Of a stretch of DNA of 64,000 bases, positions 1 to 64,000 are shown in pieces. The notes beneath the pieces are model-generated. The model was not told the DNA's origin. It saw nothing but the letters and a program-made list of their open reading frames with translations, and searched no databases. Source of the stretch: Galerina marginata (lineage: Eukaryota > Basidiomycota > Agaricomycetes > Agaricales > Galerinaceae); the NCBI GenBank assembly GCA_023014335.1, contig JAECYW010000015.1, forward strand, positions 1,612,001 to 1,676,000, in the 5' to 3' direction. The translations under genes and the position numbers were made by a program. Within the stretch, counting starts at the first letter, position 1. Each line of letters starts with the position of its first letter.

Positions 1-390
1 TCCGAAATGTGAAGACTGGAAGTTGACTGTAATAATTTTGACGGGGATTGCTGCTGGCTTAGGAGGCATACTGGGGTACGTCTTTTTTCTCCGCGTATAA
101 ATCGTGCTGCACGAAACAATCACCGGAAGCGTATTCACGAAAACGAGAGGATAACTTACTAATTCTCGTTCAACAGCATTATTCAGATCAGTTTATTGGT
201 CCTTCGAAGCGCCGCAATCTTCAGAACTAAATTTTGGAAGATACCAGCCGCTTGGTCCATTCCAACCGGACAGATTAGTTTTCAGATCAGTCTGAAGGTC
301 GTAAGAGAGGAAGGTGGGACAGCTGCGGGCCGTGAGGAACAAAGTGCCGATGTCAGTTCTGGGTCAGGACATGGGCCGTTATACCTGTAG
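1..390 (+). CDS. Small multi-pass membrane protein, copy 1 (5' end outside window)
   Basis: The 3' part of a gene whose beginning lies before base 1. One exon runs to base 75, an intron (GT at 76, AG at 176) follows, and the last exon runs from 177 to the stop at 390. The encoded C-terminus contains a hydrophobic segment (TGIAAGLGGILG, then QISLLVLRS) and ends in GHGPLYL. It is clearly paralogous to the complete gene at 1659-2490, with the same intron position and phase and the same final residues. No function is recognised. The protein is probably an integral membrane protein because the paralog has about four hydrophobic segments. The family call rests only on comparison within the window. 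Confidence 0.7.
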
Positions 391-1658
391 CCAAGGGACA
401 AATGGAATCCAAAATAAACCTGTTCATGAGTGAAAATTCAATAAAGGGAAAGGACAGGCGTGCTAAGAAGACCAGTAAAGGAAACGAAAAGTTGTAGAAA
501 GCGAAATGAGGGGAGAAAATAACAAAGCATGGTGCCCCTATGAATAGACCTAGGACGTCATTGAAAACAGACACAGATGGGGAAGAAAATCGACGGACAC
601 AGATGAAGTCAGGAGTACCTTAATACAAGCGCTAGGTCATTGCTGAATGTCGGGTCTGCGTTACCTGGTTGAGGTAAGTCGAATTGAGTACTTTCAAGAC
701 CCCAAGCTTTGAAGCAAGATCGACGGTGGCCATAAGCAACAGCTGCTTGCATTTAACATTCAGTGAAGTGAATTTTAAATTGCACAAGATCGTGATCGTT
801 GATTATCCATACAAATAAGGTGTCGCGGTACACCAGGCTCAGCCCGACTTCTCTAAAAAGTTTTTCCAAGAATTTGACGGTGCCGCGGATATACTTACGT
901 GGAGCTACGTGGACGCAGTCAAGTATCTGCCGGCAATTTCGTGATCTGGTAACATTCATGCATTGATATGCTGAGATCCCAGTCCAGTGTGCGTCTAGAT
1001 AAGGAGCTGCATTATGCAACACCTTACGATATCCGAATAAATGAGTAAAATAACCAAAGCAGAAGACTTCCGTGGCCAAAGTTTGTTCATGCGAGTGGCG
1101 TCGAGGACCAGGTTACAGTAAAGAAAAATCTGCTTGCCTTTCAGCCTGAGAGAGATTGAAGAACCGGAGGCCAAGTGCGAGTCCCTGTTTCTAAAATCGG
1201 GTTCAAGTGACCGGTTGACCGCACGATCATCCAACATTCTGCCCCAATCACCGCCGAAGGTCCAGGAGCCGTCAGAGGGTGGTAAGATGTGAGCGTGTGA
1301 CATATTTGAGAACACGGGCACCTGGAACTAGCGTCTGATAGAAAGTAAGTGGAGACTCACACAGAAGGTCGTACTCGCCATAGTACTCGGTGGTATGTAA
1401 AGGTCTGTGGACGTGTACTGTGGGTGAACAGGAATAGGGCTGGCGAAAATAGGATTGATATCACAACGTGTCATTACCAAAGTTCAGTCACTTTGATGCC
1501 TGTCTCGTGATGCGCATATTGGGATAGATTACCCGCAGTCGCTTAAATTTGTTGTTCAAGTTGCTCCCTCCCATCCTTATCCATTTCCCTTTAACCTTGC
1601 GGGCCATTCTTCAGCAGCCGACATAACCCAAGCAGCTCTACCTTCAGTTATTCACTAA
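391..1658. other. Intergenic region between the two membrane-protein copies
   Basis: No gene is supported here. Short open stretches exist on the minus strand between 753 and 1321, but they have no recognisable motif or splice continuity. The last ~150 bases are pyrimidine-rich (cccttcccatttcccttt-like runs), which would suit a promoter or 5' leader for the gene at 1659. Confidence 0.4.
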
Positions 1659-2490
1659 ATGGCGGAATCAGCTCCCCTTCTCGAAGAACATCGGGACGAA
1701 TTTGAAGCACAGACCAATATCTCGCCTGAAAAGGCCCCTCCGCCCTTCTATTTTAAAATCCTCACAATCATTACTTTCGTGTTCTCTGTTGTCACCCTGG
1801 GTTTGCTCATCGCAGACCACATTATCATCAGACACGCACCATTCAATGGTTACACCTGGTCCGCTCAGGACGCCACTAAGGGTCTCGGAAAATTTGTATG
1901 TATTCCAACCCAACATTGCCTACGAGTATCTAACACGAATTAGGTATTTGTTTCCGTTATTTTCTCCTCTATCAATCTTCTCGTCAACTTCCCGATCCCA
2001 CTCAACGTTATCGTTGATATTGTGCTCGCTTCGGGAATCATCTCATGGGTATTCCGCCTCATTGACGCCTTTCCAACTGAGTGGTGTCGGAATCCGTTTC
2101 CACGTCCCGGTGTCCCATACCCAGAACCGCATCCGAAATGCCAAGACTGGGCGTTAGTTGTGAAGATCTTGACCGGAATCGCTGCTGGGTTGGGAGGAAT
2201 CCTTGGGTATGTTCATTCTCCCGTGCTTTATTTGTTACATTCGTACCAAGAACCATCCTGATCGACCATTCAACAGCCTTGTTTATATCAGTCTGTTGGT
2301 ACTTCGAAGCATTGCACTTATCAGATCCAAGTTTTGGAAGCGTCCCATCGCCTTGAATTTCCCAACTGGCAAGATCTCCTTGGAAATCAGTTTGAAGCTC
2401 TTGCGGCAGGAAAGTCAGCCAGGCGGAAATGCTGGAGAGCAAAGCGCCGATGCGAGTTCGTCGACAACTCATGGTCCGGTGTATTTGTAG
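1659..2490 (+). CDS. Small four-helix membrane protein, copy 2
   Basis: Three exons: 1659-1895, 1944-2206 and 2277-2490, joined by GT-AG introns of 48 and 70 nt. The start is the first ATG (MAESAPLLEE). The product is about 235 residues. Hydrophobic segments lie at roughly residues 30-52 (FYFKILTIITFVFSVV), 80-112, about 145-165, and in the last exon (YISLLVLRSIALI). A short Cys/Pro-rich loop (CRNPFPRPGVPYPEPHPKC) lies between segments 2 and 3. The C-terminus ends in HGPVYL, as in copy 1 at the window start. No known family is recognised with confidence. The topology resembles small MARVEL-like or fungal-specific four-helix proteins, which is inference. It is one of three tandem relatives; the third, at 2.9 kb, is a remnant. 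Confidence 0.75.
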
Positions 2491-2908
2491 CGCCTCAACA
2501 ATGACTATGCGACCAATTTTGCCCAACATGATGAGTAGATAACAACAGTTATAGTTTACATAGCCAAAAGTACATTTCGAGAACGAGGAAATGAGATCGC
2601 GTCAGCTGCGGGCGGTGTAATTTTCTGTAAACATTTTTCAAGAACTTGACTAATTGATTGTCGATCAGGTGAACAGTTCGTCGGTAGAGCAGAGCATTAC
2701 TCAGGCTGGGAAGTGTCAAGTTCAGAGCGAGACTAAATTTGCGGCTTAGCTACCACCAAGCACCGCATTTAGTTGGTGGAAACCGCAAAGCCCACCATGT
2801 CGACCAACTGATGAGACAGAAATAGCGAGCGCCGCATATAATTTTATTTCTACCCGATGACCGGTACTGCCAAAGAGAAGCTGCGACCTCCGTTTCTGTC
2901 CGAATGAT

Positions 2909-3025
2909 GATATCTTGCGATATTCAGGACTAGGTTTTGGAGAATACCTCTTACTTGGTCCTAGTCGTGTTGGCCAAGTTGCGGATGTGGGTTCGGGGAC
3001 GGACCATGGGCCGCTCTATCTGTAG
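2909..3025 (+). pseudogene. Decayed third copy of the small membrane protein gene (3' end only)
   Basis: The sequence around 2920-2965 matches the region encoding the FWK segment of copies 1 and 2 (shared words ttttgga, ataccnnnnnnttggtcc). About 84 bases present in copy 1 are then missing. The final bases encode a tail like VADVGSGTDHGPLYL followed by a stop, which is nearly the tail of copy 1. No upstream exons are seen. It is a truncated, internally deleted tandem copy. Confidence 0.6.
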
Positions 3026-4208
3026 TATATGATTCCGAGCTACGGAAACTATCGAGTAGACAGCCTGTGTATGCGATGAAACAATGTGATTATGCCCCGA
3101 ACTACTAATTCTCGAGTAGAAAGAAGAAAATCCCGAAAGCACCAAGATTGAAAATGGAGAGCTAACTGACGGATGGATAAATATTAACAGGACACGACCA
3201 CCGCCAACAACTGCGGAAGCCCGTAGAACGTGCGTAGGACACCCTTGAGCTAAATAATTTCTAAGAGGGTCAAATAATCTGCCTAGAATCAAGCATTGCC
3301 TGACTTGACTGGTTGACAGAAAAGTATTAGGGAAATGTGACAAGGAAGAAGAGGAGTTGGGAGATTTGGAAAAGACGAGCATTTATAAGCGAATAGATAC
3401 TGGATTGATCGTAGAAGACCATGCAAGCTAACTGAGTGACGGTAGCTGAGAACCGGATGCGAATGGAACAAGAAGAAATATATTCGCTCGGAAGCGAGAT
3501 ACTAGGAAACAGAATACCAAGGGATCAACACGTTATATTACAAGGAGGACCTTCGATAGAATACGTGAGATGAAGAGGATGAGAGCAGAAAGGATTCTTA
3601 AACTTACCTTATTGCGCTTTAGCCAGTACTATCTCAGGTGACAGGTGACAGGTTCGCCTATTCTGAATCATCGGATTTACCTGCAGCTGCGGAATAGGTA
3701 TTCGCCCAAGATGTTTTGGGTCTGAGGAGATCCCCAAGGAAAACAAGTAAGTCGGTACCCTTCGATCACGGCGTAAGAAGAGACGGAAGTAAGAAGTCAG
3801 AAAGGAAGGACACCTTCAAAACGAGAATAAAAGTGGCACTTACCTCTCAGATTATCCGAAGCACCGTAATACCTCTAAGCGCACGTCGATGTAAAGTTGT
3901 TGGCTTCGAGCTTGGCAATAGGACACGTCGCGGTTGGTTTGAAGGTGGTGTCACAGACATGTGGGCGTCAGATAGGATGTTTCTGGGTATAAACAAGTGG
4001 CATCGACGCACAATGTGCCAGAAGCAGTCAAAACAGCCACCCCACCATACGCTCCATAGGGCTAGGCTACCGGTGTGCATTGCAAAATACTCGATTCAGA
4101 CCCCAAAGCACCGAAAACTGGACTCGGAAGCCAGGTTCGAAGGGATGGAAAGAGATGAAAATAATCCTGTCGAAACATATCATAAATCCTTGCCAATGAT
4201 CCCTTGAA
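3026..4208. other. Region without a supported gene
   Basis: An open frame of 163 codons runs from 3716 to 4207 on the plus strand and is rich in Lys and Arg. It has no recognisable domain and stops just before the target duplication of the element at 4217. I do not call it as a gene. Around 4,093-4,140 and 5,390-5,430, on either side of the element, short similar words occur (gattcagacc, caccgaa, actcg, cgaaggg), hinting at old flanking repeats. Confidence 0.3.
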
Positions 4209-5324
4209 ACGCTGCTAGGACCCGGGAAGCTCCCACTAAAACTTGTCCGGGCAAAATCCCAAAATCGAGCCGCAAATCCGTCAGATTTTAGGTCCCCAGT
4301 CCGTCACAATGGACAAGGGTATATAGGGGCTTTCCTTATTTGGAAAATTTCCTCTGCCTGCGGCGCGCCCACCGTGGCGACTGTGTCGACAAAACAATGT
4401 AATTTTGGCGCGAGTTCTTTTTTTGAGTAACTCCTCCCGATTAATGCCAGGGTGAACATAAAATTTTCTACTGTTCTCTAACACATCGGGAGCGTCGGCG
4501 TGGAAAGGTCCTTTCCAGATAATCCGCCCACGTTGTTAAACACTTAAAATATAAATCATTATTTTTGACAAAGAAACATTTAAAATGAAAGGCTGAGTGG
4601 CGGACACCCCGACATTTCATCTGAAAAGTTCCCCCCCAGATTGACATCCACGTGAAGTGAAAAGCTCCCAAGCAACGTCAATTATATACTAAATGTAGGG
4701 CATAAAAGAAACCATAGCGACACTTCAAGTGAAAAATTTCCTTACTGAAGCCCGAACATTTTAAATGGTCGACTAGCTGCTTAAACAATTTCCATTTGAA
4801 GTATAAATGGAATCTCTCTGTCAAAATTCATTTTCATTTTAAATGGAGTCTTTGTTAGCTCTTTGTTTCCCACTTAAAATGTACAGCTCCAAGTAGGGAA
4901 ATTTTTCACTTGAAGTGTCGCTATGGTTTCTTTTATGCCCTACATTTAGTATATAATTGACGTTGCTTGGGAGCTTTTCACTTCACGTGGATGTCAATCT
5001 GGGGGGGAACTTTTCAGATGAAATGTCGGGGTGTCCGCCACTCAGCCTTTCATTTTAAATGTTTCTTTGTCAAAAATAATGATTTATATTTTAAGTGTTT
5101 AACAACGTGGGCGGATTATCTGGAAAGGACCTTTCCACGCCGACGCTCCCGATGTGTAAGCAATTTCCCTGAAACCGAGTCCCGGATTCGTCAAAGTGGA
5201 CAAACCTGGGTCTTCGACCACCCTCCAATCCGTCAATATTGGACAAAATTTTCTCAAAATTTCGGTTACAAATCCGTCAAATCCGGACAAGTTTTGGTGG
5301 GAGCTTCCCGGGTCCTACGCTGCT
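4209..5324. mobile_element. Fold-back DNA element, 1,100 bp, with 8 bp target duplication
   Basis: The element body is 4217-5316. It is flanked by the perfect direct repeat ACGCTGCT (4209-4216 and 5317-5324). The terminal inverted repeats are 34 bp with one mismatch (4217-4250 and 5283-5316, starting AGGACCCGGGAAGCTCCCAC). Inside is a second, nearly perfect palindrome: arms of about 261 bp at 4481-4741 and 4896-5157 around a ~155 bp loop rich in cattttaaatg-type words. There is no transposase. The same open frame appears in both arms simply because they are inverted copies. An 8 bp duplication fits hAT-like transposition, but the TIR is not a textbook hAT end, so the superfamily is inference. 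Confidence 0.85.
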
Positions 5325-8300
5325 CCCGAAAGGCGTGTCGATCTGGTGACGCCTAAATGACGAATAGTAGCTGGAGATGACGAAAGATATTGATTCAGAC
5401 CAGGCAGCACACCGAAGGCCCGACTCGAAGGGTTGATCATTGGCTGTAGAAGGGGTGATGGTCTTCGTAATATCCGTTATCTAGTCAAAAGGTTGAGATA
5501 ATAATGACGATTTTGACTCCTGCTAGGTTCAGAAACCGCGAGGACGCCTCACTTGAAGAGTTAGACAGTTTTATGAGAACCATATGGTGCTCGTGAGGCA
5601 AGATCAAAAATTGCCAGAGGGCGAGAAAGAAAATGGCATCAAAAGCGCACATTTATATCTGTAGAGCGCAAAGGAAGAGATGCACGAAGACAAATTCAAG
5701 ACAGAGACACCAACCACAAGTTTTTCGACTGAAGAGTACAGAATGAATCGAGCAAGTAGAAGTAACAGGAGAATGGGCTCCTTGTTCACCCTATTCTTAT
5801 CGGTACGAGACTGGTGATGGTGCTGATTGACGACGCGGCGATGATGGTGACAGCTATTTCTGCAGCAAGCGTCGGGACTGAGTACTGAGGCCCGAGGACG
5901 CCAATACTCGTTGGTGTCGGCGTACAGCAATAATATCTTTGCAATAGGCCGAATTAACGCAAGAAATCTGCAAATCTTTATGCCAGTAACTCCTGTCAGA
6001 GGGAGGTCATCAAGTCAAGACGATTTGAAGACGATAACCGCCAGGAGATTCAGATGGGGCTCTTATGAGAGTCTATGCATATTTTCTTCTGTGGCATTCA
6101 CCTCGCCCTATCTCGAGAGGCAGTCGGTCATCACCTTCAAGTTCCTGTCGTTGTTGAGGAGCGGCAAAGGAGCGGGTGGATATTGACGAACCACGGTATC
6201 AAGCGAGGTCAGTTTGTTCTTGTTTAAACCTAGGGACTTTGGCTTCGTTGATACCAAAACACGATTCGGCCCTCTTGTCGCAGAGTCACATCATGCTGCA
6301 CCAACTCATGTATGATCTCTTCGGCCGAGCTCTCTTGTCCTCCTCCGGTCATCGTTAACATTCCACAGCATGTAGACCTGGTTACCTAGCTGGCTCACCG
6401 TGGCCAAATTAACAGGATAACCCACGATTGTCTGTAACAATCGTGGTGCGAAGGGCAAGAAGTACTTGAACTTGCTCCTGGAGGAAGAAGACGCACTCAA
6501 TCATAACCATGTACGTGTCTTTCTTCTCCCTCTTTTCTTCCTGACACCCCACCCCATACAGAACGAACCAGGCTCCACTCGCACCTGCGCACTTTTCCAC
6601 CAGCGTCGGGAGTGGCTTTGCCTCAGTTTTTTTCCGTCTCAAACGACGGCATTGCCACCTGCACCCGCTCCTCCGTGCTTGTGTGGGGATTCTCGCCCAT
6701 CACCTGAGTTGAACCTCCCCGCGGAGTAGCTACTAGAAGTGGTATAGCAGGCAGACAAAGCCGTCGACGAGTCATGACTGTCGTCGCATACGGTACCGTG
6801 CGATCTCGCCTCTATGCCCGCCCCGCTCACATTGACACCAATTCCAACAGCATCAACGCGTCCACCAGTTAGTGTATCTGGTTCGTGGTTTCCTTCAAGT
6901 GTTTGTGACTACGTGGCCGTATCGCGTCATCTATGATCGTTGATCCCTGCGCACCTCGCCTATTGCGACATCGCTTCCGTCGTCGAAGAATGGCCCAATT
7001 CCGCGACAGTCGATATCCTATTTCCTTTCATCTTCACTTTTCCGCGTCTTTCTTGAACCCCTTCGCCTTCAGCTTTTTCTGAAAACCGCAACCACGAGCA
7101 CGAGCTGCTCCTTGTACAGCCCCCGTCTCACCTCAGCAGGCACTCTCGCGCTTTCACGACTGCCCGCGCCCGCCTCGCCGCTCCATCGTTCACACCCCCT
7201 CCTCGTCCTCAGTGAGGCCCCGTTCAGGAGACAACAATGGTGTTATGCAGCATCAACAGTATCAGCACCACCACCTCGTACTCGACGTACCGTACGCCGA
7301 TTGAGTGGTCCCTTTCTGGACCATGGGTGCTGGGCTCGGGCTCGGGCTCGGGATAGAGAGGAGGCGGGGTTGGAAGAGGCCAGGGGGCAGGGAAGGGGAA
7401 AGGGAAAGGGAAACGCGCGGAGGCGGGGGAACCCCAACAACGACGATGCGTCAACGATCTGCTGCTGGCCTAGAGAAGGCCGTTCTGTTCTCTTTGAAGG
7501 TTCTAAGACACAAACAATGAAAGAACGACCAAGCGCTTTTTGGGTTTGAAGGACATTTCCGCGAATCCACCAGCACTCGTTTAATCGGATCCTCTCCCCG
7601 TCTTATCTTCTCTTGTTTGCCCTTACTTGAGTCACGACTTCTCATCCTTCAATGTTCGATGTTCGCCGTCAGGCGTCTACCTTATCCTGCTGCGATGATC
7701 GCATCGTACAGACCTTGGCTTCTATCTATAAGCAGGAAGGCGTGGGGTGCTGGTGGTAGCTTAAAGTGGTGGTGGGACGTGGCGTAGAGGATGGAGACGC
7801 TGAGAAAGCTTCTCGCTTTAAGAGCATGGCTTCCTGTCGGGCGCTCATCCTCTATTCCTTCAACCTTTTGGGCTGGATTATACAAGGTAATTCCGATCAG
7901 TCGCGAGTCGGTACACGTTGGCACCACCCCAGCTCATCTCCCGCGATCTCCACTCGCGCCGTTGCCCGAGGCCCTTATAGGCTTGTCGTTGCATTTACTG
8001 TGTATTTTAGTAGTTTGGCTCACGTTAAAATAGGTACTTCACTGAATACTGCCAGGTCGGCTGCGGGCTATAAGGGCGTCTAATAACCCCCTGTCAACGA
8101 GGACCCTGGTCCGCCAAATGCACCATAGTACACGGACTGTAGGCCGATCATTGGAGGGTGGGTGCCTACATACATACATGTGCGCAAAAATCAAACATGA
8201 TTGACAGGTCCCCAATACGGTCTTCGCTGGTTTTACGCCAGCCTCGATAAGTCATCGCTGGCTGTGCTTATTGATTCCATCACGATTTGAGGTTTCTCTC

Positions 8301-8350
8301 TCCCCCCTTAACCACTTCTTCCTTAACCATCTATTGCTTTCTTCATCGTA
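5325..8350. other. Mostly unassigned region with CT-rich and G-rich tracts
   Basis: No gene is recognised with confidence. 6950-7230 is pyrimidine-rich. 7320-7430 is a purine-rich stretch with repeated ggctcggg and gggaaag words. A weak two-exon candidate on the minus strand (6306-6642) is listed separately. The last ~100 bases before 8351 are pyrimidine-rich and precede the next gene. Confidence 0.35.
6306..6642 (-). CDS. Possible two-exon gene fragment, unknown function
   Basis: On the minus strand, a frame reading LPTLVEKCAGASGAWFVL meets a GTATGG donor near 6561. It resumes after a CAG near 6476 as KFKYFLPFAPRLLQTIVGYP. The phase is kept and the ~80 nt intron is plausible. No domain is recognised, and neither a start codon exon nor a convincing stop is established. 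It could be a gene fragment or chance. Confidence 0.2.
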
Positions 8351-11300
8351 ATGGCACATCGGAAGTGGTTTAGTCGTGATTCAGACCATGGACGGACGTA
8401 TTCCATTGCCGCAGGCCTCTCTACCGCACCGACCGTAGTGCCTGCCTCGACGCCTCGGGACCCTAAGGTTAAAAAAACAATCACATCTTCCTAATCATTC
8501 GTTGACTAAACCCTTCAGCCCATTTCCGTCGTGCAGAGAACAAACAACCGCGCGCGTCAGGCTCTTAACGTTCTTTCCCCAATTACTGCAGCAATTCCAC
8601 TGGCCGGAACTCAATTGAAGGCGGTCATCGACACTGTACTTGTCGGATTGAATGGAATTAACGTGAGTTAGCGCATTGTTAAGAATATTATTCATGTGTG
8701 ATGAACCGTTGGGAAGATAAGGGGCAGGAATAAAGAAGATGTGGCCCGCCTGACACAACGCCTTGACCGTTTGAAGGCCAGCATCTCAGTATTGCCGCCA
8801 ACCACACCTTCCGCCGACTATCAAAGGGATGAATTAGTTCGGTAGGTGTCGCCATCGGAATGTCCGCATAAGCGCTTAATTTTGGCCGTATCTTCAGGAA
8901 GCTCGACACAGTTCAGGGCCAGCTGAAGGAACTAGATGTCAAGAGCGTACTCGGTAGTGCAGACAACGCGCAGGCTATCATTGATCGCATGCGTGAAATT
9001 GACGAACACCAGCAGGATTACATTGTGAGTCGACTCGTTTGAGATGTAGTTCACGTTCAACCACCCAATTGCATTCTCAGTTGCTGTCCCTACTGCAAAT
9101 GGTACCTGTCACGCAAGAAGTCGCGGCACCACAGCTGCCTATGTCTGTGAAACAGGAACTCGTCTTCGTAAGGGATCCGACAGGTCAGGAATATTCATTG
9201 TTGGCTAACCAATGCCAATCACATAACGTCAGTTGCGTTCACCCAAACCCGATTTTTTATGGAACCTGAGTTGACTCATTCACCAGCAATTTATGAATGT
9301 ACTGCTAAGTTACCCTAGAGATGCTGAAAGGGATGAAGTCTTGCGTAATTTGTTTGCACGAGGCGCATACGATTTTTTCGTCGAAACCGAAACAGGCACT
9401 ACGAAATTGGACAGATGGTGTAGAATTCCAGCAGGCATGAAGATTACCATGAGCGCGATCATTGAACAGCGACGCTCCAGAACAATTTACTTTTGTCCAC
9501 GTCCACAGTGCAAGGCTTTGAATGACGGCAACGATGCGTACGACGGTTGGATCAACTGGTATGCATTGGCTTATATTCTCTTGTTAGTTGACGTACAACA
9601 GGTGCCAGTAAGGGCTGTCCTGGGCGGTTTCAGATTACAAACGCCGAGAGAAGGACCAACGACACGACGTCAAAATCTGGTCAAAACACCCATGGGCCTA
9701 CAGATGTGGCAGCTGTTGACTACCTTCTGAACCTCATCCAGATTTTCCACTTAAGGCAAGAGGTATACAATTTCCATCTTTCAAGTCACCTTCCCGGGCT
9801 TATGCGTGCGGGACTGCATGTAACATTCAGTTTGTGCGTAAATTCGTCTTGTAAGGTGTTCATATCAAGTTGACTATTGCTTTTGGCCATTTTTACTCCT
9901 AGGATGTGGGTGAATCATCCGTCTGAGCTTTTTAGGTCAACCTGACAGTCGATGGTCACTTCCACACTTAGCCCGTGCGTGAATCCACCTTCTAATTTTG
10001 TGCCGAAGCTGACCATTGCGGATGGTGACGTCGACTCTCAGGAAGTCCGTGAATCCATTTCTCAGCTCATTATACAAAGCTGACTGCGGGCGGTCACTTT
10101 GCTGTATAGCTTGTGCGTGGAGCTATCATATAAGCTTTTTATGTCAAGCTGACAGTTGTCGGTGGTCATTTCTACTTTCAGAGTGTGTGTAACTCCATTA
10201 TCTGAGCTCTTTACGCCGAGCTGATATTGAGGGTGCTTACTTCAACTTGCAGGAAGTGCGTAAATCCGCGATCTGAGCCCTTCATGTCAACCTGACAATT
10301 GCCGGTGGTCATTTCTACTCTCAGCTGGTGCGAGAATTCATCATCTAAGCCTTTCACGCCCAGCTGATAATTGAGGGTGCTTACTTCAATATCAGGAGGT
10401 GCGTAAATCCACGATCCGAGCCCATCATTTCAATCTAACAATTGCCGGTGGTCACTGCTACTCCCAGATGGTGCGTGAATTCGTCATCTAAGCCTTTCAC
10501 GCCTAGCTGACAATTTGAGGGTGCTTACTTCAACCTGCAGGGGGTGCGTAAATCAACGATCTGAACTCTTTGTGTCAACCTGACAATTGTCCGTGGTCAT
10601 TTCCACTCCCAGAGAGTGCGTAAATCCACCGACTGAGGCGTTTCTGCCAAGCTGACAAATGTCCGTGGTCATTTACACTCACAGGCTGTGCGTGATTCAA
10701 TTATATAAACTTTTTATTTCATCCTGACAATTGTCGGCGGTCACTTCGACTCTCAGTTTGTGCGTGAAACGACTGTCTGATATCTTATGACAACCTGAAA
10801 TTGTCGGTCGTCAATCACACCCTCAGAAAGTGCGTGATTCCATTGTCTGCGGTTTTATGCCAAACCGACTATATTGTTGGTGGTTACTTCAACTCGCAGG
10901 AAGTGCGTGTTTCCGCCATCTGAGTTCTGTATGTCAACCTCCTGACAATTTTTGTTGGTCATATCCACTCACAGGCTGTGCGTGATTCAATTATATAAAC
11001 TTTTATTTCATCCTGACAATTGTCGGCGGTCACTTCGACCCCCAGTTCGTGAGTGAAATGACTGTCTAGTATCTTTATGACGACCTGATATTTTCGGTCG
11101 TCAATTCCACTCTCAGGAAGTGCGTGATTCCATTATCTGCGCTTTTATGCCAAACAACCATTTTTGGTGGTTACTTCGACTTGCAGGTAGTGCGTGAATC
11201 CGCCATCTGAGTTCTGTATGTAAACCTCCTGACAATTTTCGTTGGATTTCCACTCTCAGCTGAGAGTGCGTGAATCCACTGACTGAGGCATTGTGCCAAG

Positions 11301-12219
11301 CTGACAATTTTCGGTGGTCATTTACACTCACAGGCTGTGCGTGAATCTATCATATAAACTTTCTATTTCCCCCTGACAATTGTCGGTAGTCACTTCAACT
11401 TTCAATTGGTGCGTGAATCCAATGTTTGATCTCTTTATGACAAACTGAAAATGTATGTCGTCAATCCCACTCTCAGAAAGTGCGTGATTCTATTGTCTGC
11501 GCTTTTATGCCGAACCGACCATTGTTGGTGCTCACTCCAACTTGCAGGAGGTATGAGAATCCTCTATCTGAGCTCCTGATGTCAACCTAACAATTGTCTG
11601 TGGTCATTTTCACTTTCAGAACGTGTGTGAATTCATTATCCAAACCATTCACGCCTAGCTGACAATTGGTACTTCAACACACAGGGGGTATGTGAATTCG
11701 CTTTCTGGACTTTTTCTGTCAACCTGACAATTGTCGGCGGTCATTTCCACTCTCAGATAGTGCGTGAATTCACCATCTGGATTTCTTCTACCAAGCTGAC
11801 AATTGGGTTGTTATTTCCACTCCAGCCAGTGCGTGAGGCCACCGGTCACTTCGACTCTAGCGGGTGAGTAGGTCCACCGTCTGAGCTCTTAATCTCATTC
11901 TGACCATTACTGGCGGTTATTTCCACTCTCAGAGGCTTGAAATTCGTAAATCCATCGCCGTCTAATATTTTTTTTGTCAAATTAACCATCTTTGGTGGAT
12001 ATTTGCCCGTTTAGTTGGTCCGTGAATTCATTGTCTAAGCCCTTTTACCAAGCTGACCCTTTCAACGTTGGCGGTCATTTCTACTATCAGGAATTATGTA
12101 AATCCGTCGCTGACCAAACTCATTATGTCAACCTATCCATCATGCTGATTTCCATATCCCTGAAACCTCCGCTCTAATACTCCTGTGCCTACTTATCTAG
12201 AAAGACCTGGACTAGATGA
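8351..12219 (+). CDS. Helical N-terminus + fungal ubiquitin-like domain + Cys4 zinc site protein, with a micro-exon array at the 3' end
   Basis: Exons by eye: 8351-8467, 8519-8662, about 8717-8841, 8898-9024, 9081-9227, 9287-9558, 9609-9762, then the array (own entry), ending at TGA 12217-12219. The N-terminal ~170 residues are helical (LKAVIDTVLVGLNGIN, VARLTQRLDRLKASI), like the N-terminal helical domains of agaric NLR and ubiquitin-like proteins. The segment from VFVRDPTGQEYSL to GMKITMSAIIEQ looks like the fungal ubiquitin-like fold found in such proteins. A zinc site follows: CPRPQC, then INCKGCPGRFQI across the 9558/9609 junction. The acceptor before 8717 is the least certain junction. 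If the array is spliced codon by codon, the protein ends about 45 residues after LRQE. If the array is removed as one intron, it stops after KDLD. A role in signalling or innate-type recognition is inference from family company. Confidence 0.7.
9763..12200 (+). repeat. Array of 34 intron-like units separated by one-codon spacers
   Basis: There are thirty-four units of about 62-73 nt (one of 32 nt and a final one of 103 nt). Nearly every unit starts GTGCGTGA/GTGCGTAA (a few GTATG, GTCCG, GTGAG), has a CTGAC-like box near its middle and ends in TCAG, GCAG, ACAG or TAG. Of the 33 spacers between consecutive units, 30 are exactly 3 nt. The others are 6 nt (11260-11265), 13 nt (11933-11945) and 7 nt (12091-12097); the 13, a 3 and the 7 together with the next exon restore the frame. 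The upstream exon ends in phase 0 at 9762. Read as codons, the spacers begin FDPELSELEMGR and continue with an Ala/Phe/Glu/Leu-rich helix-like sequence with no stop. Two units are defective: 11337-11405 ends in AA, and 11829-11860 is only 32 nt. Confidence 0.85.
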
Positions 12220-13800
12220 TGTCTCACCCGGATTTCTTCCCTTTAGATATTCATCCGGTAAACTTGAATCAAGTGGAACATCAGATCGAAGGGACGCGAA
12301 GATATTTGCAGTTCTTTAGTTTTACAAGACGTGTTCTGAGCTTCTTAATTTGTTGGTCGTTCGTAATGGATACAAAATTAGCTGCTAAATTGCGGTTGGT
12401 GATGATCTACGAAAAGGAAACATCCTTCAGGCCCGACGACACCTCCATTGTCTCCAGCTACCTCCTTAGCGCAAAGTAAAAGAAGTCACAAATCATGCAC
12501 CTTGTCTGCGGTCACGCACGGTGTGCTCAAGTGCAGCCCGTACCGGCACCACCACGAGTCGCGACCTTCGTCCCTGCTAACCCTGAACACACCTCCATCT
12601 GCACAGCGCGAACACAATGTCAAGCGAAAACTCCCAATGCCCATTCCTCAAGGCGGAACACCCTTTAATATTAATTATAAATTGTCTTTCATCATTCTTC
12701 AACTGCTAACTACTGGTAGACCTTAATGGCCAACATGGTGGCCTGGAAGTTGGCGGGCAGTTCCGGGAAACGACGGAAATGCCATTGCCCGAATTCTTGA
12801 TAGGTGGGCTGCGTTGTGAAACACGCTTGGAATGCGGTAATCCCGTGCTTAAAGTGCCGAGGTCGCGAGGAAGAGCGGATCAGAGATCTCGAACCGGGAA
12901 AAGTAGCATCTTCAGCGAGCTACAGCATAACAAACCGTGATCAGTTTCGCTTCAGAAGAAGAATGAAACCAGGAGATACCTACCTAGCCCATTACTCCTC
13001 CACTGACTCATATTCTCATCCCAATGACGATTCCAGTTTGGCGTGTTCGTAGGTGGTGTGACGATGGAAAAATCGCAGGCAGGAAAAGGTCGATTGCAAC
13101 TATACGAAACATATTTTTTTAAAGAAGATCAGAAAAGAGGTTAAGTACGAAAAGTTTATTCACTCACGCCAACGTGAAACTCGCCCAAAGACGCCCAGGA
13201 GATCTGAAAAACGAGGAGCAGAATGCGAAATTCGCAGCGTCGCAAGAGTGATGAGTCGTTGGGATCGTCAAGGTGTTGAAGATTCTCAGGGGAGAAATTT
13301 TAATCTAGCATCTTAGGGAGAATCGAAAAAGAGATGGAGCTGGAGGAAACAGATACTGATCGACTGAAGATGGGACAGGGTAGACGAGAAGGACAACCTA
13401 AGTATTTGAAATTTTGGTCTCAACAACAGGCAGCACGTGACCGATGCGATGACGCGACGCGTCTCTATTTCCAAATGCAACACTTTGCTCTTCTATGTGA
13501 CTTAATATAATTGCTATCCATTAAATAAAATTCTTCGATAGCAAATTTAAGAGGTTTTCTTGATTCACATACTAGTAATCGAACAAGTCGGCTGGACGAA
13601 AACTAGTGCATTTTCAGTGGCAGACGAGTGAGGATCCGTGAAATTCAGATGGCCGGAATGTCGATGTTGTGTCTTGAGGTGAACGTGACGCAGGAACGTG
13701 CGGAAGCAGACTCGACGACTCGCCACCGAATTCCAGATGAGGAAACCCAAAGCTTGAAGAACGGCTACGAAGGATTGAGCCAGGGTATCCTTCTTTTGCG
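12220..13800. other. No supported gene
   Basis: Scattered short open frames only. I see no recognisable domain, repeat or element ends. Confidence 0.4.
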
Positions 13801-13802
13801 GA

Positions 13803-14733
13803 TCAAATTAGGTTAGAATGGAGTTCTGAGGCCCTAGAGCTCGTACCAGCATGGGTAGGATGCGATGCAGGTGAAGGTAGCAAAATGACCTGTGGGTAAA
13901 ATAGTAAAGCACGAATACCAGCGATGCTAGTGGTCAACGTCGATGACGCCGATGACGCTGCTGACGTGGCACCGTAAACCCCAAGACTTGTGCGAACAGG
14001 CACTAAATGGTGCTGGTCGACACCTAAGGCGCTAAGTAGCTGCAGCGGCGGTATCGCCTAAGCCAACTTCAGGTGGTGCGATAATTCGTGGCAGATCGTC
14101 AACATTGTTGATATCAATGTTGGATGCGGATGCGGCTGCGGCTGTGCCATAATTGAGTCGAAATGAAGATAACGGCGGTGGGCCAGGTATTAGAGAACGA
14201 AGGGCTCGCAGTCGCGGTGGTGGTAATCGTGCCCATACCCGAGGTACCAACGGAGGACGTTGAACTTGAAGATAAAACTAGAAGGCGGGGCCGGGGCGGG
14301 TCATCCAATCTTCGGTGTGCGGAAGGGTATCACGCGGTATGATCGTTTGGTAAGGATCCTGGGATGACGCTGACCGTGTCTTCGTTGTAGTGGCGGTTCC
14401 AGAGGTAGCGACCGAAGAATAGGAGATATGAACTTCGGCTTGAGATACGTATTGGGGGCCAAAGCAGAATCGTTCGTAATTATTCTCTGGCGGTACCTGT
14501 ACCAGTGCTCCCCCTTCGGCTCGTTCAGCAGCTGTTGGTCTAGAGGAGCAGGGGGAAAGAGTTTGAGGTGAAGTTGCCACTAGGGAAGAGAAGAGGTTCA
14601 GACACGATATAGAGAGAAAGAAGGTAGAAGGGGCGAACGCTGGGGCCATACCGGCAGAACAATGACCTTCAGCCGTCAGTAGGGATGGGACAAGATATCG
14701 ATCCAAAGTACTACAGAAATAAAATGAGTGCAC
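13803..14733 (-). CDS. Possible secreted or low-complexity protein gene, unknown function
   Basis: An open minus-strand stretch (14733 to 14278) contains MAPAFAPSTFFLSISCLNLFSSLVA, which resembles a signal peptide, followed by Ser/Thr-rich sequence and VPPENNYERFCFGPQYVSQ. Further Ala/Pro/Ser-rich open stretches lie at 14250-14032 and 14003-13803. I could not join them by convincing splice sites. No domain is recognised, and this may be chance coding bias in Ser/Ala-rich frames. Confidence 0.2.
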
Positions 14734-14785
14734 ATAGAACGGAGAAAGGGAGGTTCAAGAAACGTACAAGGACATGTCGTCACTA

Positions 14786-16270
14786 TTACTGACCTCCCAG
14801 GCAGCTTTGCCTGCAAGACCTCCTTTTCGCATCGGCGATAGTCTGAGTACCGGCTAAAATCGAAAATATCAGCAATGAAAAACTTTCATCAACAAGAATA
14901 TAGACGTACCTCATCGTCAACAAGCTGCTAAGCTGTCCGCGTCGGCGTTCAGCTGCCGTCAAGTCCGAGAAGGGGATCAAGTGGGAGGATATCAGTAGTA
15001 CGCGAGCAGTACTAGCACTTTCACCCAAATGTTGAAGACGTTGGGCTCGGGGTGACTTTCGACGGACGGCTCATCTTCTAAGTGCAAGCACGCGGGCGGG
15101 TATGGGCGGTGGTAAATTAAAAGCGCGTCGATGGACGTGAACTGGGTAATGAAGCTTAAGGCTTCAGTCGACACCGTCGTCAATGGTGTACTTGAGAAAG
15201 GTGTCAGGGCAGGGAGCAGCATTGTCACCTTAAAAGTCAACATCAGTGCTTTGTCAGCCGATATCGAATCTCCGCTTTTTTGAATTTGAGAGGTTTGAAA
15301 TTTGACTTTCTTTTGAGTTATATGCCCGCCACTTGGCGGACACCGGTGGTTACCAACGGACATCACCGACCATCAGTGGACATCGTAGGATGTTGGTGGA
15401 CACGGGCAGCCATTGGGATGCGTTGATCGGCGCCGAAAGCCGTCTGCACTCGGCAATGTCCGACAGCATTTGAAATTTCTCTACCATCGTCAATCACCGT
15501 TATTCAAATGTGGGTCCACAACAAATGGCACCATAGTGAGTACCTTTCGCGGCGCGCCGTTGATCTTTAGCGCGAACAAGGCACTCTTGGAGTTGAAGGT
15601 CACTACCGATCCGCCTCCAAAATATATGTGCTTCACTTCAGGTGCTTCAACCTTGATTGAGAAGGACAGTATGTGGTTATTTTCCGTTCTTATTAATTAT
15701 TCTAACCTCACGCTCTTGATCCAATGACCCTAAAGTCAGTTGCTCGTGCATATGGAAGCAACTCCTTGTCAGAATTAAGCGCTTCTCCCCGCCAGCGAGG
15801 TAATTGACAAGACTGTCTCATATACCCTCACCGCAGCTTTTAACTATTTGAGCCGTCTCAAAGCTCACGAAAGGGTTCCGGCCGCATCTGGTGGATCGGC
15901 TCACGGTCCTAACAACTTAAAGTTAAGTGAGCCTCTCCTTCATTAGGAAAACGTCCTACTCATCTTTGGTGGAGAGATTGTAATCCAGAATGTTAAATTC
16001 AGGTAGGATATGCTGAGATTCCGTCAAGGACCATTGGTATCCGATAGAAATTACCAGAAATTGACGCCAATTGACAGTGCGTCCCGTTGACATTCACCGG
16101 AAATTCTGTCAAAGTAAATAGGAATTCTTACAATATTAAAGTGAATACCGTTGTCATACAGTGGAATTCAATGGAAGATAATGAATGCTGTCAATGTATA
16201 CCAGCAAATGCCATTGTATTACGGTGGAATCTAATGGCAGGGACTGGGATATGGCGGTTTCCGTTGGGTA
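14786..16270. other. Unassigned region, possible coding remnants on the plus strand
   Basis: A plus-strand stretch near 15134-15285 reads SVDTVVNGVLEKG...SIVTLKVNISALSAD and stops. Another at 15500-15670 reads SPLFKCGSTTNGTIVSTFRG. They look like fragments of one degraded gene, but no family is recognised and no exon chain can be built. From about 16000 the sequence carries repeated ccattg/caatgg words that lead into the hairpin at 16332. Confidence 0.25.
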
Positions 16271-16331
16271 AGACAGGATGTTAGAAGACATCCAATGGCT
16301 GCCACTGGAGGCCATTGGAGGTCGCTTCAGG

Positions 16332-16395
16332 CGCCGTTGGCTACCACTGGAAATCAGTGGAAACTGCCCTCGATTTCCAGTGGTAGCCAACGGCG
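16332..16395. repeat. Perfect 24 bp inverted repeat (hairpin)
   Basis: Arms at 16332-16355 and 16372-16395 are perfect reverse complements (core CCGTTGGCTACCACTGG) around a 16 bp loop. Flanking sequence on both sides repeats CCANTGG-type words, and inversion extends imperfectly outward (ggctgccactgg against cggcagccactg). It may be the core of a small fold-back element. Ends and a target duplication were not identified. Confidence 0.6.
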
Positions 16396-16399
16396 TTCG

Positions 16400-19300
16400 G
16401 CGGCAGCCACTGACCTTTCCAGCTCCGGGTATATTACTGTTTCTTTTTGCTTCGTCAATCGGCCATTACTTTTAGTCTGGCGACTCTTCTAATCCATGTT
16501 GCGCGATGACTGGCTCCAATCGATGGGAACTGCATACGCCATTTCTCTAATCCTGTCTTATTGTCCGCTGAAGCAGTGATGCAACTTCGGAGTTCACGTC
16601 TATCTCGCAGGCCTTCTCTCGCTGCTCTGTTGACACTGAGAGCCTGGTTCCCGGTGTTTTATCTTGGGGATCGTTTCTTTGACTTTGAAACCTTCAGCTT
16701 CAAGAGCAGCTGATTTTGGACCCGTCGTTCCTACGAATCAATCGGTCTCGCACTGGGATTCGGTTCTGCTCCTAAAATCGTCGGTCTTCTTTGTCTAACT
16801 TAACATTTCGGAGTCTGATGGTCTATGTGAGTGCATGACGCTCTCCAAGTCCTCAGTTCCCGAATTCCAATTAGGATCTGCTATTCTGGAGGCAACAGCT
16901 CGACATAAATGTCGACGAAGTGCCAGATACTCTCGCCGTTTTCCCAGCGGTTCGTCAAGCTATGTATATGCAATTCTGTGCGTAGCTGTCCAACCTCGAC
17001 TGCATCATCACAATACATGCTCAAGATCGAGATGATTTCGTCTTGTTTTCCCCACAGGACCATATTTCCGACAGCACGATTTCCGTCTTTATGTCCTACT
17101 TAGCGACATTCGGATTTAGAAAACTGAAGACCCAGTGCCAGTTTTCTTTGACCATCATTCAAACCATACGTATCTGTTCCAACAATCGGACAGTTTATTC
17201 GCCACCTAGTCAGCATAAGATTATTCAAGCCGGCGCTTAATCCTGGCAGTTCTTCGAAAAACTTCAGCCGATAACGGGAGTTTTTAGCCTCCCTTCCTCA
17301 CACAAATTCAAATAAGGGGCAATAGCAATCCGATTCCTAATATCACGAAACGGTTCTTTGATTTGCGGAATGCTCTCGGAATGCTCTTCTCTCGTGACGT
17401 GCATTATCATCTCCTTACCCTGTTTCTCGCGCAGTAAAAGCAATGCTGAATTCACCTCTATCATGTAGCTACCTTATTCGTAGGTGAATGCGTCTAAAAT
17501 ATTGATTGTCAGTGCGATATCTGACGACCCCTCCGGGTTCTCGCTCACAGTTTTTACTTTACTTTTCCCTCATTACAACGTCCCTACGTGACATCGTCAC
17601 CGATGAGCTCAGTGTTAAATGTACTTTCTTCGGAAGGGTTTGTCCCAACTGCAAGATACGTGAAATCGTAAAACGTCAAATCCAAAAAGCCCATCTACTT
17701 CGCCTTATGCAAAACAGTCATTTCTGCGATGGAGAGAAATAAGGAGTTAACCAGCTGGGAGAACTTCGTCGTTGCCTCATGTACTGGATTGAATGAACAC
17801 TTTTATTGGAACACGAGCTGCAAGCACGATCAAAAAAAGAAATATAGATAATTGCGCTCGTCAAACGTCAAAATCTACCCTTCTTCGGAACGTATACACG
17901 CCTATTGAGCTAGTAATATCCCAGTACTAGGCCCTACCTAGATCTAAGTAAAGCGTGGAGTGGGATGGATGTCGAAATTAAAGTCAGAGTCAAGAGGTTA
18001 GACAACAAAAAACTACGCACAGCAATGCCGGATGGGCAGCATTCGTTGGGCGCGATTCCAACTGTTAAGATGTCAAACCATTATAACTGGAGTTTTCGGG
18101 CAAGTAATTTGAATGACGCATGCCTTACTATTTGTATCGTTAAAGATTGGATCGTTAGAGGCGCAATAATTAATGCGTGCGGTGGTACCCTGGTGGACAG
18201 GTGGCTGGTATCAACGGGCAGTCTGGCAATTAATTACACCATGGCATATCGTGGCTTTAGCTGGTATAGATAATTTAGCAGGCGGATTACAAGACAGAAA
18301 ACTAATAAGAAATTGCATACGGGCTCTGGCCTCAACCGGAACAGCGCTTGCCTCGACCCCTTGGAAAAAACCAAGGAGAGAGATGGCAAGGACAGGGAAA
18401 GTGGTGAGGGAGATGAACATCGCGGGCTTTTCAAACTCTTGGGGTGAGTGAGAGATTCTTGGAACGATAGAAGCGTTGCTTTATAGTCGAGACTAGGGGC
18501 ACAGGTGCCGTAAGTAACATTCCATACTTACTACTAATGATTCTGCGATCAAGTTGGACGGGAATATGAAAAGAATCCGAAAGATATGTCTATCAGACAC
18601 CGTTGTAACTTGTCCGTTTAGCATGACTAATTTTGCACTTGAATTGGAGCGATCGAAGTTCAAATTTTCAGTGCACCGAAGAGAGAAATAACCGTAGAAA
18701 TAGGCGAACCAACTCAATGCAGCTACCGGGCGCCAAAATAATGTGCAACGCGTTATTAGCTTATCGACCAAAATTACAAGACGAGAGAGCTCCACAATTC
18801 GAATGTTGAGTACATAACGCGAGCTCTGGTCGAAAGTGGACTGGAGGTATCAGAGCGCAGTTGTCACCCCACTTCAGATCCGGAACATCCAGCTGCTAAA
18901 TAGCTAAACCCGGACTCCGTATTTTGAGTACGTCGGCATCCCTTTCAAATGGAATCCTTAAGTGCACCGTTTTATTATTAGGATTCTCGCGCAGTTAAAA
19001 CACGGAATGTTAGTATACTATATCATGGACTACCATCCTAGGGCGTTGTTAGCCGTGCCGAAGATCAACATTTTGTGAGTTCTCTAACCCATGTTCAACG
19101 GTTATATCTCTTTCTTACAGATTTCGCCAGTACCGTTAGGCTGAAGGTACCACGAGATTTACTCAGCGTGGGCGCTTTCTTCATCACAAAGAAAGTCCAT
19201 GGTCTTCAAGATAAGTACTGCAACCAAAATCTTGGCCTACCGAAAGCTCTGCACCTACATCTAGGGTTTCCTGTTTCGCACCTTTCATCGTATTTTTCTA

Positions 19301-20484
19301 TGCATTTCGGTTCCTACCCTTGCACCCCAGCACCATCTGCCCTCGATAACTCCGAAGCATAAACCAGATTCGGGTGCTTGCGGATTTTGCCGCTTTTCTG
19401 TACCAGCCCACTGCAGCCCCACACCTTTACTCAGAGCGCTGCCTGCGTCAGTCAGACGTTTTTCGTCATTGGGACCTGCAACGAGACTGGCCACTCGAAG
19501 GTCTGTCGAGGGTCATAGGAACTTGGCAGATGATTCTATGGGAATCTTCCTTCCATCGTTTCTGCCGTACGCACGTAGGTATGCCTAATTCACCCGTCAA
19601 AATAAATCTTTCTAACCTACGTTCCCGAAATAATTCTAAATAAGTCACTGCCAAAAAGTCTCTCAAAATCTCGTACACAAAAGTTCTGATGGTCTGATTG
19701 TCGAATGCGCCGTGATTGAAAAATGCGTTCTGTGGAAGGTATGCCGTTTCAACATTATAACTGACCGTGAGCCCCCGTTCTGACTACAGACTTTGGTAGC
19801 TAGGTCGTTAATATGTATTTGATCCAGAGCAAAGACATTAGTTTCCGTTTTCTGACAAGCTGCGCTGGTCCGCCTTTACTTACTGTAACCAGTCCTGCTT
19901 TCTAACTATTCATCCGATTTCCTGTCGCTTTAAATTCCATTGTTTCTAATTCTCCATGCATGCTGACTTAAACGAAGGCCTTCGACTTCCAGCACGCGGG
20001 TGAAGAGTTAATCCCCTCCAAGTACGTAACTTTGAACCAATTCCTCTACTGGTACGGTTGAATTTCTCAGTGTATACTAGCGAAGATGAATGTGTTTTAG
20101 ATGTCTCAAATTACTTCCCGAAACACAAGACTTGCTTTCTCTCGCCAAACCTGTAGGCCGTTTACCTTCGAAGTAAGTACGTGAAACAAAATTTCTTTTG
20201 GTAATATTCGAATGTCGAGAACATAACAGTGCGCAGGTTGGAGGGAAAAGCCAAATCCAAAATGTGAATTCACAAGGCTAATCTAATTATCTACCACCCA
20301 CCCGTCTAAAGTGAAATAAAGCGCGTGGTATTCATGATATCATACAGGGTAACGATCGATGAAAGAAACAAACGCAGGTGATTAAACGATTAAAAGACGC
20401 GAAGTACACGTATTCGAGGCAGGAGGAAACGGTGAGAAAGAGCAAAAAAGGAAGATGGGAGGCATGATTTTTCGTACAAATACT
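16400..20484. other. Long region without a recognised gene
   Basis: Minus-strand open stretches at 17464-17264 (REKQGKEMIMHVTREEHSE) and 17063-16881 (ILSMYCDDAVEVGQLRTELHIH) have coding-like composition and could be exons of one unrecognised gene. I cannot connect them. Between 17.9 and 20.4 kb only short frames occur, with no domain, tRNA or element ends that I can support. Confidence 0.3.
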
Positions 20485-23400
20485 TTACATTAAAATGTTC
20501 TGAGCCCGATTAGACGATGTGGAAGCTAAAATCAAACACAAATCAGTCAATATCCTAACAACAAGAAACCGAAGACAAAGAAAAAAGACGTACGCATCAG
20601 ACTTCCATCCATCCCCGCCCTCCGACAACTTCTCCTTCTCCGCCGTCCGATTCACCCATCCGGCGGGGTTGCCCTGGTTCACAAGCAGCGAGTTCCTCTT
20701 ATCAGACACGACCTTGAACTGTGAGTGCGACTTCGTGGAGCCGAGCGATGATGTGTCGGTGGAAACCTTCCCTTTAGCGGTGTCTTTGGCGGAGTCGACT
20801 TCCTTCTTCGCGGCGAAAAGCTGAGAGAAATGTGAATTAGTTTGAGTACTAGACTCGAAAGCGGAAATAACTTACGCCCTTCAACCCGCCTTGTACCCCG
20901 CCCTCTTCAGTCTCAGCGCGAATACGATCACGAACACCAACTAACTGTCCATCGACGTACTCCAAGCCAGTGACGAGGGCGTCACGGATAGCCTTTTGGA
21001 TCTGCTTCTTGATGAGACCAGTGGCTAGCGGTCGCAAGGTCTTGTACAAGAAATCGTGGTTCGAGTCGCGGATGGCGAATTTGAGGGTGTCGACCTTGAC
21101 CTGCACGTCGGCGACTCTGAACACTGACGAGTTGTCTTTAGTCGTGGAAACGAGCTCGATGGTGGCCTAGTAGCATGACGAACGAGAAGATAAGAATCCG
21201 AAATCGAAAGACGTAGTAAAAGAATAACGTACCGTCAAGCCCTCACCACCGAGAACGACATCAGCAATACCCGAATCGCGCATCTTGATCGCACCGCTCT
21301 TCTTCTTATAGTAAAACGCCACGTCACGCATATCCGCCTGCATCTGCTCGAGCGTCAAGCGGATCTTGTGGTGATGGTCGTCGGTGATGGCGTTGTACGG
21401 CGAGAACTTGACGAAGTTGTGGGCTTCGAGTTGGACGATGTTGGGGAAGAGGTTGCGGCCTTGGAGTGTAAGGTTCTCGACGACGAGGTCGAGCGAGTCG
21501 TCGGTGTATTCGATGCGTGGGATGGGGATGTAACCGACCTGAAAAGAAAAGAAAGGTTAGATGGTTGTGACATAAGTAGACAGTATTACGATACTTACTT
21601 GATCGATCAAAGTGGGCAGGATGACTTTACGAATATCGTTCCAAAGGCCGGGCTTGAACTTGAGGCTGCCCTCGCTATCGAACAACAAGTCGCGCGTAAG
21701 CCGAGCCCAGTCTTCGCCGAACTGCTTATTGAGCTAAGAAAGAACACAATAGTAAGTAATGAGTCGACGTTCAAGTAAAAGGAGAATAAGACCGCGGAAG
21801 TACTTACAGGATCGTCACCCATAGCCTTGAACCAATTCCCAACGCTGTTAAACAAGTTGTCGAAGTGATCCCTGTACTTCTCGTCGTAGAACTGCTTCCC
21901 AATATCGCGCAGCTTGTTCGCGTGGTTGTTACAATCGGGCTCGAGAACGTATCCAGGCTCGAGGAGAACCTGAAAGAGACGACGACGAATTAACATACAA
22001 ATTGAGAATAAGAGCATATGACGGAGCGCACCTTGCGGATGTAAAGATCGACGGCTTCGAACCACTGCTTCAACGCCTCGTCCCGATTAGCATCGTCGAT
22101 CAAGGCATCGATGGCGTCGGTCATGATATCCATAGACTGGCCATTCGCGAATCGTTCGAGAAGGGTACGGAGTTCCGCAGTGCATTGGCTGAGGTTGGAA
22201 CGCTATATGAATTCGTTGGGGCGTAAGTAACAGAGAAAATGCGAAGTGAGAGTAGAGACATACCTCGTGAGCTCCCTTAGCGTGGTCTTTTCCGATGGTG
22301 GCAGCTGTTCGGCCGTGCTTGGCGTACTCTTCAATGTAACCGAGCAGCCAGCGGATCGAGCTCTGATAGTCGTCGTGCTTCTGGCACTCCATGATAACCT
22401 AATAACAATCACGATGAGACGTCGAAAGGTAGGTGAAAAGTAAATGAACATACCTTCTTTAAACGGAAGATGAACTGATCGCGACGTTCTTCGGGGAAAT
22501 ACTCTTCAGAAAGGAAGTGCTTTCCACGTTCAAGTTTCTCGTTCGCGATGTCCTTGTGTTGTTGGGGAATACGATCGTTAAATCCATCGCGAACGTTGTC
22601 CTAAACATGAAAAACGTGAATATATGCGCCTCAAACCGACGAGAATATCAAAACGTACCCGAATTTGCCTCATCTTCTCCACCATCCCCTTCTTCTTCTC
22701 CTCCGTTTCCTCAGGATCGGCGTCGTGGATCTCCTGAGCCTTATCCTGCGCCTGCCCAACAGCGTTCTCAGCCATCGGCTGAGCCTGCTGTCTCGCCTGA
22801 TCTCTAACTTGCCCGTACTGATCCAACGCCTGGTCCTTCACCTCGCCGACCGGCTTCTGAGTCCCATCCGCCTTCCTCAACATCGGCTGCGTGTCTTCCT
22901 TGGGATGATGTTTGATGGTGGTATCAGTCCCAGGCAGACGGGCCTCCAGGACGGGCGTCTCGTTCGGGCCAGCGACGCGTCCGCCCTCGGTGATGAACTG
23001 ATCGTTCGGTGCGCTCTGGTCGACGGCGGCGAGCGCGTCTTTGGGAGGTGCGATGGCGGAGGCGGCTTTGACTGCGCCGATGGAGAGGAGGTCGCGGCCG
23101 ATGAGGGAGAAGTCGGAGAGGAGTTTACGGACTTCGGAGTTGGAGAGGATGAGGGTGAGGAGGGTTCGTAAGTGTTTCACAGCTGGGTATATGCGTCTTA
23201 GTATCATCGTTAGAAGTGAGAAAGATAGTTGAACGCACCTTCGTTACCGTCCTCCTGAGCTTTTGTAGAATCTACCGGAAGTTTCTCGCCCAACTCGCCT
23301 GACGCCTGCTTGAAATGGTCGACTTCAACATCCCTCGTATGCCAAACGAAGTTTTGGAAGAGTTCGTCGCCATTCTTCTCCTGCACGATGGTGCGTGCGG

Positions 23401-23722
23401 TGCTGATGATTTCGCGGGTATCCTGCACGAGCTTTCGGCCTTCAGGAGAGAGCTTGTTGACGTCTACTGGCGAGTGGTCGAGGACGTGTTGCAAAGTGCG
23501 GTCGATCTGGGCATTGGATGGGAGTTTGCCCTTTCGGAAGGCGTCGATGACGCCATATAAACGAATCTATAACACATATCAGACCTCTACGGTGCTAACT
23601 GACGACGAAAAACCCACCTTTCTGTCAACATCGGCGTCCTTCGCGGCCTTGTTGACGGGGTCGACGACGGAGCCCTTTGCTGGGTGTGCGCTGATATCTT
23701 TGGTAGTGGGTGGGAGAGACAT
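20485..23722 (-). CDS. HAM1-like protein (fungal HAM1 N- and C-terminal domains)
   Basis: Eleven exons on the minus strand: 23722-23618, 23566-23239, 23182-22659, 22600-22454, 22398-22264, 22202-22032, 21969-21808, 21733-21599, 21538-21233, 21166-20876 and 20820 to a stop near 20485. All junctions are GT-AG and in frame, giving roughly 870 residues. The start is MSLPPTTKDISAHP. Features include a helical N-terminus (LSNSEVRKLLSDFSLIGRDLL), an Ala/Gln/Asp linker, then helical and lipid-binding-like segments (NLFNSVGNWFKAMGDDP, GYIPIPRIEYTDDSLDLVVENL, VDTLKFAIRDSNHDFLYKTLRP). This order and length fit the fungal HAM1-like family, whose C-terminus resembles BPI/LBP-type lipid-binding folds. A role in membrane or lipid handling is inferred, not shown. 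The last ~40 codons are unusually hydrophobic, so the true 3' end may lie in another exon. Confidence 0.8.
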
Positions 23723-25052
23723 GATCGGAATAGAGTCAAATTGCAGAAACGAGAAAATGGAGAACGCACCTTTATGTAGGAGCACCACCAGCGATGATGA
23801 TAACGAGACGTCATGGGTGTGTGGAGGAAAGGGGACAAAGGCAAAGTCGATGTGACGTCACTCACTTTCCTTTTTTTGCATTAGAGCTCCGCAACGTCTG
23901 TCCACTACGCCAACAGTGAGGAGCTCCTCATCGATGACCCCAATGACATAGGTGTTGTCTAGGGCATTCAATTCTAGCTTTCTATTGTTCTCGTTGAAAT
24001 GAGAACTTTCTGGCTCAATGCTCGACGCGGAGTTCATAATTTCCAAGCCTAGCCTTTTCGTCGTCGATCAAATATTCATTTATTTCTAAAATGAATTCGG
24101 AAGCGAATGTTGGAGCCATCTCCTGTTCACTCACGCTACTCGAGCACGGCTAACCATATGCCCAACGACCCCTGCGGATCATAGAAGTTCAATTCACGAT
24201 GGAAACTTGGAGCACGAAGGATCTAGCTGCTCCAAGATTCGTTTCTTTTCGTACCCTCGATCTCTTGCTCTAGCATCTTGGATGATACGAAAGCGAACCT
24301 TTTTTGGAGGCAGTTTTCTCGGTTCATAAACCTAAGCTTATTTATTAATCTCTCTTCATTGCATTCCCTTTTGCTCGTCTTCGTGCTTCACTTCCGCCTC
24401 CGGTGTCATTCTCGCGCTCTGAGCGTCTATGCATGGTCATGTATCTCGAATAGCGCTTCAGTCAACAGTGAATAGCAAGAGGTACCTCCAAGATTAGACG
24501 GTGGTTAATACGGTTTTGTATGATGAAAAAAATCAATATAAAGATACAACGCGGTGTGCAGGCAGGTACTTACTCGCCTTGAGTTACAGAGATTTATAGA
24601 TTTACCCGTTACCTCTTCTTTCACAGCTTCTGTAAACGCCAATTGTGGCCTCGGGATATTTCAGTTTCAAGTCGCTCATCGTCAGATAAATCTCGGAAGA
24701 TGAATTGCAAATGATTTCACTTCTCAAGGATCCACGACTGCAAATATATCCGTCAAATTTTGAACCGCCATGGCTGAATTATCAGACGATATTAGAGCAG
24801 TAAAGTTAGCCGTACCCACTGCTAGCCATCTGGATCCATGCTGTCCCATCACGGACTCTAATATTTTTGATACGCTATTTCGAGCCATTTGTAGTTCAAT
24901 CATCCGCTTGTTGTCTTTTTCTCCCTCGTTTCACAATTCCTACATAATTGTTAGCGCCTCGCGGACTGTTTAAATGATAAAATCGTCCCGTGGCATCGCT
25001 TTGAATTGCTCGCCCACAAATAAAAATGTTTAAATTCAAATATAAATCCTGG
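23723..25052. other. Intergenic region upstream of the HAM1-like gene
   Basis: No gene is supported. The part just upstream of 23723 should hold the promoter of the HAM1-like gene. The part near 25 kb is downstream of the NACHT gene end. Confidence 0.4.
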
Positions 25053-28000
25053 CTACCACCAATTAGGTACACCACCACCTGGGGCTGCGGCGCGTACGGA
25101 GTCTGCCACCCCATTCATTTCAAGGAAGCTTTTGAACTCAGGACCCGTCATTCGTCCTCCGCACATCCTTTGTAAGTATACTGAGGTCTTAGTGATGCCC
25201 CACTGATTCCTGCAGGATTCCGGCCGGAATATCGAAATTCCGCGGATTCCTGCAGGAATCGGAATGGCAGAGGGACCAGCCAAAAGCCCCAATTCCGTGG
25301 GTTATATTCCGGCGGAATGCGGCGCGGAACGTCCGGAATGGGGAATTCGGTGGGATTCCGCGGCGGAATATGAGGTTACATCATACGATTACGTAATGTT
25401 CCCACCTGTCGTGGCTTGTTGATTTCCCCACGTCGTGCCAGTCTCTTGCCTGTCGACCACCACCACCGTCCCTCTCCCCCCTCTCCTCCCCCCTTATCGT
25501 CCAGTCCCGCCGGCTGCGACATTTCGCCGCCACCGTCGGCATGCGCGCTCACGACCCGCTGGCGCCACGTCGACCCCACCACATCACAATACCCGCCACG
25601 TCGAACGTCGCCGACCCCGCCACCACGACTCTGAACCCCCTCGCTTACCCCGTCGCGACTGCCACGTCACGGGCCTCAGAGGGCGAACAGCGCGTTGGCC
25701 ACGTCGCAGCGCCTTACGGAGTGGGGAAAAGGGACCAGAGGTACCGGTAAGCACCCCCGATCCCATCCATCCCTATTCCACCCTCGTTAATGCCCCAGCA
25801 TCCACCTCTGGCTCGTCCGCTGGCGTTTCGAACCAACGGCAGCCGCGGAAACGGCCAACGTCGACCCCAACCCGACCCCTCCGCCCTCATTTCGAATCAA
25901 CAGCGACCACGTCACCCCCACTGCCGCCGGATTCGACTCGCATCGCCCCCGAAACCATTTTGAACCCACGGCAGTCTCGTTAGCCCCCACCACCCGTGCG
26001 CTGGGACTCCCGCGGCGCCCATCGCTCACCCGTTCGCATTCGTTTTGCGAACGGGACCCGAAGCCCATCAGCCCGCCACCGCGTTTTCGAGCCCAACCCC
26101 ACCATTCACGCCCGAGGCGCCACCTGCCACCGCCACGTCGACGCCAGCCACCACGACGTTGCCTCCACGTTGAACGAACGCCGGCCCCGCCTCTACGACC
26201 CCCACAGCTCGCTGACGTGGCGCGAATGCCACGTCACGGAGCTCGAGAGACAAACCGCGCCGGGACTGGGTCATAGGAACGCCATTGAGGCCCAGCGACA
26301 CCTGGTAAGCACCCCACCCATCAACCTAGGCCTCCGCTGACGCCCCCAGACAGCAATCAAACGATGACGACCGCTCCCGCGAACGCCCCAGCCGCGTTCG
26401 CCGCTGTTTCGAGCCAGCGGCAGCCACACCAACCCCCCGCCGCTGCCTTTCCGCTTGAAACGGCCACGACGACCATCGCCACCTTTTCAGGCCCAACCCC
26501 ACCATTGCGGCTCCGAGCCCGCAGCCCGCAATATGTCGACCCCTACCATCACCCGCGTCGGCCACGCAGTGTCAAACGAACGACCACCGCGACCCCACAG
26601 CTCGCTGCCGGGTTGCGAGTACCACCTAACGGACGTCGAGAAACGGAACGCGGGGTTTAGGGAGTGGGGGATAGGCCCACAGACACCCGGTAAGCACCCC
26701 AACCTATTTACCTCCCATCGAACTCACCCCTTCTCGTTTAACCCACCCGCGGGCCTCGAGTTGGGCCCACCCTCCGCCATTTTGCACTCACGCCCTTCCT
26801 CCCTCCAACTCCCCGCGCCGACTCGTTTCGCGAACGGCCGCCGAACTCGCGCGGCGGCTGGCGTTCGGCCACCGTTGTGTACAACACCCACCCCGCCTCC
26901 GTTTATTGTAAATATAATTAAAGTAATTAGAATAGCGTAACACTGGCAGTAATGTAATATATGATGTTTAGTATCAATAATAGACTATATGTGAATTGTA
27001 TTGAAACCTGACAGTGAAGCTAGCAAATAGTAAGAAAAACACCAGTTAGATGGCCTGTATTACACACTATAGGTACTATTCCCTCTATTCCTTGAGGAAT
27101 CCTCAGGGAATAGAGGGAATCCACAGGAATAGAAGGAATAGAAGGAATTCCCCAAGGAATAAAGGGAATTCCCTCCATTCCACTGGGAATCCTACAGGAA
27201 TAGAGGGATTCCCGCCATTCCTAGGGAATCAGTGGGGGAATGAAAAGTACTGAGTATACTCCAACTTCATGCGCCACGATTGTCTTTCCATGCCGAAGAA
27301 CATCTGGTATCATCGAAAAATTGCATCTTTGAGCCAAATCGATCAGCGTTTCTGACCTTCTCGATTCCTTGAGAAGTTTGGCGAGACAATCCAGACCATA
27401 TGCCCACATCTTTACGTTCTCGTTATCCCAGGGCCACTTGAGTTCCAGGTGACGAATTATGCGCTTCAGTAAGTGAATTGCACTGTTAGTGTACACCGTG
27501 GTCGTCGGCACGTAACTTCCAAGTCGTGTTTTGTGTGAAAACATTGCGTGCAAGAAATCATAGTACTCGTAGGCCTTTGGGATGTTGTCCGTCAGCGCGG
27601 GAATTAGTCTGAGGGCGGCTATGTCGATGTGCGTTGATTTTTCGTCAAGCTCGAATAGTGTGTTGAAGCTGGCAGTAGTCAATTCAATGGGCCTCCTGTC
27701 AGAGATGGAAATAACGGCAATAAGGGCAGCTCAGCCTTTCACTGAGTAGTAGCTACCCAGCTGCTGCCCTACATATTCATCAACTGCCTGGCTGTGATGA
27801 CGATGGAAATTTTCAGCATCAATAAATTGCTTGGACAGGTATGTCAGTTTGAGAAGGCATTAAAATTATGCGAGATACTCATACCGATTGCTTAATGGAT
27901 TCTAAAAATTGCCCCACCGTCCCGAGGACATCTAAAACCTCTGATCCTGGAGGTAAACGAAAAAATCCTGTGATATCAAGGCCTAGAATTCCACGTCGAA

Positions 28001-29576
28001 GTTCTTCACTGGGTAATGCTCGCTGAAGGTGATAAGCGCAAACTTGCAGGTCAAAGCCAGATGCAAATTCTGCGAAGAATATGTAACAATGCCAAGTTAT
28101 GACAAGGACCAGATACACTTACGGGGGAAATATGGAAATAATGCTTGTGCAAATTCAGCATGTCGCATAGGGGCATCAATGTACAACTCTTTAGAGCGTG
28201 ATTCGTCTAGAAGGAAGTCAGGCAGTGATGCATGATGGAAATGTAATTTGAAGAGTTGGAGCTCGGGTCGTTTCTCATATGGAAATGGTTCAAATCCAAC
28301 AATTGACTGGAGGTCACAGAAGAGGAGCTCAATGTCGCCTAGATTCAGCGACAGAATACGTTCTATGTAGCTCACATCATGCTCTAGAGGTCTGAGTATT
28401 TGGAAGGCCAGGATTTTCAAGACAAGTTTGATATCTTGGACGCAGGTGAATACATGGTGGTATAGCGCGTCCAGCTCGGAAAAAGGCAAGTCGCTGCTTC
28501 CGCCAGTGGGACGAAGACCGAGGACTATATCCAAGCGATGAAAAGGTCGATGACGTGTGGATTTAACGAATTTTATAACCGTAGCTGCATAAATAAACTG
28601 GCCTGAGGACTTCATGACGAGTTGATCCAGTATTTTTTGGACAGGCCACTCCGGTGCGATCTGTGCCTTCAATGGATGGTTCTGCTTGATCTCATTGAAT
28701 TCATGCTGAAGGAACAGCTTGATGTCGGATGACGGCTGATATTTATCGTCTAGTGGGAGTCGGGACGTAGATTCTCTGAGGTATCCCAAACCAAACAAAT
28801 GTGTAATGTCGTACTCCGGACGACTTGCCACAAGAAATATTAACGGCAGGTTGTGATTTTGAATTGCTTCTGATATCGTGCGGAGGATGTCTGTTTGTCC
28901 AGCGCGGTCACATTCATCTAACCCATCAATAATGATGAGGCGCCGGGACAGAGGTTCGCTGGAATTTCCTGACGTTATAAGGGAGCGAAGGGGATCTATG
29001 ATAAGTTTGCGAAGTTGGGTCATGAGCGATCGTGTAAAGATCAGCGGGTCCTCGGCTACGGCGGCCAGAATAAGGTTCCGAAGATCACTAGAATAGGACG
29101 CTGCTTGGTATGCGATGGTAGCGATTAGGGATCGGGGATGGTTCCGCGTCGAGTCCGATCTAGAAAAAAAGTAACTGGCAAATAAAAGTCCCTCCTCGAA
29201 TGCCCATTCAGCAATCGACTGCCCGATCGCAGACTTCCCAGCTCCCGCAGGTCCGTTTACCCACATAATAACGGCACTTCGCGTCTCCGGGTCGAGGCTG
29301 AGGATCCAGTCCTTAATCTTCTGGAGGACGGCCACCCTCGTGTTTGGATGACACTTAGGCGGGTCATAACGATCCATGGAATTATGGAACGCTGTTGGGG
29401 AAGTTGCCTCCACCAGGCGGTCAAGGTTTCCTGTTCAACTTTAGTGATGGAGGGTTAAGCCTAAAAGGCTGACGCTTTTTTTACTCACCTTTGCTGGTGT
29501 GGACTTGCCTGTTGTCATGATTCTGTACAAAAGTTCCACCTGTAACCAACGTATTAGATCCAAACATTGCCGCCAT
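25053..29576 (-). pseudogene. NACHT NTPase (NLR-like) gene broken by a mobile element
   Basis: The start is ATG at 29576 (MAAMFGSNTLVTGGTFVQ, a common agaric NLR beginning). Exons: 29576-29489, 29430-28123, 28069-27885, then less certain exons near 27.8 kb and 27.7-27.25 kb. Exon 2 carries the P-loop GPAGAGKSAIGQ, the Walker B segment RLIIIDGLDECD and the following VASRPEYDI of a NACHT module. The C-terminal part has the agaric-type ASGFDLQVCAYHLQ and ENFHRHHSQAVDEY segments. At 27253 the frame runs into the 2,070 bp element and ends inside it. Reading resumes on the other side (25174 down) and ends at PGGGVPNWW, stop 25053. Removing the element and one AGTATACT copy keeps the frame. One upstream junction (about 27.75 kb) does not keep phase in my reading, so there may be a further lesion. 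NACHT NTPases of this type are thought to act in non-self recognition. Confidence 0.75.
25175..27260. mobile_element. 2,070 bp GC-rich non-autonomous DNA element, copy 1
   Basis: The body is 25183-27252, flanked by the perfect 8 bp duplication AGTATACT (25175-25182 and 27253-27260). It appears identical to 47349-49418 at a constant offset of 22,166. The left end (GAGGTCTTAGTGATGCCCC) and the inverted right end (CAGTACTTTTCATTCCCCC) are imperfect TIRs that share CCCCACTGATTCC. Both subterminal regions are packed with GGAAT/ATTCC repeats, as in hAT-like transposase-binding ends. The middle is very GC-rich, unlike the host. It has three degenerate modules that each end in GGTAAGCACCCC (near 25749, 26307 and 26691). 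No transposase is encoded. It interrupts the NACHT gene. Confidence 0.9.
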
Positions 29577-31200
29577 GATTGACCAGTTGGAATTCGATGA
29601 TTTGTGTAATTGACTCCTGGACAAAAGTTAAATGGGGAGGAAAGACGAACAGCCTGCCTCGAGCATATAGTATTGAGGTATTTAACGGATTGAGGCTGTC
29701 CGTGCTCTTCTCGGACGCAAATGGGGCTGTGCTGGGGCGGTGTTCTATTTGCTTTCAATGTCGATAGGCTAGCGCAACCACGTTGTGGGTTCGAATTACA
29801 CCAAGAATGGAAACAACAAACGCCAGAGGACAATAAAACCAGTCGGAGAATGGAAAGTATGAACGACGAACAACCTACCGACCCATACGCGACACTACGG
29901 TGAGCATAAACTTGGCCGGCGCATTTAACATTGGCGTGAAAAGGATGGCTGTGTATGTGCCGATCCTCAATGCAATGCTGTGGTTACCCAACAGGTGTCG
30001 GTGCCTCGGAAGGACAAGCGGCATAGGAAGAATGATAAAATGAATCGGAGCAAGGAGAAAACGAAAGGCCTGATGGAGCCATACTCGAGTAGAAGGACGT
30101 TAGCCGATACCTGCGAACGATCAAACGCAGTGGCTAGATTAGATGTTATGAAAAGAAAGCCAGCGCATATAAATTGCGAGTGTAGAACGCAGATTGCAAA
30201 GGTACCGGGCACATCCCTCTTGACACGGATATGCAATCTGTCGGGACAGTGAACCGGACGCGAGTCAAGGAAACGCGACAGGACAAAAAGGCAACAAAAA
30301 AAGTGGAGACGATGAACTCAAAACATGTCAGCAATAGACTTTTCCAAACGGAAAGATGCTACCAGAAAAGAACCACCAGAGGGTACGCCCTCTAAACGAA
30401 CGACCAGCACGCTTTATGCTGCGAATCGGCATAGAGCGACTAGATGGATCGTGTGCAGCAAACTACCCTCAAGGTGGTTGGAAGATAGATTTCGTGTTAC
30501 GGAAGCCTTTGAAACGATTGAACGGGGTAGCATAGGGATGGAGTAGGAGGTTGGAAAGCCTTAAGAAGAGGAAACGCACATGAATAGATTTGCTCGGGGG
30601 TCTGTTTCGGGGAGTGTTTGCGGAACGATTGTAACCTAGTCACCACACAACTTTAAAGGTGATTAACCTCGTTATCTGGATTCAAAAGAAGGGTTTGACC
30701 AATGAATGAAGGAAAACGACTCTCAAGCCGCCCTTGGCGTTCTAATTAGAACGACTGCACCTTGGCGGATTTGCAGTTTCCAGCAAACTAATGATCTTAA
30801 TATTAGAGAGGGGGATGCCTGGCTTGTGTTAGCGATCTTAGGACACTAAAAAAATCAAAATGATAACCGCGCTTTGGTCGGCTGCGGCAAATTTCATAAG
30901 TTCACGAAAGGAACAACAAAAACAGCGCATTCACTCTTACCAGTACCGTTTCTCCGCTACGTCTCAATAACGGTCGTCATGATATCCTCATGTTTGGATT
31001 ATGTTCAAGCCGAACCCCTTGTTCGTGGCGCGGTGAAGTTTCAAAGTGAACGTGGGGTTTAGTACAAATAAAAGTGCTTATGCGGCAAGTCAGGAAGGCG
31101 GGTCACCCCCATAGGGAGAACGCTGTGCCTTTGGTACTGTTGATAGGTTTTATTTCAAACGCTATGGGTCAGGATATGAGTCTCTCACCTGGAATTCGCC
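29577..31200. other. No supported gene
   Basis: Only short frames are present. The first few hundred bases upstream of 29577 would hold the NACHT gene promoter. Confidence 0.4.
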
Positions 31201-31227
31201 TAAAATAGTTCAGGTCGAACCGAACCT

Positions 31228-31640
31228 TTAATCGACTGGCAAGAGTCCAAAGATCTGGAGGCCGGTGGTTCCAGGAGGAAGGTGGCTCGTAACATACAGT
31301 GAAGATGATTGTGCAACGAAACAAAAGATCCTCCGTTTGTTAAAAAACGAAAGGTTGATGGGAGGAAACACGTACCATGATCTCAAAATTCCAAGGAGAC
31401 GCTTTGTCCTTGTCGAATTCATGGTTGTGACCACCGGCAGGGCTGGTCGGTGCATTGGTCCTTCCGCCGGGGTATGTATACTGAAAGACTGTGGTATAAG
31501 TAGCATGTAAAACACAAATCCACCGGGGTGGAGAATGTGGAAAACGTACAACAACATTGTGACCACGAGGTAAGACAGCACCGTCGGGTATGGTTGTTCG
31601 AACGTGCCAGAAAACACTGGGGCGGTTAATCCTCCCGTGA
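31228..31640 (-). CDS. Possible fragment of a multi-pass membrane protein
   Basis: The minus-strand reading PTVLSYLVVTMLLYVFHILHPG is followed by a plausible short intron. It then continues YTYPGGRTNAPTSPAGGHNH...WNFEIM. The hydrophobic segment ending in HPG recalls the last helix of RTA1-type fungal membrane proteins, but no other exons are found upstream. It is either a gene fragment or a poorly resolved gene. Confidence 0.25.
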
Positions 31641-34476
31641 ATTACTCCTTGTGACTGGTTACAAAGTATCGAACTTGGACTTAAGCCGATAGTTACATTA
31701 CCAATTCTTAGTTCGACGATCTAGAAGTCATGAGCTCGTTGAATGGTGAAAGTCGTCACGCGTCAAGGCCAACAGAACAATGCCTAAGCACCACACCTGG
31801 GATAAAGTTTCAGTTTTGCGCCTCCTTCGACAATGACGAACTGCAGTCAAAAATCAAAACATACCTAGTATTCCCTTATCGACGTCCTGTTTACAGGCTA
31901 AGAAAGCTGCTGAAAGCAAAGCCCGCCAGAGCGGCTAGTGTCAAATGGTCTGTTCAGGCGACGACAGGGTTTCTGTCGCAGATATTGTATTCCCTAATAG
32001 CAGCTACCGCAGTGGTGGGCAAAATTGGGCAGGACGATGTGAGGTGGACGCGATCGATAGACGAAACGTGGAGGAAGCTCACCGAAACTCAATGACCCGC
32101 GATTCAAACATTCACACACAACGCCTGATCTATCGGAGAAATCCGACAGGGGAGGTCTGTGCGCATTCATATAATCAGGGCCCGTCGGTGCCTCTTTCTT
32201 TCTTCCTTTCCCCCAATTCCCTGCCTATGCGGTGTCCCGCAATCTCAGCTTTACATCGCCTTTGGCCAGCTATGTCCCTCTATGCAGCGGCCAAGCCTGC
32301 GCGACGCTGTCTCAGTCCACCTTCCCAGCTCTGGATGTACCTTGATACGGGGACGCGTTACTAGACACGGCAGGAGTGTCCATCGAGGGTGGTAAGTCGA
32401 CCTGAGTTTTGTTTCCCTGCTATTTATTAAGCTCATCTTTTTGTGTTCAGTGGCGGCCCATCTCCATCTACACTGTGGTATGTTCCGATGTCTTTTGGAG
32501 TTCTTGGACTGCTCTGATCTTCGCGTTCCTCGTTTCACAGAACTCAGAATACGTCGCAGATTAAATGGATTTGTTCCCGCTATGGTGCTCCTGCCTTATT
32601 TACCCATGGTATTCGTCCTGGACTCAGCGTGTGGTCCTATTTTTCGCGTCCACTTATCTGTTTTCACTTAGCTCCGTCATCTATATCTACGTTGTCCCAC
32701 CGGATAAGCCGGCTGTTGCACTTACACGGCGCCATTTCATTCTCTCTTTGGGTATGAGTTGTTCGATCTGTCCTGTTGGTTCCCTAGAAAGTATGGCTTC
32801 ATCCGCGGTCCCCCGACGAATCGCGGGGTCAATGTGTTGTAACGGCTCGCCGTTGCTGCATTGCTATATCTACTTTTCGCTCCTCACTAAGTTCCTTGAT
32901 TAGAGAGCGGTTTTGGTTTGTCCAGACTACGGTGCGTATTCTGGTTGATATTGAACATTCGTCTTTGCTGATGACGACTTCCGTCTTTGCTGATGACGAC
33001 TTCTCTTAGTATTGTACAATGCTAATTAATCGGGAAGGATTCGTCCTCAGGATGGGTTGTTATGACGAACGACGTCTTCCTCGAGAGCTTGCTTGCACGA
33101 GGAAGAGGTTCAAGGTCGTTGGTCATTAACCGCGCGTATGGTAGTGGATATGTTAATTCTCATCTCTCCCTTTATCTTGCGATGTTTTAAGGACGAATGT
33201 TATATTTCCTCCCTTACTTCGATATCTCGAGCTCTGAAAATCTTCGCGCTTCAGCCAATCTGACGTCTCGTGATAGTCATATACTCCAGGCTGCAGTATG
33301 AACCACTGTCGCCTTTCCGAGGTGCTTTTACTGACAAAACCCCTAGATGCCCAACATCACCTGGTCACTACGATATATCAACACGCCCAAGCTGTTTTAA
33401 ATTTGTTCCCACCGTAAATCTTCATAAGTTACGTTTAGGATCAAAATCTCTTTTATCGAGCCTTAAAGTTGCTATGGACGTTAGACTGCCCAAGTCAGCA
33501 ATCCCTCGTCCAGTTTGGCACTGGCGATCGCACTGGCACGTATTTCTACCACTGAGTTAATCCACCCTGCCCGAAAGTGAAGTCATTGACGAAGGATTCG
33601 GCTATTCGTCCGCTAGTCTTGCTTTGGGAATCTTTCAGAGTCTACCGTATAACGGATCGTCGAGCCACCGCTCCATGGTTTAGCGGGATTCCAGACAAGG
33701 CGTACGCTACGCCTTTCGCCAGGATCGATTTGTTGTTGCCTGCATCTTCTTTCGTGCTATCCGAAGGGAGCGAGGGAATCGGATCTCTTGTTTCGAAGGT
33801 ACATACATATTCCTTCTTCCCTCTTCTCCATACTCGTACTCACTTAGAAAAACCCTTCAGCTTCAGGTGGCAGCAGGCCCAAGCCCTGGTTTAGAATTTG
33901 TGTGCGATGGGAAGGCTGGCAATGATTTCGCGATGCAGAGTAGCGTTTTTTTCTTTCTTTTTTTTTTTGGACGGCTTGTTTTTATCCCGAGACGACGACC
34001 TTTATCCGCGAATAGACTCGTTTCTTTGTGAACTAGCAGAAAATGCCTCATGGAAATATCTATCTCAATTTGGTTCATTCCACCAATGCCCGCGATACCC
34101 ACTTGTCCGTCTCTAGAACTTTGTAGCTCCACGACGATTGTGGTTCTCTTCGTTCCGAGGGTCACGCACAAATACACCCTGTAAACTGGACCTAATATAT
34201 CGTCCTGTTCAAATGCTGCCGTTCTTCTTCTTGAGTTGGGACTGTTAAAGGGGGTGCTCACCGCGACACCGCCTGCTACCGCATATTGCATTCGGCCTAA
34301 ATCGAAAAAGGAATTTTTGGTAGTTTTGATGAGGAAATTGAGAAATAACGGGGCTCTAACAATGTAATACAAATTGAATAAATGTTATGTACATTATGTG
34401 GCAGGAAATGAGGATTCAGAGTTGCTGGCTGATACTAATTGCAACGGGTATATAGGTAGTACTACAAATACTTACT
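31641..34476. other. Unassigned region
   Basis: No gene is recognised. A 22 bp tandem duplication (cgtctttgctgatgacgact) sits at about 32960-33002. Open frames at 31730-32095 (plus) and 34372-33863 (minus) have no recognisable motif. Confidence 0.3.
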
Positions 34477-35243
34477 TCAAGTTTCACCACTGCCGTGATT
34501 AGCGGGCAGCGGGGGATCGACCCTTATGTGTATAAAACCCGCATAAAGCACTGTCGGAATTCCTGCGAGGAGAAAACCGCAAATCCAAGCACCTCGCATA
34601 CTATCCGCATCATCTGGTGTGAGAGTGATAACATTGTACGAGTTCTTCGGGAGCCCGAAAACGTTGCTGTTGCAATAACAGCGATCAAGGACGCTACTAA
34701 ATTGTATGATGCCCATGACAACAATCCACCCGGCGTTAAGAGCTGCAAAGAACTTGCCACAGCGCCGGAGGAAAATGGAGAGTGAGCTGGCAATGCGATA
34801 GCAGGTTGGACGATTTGAATGAATGACATGGCTTCTGTAACGAATTGTAGAGAACTCCGCTGCGTCGGTGCAATAATAGGTGAGGATGCTGGAGGTGAGA
34901 AGCATCATCCACACCAAAGTAGACAGCATGCCATAGACGATGTATGCGGCTGAGCGGCAACTTAGACCTAGAGAATTTATTAAGCGGGTGTGAGGGTATA
35001 AAAGAGGAAGAGACAGCTGTCGGACTCACCGACAGTTGGCGTGAACCACACGATAACGACCGCGCCACCAGTGGTACCCCACTGCAACATCAGCGCCAAT
35101 GCTGATGCGAGGACCATCCGGGAAACCGCATGATCGTCCAAGCCCCATCTCGAGGGAGGAGGTAGAGGTTTACGCGGAATAGAGTCAGGCCACGGCTCTG
35201 AGTCACAGTAACTTTCGACTTGCTCTGCGGTCGCCTGGCTATA
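34477..35243 (-). CDS. Fungal-specific multi-pass membrane protein
   Basis: Two exons are clear on the minus strand: about 35243-35030 and 34967 to the stop at 34477. The first encodes SEPWPDSIPRKP and a membrane segment SRMVLASALALMLQWGTTGG. The second continues with LSCRSAAYIVYGMLSTLVWMM, a helix at KFFAALNAGWIVVMGIIQF, then RCYCNSNVFGLP and a last helix AWICGFLLAGIPTVLYAGF. The QWGTTGGA, TPTVGLSCRS and CYCNSNVFG signatures belong to a membrane protein family common in agarics, of unknown function. The 5' end is not resolved; an acceptor AG lies just upstream of the first exon, so a start exon may be missing from this call. It is divergent from the gene at 35842. Confidence 0.65.
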
Positions 35244-35841
35244 TGAAGGGCACTACTGGACAAAAATGAAGAACAATGACAATGTTTGGTGGGAGACAAA
35301 TATAATGACGATCGGACCCGATCGTTTACAATCCCACACGATTTTGGGAAACCATGCACAATCTCATCAAATGTCGCCCGTTCCTGGGCGATCGTGTGAG
35401 ATTGGCACCCATATAAATAGATTTTTCATTTACATTTGCAATTGAGTTAATTTCGGAAGATCGTGCACGATTGGGTACGATCCTCCACAACCTATGTTCT
35501 GAACTTTGTCGCCTCTGTTTGAACTTTGCATTCCACTGTCCCCTTCTCACCACATTAGTAACAAAGGGCTTGCGTGAGTGCCATATGGCTAACATCACCA
35601 GTTTCAGTCCCATATGACTCCCAGCTAACCGGCACAGCGTCGCATGGGTACCAGGCTTGTAGATCTGAGTTCGATCGATCATCCACATTGTCATCATCAC
35701 CGGGTCCTTTGGTCGGCGCCTACGGTCGCTCAAACTTAAAGACGGAATGATTTATTTGAATTTTCAACGCCCCCAAGCCTACGCTGCCCACTCAGCAAGG
35801 GATCGACTCACCATTCTTCTATTCTACCATCGAACTTCACA

Positions 35842-38800
35842 ATGATACCGCTCTCTCCTCGAATGAAATGTCTACTAGCGACATGCCAGTGCATCAAATT
35901 CGTAGTCCCAACACCCAACGGCAATTACTGCGAGGTCAGTTCTTAATTTTCTCGTACAGCGCTTCATCTTGCCCACATGACTTCACAGACGCCCGACCGC
36001 CACAACTCTGACTGTGTATGTGGTCACCCCTGGTGGCAACACGAGCTCTCGCAGGCGTACAGGTCATACTACACGACTGTTCGCCGAGCTGGTGCCCCTG
36101 CCCGCTCCTGCGGTGGCTTCTTCCCGGTGTGTATACAGTCTAACAAACGGGTGGCGTATTCCACTAATTGAAATATATCTATCCAGATCAGTGATCCTGC
36201 TGCCGAGAACACTCTGTGCGCTTGCGGGCTACCTGGATTTGGACACGACACCTTCTCGGAGACTACTGGGTACGTGCATTATGTTTGGCCTATTATTCTG
36301 TTGTTCATGAGGCCATAACATAGAACCAGCCAGGTTACGGATAACGTGCACGCACCAGCAATCCCGCATGGGTAAGCATTTGCAGATTTATTTTCCTGTC
36401 GGGGTACATAATTGTTCGTCCCCTCTTTTAGTGGCGTTCAGTCCAACTCATTCAACATTCCTCCCCCGGTCGTACCCTCGCGCCCAATCAGCGCATTTCA
36501 AGGAATACCCCAACCTGCCCAGGGAGCGAACGCATCGCGTAATCAATCTATGCTCCGGATGCGCGATCAAGCAGCTCGAGATCAAGCAGCTCGAGGACGA
36601 GCGTCCGGTGGTTTCTCTGCATCGAGGCGTACCCCAAACAACATCCCTGTTAGTTCCCTCGCAGTAATCCAGGTCATGGTCTGGCCACATGCGGTGCGTT
36701 TACGGAGTCTTATCAATTACCCTATGACCTATGTCTGATCTGTCCTCTGTGTAGGCACTGACTCTTCTTGCCGAGCATTTCTTCAAAGATGAAACTGAAG
36801 GCCTGGAGGAGAGGTCCCTTCACGTCACGATGCAGGCATTGGCCCAGGTTTACGTTCGTCTGCAAAACCACAACCTTGTCTTTGCTGTCGAGTATGATCA
36901 AACGATTACCAATCCCAATGTTCTTGTGGCTAGTTTTGATAATCAGATCCGGGCTGCGTTGGGGGAACACTCCTACTACCTACCTCCCGATCCTTCCCCC
37001 GGCGACATATCGACTCCCCTGTCCTATTTCCACGCCCCATTTGTAATTCTGAAGCCCAAAGCACGGCGTGAGTATCTCACGATTCGACCAGGAAATCTCA
37101 CTCATGGGTTTTTCACCCCGGCAAACGTCAAAGCCCTCACATTGAGCAACCCTGGCCCGGGTGCGACCCAAGATAGCCCCAATGTTCTGGTCATCGGTAA
37201 GTTTATTCCCCAATGTTAAATCTGAAATACAGCTGATGCGCCGGTTCCTTCAGGGCCTAGATTTGGCCCTTTACATGGGCCCCTACCTGGTGCAGGAAAC
37301 GCCAATATTCATGGGTGTCTACCCTTTCATGTCACACTGCGGCTACTATTCGATAGTAGGCTTCCAATTGATACGGACAGACCTCCCTGCCTTCCGTACT
37401 GGTGCCCTCAAAATCAAGGCACGACTCCCCAGGTAAGTCTGTCTAACGTAAGTTTCAGGATGTCGCTTACAACGCAATACCAGTCGCTTGAGTCAGTAAT
37501 GGCAGGCAGGCATGATGTCGCCATTGCCGCGCCTTCCGCGCGTCCACTAATGGTTGCAGGGGCTACTCCGGCCGCTGCAGGAGATCGAGGTTTGGTCGCT
37601 GAAGTCCCTCGAGCTGCTCCTACTGTGCCTTCACTTCCGCGTGCCGAGGTGTCTCCCGAGGTCCCTCCCCCTGCCGTACGAAACTCGGGGGTTCGAACTA
37701 CCAGAGCACCTGCCTCAGCCGCTCAATCCGCACCGCCTCGCACGCGGGCATTCATCGTGCCAGGCCTTGCGCTCGCCACCATCCCCGTTACCCCACAGTC
37801 CCCTGCCGCCCGTGGGCTCGTTCGCCCGCGGTCAGACAGCCTGGACACTGTATCGCAGCCATCTCCCCCTCGAACTCGAGCACGGACTGCCCAACTGCAG
37901 GCCAGATCGGAAGTCCGCGTTGCCCAGGGGGGTGTTATCGAGATCACAGATACCGAGGAGGAGAAGGACGACGAGGACGACGATGAGCTCCCTCGCTATA
38001 TACTCCTTGAAAACGACAATAACACGAATCGCCCTGAATACTGGAAGAAGAGGGTGAAAGGACGTAGCGTGGATAGAAACATCCAGTCGTTTCAACATCA
38101 TGCCGGCGATGCGCTCATCCCGCCTCAAGATGATCTGCCAGAATTCACCATGGCTGGTCAAGACGTGGAACAACTGGGTCGTGGACTGGTCGAGCTCTTG
38201 AACTTTGAGGCGCTTAAAGAAGCGGGCCTATTGAAACGTTTCAAAAACGATTCTGGGTTAGAGGCCTGGCCAGAGGAGGTCAATCACCTTTCCTTTCTCC
38301 AGGAGCATAACTGTTCCATAACGGCGTCAGTTTGTTTCTCTCTCCCTTGTCAGTTTGCTAACCTACTGTGAAGAGCGCGAGGTATCGGAAATGGGCCCAG
38401 AAGAGGCACCCTTGACCGTGCCTTGAACATCCTCACGGCCCCGTCCTACGATGATCATCCGACTTGGCAGCCCTCCTCGACTCTCGAAGGGTACTACGTT
38501 CCTCAGGTGACCCCCCATCCTCATCCGATTAGGTTGGCTCGATTCACCGCTGAAGGACGATTGTTGGCACTTGGGTGTTGTGTGCTTGGCAATGTTCCAA
38601 ACATATCTCCTTGGATCCCTATCGCTCTATGGAGCTCGGCGTTCAAGCGTGCATCCTTTTCACCACCTCCCATTGGATTGATTAAGCATATTGATTCCGA
38701 GGCAGGCGAATACATGGAGCTTTGGAACGCCATTCTGCCCAAGGACCCGATACCCGCCAACCTGCCAATTAAGTTCCAAGCTGTCATCGGTATAGCGGTT

Positions 38801-39626
38801 GAAGTTCAAGTAAGATTGAATTATCGTCGACAAGAGTCTTTTCGTAACTCACATACGGTCCTGTGTAGCCAACCTTGATTTCGAGCCCGCGGAGTCCCTC
38901 GTTCCACCAGACTCTGACTGATATGATCTTCAGCACTCTGTTGCTCGGACATCCAACGGCGTGGAATTCCCTTGAATTTCGGGCATTATCGAAAGGCTTC
39001 AACATCAGGAGAAAGGAGCTACAGAAGTTGTTCGACATGAGTTTGGTCAATCGAAATCTCATATTTTCAGTTCATTGACTGTCCTGTAGGTGATTGGCAG
39101 CAGGAACGACCACAGTTTCCCGGAACATGCGCTCCTAGCCGCTATCTTTACCAATCACACAGGGAAAGACATCCGCAAGGCGCTGCTGGCCAACATCAAG
39201 ATTAGTACCAATTTCAAGAAGATCGATGATCCTGATGGCATGGTCCGGAAGGTATTTCAGACACGCCTGGAGGCTTACTTGTCCGGCGTCGGTCACCCAG
39301 CATCCCTTCCTTCAAATCTCTTATCCGAAGAGGTGCGCCAACGAGGTAAGGATGATCCAGGACTGCGGTCCCGCCTTTTCCTCAAAGCCGTGACCGACAC
39401 GGAATCACCCCCCCGTAACGAGGCAATTTTCGTAAATCTGAACGACCACTCAAAAGAGATTGACGATTCCACCACCATTAGTGTTTGTGTTATGTCGCTC
39501 TCCATACGCATAGGCCCGATGTTGAGGGCGATTCTCTCTTCACTAGCCGATGGAGCAGAACACCCACAATTCAGTTCTTGGCTTCATGGGCAACTTCTTG
39601 GGGCGTCCGGTTACAACAAGACCTAG
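35842..39626 (+). CDS. Cys/His-rich protein with a HECT-like C-terminal region
   Basis: Ten exons: 35842-35934, 35989-36126, 36187-36269, 36324-36371, 36432-36693, 36755-37196, 37254-38325, 38374-38819, 38869-39045 and 39090-39626; about 1,100 residues. The N-terminus has two zinc-type modules, CVCGHPWWQH and CACGLPGFGH, after a Cys-rich leader (CLLATCQCIKF). The middle is a Pro/Ala/Arg-rich linker with an acidic patch (ITDTEEEKDDEDDDE). The C-terminal ~400 residues read like a HECT E3 domain: RGTLDRAL, FTAEGRLLALGCCVLGNVP (N-lobe-like), and TTISVCVMSLSI with a cysteine codon at 39486-39488 about 45 residues from the end, where HECT enzymes carry the catalytic Cys. E3 ubiquitin-ligase activity is inferred. 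Sequence similarity to classical HECT is weak, so it could be a diverged or inactive relative. Confidence 0.65.
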
Positions 39627-39940
39627 ATTATGTATCAGTAAAATACGAGGTTTTGCGTTTTGTCCAAATTTGATCTGCGTTTTGCCCAACCACACATAAG
39701 TTCTTGGCCTTAGCCCACCTGACATTAAAGGCAACCGGAAAATTTCCTCGTCGCTGTCAGAAGCACCGCGCCAAAATAATATGATGAATTGCAGACGCTT
39801 GAGCTCGGGGAATGCGATCGGCACCGAAAATAATCACACGGGATGCTTGAAAAAAAAAATTGTCAGGCGTGTTTCCGTGGATAAAAGGTCCCCATACCAA
39901 ATCTTGCAAGATCGAGGTCTTTATTCCCCCAACCTTAGCT

Positions 39941-41776
39941 ATGCGCCGCGTTACTCGCCAATCGGGTGCAAGTGCATCGCCTGAACCCGCGGGCACAGCT
40001 ACAAACACGGAGCAACCAGCGCGCGGGGCAGCTCGCCGACGGGGTCGCCCGCCAGGTAGTGGCCGAGCACGAAGAGGTTTGAGTCGCAACACTCGCTTAC
40101 CTATGGCGAATCCAAATGAAGACAACAATGGCTCCGCGGACACCACCGCTTGGGACCCTGCCGCAGGATATATCGCCCAATTGGCAGCCCTTCTTCAGGA
40201 GGAAACTGGAACCCAAGCAGGTACGCTCCAAATTAAGCAAACAGAGCTTTCACTAATTTATTCGTTTCGCAAAATAGAGAACAGGGAAATTGGGAATCAG
40301 TATCCCCGCATGGATCCGGCTATGAGTACGTAGAATCACCCACTTATGTTTATGCTGGAATTGATTGTCTGCCAGATATGGTCGAAAGGGATTGGATCGA
40401 GCCTCTGGCCCTCGAAAACAGTGAGTACCCTCCATCTTATATTACGGCTTACCCTGAAGGATACTTTAGACAACACCCCTGAAGCTACTTCTGCAGACGC
40501 AAACCCAGCTTCAAGTGACAGTCCAGTCCCCAGTGAGTGACTGATAATTATTCTCGTCACTGTTTTGCTCATGCGCCCAACAGTGCCCGAAGCGGTCAAT
40601 ATTCTGCAGACTTCCGATGAGGACGTTGAAATGGCGTCACCTCATGGGGCCGAATATACGTCAGCCCACACCATTAATGTGGAGACGGCTGCCACGAGCA
40701 CACTCTTCCTGGCTGTGCGCGATGGTGACACTACCCGACACTTTGCTATGTCCTGCGACAATTTACCCACTCCTCTGACCGTCGCACGAATCTGGGATAG
40801 TTTCAAATCCAGGAATGGTGCGCCTGCACGGTTTCTGGCGTCACTTGCCGAAGACACCTATGTCGCTCTTTCGCGATCGCTGATCCTGCTTAACGGCCGG
40901 TTCAGTCCACCTCCCATCTCCCTTGAGGAGGTAGGTTCCGTGAAAAACTGCCTCAGTGCTAATTCTCCAGTCGTTGACGTAATCTCCGTTGACTTGGTAT
41001 CTACCGCTTTCAAAGCACACCTGGCGCTGCCAGCGGACAACCCGCTATACATATTGTACATTTATAGTGGCAATGTGAGTAAATTGGACATATTCAGTCG
41101 AGTTTTCAGCTGCTTACTTGGCATATATCAGTCCTACCCCGAGCTCCCAGAAGCCGCGACGACATCATCCCCATCTCTTGCACCATCCACTCTTGCTGGA
41201 CCTCCTGGTACCATTCTTGCTAGCGGTCCCGGGCTCACACCCGCTCAGGGGTACCTCGAACAGCATTTTGGACGCGTTCGTGAGCGTCTAGAGGGGTGGA
41301 AAGAGCTGGCAACGGGGATTGAAGGGAAGGCGACCGCGTACCTTCAGGTGTTGACCGCCAGAGAAGTCAACGCCATCATGGTGGCCCTCTCCCTCACGGT
41401 CGGACCAAGGTCTCAAGTGTCCAAAGTCTTTGAGGGCATGGCTGCAACCATTACCCTCGACGACATTATAGAGTTCCTCAACATCTCTTCTATCCACACC
41501 TTAAAAACTATGCGCACCTTGGAGAAGAAGGCTCGGGACGTTCATTCCAACCTTCGCTCGCGTAACCAACCTGGGTCTTTGCTCCAGCCTTTGGATTGGA
41601 AGCAGCGTGAGTTTTTGCAAGAACTGAACATCATGTTGGCAGAGAAAGTTGTGCTCACAGAAGACAACATCAGGGAGAACCTGCATGGTGAGCTCGACCC
41701 CCTGATCCGGTCGGTCTTAGTCCGCAACATCAACTCCCTCTCCACTGCACTCAAAGAGGTCCTACCTGACGTATAA
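39941..41776 (+). CDS. Protein with AT-hook-like N-terminus, unknown function
   Basis: Exons: 39941-40220, 40280-40420, 40470-40532, 40584-41074 and 41132-41776, all GT-AG and in frame; about 540 residues. The first exon starts MRRVTRQSGASASPEP and contains the basic RRRGRPPGSGRARR segment, matching the GRP core of an AT-hook DNA-binding motif. The rest is soluble and helical, with no family I recognise (AMSCDNLPTPLTVARIWDSF, LNIMLAEKVVLTEDNIREN). It follows the HECT-like gene by ~315 bp in the same direction. A functional link is possible but unproven. Confidence 0.65.
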
Positions 41777-42167
41777 CACCAGCTCTTGTACATGCGTAAC
41801 CTGCCAAAGAATATTGAGAAAGCTGCACTTTCTGTTCGATTTTTGTATTTAACATTGGATAAAAATTATAAGCTATCAGCCAGTTAGGCCCAATCGTCAG
41901 TTGTGTGATGTTTTCATGGGGAAGAAGTCTCACCAGTAAATTAAGAGGATATCAAAGGTCGATCAGATATCTAATCCCCAATTGACTTTTCTTATTCTGC
42001 CCAGACAATGATAGCAAGATGATTAGGAATGTGGTAACGGAAAGCAAGGCAAAAGCTATGGACAGAAACTATGCTACAGCAGGGTATGTAGATCATGATA
42101 CAAGAGCAAGATATAACGATGTAGAGCTAAAGGACAAAAATATGGTACAGAGCAATTAAAATTATGA
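41777..42167. other. Convergent intergenic region
   Basis: Lies between the 3' ends of the AT-hook-like gene (plus) and JmjC paralog A (minus). It is A/T-rich, as expected for two 3' UTRs. Nothing else is seen. Confidence 0.4.
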
Positions 42168-45100
42168 TCAACTTGAAGTTGCGCTGGTTAGCAATCTTCC
42201 CATTTTAACGCGTTCAGAATAGTCTATTAAAATTGAGTTAAGTTCCCGATCCCTATTCATGATCACAAGCTGCAGAAACAAACCGTTTATTTCAAAGATA
42301 TGTGATTCCGACCGGCATAGGAGGGGCTTTGCCAGCCAAGCTCCTATGTGAACTAATGATTCACCGTTGACCACGGCCTCACGGGCAACACCCTTCAGGG
42401 CATCCAGGAGCTCCATTTTGAACCCGGCAATCGAACAAACCATGCGTTTAAGAAAGTCGTCGTCGTTGGAGTGTCTCAACGCATTGTCAGCAGTGTGCAA
42501 TTGCCAAATTAACCTGGCGAGATAGGAATCCAATGCGTTGTGGTGCTGGCCTGGGAGTTGTGTTTCGATATGAGCCTTGGAGATGAAGTCCAAGAGCTCC
42601 CAACAGATTCCTCTTGCGTAAGCCTTTCGGGTCTCCTTCTCGACCTTCAGGCTATTACTTTCGTTGAATGCCCGCGCCCACATCGCGTCTGCCTCATCCA
42701 CTTCTCCGTCACTGTCATTTTCACAACCCCCTGCGATACCCTCTATAGATTCAGGGGAGACACTGGCCAGGGATGGTTCCAACAGCAGCAATGCGATGAG
42801 GGCCAAGATGTCTTCGAGGTCGGGAATTTCTGTTGGGGATGGGATGCGGGATTCAATGTCCATGCCACCGGCGACAAGGCCGCCATGGATAAAGTAGAGC
42901 AAGCGACGGAGAAGGAATAAATGGGACTCGGACGGAGATTGGAAGTCACTGCAGTGTCCTTGGACAACTGCAGCTAAGGAACATCTAAGTGTAGCAACGC
43001 AGTAGAATTGGCGTCGAATGCAAAAGCTGGCTTCCAAAGCCACTAGTAGGTACGACACTCCCGGACGCAAATATCTTTGTGACGCAAAAGTTAAGCACCA
43101 AGGCCACCAAAACAGGTCGATGGATAGACTTACAATTCAACTGATGGGTCAAGTATGATCGCCTCTACCTCGCAATCGGAGAACCAAGAGTCTTTACCAT
43201 AATGTTCCTTACGGTTCAAGATGTAGCTGGACTCTAATATATCTTCTCCAAACCCGGTCCAGACGCACCAGACACGGCCACATGGGACAGTAAGTCGGGT
43301 CCCACAACCCGCCTCTGGCGTCTGCCATTGCATCGTTGCACCCGGGCTAAAAGCCATGGCGGACAAGAGTTTTGAGGTAGGATATTCCTCACCTCCTCGA
43401 CATTCAGGACCACCTTCCGTAGCCCTCCACGCATAGAAGTCACATCCGACTTGGTCCGGTAGAGGAAGGCTATCAAAAGGAAGTGCAAGCCATGGGGTGC
43501 GAAGCCCTTCTCCTCTCGATAATTGATTCAGCGCCATTGGCCTGGCCTGTGCCTGATAAACATCTGACGCTTATGGCGTATAGGCCTTGAGCAAAAACAG
43601 GTCCTCGTTGAAACAACTAGCATCGTACATACCCAAGGCAGGCCTCTTGACCTCAAAACCGCCAAAGAGAGCCCTACTGACTTCAGCGAAAGACCGACTC
43701 GGACGTGGGTTTGCTGGGCGTATCAGTACCTCATATTTCCTAATCACTTGACGCGCACATTGTGGGGATGACGGCCAGGCTTCCATAATCCGGAGTGACG
43801 TAAATCGAGGTGGATCGAGCAAGTGAGGTGGGCGGTTGTCCAGGAACCCGTTCGTGACACGTTTGATGACATCTTGTAGGATATGGCGGTTGATACCGTT
43901 CTGTCGAAGGTTTAGAATCATCAAATCTTTGCTCAACCAAACCTACTTACCATCCAAGGGTCCAAACTCTCGTCAAGACATATCCCATAAGCTGAATACA
44001 TTGGCCTTATATTCACCATTAGCTCCATGGCAGTTCCGGTGGGCTCAGTAACTAGCGCTAGTTGAGCAGAAAGAGGAGGGTCCGTCGAATCCGTCATTTC
44101 TATGTCAGGTCGAATGGGCATTGTAATCGAGATTGTGCTTGTGACTTGATCTTCCGACGACGGATTTACTGGCCTCGCTGTGAGTGTTGATAAACTAGCC
44201 AACGTGGCAGAGCCAGGTCCGGCTCGTGATTCGGAGAATGCTGAGGCAGTGTCAGTCATCAGCTGAACGTCGTTAAGGATTGGCGAAACCATCATAGGTT
44301 CAGAGTCGGGGAATATAATCGGAGAGCCCGTCCCATCCAACATTTCAACGTCAAGCTGAATGAGCATGGTCGTCGAGATTACTTTCTGACTTGTGGCTGG
44401 ATCCACCATTGACGAATTTTCAGGCCGCGATGTGAGACAAGTCCCCAAGCTGAGTTGTTCGAGAACCGAGGTTGATATATTATCCATTGTGGGAGTGGAA
44501 TGTCTGGCTGGTGGTTTGGAGGATGTTGAGCCAATGTCAGTCACCGTGCGAAAACCGTTGTTCGGGATAGGTGAATCCATCATTGGTTGAGAGTCAGGAG
44601 ATATAGAATTTATGATGGAGAAACACAGTGCATGCACTTGGTCCTTTGCAGCAATCTTCGCAACAGCGCTTGTGGCGTCCGAGCCAACGCAAGGCGTCAC
44701 TGCCATCGGGCAAAGGCCGTTCACGACTGGTGCAATCGGGATTGAGTCAGGAGAGAGATGGTGGGCGGCAGACAAGAACGGGGCAAGCACTGGCTGGACA
44801 ATTGTGTCAACAGCTTGGGCAGTGAAAGGGCGAAGAAACCAGTTTTTATGAATATCGGCTGATGAAAAATCTAAAGCAGATAGTGCCTGTAATGCACTTT
44901 TGACAGCTTTCCCGGGCTCTTTCTGGCCAGCCGCGAGGCCAATTATCTCCTTCCAGACGACCTCTTCGACCTGGCGAAGAATGTCTGGCCGGGGTCCCCC
45001 AAGGCCCAGGGAGATCTAATCGTAAATTAACGCACGCATAGACTACATCGAGATGAAATTCTTTACCTTGTAGATGTCCGACAGTGAAAAAGTTGACTTA

Positions 45101-46016
45101 TAGAGCACCAACGGTAGAAAGAGGCAAAGAGGTGAAATGTGAGTTGCCCAGATGATACAAAGTTCTAGTCCTTTGCCATTTTTAGCTTTCTCCCAAATTG
45201 CATTCATACTTTGCATTTGTTCCTCCGGGACGTTGAATTCCTGCATCGTCTCCGGAATAGCCGGAATCACGCCATGGCCGAAGGAAGTAGATGTCAAGTA
45301 GTGAAAGACTAAAGCTGCGGTCTGAAAATTCGTCGCCAACGCCGCCGCTTTAGTCTTGCTAGTCAGTTGACAAAACGTTTGGATGTGACCCAGGTGAGCA
45401 GAACTGGAGGGAAAACGGGTGACGGCCTGAATCGGGTTGCTAGGTTTGTTTGCCAACAACTTCCTGGCGTCTTCGATCACTTTAGGCCAATCACCTAGTT
45501 GCTCCAGATTCTTTTCAAACAAATATGAGCACGGTGGCGTAATGCAGAGTTTGGATAGCAGACTCACTTTCCGACCAATCGTGCTGAGTTCCACAGGACT
45601 CGGATTCCAGACCAACTCACTAGCTTGGATCTCCCCTCCTGCTCGTGCAAGTTCCTCTAGCAGGCGATAACACTTCACCAAGTGCACCCGGATCTCGGGG
45701 ATCTTAGTAGCTGGCACTGACGCAGGGGACGCAGCGTCTTGGAGTTCACAGTCAAGTGCGGCTCGCATTTGAAAGACAGAAGCTTGACAATCGTTGGACC
45801 TGATGGCGTCCTCGAGCCGATCTAGAACGAGCAGAAAAGTCTGTTGTATCCGATGAATTCCTGTACCCCGTGATAGATGTTGGCTGCGGAAGACGTCACC
45901 TTAGCGTGGTCCGTGCCATCGGAAAACAAGTTGACGTGAGATGCATTGTCCGCCGCAATACGGGTTACAAAGGGAAAGCAGCGAAGAAAACGAGAGGACA
46001 ATCGACTAGAAGACAT
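42168..46016 (-). CDS. JmjC-like protein, paralog A (metal-binding triad lost)
   Basis: The start is ATG at 46016 (MSSSRLSSRFLRC). Exons: 46016-45900, 45840-45067, 45015-43951, 43910 to about 43.6 kb, about 43.5 kb to 43134, and 43074-42168. The fourth/fifth junction is not resolved. The N-terminal half is a helical domain with LCIIWATHISPLCLFLPL, matching paralogs B and C. A Ser/Thr/Met-rich linker follows. The last part aligns with the JmjC domain of B (YAWRATEGGP, GRVWCVW, CEVEAIILDPSVEL, LRPGVSYLLVALE). Where B has HMD, A has QTP, and where B has the distal His (NTPH), A has VSY. All three Fe(II) ligands are therefore gone, and A should not be an active dioxygenase. The C-terminus is a helical region with an acidic stretch (NDSDGEVDEAD). 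Confidence 0.65.
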
Positions 46017-47247
46017 TACGAATCTAGTGGTGACTGTAACTGTAAAACAAAACGTGTCAGTTGGTGGCAGTTAATTCGTCTTCATACGTCTTTTCCCCAT
46101 GTGGGTGGGAATGTTTCTTAGGTTGACTTACTTATAAAAATGCTTGCGTGCAATGCGGGTCTTCAAATACAATACGAGAAATTATTAAGCTACTATAAAG
46201 AATGAATGACAGGTTAATCTACGTAAGAGTTCATAATTATGTGCAGGTGATGATGGTGGAGGGAAAGGGAAACACGAACCAGAGAAGTCCTAGACGTGCT
46301 CAGTAACTTAAGGGCAGGTTTTCTTGGTGCTTACAAAGCAGGACGCTGGGCACCTGAGATATTTGGTTTTGTTTGTTCTCGAGCATGACGGCGATCTTCG
46401 GCACGTAATGAGTTCGGGATGTAAAAAAATTATGATCTGAGTCACCTGGGACGCGGAATACGGACGTCTTGTTGCGAGCGAAGCGAGCAATCATTCTCTA
46501 AGGGTGGAACGGGCGACCAAACAATGCCACTTTCTGGATTCGCTGATGGAATTTTTTCGATATTGCTCTCGCTCTGTACGTCTCAATTGTTCTTCGATCT
46601 TCTTGAATTTTTGTAGACGTGTATAACTCATTGTATTCTGTTGGTCTAGCTGAAAAAATCGACTGATTTCACCAAGATTTCACCGATTCAAGGACGGTCC
46701 TGTTGCCTCCGCCGATTGCGGTTACCTAGTAATGTATTCTCTCACAGATTCTAAAGACAGATGGAGTTACAGTTGGTGAAGCGTCAGAAGGCTTCGAACA
46801 ACCACAGCAAATTGAGACGACATCTCCGACATGTGTTCAATGACGTATGACGGGCTGTAAAGACTGGGCGCGTCATACGCTTATATAATGCTTACAAATC
46901 GGGCCTCTGGGCACATGGACTGATTGGCGCTGTTTGGTAACGGGGGCTCGGAGCCCACGGAGCGCGAAAGTACTCTTGGCTTGTCCAATGACGTAATTGG
47001 GGCTGTAGAGGCTCAGTGCGTCGTTGGTTTATACAATCCAGCCTGCGAAGAAGGCCACGATCTGCAAACTATAGTCTACGAACTATAGTTTCATTGGGAA
47101 ACTCCACTGGTCGAGCTTATTATGATTTCACGCCTGCTAATTAAATAATCAGATAATACCCGAAGATGGGGGATACGAGATTTGTACACATGCGCTAGGT
47201 TATTAATAATAAATGGCGTGAAGGCAGGGACAGATAGGTAGGTACAG
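46017..47247. other. Intergenic region holding a dispersed repeat
   Basis: Apart from the repeat at 46471-46729 there is no supported gene. The sequence upstream of 46017 would hold the promoter of JmjC paralog A. Confidence 0.4.
46471..46729 (-). repeat. Short dispersed repeat, inverted relative of 57872-58080
   Basis: This stretch matches the reverse complement of 57872-58080 over most of its length. It begins gttgcgagcgaagcgagcaa and ends gattgcggttacctag. Shared internal words include ttcgctgatgga and cttcgatc. No terminal inverted repeat or coding potential is seen. Confidence 0.6.
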
Positions 47248-50075
47248 TTATTCAGTGTCTAGGAGAGCGAATGTTGTTGCTATCCCTTCCTCCGATATCG
47301 CTTCAAGTAACGCAAAAAGCTGCTCCAGTGCCGGACGAGCGGCGGAGGGAGGTCTTAGTGATGCCCCACTGATTCCTGCAGGATTCCGGCCGGAATATCG
47401 AAATTCCGCGGATTCCTGCAGGAATCGGAATGGCAGAGGGACCAGCCAAAAGCCCCAATTCCGTGGGTTATATTCCGGCGGAATGCGGCGCGGAACGTCC
47501 GGAATGGGGAATTCGGTGGGATTCCGCGGCGGAATATGAGGTTACATCATACGATTACGTAATGTTCCCACCTGTCGTGGCTTGTTGATTTCCCCACGTC
47601 GTGCCAGTCTCTTGCCTGTCGACCACCACCACCGTCCCTCTCCCCCCTCTCCTCCCCCCTTATCGTCCAGTCCCGCCGGCTGCGACATTTCGCCGCCACC
47701 GTCGGCATGCGCGCTCACGACCCGCTGGCGCCACGTCGACCCCACCACATCACAATACCCGCCACGTCGAACGTCGCCGACCCCGCCACCACGACTCTGA
47801 ACCCCCTCGCTTACCCCGTCGCGACTGCCACGTCACGGGCCTCAGAGGGCGAACAGCGCGTTGGCCACGTCGCAGCGCCTTACGGAGTGGGGAAAAGGGA
47901 CCAGAGGTACCGGTAAGCACCCCCGATCCCATCCATCCCTATTCCACCCTCGTTAATGCCCCAGCATCCACCTCTGGCTCGTCCGCTGGCGTTTCGAACC
48001 AACGGCAGCCGCGGAAACGGCCAACGTCGACCCCAACCCGACCCCTCCGCCCTCATTTCGAATCAACAGCGACCACGTCACCCCCACTGCCGCCGGATTC
48101 GACTCGCATCGCCCCCGAAACCATTTTGAACCCACGGCAGTCTCGTTAGCCCCCACCACCCGTGCGCTGGGACTCCCGCGGCGCCCATCGCTCACCCGTT
48201 CGCATTCGTTTTGCGAACGGGACCCGAAGCCCATCAGCCCGCCACCGCGTTTTCGAGCCCAACCCCACCATTCACGCCCGAGGCGCCACCTGCCACCGCC
48301 ACGTCGACGCCAGCCACCACGACGTTGCCTCCACGTTGAACGAACGCCGGCCCCGCCTCTACGACCCCCACAGCTCGCTGACGTGGCGCGAATGCCACGT
48401 CACGGAGCTCGAGAGACAAACCGCGCCGGGACTGGGTCATAGGAACGCCATTGAGGCCCAGCGACACCTGGTAAGCACCCCACCCATCAACCTAGGCCTC
48501 CGCTGACGCCCCCAGACAGCAATCAAACGATGACGACCGCTCCCGCGAACGCCCCAGCCGCGTTCGCCGCTGTTTCGAGCCAGCGGCAGCCACACCAACC
48601 CCCCGCCGCTGCCTTTCCGCTTGAAACGGCCACGACGACCATCGCCACCTTTTCAGGCCCAACCCCACCATTGCGGCTCCGAGCCCGCAGCCCGCAATAT
48701 GTCGACCCCTACCATCACCCGCGTCGGCCACGCAGTGTCAAACGAACGACCACCGCGACCCCACAGCTCGCTGCCGGGTTGCGAGTACCACCTAACGGAC
48801 GTCGAGAAACGGAACGCGGGGTTTAGGGAGTGGGGGATAGGCCCACAGACACCCGGTAAGCACCCCAACCTATTTACCTCCCATCGAACTCACCCCTTCT
48901 CGTTTAACCCACCCGCGGGCCTCGAGTTGGGCCCACCCTCCGCCATTTTGCACTCACGCCCTTCCTCCCTCCAACTCCCCGCGCCGACTCGTTTCGCGAA
49001 CGGCCGCCGAACTCGCGCGGCGGCTGGCGTTCGGCCACCGTTGTGTACAACACCCACCCCGCCTCCGTTTATTGTAAATATAATTAAAGTAATTAGAATA
49101 GCGTAACACTGGCAGTAATGTAATATATGATGTTTAGTATCAATAATAGACTATATGTGAATTGTATTGAAACCTGACAGTGAAGCTAGCAAATAGTAAG
49201 AAAAACACCAGTTAGATGGCCTGTATTACACACTATAGGTACTATTCCCTCTATTCCTTGAGGAATCCTCAGGGAATAGAGGGAATCCACAGGAATAGAA
49301 GGAATAGAAGGAATTCCCCAAGGAATAAAGGGAATTCCCTCCATTCCACTGGGAATCCTACAGGAATAGAGGGATTCCCGCCATTCCTAGGGAATCAGTG
49401 GGGGAATGAAAAGTACTGGGCGGAGGCAGCAACCATATCCTCCAAAGTAACTTCCACAGGATAAAAGTCAGTGGCTGGTTCGGCAGCTCGATCCAATGAG
49501 TAAACTCGACACCCAATCATGACGGTGAAAGAATTGTCGCTTGTTTGAACAGGTGGTGGCGGAAAATTGGGTTGGTCAGAATTCATCATGAAAGGGGTGA
49601 GGGGATCGAGGACCACCTTTCCCCAAAGGGGCATTCGGGGGTGGACCTCAACCATTGAAAGGGTGAAACACGGGAACATTAGCGTAGCTCGGATGCGAGC
49701 TCTCTGGAGCATGACGGCGCAATGTCCTTGGAGGATCTGAGGTGTTTGGGCGCCCCATATGGTCAGGATGAGCATAGTTAAGGCATTCTTGTGGTGTTCC
49801 ACCCAAGCTTCTCCCGCAGCTCGGTTAGGTGGAACAGGTGCTGTTCCGCAGTAATGACGGTGTAATGGCCACGCAAGTTGTTGGCAATCTGCATTCTACA
49901 ACATGTTTGTCAGACTGTCAGACTTCCCATAGAACTGTAATGGACATACGCAGTAGTAGGCATTGTCGCAGCCTGTGCACCTAAAACGAGTTTCGGGCAA
50001 TGGGGGCTTGAAGCAGTGACGGCAGAAATGTGATATTGTTGGTCGACTGTTGGAGATGAATATGCGTGAAGGCAT
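47248..50075 (-). pseudogene. MYND zinc-finger gene broken by a mobile element
   Basis: The start is ATG at 50075 (MPSRIFISNSRPT). Exons: 50075-49950, then 49895 down to 49419, where the element begins. The frame resumes at 47340 and stops at 47248 (FALLDTE). The N-terminus is a MYND finger: CRHC, CTGC, YYCNADC (across the intron) and HRHYC, with QLAW between. MYND fingers are protein-protein interaction modules. The rest (LTMLILTIWGAQTPQILQGH, RVYSLDRAAEPATDF) is not recognised. Removing the element and one GGCGGAGG copy gives VAASA joined in frame to ARPALEQLFALLEAISEEG, so the gene was intact before insertion. As it stands, the protein would end a few residues into the element. Confidence 0.75.
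47341..49426. mobile_element. 2,070 bp GC-rich non-autonomous DNA element, copy 2
   Basis: The body is 47349-49418, flanked by the perfect 8 bp duplication GGCGGAGG (47341-47348 and 49419-49426). I see no difference from copy 1 at 25183-27252 over the whole length, including the repeat-rich ends. Same orientation as copy 1. It interrupts the MYND gene. Confidence 0.9.
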
Positions 50076-51365
50076 GTCAGTGGTGGAAGTAGCAAACGAG
50101 GATGAGTTCGACTATAGGGAGTGGGTGACCTTGACGATTAGGTCTTCCTAAGGATTGACGGGCGAGGTGGGGAAAAACTTTTCAACACCTTTTTATTAGC
50201 CAGCAGGCAGACTTTGTTATCGATCGCAATGGAATTTTTATTTCACATGTAGTTGTACTTCGCCAGTCCATCCGAAATGCAGCCAAAAACCATATGACAA
50301 GTCTCCACGAGGTACCAATTTTACTGACCGTGGTCACCAAATGTTTGCCTAGGAGCCATGTGAGCTACAGGTCTCGTGCCACGGTCGCCAGCCAATGTGC
50401 GAGGTGTTGAATATAAGGCTGCCCACACCACGCCGATTATATTGGGCAGTTGAACACTGTTCCCTCTGCGCATTGCAATAATACGGCCGGAGTACAGATC
50501 AACTGCGACAAATATGGAGTCGGGCTATTGTCAAAGGCGCTCAGTACACCCAAAAGCCGGACAGAAGAACACATACTGTTTCCACTTCCACAGCTAAGCT
50601 GCTATTCTGGCCTTCAGGTTGATTGATATCTTGTGGCATTTCAAATCTGCAATAGTGAAACTTAGGAGGTGGCATAACTGATAGGGGACAGACATTACCT
50701 CGAGCGTTGTTTTTTTTTTCTCGTTGGGGGGGGGAAGAGAAATGAGTCATTTAGATTTCTACTGGTCAACAGTTCATATTCGCACATTCGGCGGCCGGCA
50801 TCTGTACCTTGAAGTGGGCCATATGGACTGCATGACTTTCACCTAGAGATATCCGGACGACCGAGCGAAGCCAATCTGCTTTGAGCCGGGACGGAAGGTG
50901 AAAAACGGAGGAATCATGACAAATGTCCCCCAAATCATTCGTTTTCTACTGTAAACTGTTCCTATCGTCTTAGGATACTGTCATAATATTCTATCTATTC
51001 TACTTACTCCAGTAATTTTTTACGTACTCATGGAAGAGAAAGAAAAGGATGGGAAGGCCAGGAGCCATGACTAATTCGTGATCTCTTTAGGGTAGGCAGA
51101 GCATCCTCCTGCCACGTGCTCTCATCACATGCCTCGATCAACTCTGACTGCCTGCCCTAAACTGTGCCAGATTTAAATACTCTGCCAGACTCGCCATGGT
51201 CCTGCTTCCGCCACCCATTATCTCACTAATTTTAATTGTACAAAGGAAAGAGTTGAATTTGCTAAATAGATCATTAAAACTCGCGGGTAGATAGTCGCCG
51301 TTTACTATTACGTAGATCGGTAGAACTTAAAGATTGGAAGAACTTGTGAATAGCTTGTACATATG
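50076..51365. other. Intergenic region with a possible minus-strand remnant
   Basis: On the minus strand, 50750-50560 reads PPPKFHYCRFEMPQDINQPEG...LAVEVETV and 50520-50330 reads DSIFVAVDLYSGRIIAMRRG. This looks like two exons of a protein of the type that follows agaric F-box domains, but no F-box is seen and a stop follows. The rest holds the promoter of JmjC paralog B, including the shared motif at about 51149-51164. Confidence 0.3.
51149..51164 (+). promoter_or_regulatory. Shared upstream motif, copy at JmjC B
   Basis: The word TGCCTGCCCTAAACTG. Nearly the same word occurs at about 57248, 58248 and 63656, each time 120-185 bases before a predicted start codon. It may be a regulatory site or simply part of the duplicated promoter. 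Confidence 0.4.
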
Positions 51366-54300
51366 AGTACCGAGGACCGTACGTGACATACCTACCGCTC
51401 ACCCAAGGAGCACAAAATTTATATTTTCCTCTGAGTAGGTGATGGAACGACAAAGGTCGCGCGGATGGCCTCGCCAGTACTGAAAGCACTTCCATTTCGG
51501 TGTTCCGAGCTTGCGGAAGTAGCTAACCTCGAAGGATTTTGTGCCACTCTTCCTGCCCCTTTTGGGATGCCTGTGAGCTGTTTCTCCGCCTCTTACTCCC
51601 TTGGGATTCACATTTAGACGACCAGGGATTCTTCACACAACTCCAACAATACGAAAATGTCCTATTATCCATCACTACCACATCCCAAGCTTCGCAAGAC
51701 TTGCTCGGAAGTCTTGGAATCACAGTGGACATGGGAAATGGGGGCAAGGTCGTCGGGTCAGACTCTATACCCCAATGGCAACCGAAAGCGGCTTCAAAAC
51801 TCTGCAGTCTGATTTGCGCGTACTTGTTAGTCGATGAGGCAATATTTTTCAACTTCCCAAATGTGAACTTGACACCGATACAACGAAGGCGCCCTGCCGA
51901 ACCTCTTGGTCTGGGATACTTTGAGCAAACGGTAGGTTGTCCCGGCTCCTTAGGTATTTACTCTTTCTAAATAAACAATCAAATATTCAGTTACTGCCCA
52001 AGTTGTGTTCAACGCGAGATCTCCTAACAGGTTTCCGGAAGATTGTCGCCCAGAAGGACAACAAAGTAATGACGGGAATCACGCATGATGTTCCGCAGGT
52101 AAGATTGCTGAAATACCTGGCGGGAATAAATCAGTCTGGCCGTAAGGCCAAGATCTTAGAAAATTTTGTGGGCGCAGCAATGCATATTGCCGTGTTAAGG
52201 GAAACTCATTTCGGGCGCGAGGATCTACCAGACATTCCAGACAGTCTAGATATTGGGTAAGCCACAGTTGTTGACTAGATCGTTGACTAAATGTTGACCC
52301 AAACGCAGAACATTGGGACAATTAGAGGAGCATGAAGGAGATTTTCTTCAAACGGTGAAGAAACATGATGGAGGCGCAAACTGTTTCCGCTCAGCGCTTC
52401 AATGTTCCCTCTTAATTTCGCCGCTGTGCCTTCTGCTTCCGGTAAACCTACGAAAGGCAAAATTCGACCGCAGTCACCTCATTCAGCTGTTCATCCTCTT
52501 AGAATCACAGAGACCAAAACTTCTGGTCGATGTCGAACGTCTGCTTTGGGAGACCGTATTTAACATTGCAGGCGGCGAATCAGACCCGTTAAAAGAAGTA
52601 ACCGCAATGGCAACCTCACTGCCCTGGACAGACATTCATGCAATGGATTCAGAGACAGACTCCTGGTTTCATATTGGTAAGAGAGCGGATTAATTATTTT
52701 CATCCGACAATTTTTAATTAGACTATTAGCGGCGTGGCCAGAGGCTATATCGTCCAAGCGTGCGCCACCCACTGTTAGCACAGTTCCTATGACCACTTTT
52801 CCGCCGGCCGAGTACTCGGATCCATGTAACAATGAAGATGCAGTCAGTTGGTCCGACGACGACGACGACGCCGCTCACTCTCCCTCGAAGGACCTTTCTC
52901 AGGGCTTGACAGGTGTTACTGAACCACTCGGGCCAATGGTGCTTCACCAGGCTCCCACCGGAACAGTGCAGCCCGACTGGTGGCTACTACTTTTATCATA
53001 TAACTAAGGCAACTGCCTTGAGGCCTTTGTGTATAAGTCCACACTCTTTTATGAAAGGCTCTCATTTAGTTACCAGGCGATATTTCATTACAAAATTTCA
53101 TTACTATGCTGGAAATTTTCATAACTCTTATAGCAATTTCATAACTCTCATGGCAACTTTTTGAGTCTTTCATTTTACCTGGCAGAGTAACTTTCATAAG
53201 AATTTCATAACTACCATCAGGAGATTTCATTGCGAGATTTCATTCTATCATTGCAAGATTTTTCATAGGGATTTCATAACTCTGTGGCTGATGATTTTAT
53301 AACTTTTCATAACAAATTCATAAGAATTTCATAACTTTCCATGATATTTTTCATTATCATTGCTCAATATTTCATAACTTTCCTTTGGAAATTTCATTGC
53401 GATTTCTTATTCTAATTTTCATTAATACTAGGCAACTTTTAATATGCTATTTATATGTGATATTTTGTTTTAATTACTAAATAGATGTATATTGGTGTTT
53501 GCCTGTGTGTGGGGGGGTCAGTGCCCTATTCTCAATAAAGTTTGGATTTGAGGCCAGAATATGAGGCTATCATAAGCCAAATATCCAGCAAAAGGCATTT
53601 ATAAGTCACACATACATATTACATAATCACATCAAATGACAAATACAGCTTTAAATTAAATATCGCAATGAAATTGCCCAGTAAGAGTAATGAAATAGTT
53701 ATGAAATTAGTCTATAAATATAATGAGAAGGTCTATTGAAAAGACTGCCTACAGTTATGAAAAGTTATGAAATTTACCAGAACAGTTAATGAAATTTCAT
53801 AATGAAATATCGCCTGGTAACTAAATGAGAGCCTTTCATAAAAGAGTGTGGACTTATACACAAAGGCCTCAAGGCAGTTGCCTTAGTTATATGATAACTA
53901 GTGGTAGCCACTAGTGGCAGCCCGACGACGGCGCGGGTCAGTGTCCCTCCAAGGATCCTTGTCACGACTCCACCGAACCACCAGTGCCAATGGTACCTGA
54001 AACATCTGCTACTACAGGAGTGCAGCCTGATCAAGAAGTGGACACCGATGACAACGCACCATCGGACGAAGATGCAGAGGGCGACGAAGACGACGACTCC
54101 CCTGGGAGCCGAGCAGCGCGAAGTGACGAAACATCATCGGAAGAAGACGCGAAAGTGCAGAGTGAAGTACCATTGGAAGAAGATGCAGAGGGCGACGAAG
54201 ACGACGACTCCCCGGGGAGCCGAGCAGCGCGAAGTGACAAAACATCATCGGAAGAGGACGCGGAGGGCGAGCAAGACGACGACTACCTGCTCTCACTCAT

Positions 54301-57026
54301 TGGGCAAGGAGATTTCGGGGATATGGATGAAGATGAGGACTACCTGCCCCCGCTTACTGGGCAAGGAGAGATGGACGATATGGATGAAGACGATGAGATG
54401 GAATATGATATGGATTGTGACGAAAAGGAAGACGAGGACGGAGCCAGAGCGGATGCCCAGAGCGAACACTCGGAGTCCGACCGTATGGCTGTTGAGTATG
54501 CCAATGAGGGGCACGGAATGGCAGACGAGGACGAGGACGAGGACTCAACGATGGATGAACGGAAGTCGCAAGACGCGGGTGACAACGAGCGCGGAAATAC
54601 GGAAGAAGACGAAGGAGGAGAGTCCCTCGCGAATAATCCTCGGGGCAAAGGCTCCAGGAAATCTGAACGCTTACTCAAAAACCGGGTCAAAATAGGTGCT
54701 CTCGCAGGGATGCAAGGCACGAACTCTTGGAAGAAGCCAGTGAAATCCAAGGCGAAATTGGAAGTGGCAAAGGAAGGTGAAGAACTCCTGGACAGCTTGG
54801 CCCTAGCGGAAAGGCTTCAAGGAGGTGATTCACTGGAGGGTGCAATTGACGTCGACGCCTTGTTCGACGCCGTTCCCCTGGAGTGGGAGCCGCCTGAAAT
54901 TACACTGAAACTAGACAAACCAGAGGTGAGGAGAACTGCTTGCATTTGTTATTCAACTCGATATGACCATTTACACAGAAACATACTCATAGCCGTGACT
55001 TGGTCGCCTATGGACCCACTAAAGCCGATAAAAGGGTCTATCACCCTCGCTTTCATGTAGGTCTTTCGCCATAGAAGTCTGTTCAAACTTTTCACAACTT
55101 GTGACCAGCATAAGATAACACATACCAAACTGCATAGCGTCTTCAAGGTCTTGGAAATGGGCTACGTCAATGGTCTTCCACGCCATATCTTCGATCCGAA
55201 ATCATCTGTGTTTCACATCATGACGTATCAGGATTTTAAGAAGCTTAAGCCCCGCGAGGTTCAAGACATCATGCGTCATAAACATATTGTGATGACAGGA
55301 TGCCCGATCCCAGATACCAAGTTCGATGCGGAGGGATTATCAACTGTAGCGTCATTGCACGACATAATAGCCATACAAGGTTGGAAACTAACTTTTGACT
55401 ACAGGATGCGCTCTGATACAAAGTCTTTTTGTAGATGGTTCTGTCATCCGCAATCAACCCATGAACAAAAGAGTCCCGTTCGGCACCCTTCAGCAGCTTC
55501 TCGACGCCGCATCGGATCCCGACGGTAAAATTTTGAATGCATTGGATAATCCATCATGGGACGCTCCGACCTCCCTCAACAATTACAGCATTGACTTGGC
55601 GGCATGGAAGGCGACAAGGATGAACTTCGCTGGTGACAAAGTCGAATATCCTCGCGGGGACATGAGATGGAAGCTGGCAAGCACTGCGGATACACTGACA
55701 GCAATCCACATGGACAGCGATGGCATGGCCACTGAGGTTGAAGTGATTGGTGAAAAGCTCTGGATGGTAGGCCACAGCAGGCCGGGTTGCTCGTTTTCCG
55801 ACATCAATCTCCTAGTTGACAAGCGCTTTCAACTGGATGAGGCTCCGGACGGTGGATACTTCGGTTTCGAGGCAATTGTATTGTCTCCGGGCACATGCAT
55901 GTATGCTCACTGTTTTCTTCGTAATGATTTTGACTAATTCTCCTAGCAAAATGCGGCCCAACACCCCGCACCTAGTCTACGGCCCCGAGCCCACCATTTC
56001 TAGAGGAGGTCATTTCATCAACGCAGCGACAATGCAGGATACAAATTTTGGCGTAATCCACACCTTCATCTGCCACGATTACATTACCAATACGTCACAC
56101 CACCCCACAAGGATGCTGTTTCGGCGCATTGCTGAATTCTACTGGCGTGGACTGGTGCAAGGAAAATTCGTCCCCAATGGCAAGCTAATATCTCGTTTCC
56201 TTTACTGACTTGCCGTCCTGATGTGTTCTATTAGACCCGGTCTTACAACATTTACCAGACCTCAAGACCTTTGACAGCGTGCTTGACCTCTTATGTTTAT
56301 GCAACCTGGTCATTCTTGGAAATGTACTCGACGAGCGAACATACCTTGGCCCAAATCAGCAGGCTGAAGCACACGCGCACCCTCTCGCAGAGCTCCGCAT
56401 GAGAGAACATGATGCGAACGCTATAGACCGATGCGAAAGACTTAGAATGGTTCAGGCGCGTGGGATGTGTCTCTACCTCTTGGACTGGTTAGAAGAATGT
56501 TATGAGATTCGGAATACCGAAACGAACGCTGTGGTCAGGGCAGTTCCGTATTCCTTCTTGGCGAAACAGGGAGCGGCTATTGTTAAATACAAGAAAATTG
56601 CATGGAATCGTGCCGCAACCAATGGAGGTCGCATTCATGGCACTCCACACTGTACACCGCTCCATCTTGAGTCCCAGATGGACAACGTTATGCGAGTCCA
56701 TCCAAAGGTTTTTGTGGCCTGGCAGAACCGCACGGAGTTTGATACCACGTCCTTGTCCTACGGCTCCAAAGGTAGTTCTTATACTGTCCTACGCACCAAA
56801 GCCTACCCGAGCCAGAAAGGTATGTCCTCAATATGTATATCCTGTCCATCTTCCTAACGTTACAAAAGGAGCGACACTAGCGATGTTCGAAGAAGCTGGA
56901 AGCACTGAGAATGACAAGACTTATACGACTTTGCGCAAGCGCTGTGATCGAATGGATGTCAATTTCGAAGTCATCGACTCGAGTATCGTCAGGGATGCGG
57001 CAGTCAAAAAATGTCGGACTGAATAA
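51366..57026 (+). pseudogene. JmjC domain protein, paralog B, interrupted by a MITE-like element
   Basis: The 5' end is unresolved (candidate ATG at 51366; clear coding from about 51,590). Exons: to 51931, 51991-52256, 52309-52676, 52730-54925 (split by the element at 52978), 54979-55056, 55148-55379, 55405-55900, 55947-56179, 56235-56819 and 56869-57026. A helical N-terminal domain (LLISPLCLLLPVNLRK) is followed by a long acidic linker with a 37-residue tandem repeat (SPGSRAARSD). The JmjC domain then has the full Fe(II) triad, HMD (near 55706) and His in NTPH (near 55968). JmjC proteins are Fe(II)/2-oxoglutarate oxygenases, often acting on histones or other proteins; the substrate here is unknown. 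Without the element the frame is continuous; with it the frame is lost. One intron is GC-AG (56180-56234), and another measures only 25 nt. Confidence 0.75.
52968..53926. mobile_element. 939 bp MITE-like element with long TIRs and a 10 bp target duplication
   Basis: The body is 52978-53916, flanked by the direct repeat GCAGCCCGAC (52968-52977 and 53917-53926). TIRs of ~115-130 bp start with GTGGCTACTAC-like sequence and continue tatcatataactaaggcaac inward. The last few bases at each end differ. The A/T-rich middle is filled with TTTCATAAC and TTTCATTG words on both strands. No coding capacity. A 9-10 bp duplication is more like Mutator-type than hAT-type insertion, which is inference. Confidence 0.85.
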
Positions 57027-57432
57027 GGATACATGTTCTCTAAAGAAATCCTACTCATCCCATAATTTAGTAGATTTCTTACAATGCAAATTCAGAATTT
57101 AGTTGGGCGCTTTCCATTGTCACGCGAACTATGACGCGGTTCGTCTCTGCCACTCATAATACGTCATCTCTCGCCCGGCAATTACCGAGGGACCCCAGCC
57201 AAACAAATATCACTGGGGCGCAATCGCTCTGATTTGTCATCAAGGTATGCCTGCCCTGAATAGTCACAATATTTATTGAAAGGCTCGACCATCTCTTTCT
57301 GCTTCCTGCTTCCTCTGTCGAATCGGAAAGCAGGGTTCCGTATTACCTTGTTTCGTCAAATTAGAGTAGTCTAGATTACATATCGTATTTTATAGATTAT
57401 TTAGGGTATAACTGCTTGTAAACCGACTTACA
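57027..57432. other. 3' flank and duplicated promoter region
   Basis: From about 57085 to 57430 the sequence is a diverged tandem copy of 58083-58430 (shared words gacgcggttcgtctctgc, ctctgatttgtcatcaagg, accgacttacaatgacc). This is the promoter and leader that precede paralog C. Confidence 0.7.
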
Positions 57433-57763
57433 ATGACCGCGAATGAACCGTCCTGCCATAGCTGGCTTCCCAGTGGAGCTCGACTAGTTTGATACCACGT
57501 CCTTGTCGTACGGCTCGAAAGTTAGTTCTTATACTGTCCGACGCACCAAAACCCACGGGAGCCAGAAAGGTATGTCGTCTATATATTTATGCCATCCATG
57601 TTGCTAATGCTGGAAAAGGAAACGACGCTAGCGATGTTCCAAGGAGCTGGAAGCACAGGTAGTGACAAGACTTATACGACTTTCCGCAAGCGCCGTGACC
57701 TAATGGACGTCGATTTTGAAGTCATCGACAGGGGGGAGGCAGTCAAAAAGCGTCGGATTCAAT
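57433..57763 (+). pseudogene. Deletion remnant of a JmjC-family paralog (first codons fused to the 3' end)
   Basis: 57433-57485 matches the first exon of paralog C (ATGACC..., gaatgaaccntcctgcca, ggagctcgac). Directly after it, 57486-57763 matches the last two exons and intron of paralog B (56741-57026), including the pieces around gataccacgtccttg and gacaagacttatacgac and the stop. The whole middle of the gene is missing, and the joined frame hits stops. Confidence 0.75.
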
Positions 57764-58430
57764 AAGGATACATGTACTCTAAAGAATCCGTACCATCCAA
57801 TAATTGAGCAAATTTCTTACAACGTCGTCACGAGAAATCCTACTCATCCCATAATGTAGTAGATTTCTTACTAGGTAACCGCAATCTGCGGAGGCAATGC
57901 CCGCTTCGACATCCTAGTCTTGTGGTCTACCTTTTTACAAAGATTCAAGAGGATCGAAGAAGAATTGTGACCTACAGAGGACGAACAATATCAATTTTTT
58001 TCCATCAGCGAATCGAGAATTTGCATTTATTTGGTCGCTAGTTCCACCCCTAGAGAAAGATTGCTCGCTTCGCTCGCAACAATGCAAATTTAGAACTTAT
58101 TTGGGCGCTTTCAATTGTCACGTGAACCATGACGCGGTTCGTCTCTGCAGCTTCAACTACGTCATGGCTCTATCGGCAACTCCCGCGCGGCCACAGCCAA
58201 ACAAATATCAGTGGGGCCCAATTGCTCTGATTTGTCATCAAGGTATGCCTGCCCTAAACAGCCACACGATTTATTGAACCGCTCGGCGGTCGCTTCCTGC
58301 TTCCTGCTTCTTCTGTCGTATCGGAACATAGGGTTCCGTATTAGTTTGTTTCCTCAAATTAGAGTAGTTTAGATTAAATATCGCACTTTATTCATTATTT
58401 AGGCTAGAACTGCTTGTAAACCGACTTACA
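57764..58430. other. Promoter of JmjC paralog C with a small insertion
   Basis: Contains the 3' flank of the remnant, the short repeat at 57872-58080 and the promoter copy from 58083. The shared motif TGCCTGCCCTAAACAG is near 58248. Confidence 0.6.
57872..58080 (+). repeat. 209 bp insertion, inverted relative of 46471-46729
   Basis: The tandem copy near 57075 reads agatttcttac directly followed by aatgcaaatt. Here the same two words are separated by 209 bases, which defines the insertion exactly. Its reverse complement resembles 46471-46729. No TIR is obvious, and at most a 2 bp duplication is visible. It is a small non-coding mobile repeat of unknown class. Confidence 0.65.
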
Positions 58431-61400
58431 ATGACCACGTCCGAGAGGCCCCCGGCGCGAATGAACCATCCTGCCATTGCTGGCTTCCCAATGGAGCTCG
58501 ACTTGATGTCGACACAAAGAGATTTGGCCAAATGGACTCAGAGGGGCGACAATGTTGACAGTGACCTCGGACTATCCGTGAGTGAATAGTCTTCTTTCAA
58601 GTAGATAGATGTGAATCAACTGTCCTTGTGTTATGTAGCTTTTCGCGCAAAGTATGCAAGCTTTCGAGACTCAATTTTTTGAGGAGCTCAAAACCAAAAA
58701 TCAATCACTGAAAAGCTCGTTGTCGCTGCCCGTAGCGCAGTATTCAAGCTCGACGCCTCCGAACTTGGTGATGCAGCACTATGAGCTGGCATCTTTGCTC
58801 ACCAACCTTCGCTTGCTCGAAAAGATGTTCACCATTGCCAGTGTCTCACCACTGGCGCTGGCCCGTGCTCATGAGATTCGGCGCCGAGATACAGGTGTAC
58901 CGGAAATAAAGGTTGGTACCATACCTTGAGTTGAAATACGTTTGCAGCTGAATGGAATTCTAGGCTCTCCAGAAACTACATCGTTTGTCTGATGTCCTTG
59001 GCCGCTTTTTGAATATTATGGACAACTATAGAAAGCCTTTGGCTACGGTCCAGTCGGTGCCAGAAAACCGACATATCAATCATATTATCAACATGATCAA
59101 CCTGGACACAACGGCGGACTCCTCCAAAGTGGCAATGAATTTCAGTGCTGCCGCAATGCACGTTTCATACCTTTGTAGTCGTTCGTGGAATGGCACGATG
59201 CCTGATTTACCGGCTAATGCACAGGATGCCCTATCGGTGGCCATTGAAGCAAATTCGCAGGTACCTGAAATGGTCGATCTGACGGCAGATCAGCTGGAGA
59301 CTTTCAAAAGTCACTACGACGGGGAGACAAAAACAAGTGGTTCGAAAATGTGTGCCGCTCTTCAGCTATGCGCCCTCATATCTCCCATCTTTCTACTCCT
59401 TCCTATGCAGCTGCATTTGAAAAAGTGGAATCAGGCAGAGTTAATCCAGGTATGTGGGGTACTTTCGTTCCTGAAGATTGCAGTGAAATAATTGTTCGTA
59501 GGCTGCGGTTTGCATGGGCAACGAACGTGATCCTGTCATCAATCAAATTGAACATCAGATTTGGGAAACTTTGTTCTGTATATCTCGAGGGCAGATAGGT
59601 GTAATGAGTGCCTTAGAAGACCTGGCGCAGAAATTGAGATGGACGACCGGACCAGACAGTAGGGTCCGCGCGGTTGAACATTGGTTTCGCATAGGTCTGT
59701 CTTGTCATAATCACTGGCCTTCCGCATCGGCATTACTCACTGAGGCAATCATTCTATTGTAGGCCATTGTTCGGGCGTCTCCGGCGCCAGTTCTGGGTTT
59801 GTACAGCAAGTGGCACCAAGTCTAGGTCTGCTGGACGGTATAACTGACAGTGAGTCCTATCAGGATCAAGAAAGCCTTTCTAGTGTAGCAGCCCCAGCAA
59901 GTCAGGCCAGTCCCATGCCGGTGTCTACTGGCGCAATTGCAGTCCACAACGAATCAAAAGGACCTGCTGGACTACACCAGGAGGAGGACGAGTTTGCTGA
60001 TTTGCCTGCCCCCGCCACGACGGTTGAGTCAGCTTTGCGAGACGGGGAACAAGACGCAGAATCGGATAACGAACGAGATGGAGAATCTGAGAAGGAACGT
60101 GACGGAGGGGAACAAGGACAGCTCAATGTGGGACCCGACGATATGACGCTCTTGCCTTCCGATGTACCTGACGGGGGACGAGACAAAGAGTCGGATAACG
60201 ATCGAGATGGAGAATCTGAGAAGGAACGTGATGGAGGGGAACAAGGACAGCTCGATGTGGGACCCGACGATATGACGCTCTTGCCTTCCGATGTACCTGA
60301 CGGGGGACGAGACAAAGAGTCGGATAACGATCGAGATGGAGAATCTGAGAAGGAACGTGATGGAGGGGAACAAGGACAGCTCGATGTGGGACCCGACGAT
60401 ATGACGCTCTTGCCTTCCGAGGTACCTGACGGGGGACGAGACGGAGAAGCCGATAACGAACAAGATGGGGACTCGGATAAGGAACGAGGCGGAGGGGAAC
60501 AAAGGCAGCCCGATGTGCGACCCGACAACATGATGAACTTGCCATCCGATGGTGACCCTGTGGAGGGAGGCGGACAGCCTCTCGGTGGATTTCGAATGAT
60601 TGTTCCGTCAGTGTTGCCTGGTGCCCCGATAGACGGTTCCATACCTGTCGACCCAAAGCCTCTACCCAAGCCCCCTCCGAAAGATAAATCGCTTAAGCCC
60701 AAACCGCCCAAACCGCCCAAGCCCACCAAGCCCAAGAATCCAAAGAAGCCGAAGAAGCCGAAGGTCCCAAAACCACCCAAGCAGCCGAAGAAGCCAAGAC
60801 AGCCCAAGCCAAAACCAAAACCAAAGCCCAAGCCGAGGGATCGCTCGAGTCCCAGTCCTGAGACTTCCTCTTCGGAGCTCTCTGAGAAATCTCTCTTTGA
60901 TTGCCTTCCCCGAAGCTACGTAGAAGACCTTTTGGTAAGTATGTTTAATCCCAGTTGACAGAGTACTAATATTTCGAAGTGCTCGAACTCCGTCGTTGAA
61001 GAGGATCTGGAGCAAACCTCGACGGTAATCTTCGCTCATCTTTTTCTCTATTTGCATCGCAATACCGATCATTCTTTTAAACATAGAGAACAACAGCGAA
61101 GACTGTCTATACTCTTTACGGGCCAAAGGCAGAAACGAGAGAGTTTGTGCCGCAATCACACGTATGTTTTCATCTACACGCCCGCCGTTCATTCATCCTA
61201 AGCACCTTGCGTTTGTTAGTTTCAAGAGATAAATGACTCCTTGGGTGCCATGATTGAAGGTGTTGAGTCGGGGTATATCGAGGGCCTGCCGTTGCATCTC
61301 TCAACGCAACCCAATTCCTCACCTTTCCGCATTTATTCTGCGGAGGAATTCGACACACTCTCCATACTAATTGTGCAGGAGACGCTGCGCACTCATCATA

Positions 61401-63450
61401 TAGTTGTGACAAACGTCTCTGATTCGCAATCTCTTATGTTTGACGAAACTGGACTCGCATCACTCGGTTTCCTTGACGCTCCAACTCCCGTCGAGGGTAA
61501 GTTCGTTTTCATCTCTTCCCGTTTTCAAGGTCAAACATTGGGCAGATCAATCTGTCAGCTCGTTCGTGGATGGTCCACAGTCTCGTTTAACCCAGGGAAC
61601 ATTGCGGCAAGTCTTGCAAGCGTCCAGGAACCCAGATGGCAAAATTTTGCGGTGTGCCTTTAACCCAATGACCAACCTTGGGCTGTCGCAGCCACCTTTC
61701 TCGACAGATTTGCCAGCTTTTATGCATACCATGTGGCGTAAAGAGGCTCAGGGCGTAGAGTTTCCAACCTCACGCATAAGATGGGGAAGTGCTGCTACGG
61801 CCGGCGCAGTTGAATGGTGGCACTTGGAATGCAATGGTTTTGGGGCTTACCATGATATCCTTGACGGGTGGACGTACATTCTCGTTGGACAAAGCTATCC
61901 CACTGGCACTGCGGACGATAATGAAGATCTCACCAGCCTGCCTTTGTTTCTCCCCCCCGTCATTCCAGCCCAGGGGTCGTGTGGACAAAAGTGGAGGTCG
62001 CACTGAATCGCGTTGGGTCCAGGTACTCGAATGTGAGTCAGTTCTGCCTGATTCAGGTCGTTTGGTGCCTGAAATTGGTCTCCAGTATTATACGACCCAA
62101 CACACCTTACGCCTCTATAGCTCTCGACAACATCCTTTCTCATAGGGGGAATTTTTTATCAACCTCCACCATGCAAGAGACTGCCGTGGCGATCGTGCAT
62201 GCCTTCATTCTCAAAAATGTCGTTCACAGAACCAGCCCCGTAGAATTAAATCTTCTTCTACGTCGAACCCTCGCGTTCTATCACGAAACACTAGTTCAGG
62301 GAAAGTCGACTGCCCAAGGTGGGTCCACTCGCATGAACTCCAATTTCCTAGGACTGATGTTAATGTAGAGGCTCACATTTCGCCCCACTTACCCGATTTA
62401 ACGAAAGGTGAAGGTGTCTTCGACATGCTATCGCTCTGCAACCTTGTTCTTTTCTCTAATGTCCTTGACGGCCGCTCCTATATCCCTTGGCGAGCCTCGG
62501 ATAGAGGAGCGTCGGATCTGGCCAATTTCGATCGCAACGGCATAGATAGCGAGGAGAGGTACAGAGCCACGTTTTCTAGGAGCATGGCTCTCAACATGCT
62601 GCGCTGGTTCAGTCGCAACTTTGCTGCCGTCCGCGTCGACAGCGGTGAAGAAGTTGACTGCCTTAGGGACGTCGCTTACAGGTATTTGGTCGTGCAAGGC
62701 AGAGCTTTGTTGAAATACAAGGAAAGAGCCGAGCAGGTCCACACTGCGAGTGGGGTTGAAGGTTGCACCTTCGTGACGCTGCAAAGGCAGGTAGAAGCAG
62801 TAATGGACATTGACCCGTGGATTCAATCAGAATGGCAGGCAGCGGCAGTCAGTAAATCGATCAGCTTGACATGGGAAGATCGTCATCACTTCACTTTCTC
62901 CAAACGTCCTGAGGAATTAGTTCCGGCTGAAGGTGAAAGTGAACGACGATCAAGAATTCGCGATTACGGTGTAGCAGGCAGTACCTGGTTGGATAAGCTT
63001 TTCGAATTGGGAGACAAGTGCAATTTCGACCCCACTGAATTGCGGAACGCCAGCGTTCAAACGGGTAAAAAGGGCGGCAATATGAAAGAGGAAGAAGCTG
63101 GATCGGAAGAAGAAGTACAGGACAACGGCGATTACCAGTCTACCAAGTGCTCCTCTGAGGACGGAGAACAGGACGACGATGACGACGACAAATACCAGCC
63201 TATCAAGTGCTCCTCTGAGGACGGAGAACAGTCAACGGGCCAGGAGGATGCAAGCGGTCTGCCTCTCGAGCGCAGCAATTCTCTTGTTGATGAAGATCCA
63301 ATTACTGCATTTACCGAAGACGAGGAAGAAGAGGAACTGGCGCCACGTCCTCCAAAGCGTCTCCGTGTACATGATGGAGTTGAAAGTTTGGAGGGTGAGG
63401 ATGACGGGGAAGATGGCAGACAAATCCTCAAGCGTCTCCATCGCTCTTGA
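58431..63450 (+). CDS. JmjC-like protein, paralog C (distal His lost)
   Basis: Start ATG 58431 (MTTSERPPARMNHPAIAGF). Exons include 58431-58577, 58639-58911, about 58964-59450, 59503-59694, 59763-60933 and several shorter exons up to 62.35 kb, then the last exon from about 62392 to the stop at 63450. The order is a helical N-terminal domain (LQLCALISPIFLLLPMQL), four tandem 43-residue acidic repeats, a Lys/Pro-rich tract, a JmjC-like domain, and an acidic C-terminus with a basic PPKRLRV near the end, a possible nuclear signal. In the JmjC part WWHLECNGFG keeps His and Glu, but the distal His is Tyr (RPNTPY), so activity is doubtful. The frame changes near a run of seven C at 61952-61958, either by an intron I cannot place or by a one-base shift. 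Confidence 0.7.
60043..60558 (+). repeat. Four tandem 129 bp (43-codon) coding repeats in paralog C
   Basis: Units start near 60043, 60172, 60301 and 60430 with a strict 129 bp spacing. Units 2 and 3 are nearly identical. Each encodes an acidic segment with SDNDRDGESEKERDGGEQ, then DDMTLLPS. Directly downstream is a Pro/Lys tract (KPPKPPKPTKPKNPKKPKKP). Confidence 0.85.
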
Positions 63451-63777
63451 TCTTGTACCTTTTTTGTTGGCACCGAATAACATGTTGTCAGTTCCCTTGC
63501 TCTTTTTCGTTTATTATCTTGTCGTCGCGTAAGCGCATGTTCTATTCAGTTTGCTACGTATAAATAATCCCACATTGTATGCTAAACATCTTGAACAATG
63601 TTGAATCTGCTAAGTACGTTGAAATTCATTGAGAGAACCATGTGATGTTGTTGTCTGCCTGCCCTAAACAGACGACGAATATAGCACCTTTCCTAGTCAT
63701 GTGAGTCTTTTCTTTCCCTTCCACATCATCGGAACAAAAAACTTGACAGCATCTTAAAAATAGAATAGTAAACAGAG
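63451..63777. other. Intergenic region and promoter
   Basis: Contains the shared motif TGCCTGCCCTAAACAG at about 63656, some 120 bases before the next predicted start. Otherwise nothing is recognised. Confidence 0.4.
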
Positions 63778-64000
63778 ATGTCGACGCTTGAGTATCCAAG
63801 AAAAAAGCAAAGGATTGAGACGGTATGCATTGGTTGTGATTGTTGTTTGCGGTCAAGCTGAGCTCTCAGTGTGCAGAACCCATTTGTCGACATTGAAGCC
63901 AAAGTGGACACGGAGGAGGATGATGACGACAACGACGAGGTTGGAAGCAATCTCGGTAGGCTTTGGGTGTAATTTCATTCGTCCCCGGCTTACGTTGGTC
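63778..64000 (+). CDS. Start of a gene with a basic then acidic N-terminus (runs off the window)
   Basis: ATG at 63778 encodes MSTLEYPRKKQRIET. A GTATGC donor and CAG acceptor (63879) join it to NPFVDIEAKVDTEEDDDDNDE, and a second donor GTAGGC follows. A basic stretch followed by NPF(V/I/L)D and an acidic run resembles the N-terminus of agaric Spt5-like accessory proteins, but too little is present to be sure. It shares the upstream motif with the JmjC genes. Confidence 0.35.

What the first reader, a model, noticed from the sequence alone, without database searches (positions are those of the whole stretch)
9763..12200. A gene tail apparently split into single codons by ~34 tandem introns
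Seen directly: 34 consecutive units, most 65-73 nt, each with a GTGCGT-like donor, a CTGAC-like box and a CAG/TAG end. Thirty of 33 spacers are exactly 3 nt. The upstream exon ends on a codon boundary. The spacer codons contain no stop and read as a helix-like sequence (FDPELSELEMGR..., ALKENGIPR), and the tail leads in frame to a stop at 12217. A plain minisatellite would not need 3 nt spacers in phase, nor donor, branch-like and acceptor signals kept in almost every unit while the rest diverges. If spliced, every amino acid over ~30 residues comes from its own micro-exon. I know of no described gene of this kind.
Basis: partly seen in the sequence, partly recalled or inferred. Interest (0 to 1): 0.95.

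Follow-up and report, generated by a model that had tools for sequence, protein, structure and literature searches.

The report
Arrays of one-codon exons
In this mushroom-type fungus, stretches of several proteins appear to be written one amino acid at a time, each codon being its own tiny exon between two short introns, an arrangement that would push gene splicing to its limit.

Summary
The window gene ends in 34 tandem intron-like units; 30 of 33 spacers are 3 nt, and the spliced tail can be read in frame to TGA at 12217-12219. The same genome holds at least ten more arrays: in two paralogs, in three neighbouring membrane-protein genes and in other genes. Segmenting 11 arrays with equal weight for spacers of 1-15 nt gave 3 nt in 280 of 286. 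The 300 spacer codons contain no stop; 9.6 are expected. Introns within an array are alike (mean column identity 0.61-0.89), codon positions 1-2 are not (0.18-0.53), and codons often differ beside introns 98% identical. In six hand-modelled arrays coding exons join in frame on both sides. A Psilocybe homolog's annotated tail is a read-through of the same 69+3-nt unit at the same place. A plain minisatellite fits badly; serial splicing of single-codon exons fits best. No RNA was available: splicing is inferred; how the arrays arise and what the tails do are open.

The parts
8351..8467 (+). exon 1 of the host gene (start ATG)
   Evidence: homolog alignments
8519..8662 (+). exon 2
8717..8841 (+). 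exon 3
8898..9024 (+). exon 4
9081..9227 (+). exon 5 (corrected so that FVRDPTGQEY..QCQSH, conserved in homologs, is kept)
9287..9558 (+). exon 6, most of the ULD_2-like region and the first half of a CPxxxC..CxxC zinc-ribbon-like motif (motif by eye)
9609..9762 (+). exon 7, ends ..LIQIFHLRQE on a codon boundary
9763..12200 (+). array of 34 intron-like units (GTGCGT..CTGAC..CAG) with 33 tiny exons between them
9763..9830 (+). array intron 1 (GTATAC donor), unlike the other units; perhaps the old intron of the gene family (inference)
9831..9833 (+). first single-codon exon TTT; then GAT 9903, CCC 9972, GAA 10042, CTT 10110, AGT 10182, GAA 10253, CTG 10325, GAG 10396, ATG 10468, GGG 10541, AGA 10613, GCT 10685, TTT 10757, AAA 10827, GAA 10900 (start positions)
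10975..10977 (+). single-codon exon GCT; then TTC 11046, GAA 11117, GTA 11187, CTGAGA 11260 (two codons), GCT 11334, TTG 11406, AAA 11477, GAG 11548, AAC 11620, GGG 11685, ATA 11757, CCA 11826, CGG 11861 (start positions)
11403..11405 (+). CAA in place of the acceptor CAG of intron 23; its TTG exon would probably be skipped, in frame
   Evidence: skipping is inference
11829..11860 (+). unit 30, internal deletion, 32 nt, without branch-like box; probably not an intron by itself
11933..11945 (+). 13-nt exon AGGCTTGAAATTC (RLEI..), irregular end of the array
12015..12017 (+). exon TTG
12091..12097 (+). 7-nt exon GAATTAT
12201..12219 (+). final exon and stop TGA (12217-12219); with the three exons above it the frame reads RLEILGIIKTWTR*

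Best explanation
The window gene encodes a fungal ubiquitin-like/zinc-ribbon-type protein whose C-terminal segment of about 31 residues is carried by consecutive exons of one codon each, separated by short spliceosomal introns of about 69 nt that the spliceosome removes one by one (intron definition), after which short last exons close the frame. The introns of an array descend from one local intron that was multiplied and kept alike, while the codons between them differ and are held, or driven, by selection on the protein. Because nearly every spacer is 3 nt, gaining, losing or skipping a unit adds or removes one amino acid without a frameshift, so the tail can vary in steps of one residue. 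Shown by sequence: architecture, spacer length, absence of stops, signals kept in nearly every unit, in-frame flanks, recurrence in other genes and in a Psilocybe homolog. Inferred: that each intron is spliced, that the tail is made, how units multiply, and any role of the tail in recognition.
For:: 30 of 33 spacers 3 nt; splice-critical columns invariant or nearly so, spacer columns random; at least ten more arrays in the genome; 280 of 286 spacers 3 nt with equal weight for 1-15 nt, introns 47-84 nt; the GTGAGT pattern with 3-nt spacers gives 235 hits (36 in its backward control), with 4-5 nt 40 (95 in its control), so arrays with 4-5-nt spacers do not show up for this donor; 0 stops in 300 codons, 9.65 expected, 0 of 20000 shuffles free of stops; 0 in 281 after removing repeated blocks (8.8 expected), and 0 in 142 for the six modelled genes (6.1 expected, P 0.00015). 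GTN spacers 7 against 22.2 expected, [ACT]AG 2 against 7.3, GAG (a poor acceptor, recalled) 8 against 4.2; phase-0 coding exons on both sides of the six modelled arrays. P0003 of Psilocybe fits two successive units in register (26.5 bits; next best register -43; best of 5000 shuffles -18.9). C5a and C5b, matched from the 3' end, share identical codons at 4 of 10 positions.
Against: No RNA or protein data. The window alone does not prove coding (1.1 stops expected). One window unit lacks AG, one is too short, the end is irregular. No protein with a tail like the predicted one was found (8 candidates, none at E <= 10), and the homolog P0001, which I infer to be cDNA-derived, ends FEFFFCIDKSSIEESVLC, which fits neither the predicted tail nor the units. 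Arrays were found with patterns that ask for 3 nt; only one other spacing was tested, with one donor. Other readings of the spacers also give few stops in two of five cases (reverse complement 2, frame +1 6; reverse 25, complement 16, frame +2 35). Of 16 triplets never seen, 13 are not stops, among them TGT (4.6 expected) and TCA (3.3). C19, C20b and C40 add nothing to the stop test (0.00 expected each). C40 units read through without stops. C5a and C5c share 1 of 10 codons matched from the 3' end.
Confidence: 0.8

Rival explanations
1. The array is removed wholly or mostly as one long intron (first donor to last acceptor), or with random skipping; the inner splice signals are relics of intron duplication and the spacers are not normally translated.
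For: The flanking exons would also join in frame if the whole array were skipped in the five arrays other than the window's. Some window units have broken signals. P0001, perhaps a cDNA, has a short tail unlike the predicted one.
Against: Untranslated spacers should carry stops: 0 of 300 against 9.65 expected. Spacer length should drift as intron length does: 280 of 286 stay at 3 nt.
Confidence: 0.12
2. A neutral minisatellite of about 72 bp that happened to grow inside an intron.
For: Tandem, with higher-order blocks of two and four units; block duplication does take part.
Against: In a neutral repeat the spacer would diverge like the rest; instead positions 1-2 are at 0.18-0.53 identity while intron columns average 0.61-0.89, and codons often differ beside introns 98% identical. 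Donor, branch-like and acceptor positions are among the most conserved. Six coding regions can be rejoined in frame.
Confidence: 0.05
3. On the origin (not exclusive with the best explanation): introner-like elements (mobile introns) inserted one after another between the codons of an existing exon.
For: Near-identical introns beside unlike codons look like copies placed between old codons.
Against: A search with the C5 unit found 55 matches, all in the three C5 arrays (only best candidates are scored). Only 5 of 55 pairs of array consensus introns pass z > 4, and these lie within gene families. Fixed third-base T in C19 and C40 suggests that part of the codon travels with the intron.
Confidence: 0.2

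Closest known systems
Micro-exon genes of schistosomes (MEGs; recalled) and bicycle genes of aphids (passages of PMC9168663)
   Same: Many consecutive tiny exons in fast-evolving genes; in bicycle genes about 17 exons on average and more than 100 microexons in the 'megacycle' gene.
   Different: There the micro-exons are longer than one codon (recalled) and, in bicycle genes, almost all of phase 2; here each predicted exon is one phase-0 codon and the introns of an array resemble each other.
Single ultra-short exons: 1-nt exons of plant APC11 and VPS55 (passages of PMC8831610); the 3-bp exon of Drosophila homothorax (search listing of PMC7392893); the Xlr2 microexon of Trichoderma (abstract and passages of PMC11121469)
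   Same: They show that exons of 1-3 nt can be spliced, and that a filamentous fungus uses a microexon.
   Different: Single exons of this size, not tens in a row between repeated introns.
Introner-like elements in fungi (passages of PMC4457414)
   Same: Near-identical introns multiplied within one genome.
   Different: [quoted passage not shown] these introns form head-to-tail arrays with 3-nt spacing.
[quoted passage not shown]
   Same: Tandem duplication that carries splice sites along.
   Different: The cases seen there give one new intron, not a series of codon-sized exons.
SNORD115/116 host gene with tens of tandem introns (search listing of PMC11608373)
   Same: Tens of introns in series.
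   Different: They carry snoRNA-like RNAs; no Rfam family reaches its threshold at window 8000-13500.

Membership tests
Neutral minisatellite | All positions of the unit diverge alike, spacer included | tested here: not met
   Spacer columns 0.25-0.31 against mean 0.68 for intron columns; positions 1-2 lower than the intron mean in all 11 arrays, position 3 in 9 of 11 (fixed T in C19 and C40)
U2-type spliceosomal introns | GT donor, branch-like yTnAy box, AG acceptor kept in every unit | tested here: met
   GT 28 of 28, branch-like A 28 of 28, AG 27 of 28 among i2-i29; exceptions i23, i30 and the irregular end
U2-type spliceosomal introns | Removed from RNA in the cell | not testable with these tools
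   No RNA data
Introner-like elements | Near-identical copies as single introns in unrelated genes | tested here: not met
   55 matches of the C5 unit, all in C5 arrays; a 485-bp piece of the window array matches only that array. Sensitivity limited: best candidates only; the other intron types were not searched
Stwintrons | One intron interrupts a splice signal of another (definition from the abstract) | tested here: not met
   Units lie head to tail with a codon between them
Micro-exon genes | Run of symmetrical micro-exons, length divisible by three, in frame (definition recalled) | tested here: met
   284 of 286 spacers divisible by three, as predicted exons only; no RNA
Micro-exon genes | Homologous to known MEG or bicycle families | not tested
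   No such sequence was compared; the host shows only ULD_2-like similarity
ULD_2 (PF22893) proteins | Pfam gathering score 24.5 reached | tested here: inconclusive
   Window protein 23.2 bits, E 7.9e-5; all 7 aligned members match at E <= 1

The most novel reading that the evidence does not exclude
The arrays are a codon-cassette system: one intron multiplied locally turns a protein segment into a string of exchangeable single-residue cassettes. Near-identical introns allow unequal exchange or conversion to add, drop or swap residues without frameshift, and skipping could give many isoforms of one gene, so that fast-evolving, perhaps recognition-type proteins diversify residue by residue. Such arrays have arisen several times in this genome, and at least one other mushroom genus (Psilocybe) has one.
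Probability: 0.3. Interest if true: 0.98.

Novelty: categorically new. Interest (0 to 1): 0.95.

Why it matters
If true, protein segments of 10 to 42 residues are assembled by tens of splicing events that each deliver one amino acid. It would test how small exons can be in series, give a clear setting for studying intron multiplication (alike introns beside unlike codons), suggest a route to protein diversification by one-residue steps, and explain why annotation goes astray in such genes: ordinary gene finders and read mappers have trouble with exons this small, so similar arrays may be overlooked in other fungi.

Tried and rejected
Homolog tails as direct proof: those of P0001, P0002, P0003 and P0004 do not resemble the predicted window tail beyond chance (P0003 20% of shuffles as good, P0001 59%, P0002 97%, P0004 16%; P0012 not tested there). 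P0003, and more weakly P0002, instead fit read-through of array units; P0012, P0001 and P0004 do not. P0002 is weak in the profile test (166 of 5000 shuffles as good, though in register). A search with the predicted tail found no protein. Scans of viral and prokaryote contigs found no relatives. No solved structure matches beyond chance (best E 0.076). A resemblance of the N-terminal part to HeLo/MLKL-type bundles is recalled only. I first read the hosts of C18, C23, C20b and C40 as G-domain GTPases from recalled motifs; Pfam did not confirm it for the pieces given, so I leave them unnamed; the membrane-protein family has no Pfam match either, and 'membrane' is by eye. Coding in C18, C23, C20b, C40 and C19 rests on spacers and upstream ORFs, not on full gene models. 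Segmentation settings were loosened. Nine literature searches listed no description of arrays of one-codon exons; only listings and the papers named above were looked at, in an open-access library without preprints.
Full report
WHAT IS IN THE WINDOW. The host gene starts at 8351 and has seven ordinary exons (hand-built, checked on homologs). Its product matches fungal proteins, most of them named ubiquitin-like: Rhodocollybia butyracea and Psilocybe cyanescens homologs at 41-47% identity (which listed 12 proteins at E <= 0.001; one search listed 11 at E <= 1). Exon 7 ends ..LIQIFHLRQE in phase 0 at 9762. From 9763 to 12200 there are 34 intron-like units; 31 are 65-73 nt, and 30 of the 33 pieces between them are 3 nt. 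Joined in order they read FDPELSELEMGRAFKEAFEVLRALKENGIPR, then RLEILGIIKTWTR and a stop at 12217-12219. One acceptor is CAA, one unit is 32 nt, and near the end there are spacers of 13, 3 and 7 nt that, with the last exon, can be read in frame.

MORE THAN CHANCE? In an alignment of units 2-29 the positions that splicing needs are invariant or nearly so, intron columns average 0.68 pairwise identity, and the three spacer positions are at the level of random letters. A plain tandem repeat would carry its spacer along.

THE SAME THING ELSEWHERE IN THE GENOME. The genome has 69.3 Mb in 43 contigs. A splice-signal pattern led to an array on contig C5; paralogs of the window gene on C1 and C20 also carry arrays, each with its own intron sequence. 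A pattern with GTGCGT donors (61 hits; 12 in its backward control) showed three C5 arrays in neighbouring genes of a multi-pass membrane-protein-like family. GTGAGT (235 hits; 36 in the control) and GTAAGT (51; 34) showed more clusters, on C18 (two), C20, C23, C19 and C40; GTATGT (24; 12) suggests short ones on C1 and C23. The GTGAGT list was cut off at C23, so the tally is a lower bound. I read eleven arrays: C7 (window), C1, C20a, C5a, C5b, C5c, C19, C18, C20b, C40 and C23. The second C18 array and the GTATGT places were seen only in pattern lists. A third paralog, on C13, has by eye only two units and a later remnant.

SPACER LENGTH. A dynamic program that scores donors, acceptors and branch boxes and gives every spacer length from 1 to 15 the same weight found 3 nt in 280 of 286 spacers and a multiple of three in 284 of 286; the others are 1, 6, 9 (three times) and 10 nt; introns range from 47 to 84 nt. 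In the window it covers only the first 23 introns. The 1-nt case lies in a GTGTGTGT run that allows AGT as well. An earlier, stricter setting gave the same for C1 (10 of 10) and C20a (16 of 16) and 19 of 22 for the window. As the arrays were found with patterns that ask for three letters, I searched for the GTGAGT pattern with 4-5 letters: 40 hits against 95 for its control, while the 3-letter pattern had 235 against 36. Other spacings and donors were not tested this way.

TRANSLATION. Using the hand list for the window (30 spacers before the irregular end) and all other spacers divisible by three (one 10-nt spacer of C23 dropped), the 300 codons contain no stop; shuffling letters within columns of each array gives 9.6 on average and never zero in 20000 trials. 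With repeated three-codon blocks removed, 281 codons, 8.8 expected, again none; leaving out any one array keeps P at or below 0.0002 (5000 trials each); for the six arrays with both flanks modelled, 142 codons, 6.1 expected, P 0.00015. C19, C20b and C40 add nothing to this test. Control readings of the same letters give 25, 16, 2, 6 and 35 stops (reverse, complement, reverse complement, frame +1, frame +2), so two of the five controls are also low. Sixteen triplets are never seen, 13 of them not stops; the largest expectations among the 16 are TAA 4.7, TGT 4.6, TCA 3.3 and TGA 3.3. Cysteine codons are absent (5.2 expected).

SPLICING CONSTRAINT. In the same 281 codons, spacers starting with GT are depleted (7 against 22.2 expected), as are AAG, CAG and TAG together (2 against 7.3; 0.9% of shuffles as low), while GAG is not (8 against 4.2): codons that would form rival donors or good acceptors are avoided. 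Part of the GTN depletion could come from how the program places donors.

FRAME. In C1 (..LIRNVHLKQH + PYWFSSWLRE + STRLELLANENIALDKDI*), C20a (..LIRNIHLERY + FRRFRRGFIRAVAPEP + LRTKAGVQSSLKRQSRLTSDSEEEEEKADL*), C5a, C5b, C5c and the window, hand-modelled phase-0 coding exons precede and follow the array. In C5a and C5c the flanking exons are similar (DD..G.M.SDSRVDRATG before, ANRE..LLP after) while the array peptides differ: arginine/proline-rich in C5a (VFLDTIPRVPWERRPPPPLRRWQPIPLLGPWVLRELEEWRER) and acidic in C5c (GIRFDPIDAIIDIDHLKEQLEESEEEIDWDKLNEEK). Whole-array skipping would mostly keep the frame too, so this does not by itself prove inclusion. The C19 array follows an open reading frame that resembles ankyrin repeats by eye.

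INTRONS ALIKE, CODONS UNLIKE. Mean intron column identity is 0.61-0.89 per array; codon positions 1 and 2 are at 0.18-0.53; position 3 is at 0.26-0.54 in nine arrays and fixed as T in C19 and C40. Preceding codons of intron pairs at least 97% identical differ at 70%, 56% and 44% of positions 1-3 in C18 (27 pairs), 39%, 53% and 27% in C23 (51 pairs) and 50%, 83% and 50% in C20b (6 pairs), with introns differing at about 2% (bands with fewer than 5 pairs were not printed). C5a and C5b, matched from their 3' ends, share 4 identical codons of 10 with introns 81-96% identical; C5a and C5c share 1 of 10. So codons are partly inherited and not drawn anew each time. Array consensus introns pass z > 4 in 5 of 55 pairs (C7-C20a, the three C5 pairs, C18-C23), leaving about seven intron types. 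That points to repeated local origins, or to divergence beyond recognition.

OTHER FUNGI. The annotated tail of P0003 (Psilocybe cyanescens) after ..IFHIKKQ is T + 23 residues + E + VRESHI; 23 codons are 69 nt. Scored (with a stop at its end) against the window's unit profile over all 72 registers it gives 26.5 bits in exactly the expected register, -43 in the next, and at best -18.9 in 5000 shuffles; by translated alignment 0 of 500 shuffles and 0 of 20 other window stretches reach its score. Judged from the residues, donor and acceptor of that unit have decayed, so it is read as exon there. P0002 (Rhodocollybia) ends D + 22 residues, which with a stop are again 69 nt; it beats 500 of 500 shuffles by alignment but only 97% in the profile test. 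P0001, P0004 and P0012 show no such fit. No DNA of these homologs was available. The feature therefore appears older than this genome.

HOW IT MOST LIKELY WORKS. Short introns are recognised as units (intron definition, established for fungi; recalled). Removing each one leaves one more codon joined to the growing exon; a missed unit costs one residue and keeps the frame. Multiplication of the intron with a 3-nt piece is tolerated because it adds one residue at a time. Why intron sequences stay alike while codons do not is unresolved: intron-confined conversion with selection on residues, or strong diversifying selection. Absence of stops, maintained length and variable residues fit a coding tail that changes fast; a recognition function is speculation.

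NOVELTY. Single 1- and 3-nt exons, micro-exon-rich genes, mobile introns and tandem-duplication introns are known. Nine searches of the held library listed no report of tens of consecutive one-codon exons between near-identical introns; preprints and most subscription journals were not covered.

Noticed in passing
window 25183-27252 and 47349-49418: Exact direct repeats of 2070 bp (100% identical) about 20 kb apart, as of a very young LTR-type element or segmental duplication.
   Followed up: no
L028 (C13:1056500-1065500), reverse complement about 2960-3500: A paralog of the window gene with, by eye, only two array units; a unit remnant (CAGCTCGTGCGTAATATCATTCTCTGAGCC) lies after some 370 nt with an open reading frame that looks like a zinc finger by eye.
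   Followed up: partly
L050 (C40:3398700-3402000), 1019-2767: Array units of mostly 66+3 nt can be read straight through without stops (ORFs of 310 and 271 codons) as a hydrophobic 23-residue repeat, so intron retention would be translatable there.
   Followed up: no
G000 C1:3995.16k and C23:2568.2k: Pattern hits of GTATGT type that look like further short arrays; the GTGAGT list was cut off, so more may exist on later contigs.
   Followed up: no
L048 and L051, array starts: Two paralogous arrays begin with the same small exons GAT, TAT, GGAAAC/T.. (D, Y, GN) although the introns next to them are 66-80% identical; possible codon conservation between paralogs.
   Followed up: partly
P0001 (JGI, 1454-nt contig): A homolog whose introns are absent, perhaps from a transcript (inference), with tail FEFFFCIDKSSIEESVLC; the DNA of this contig would show whether single-codon exons were joined.
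   Followed up: no
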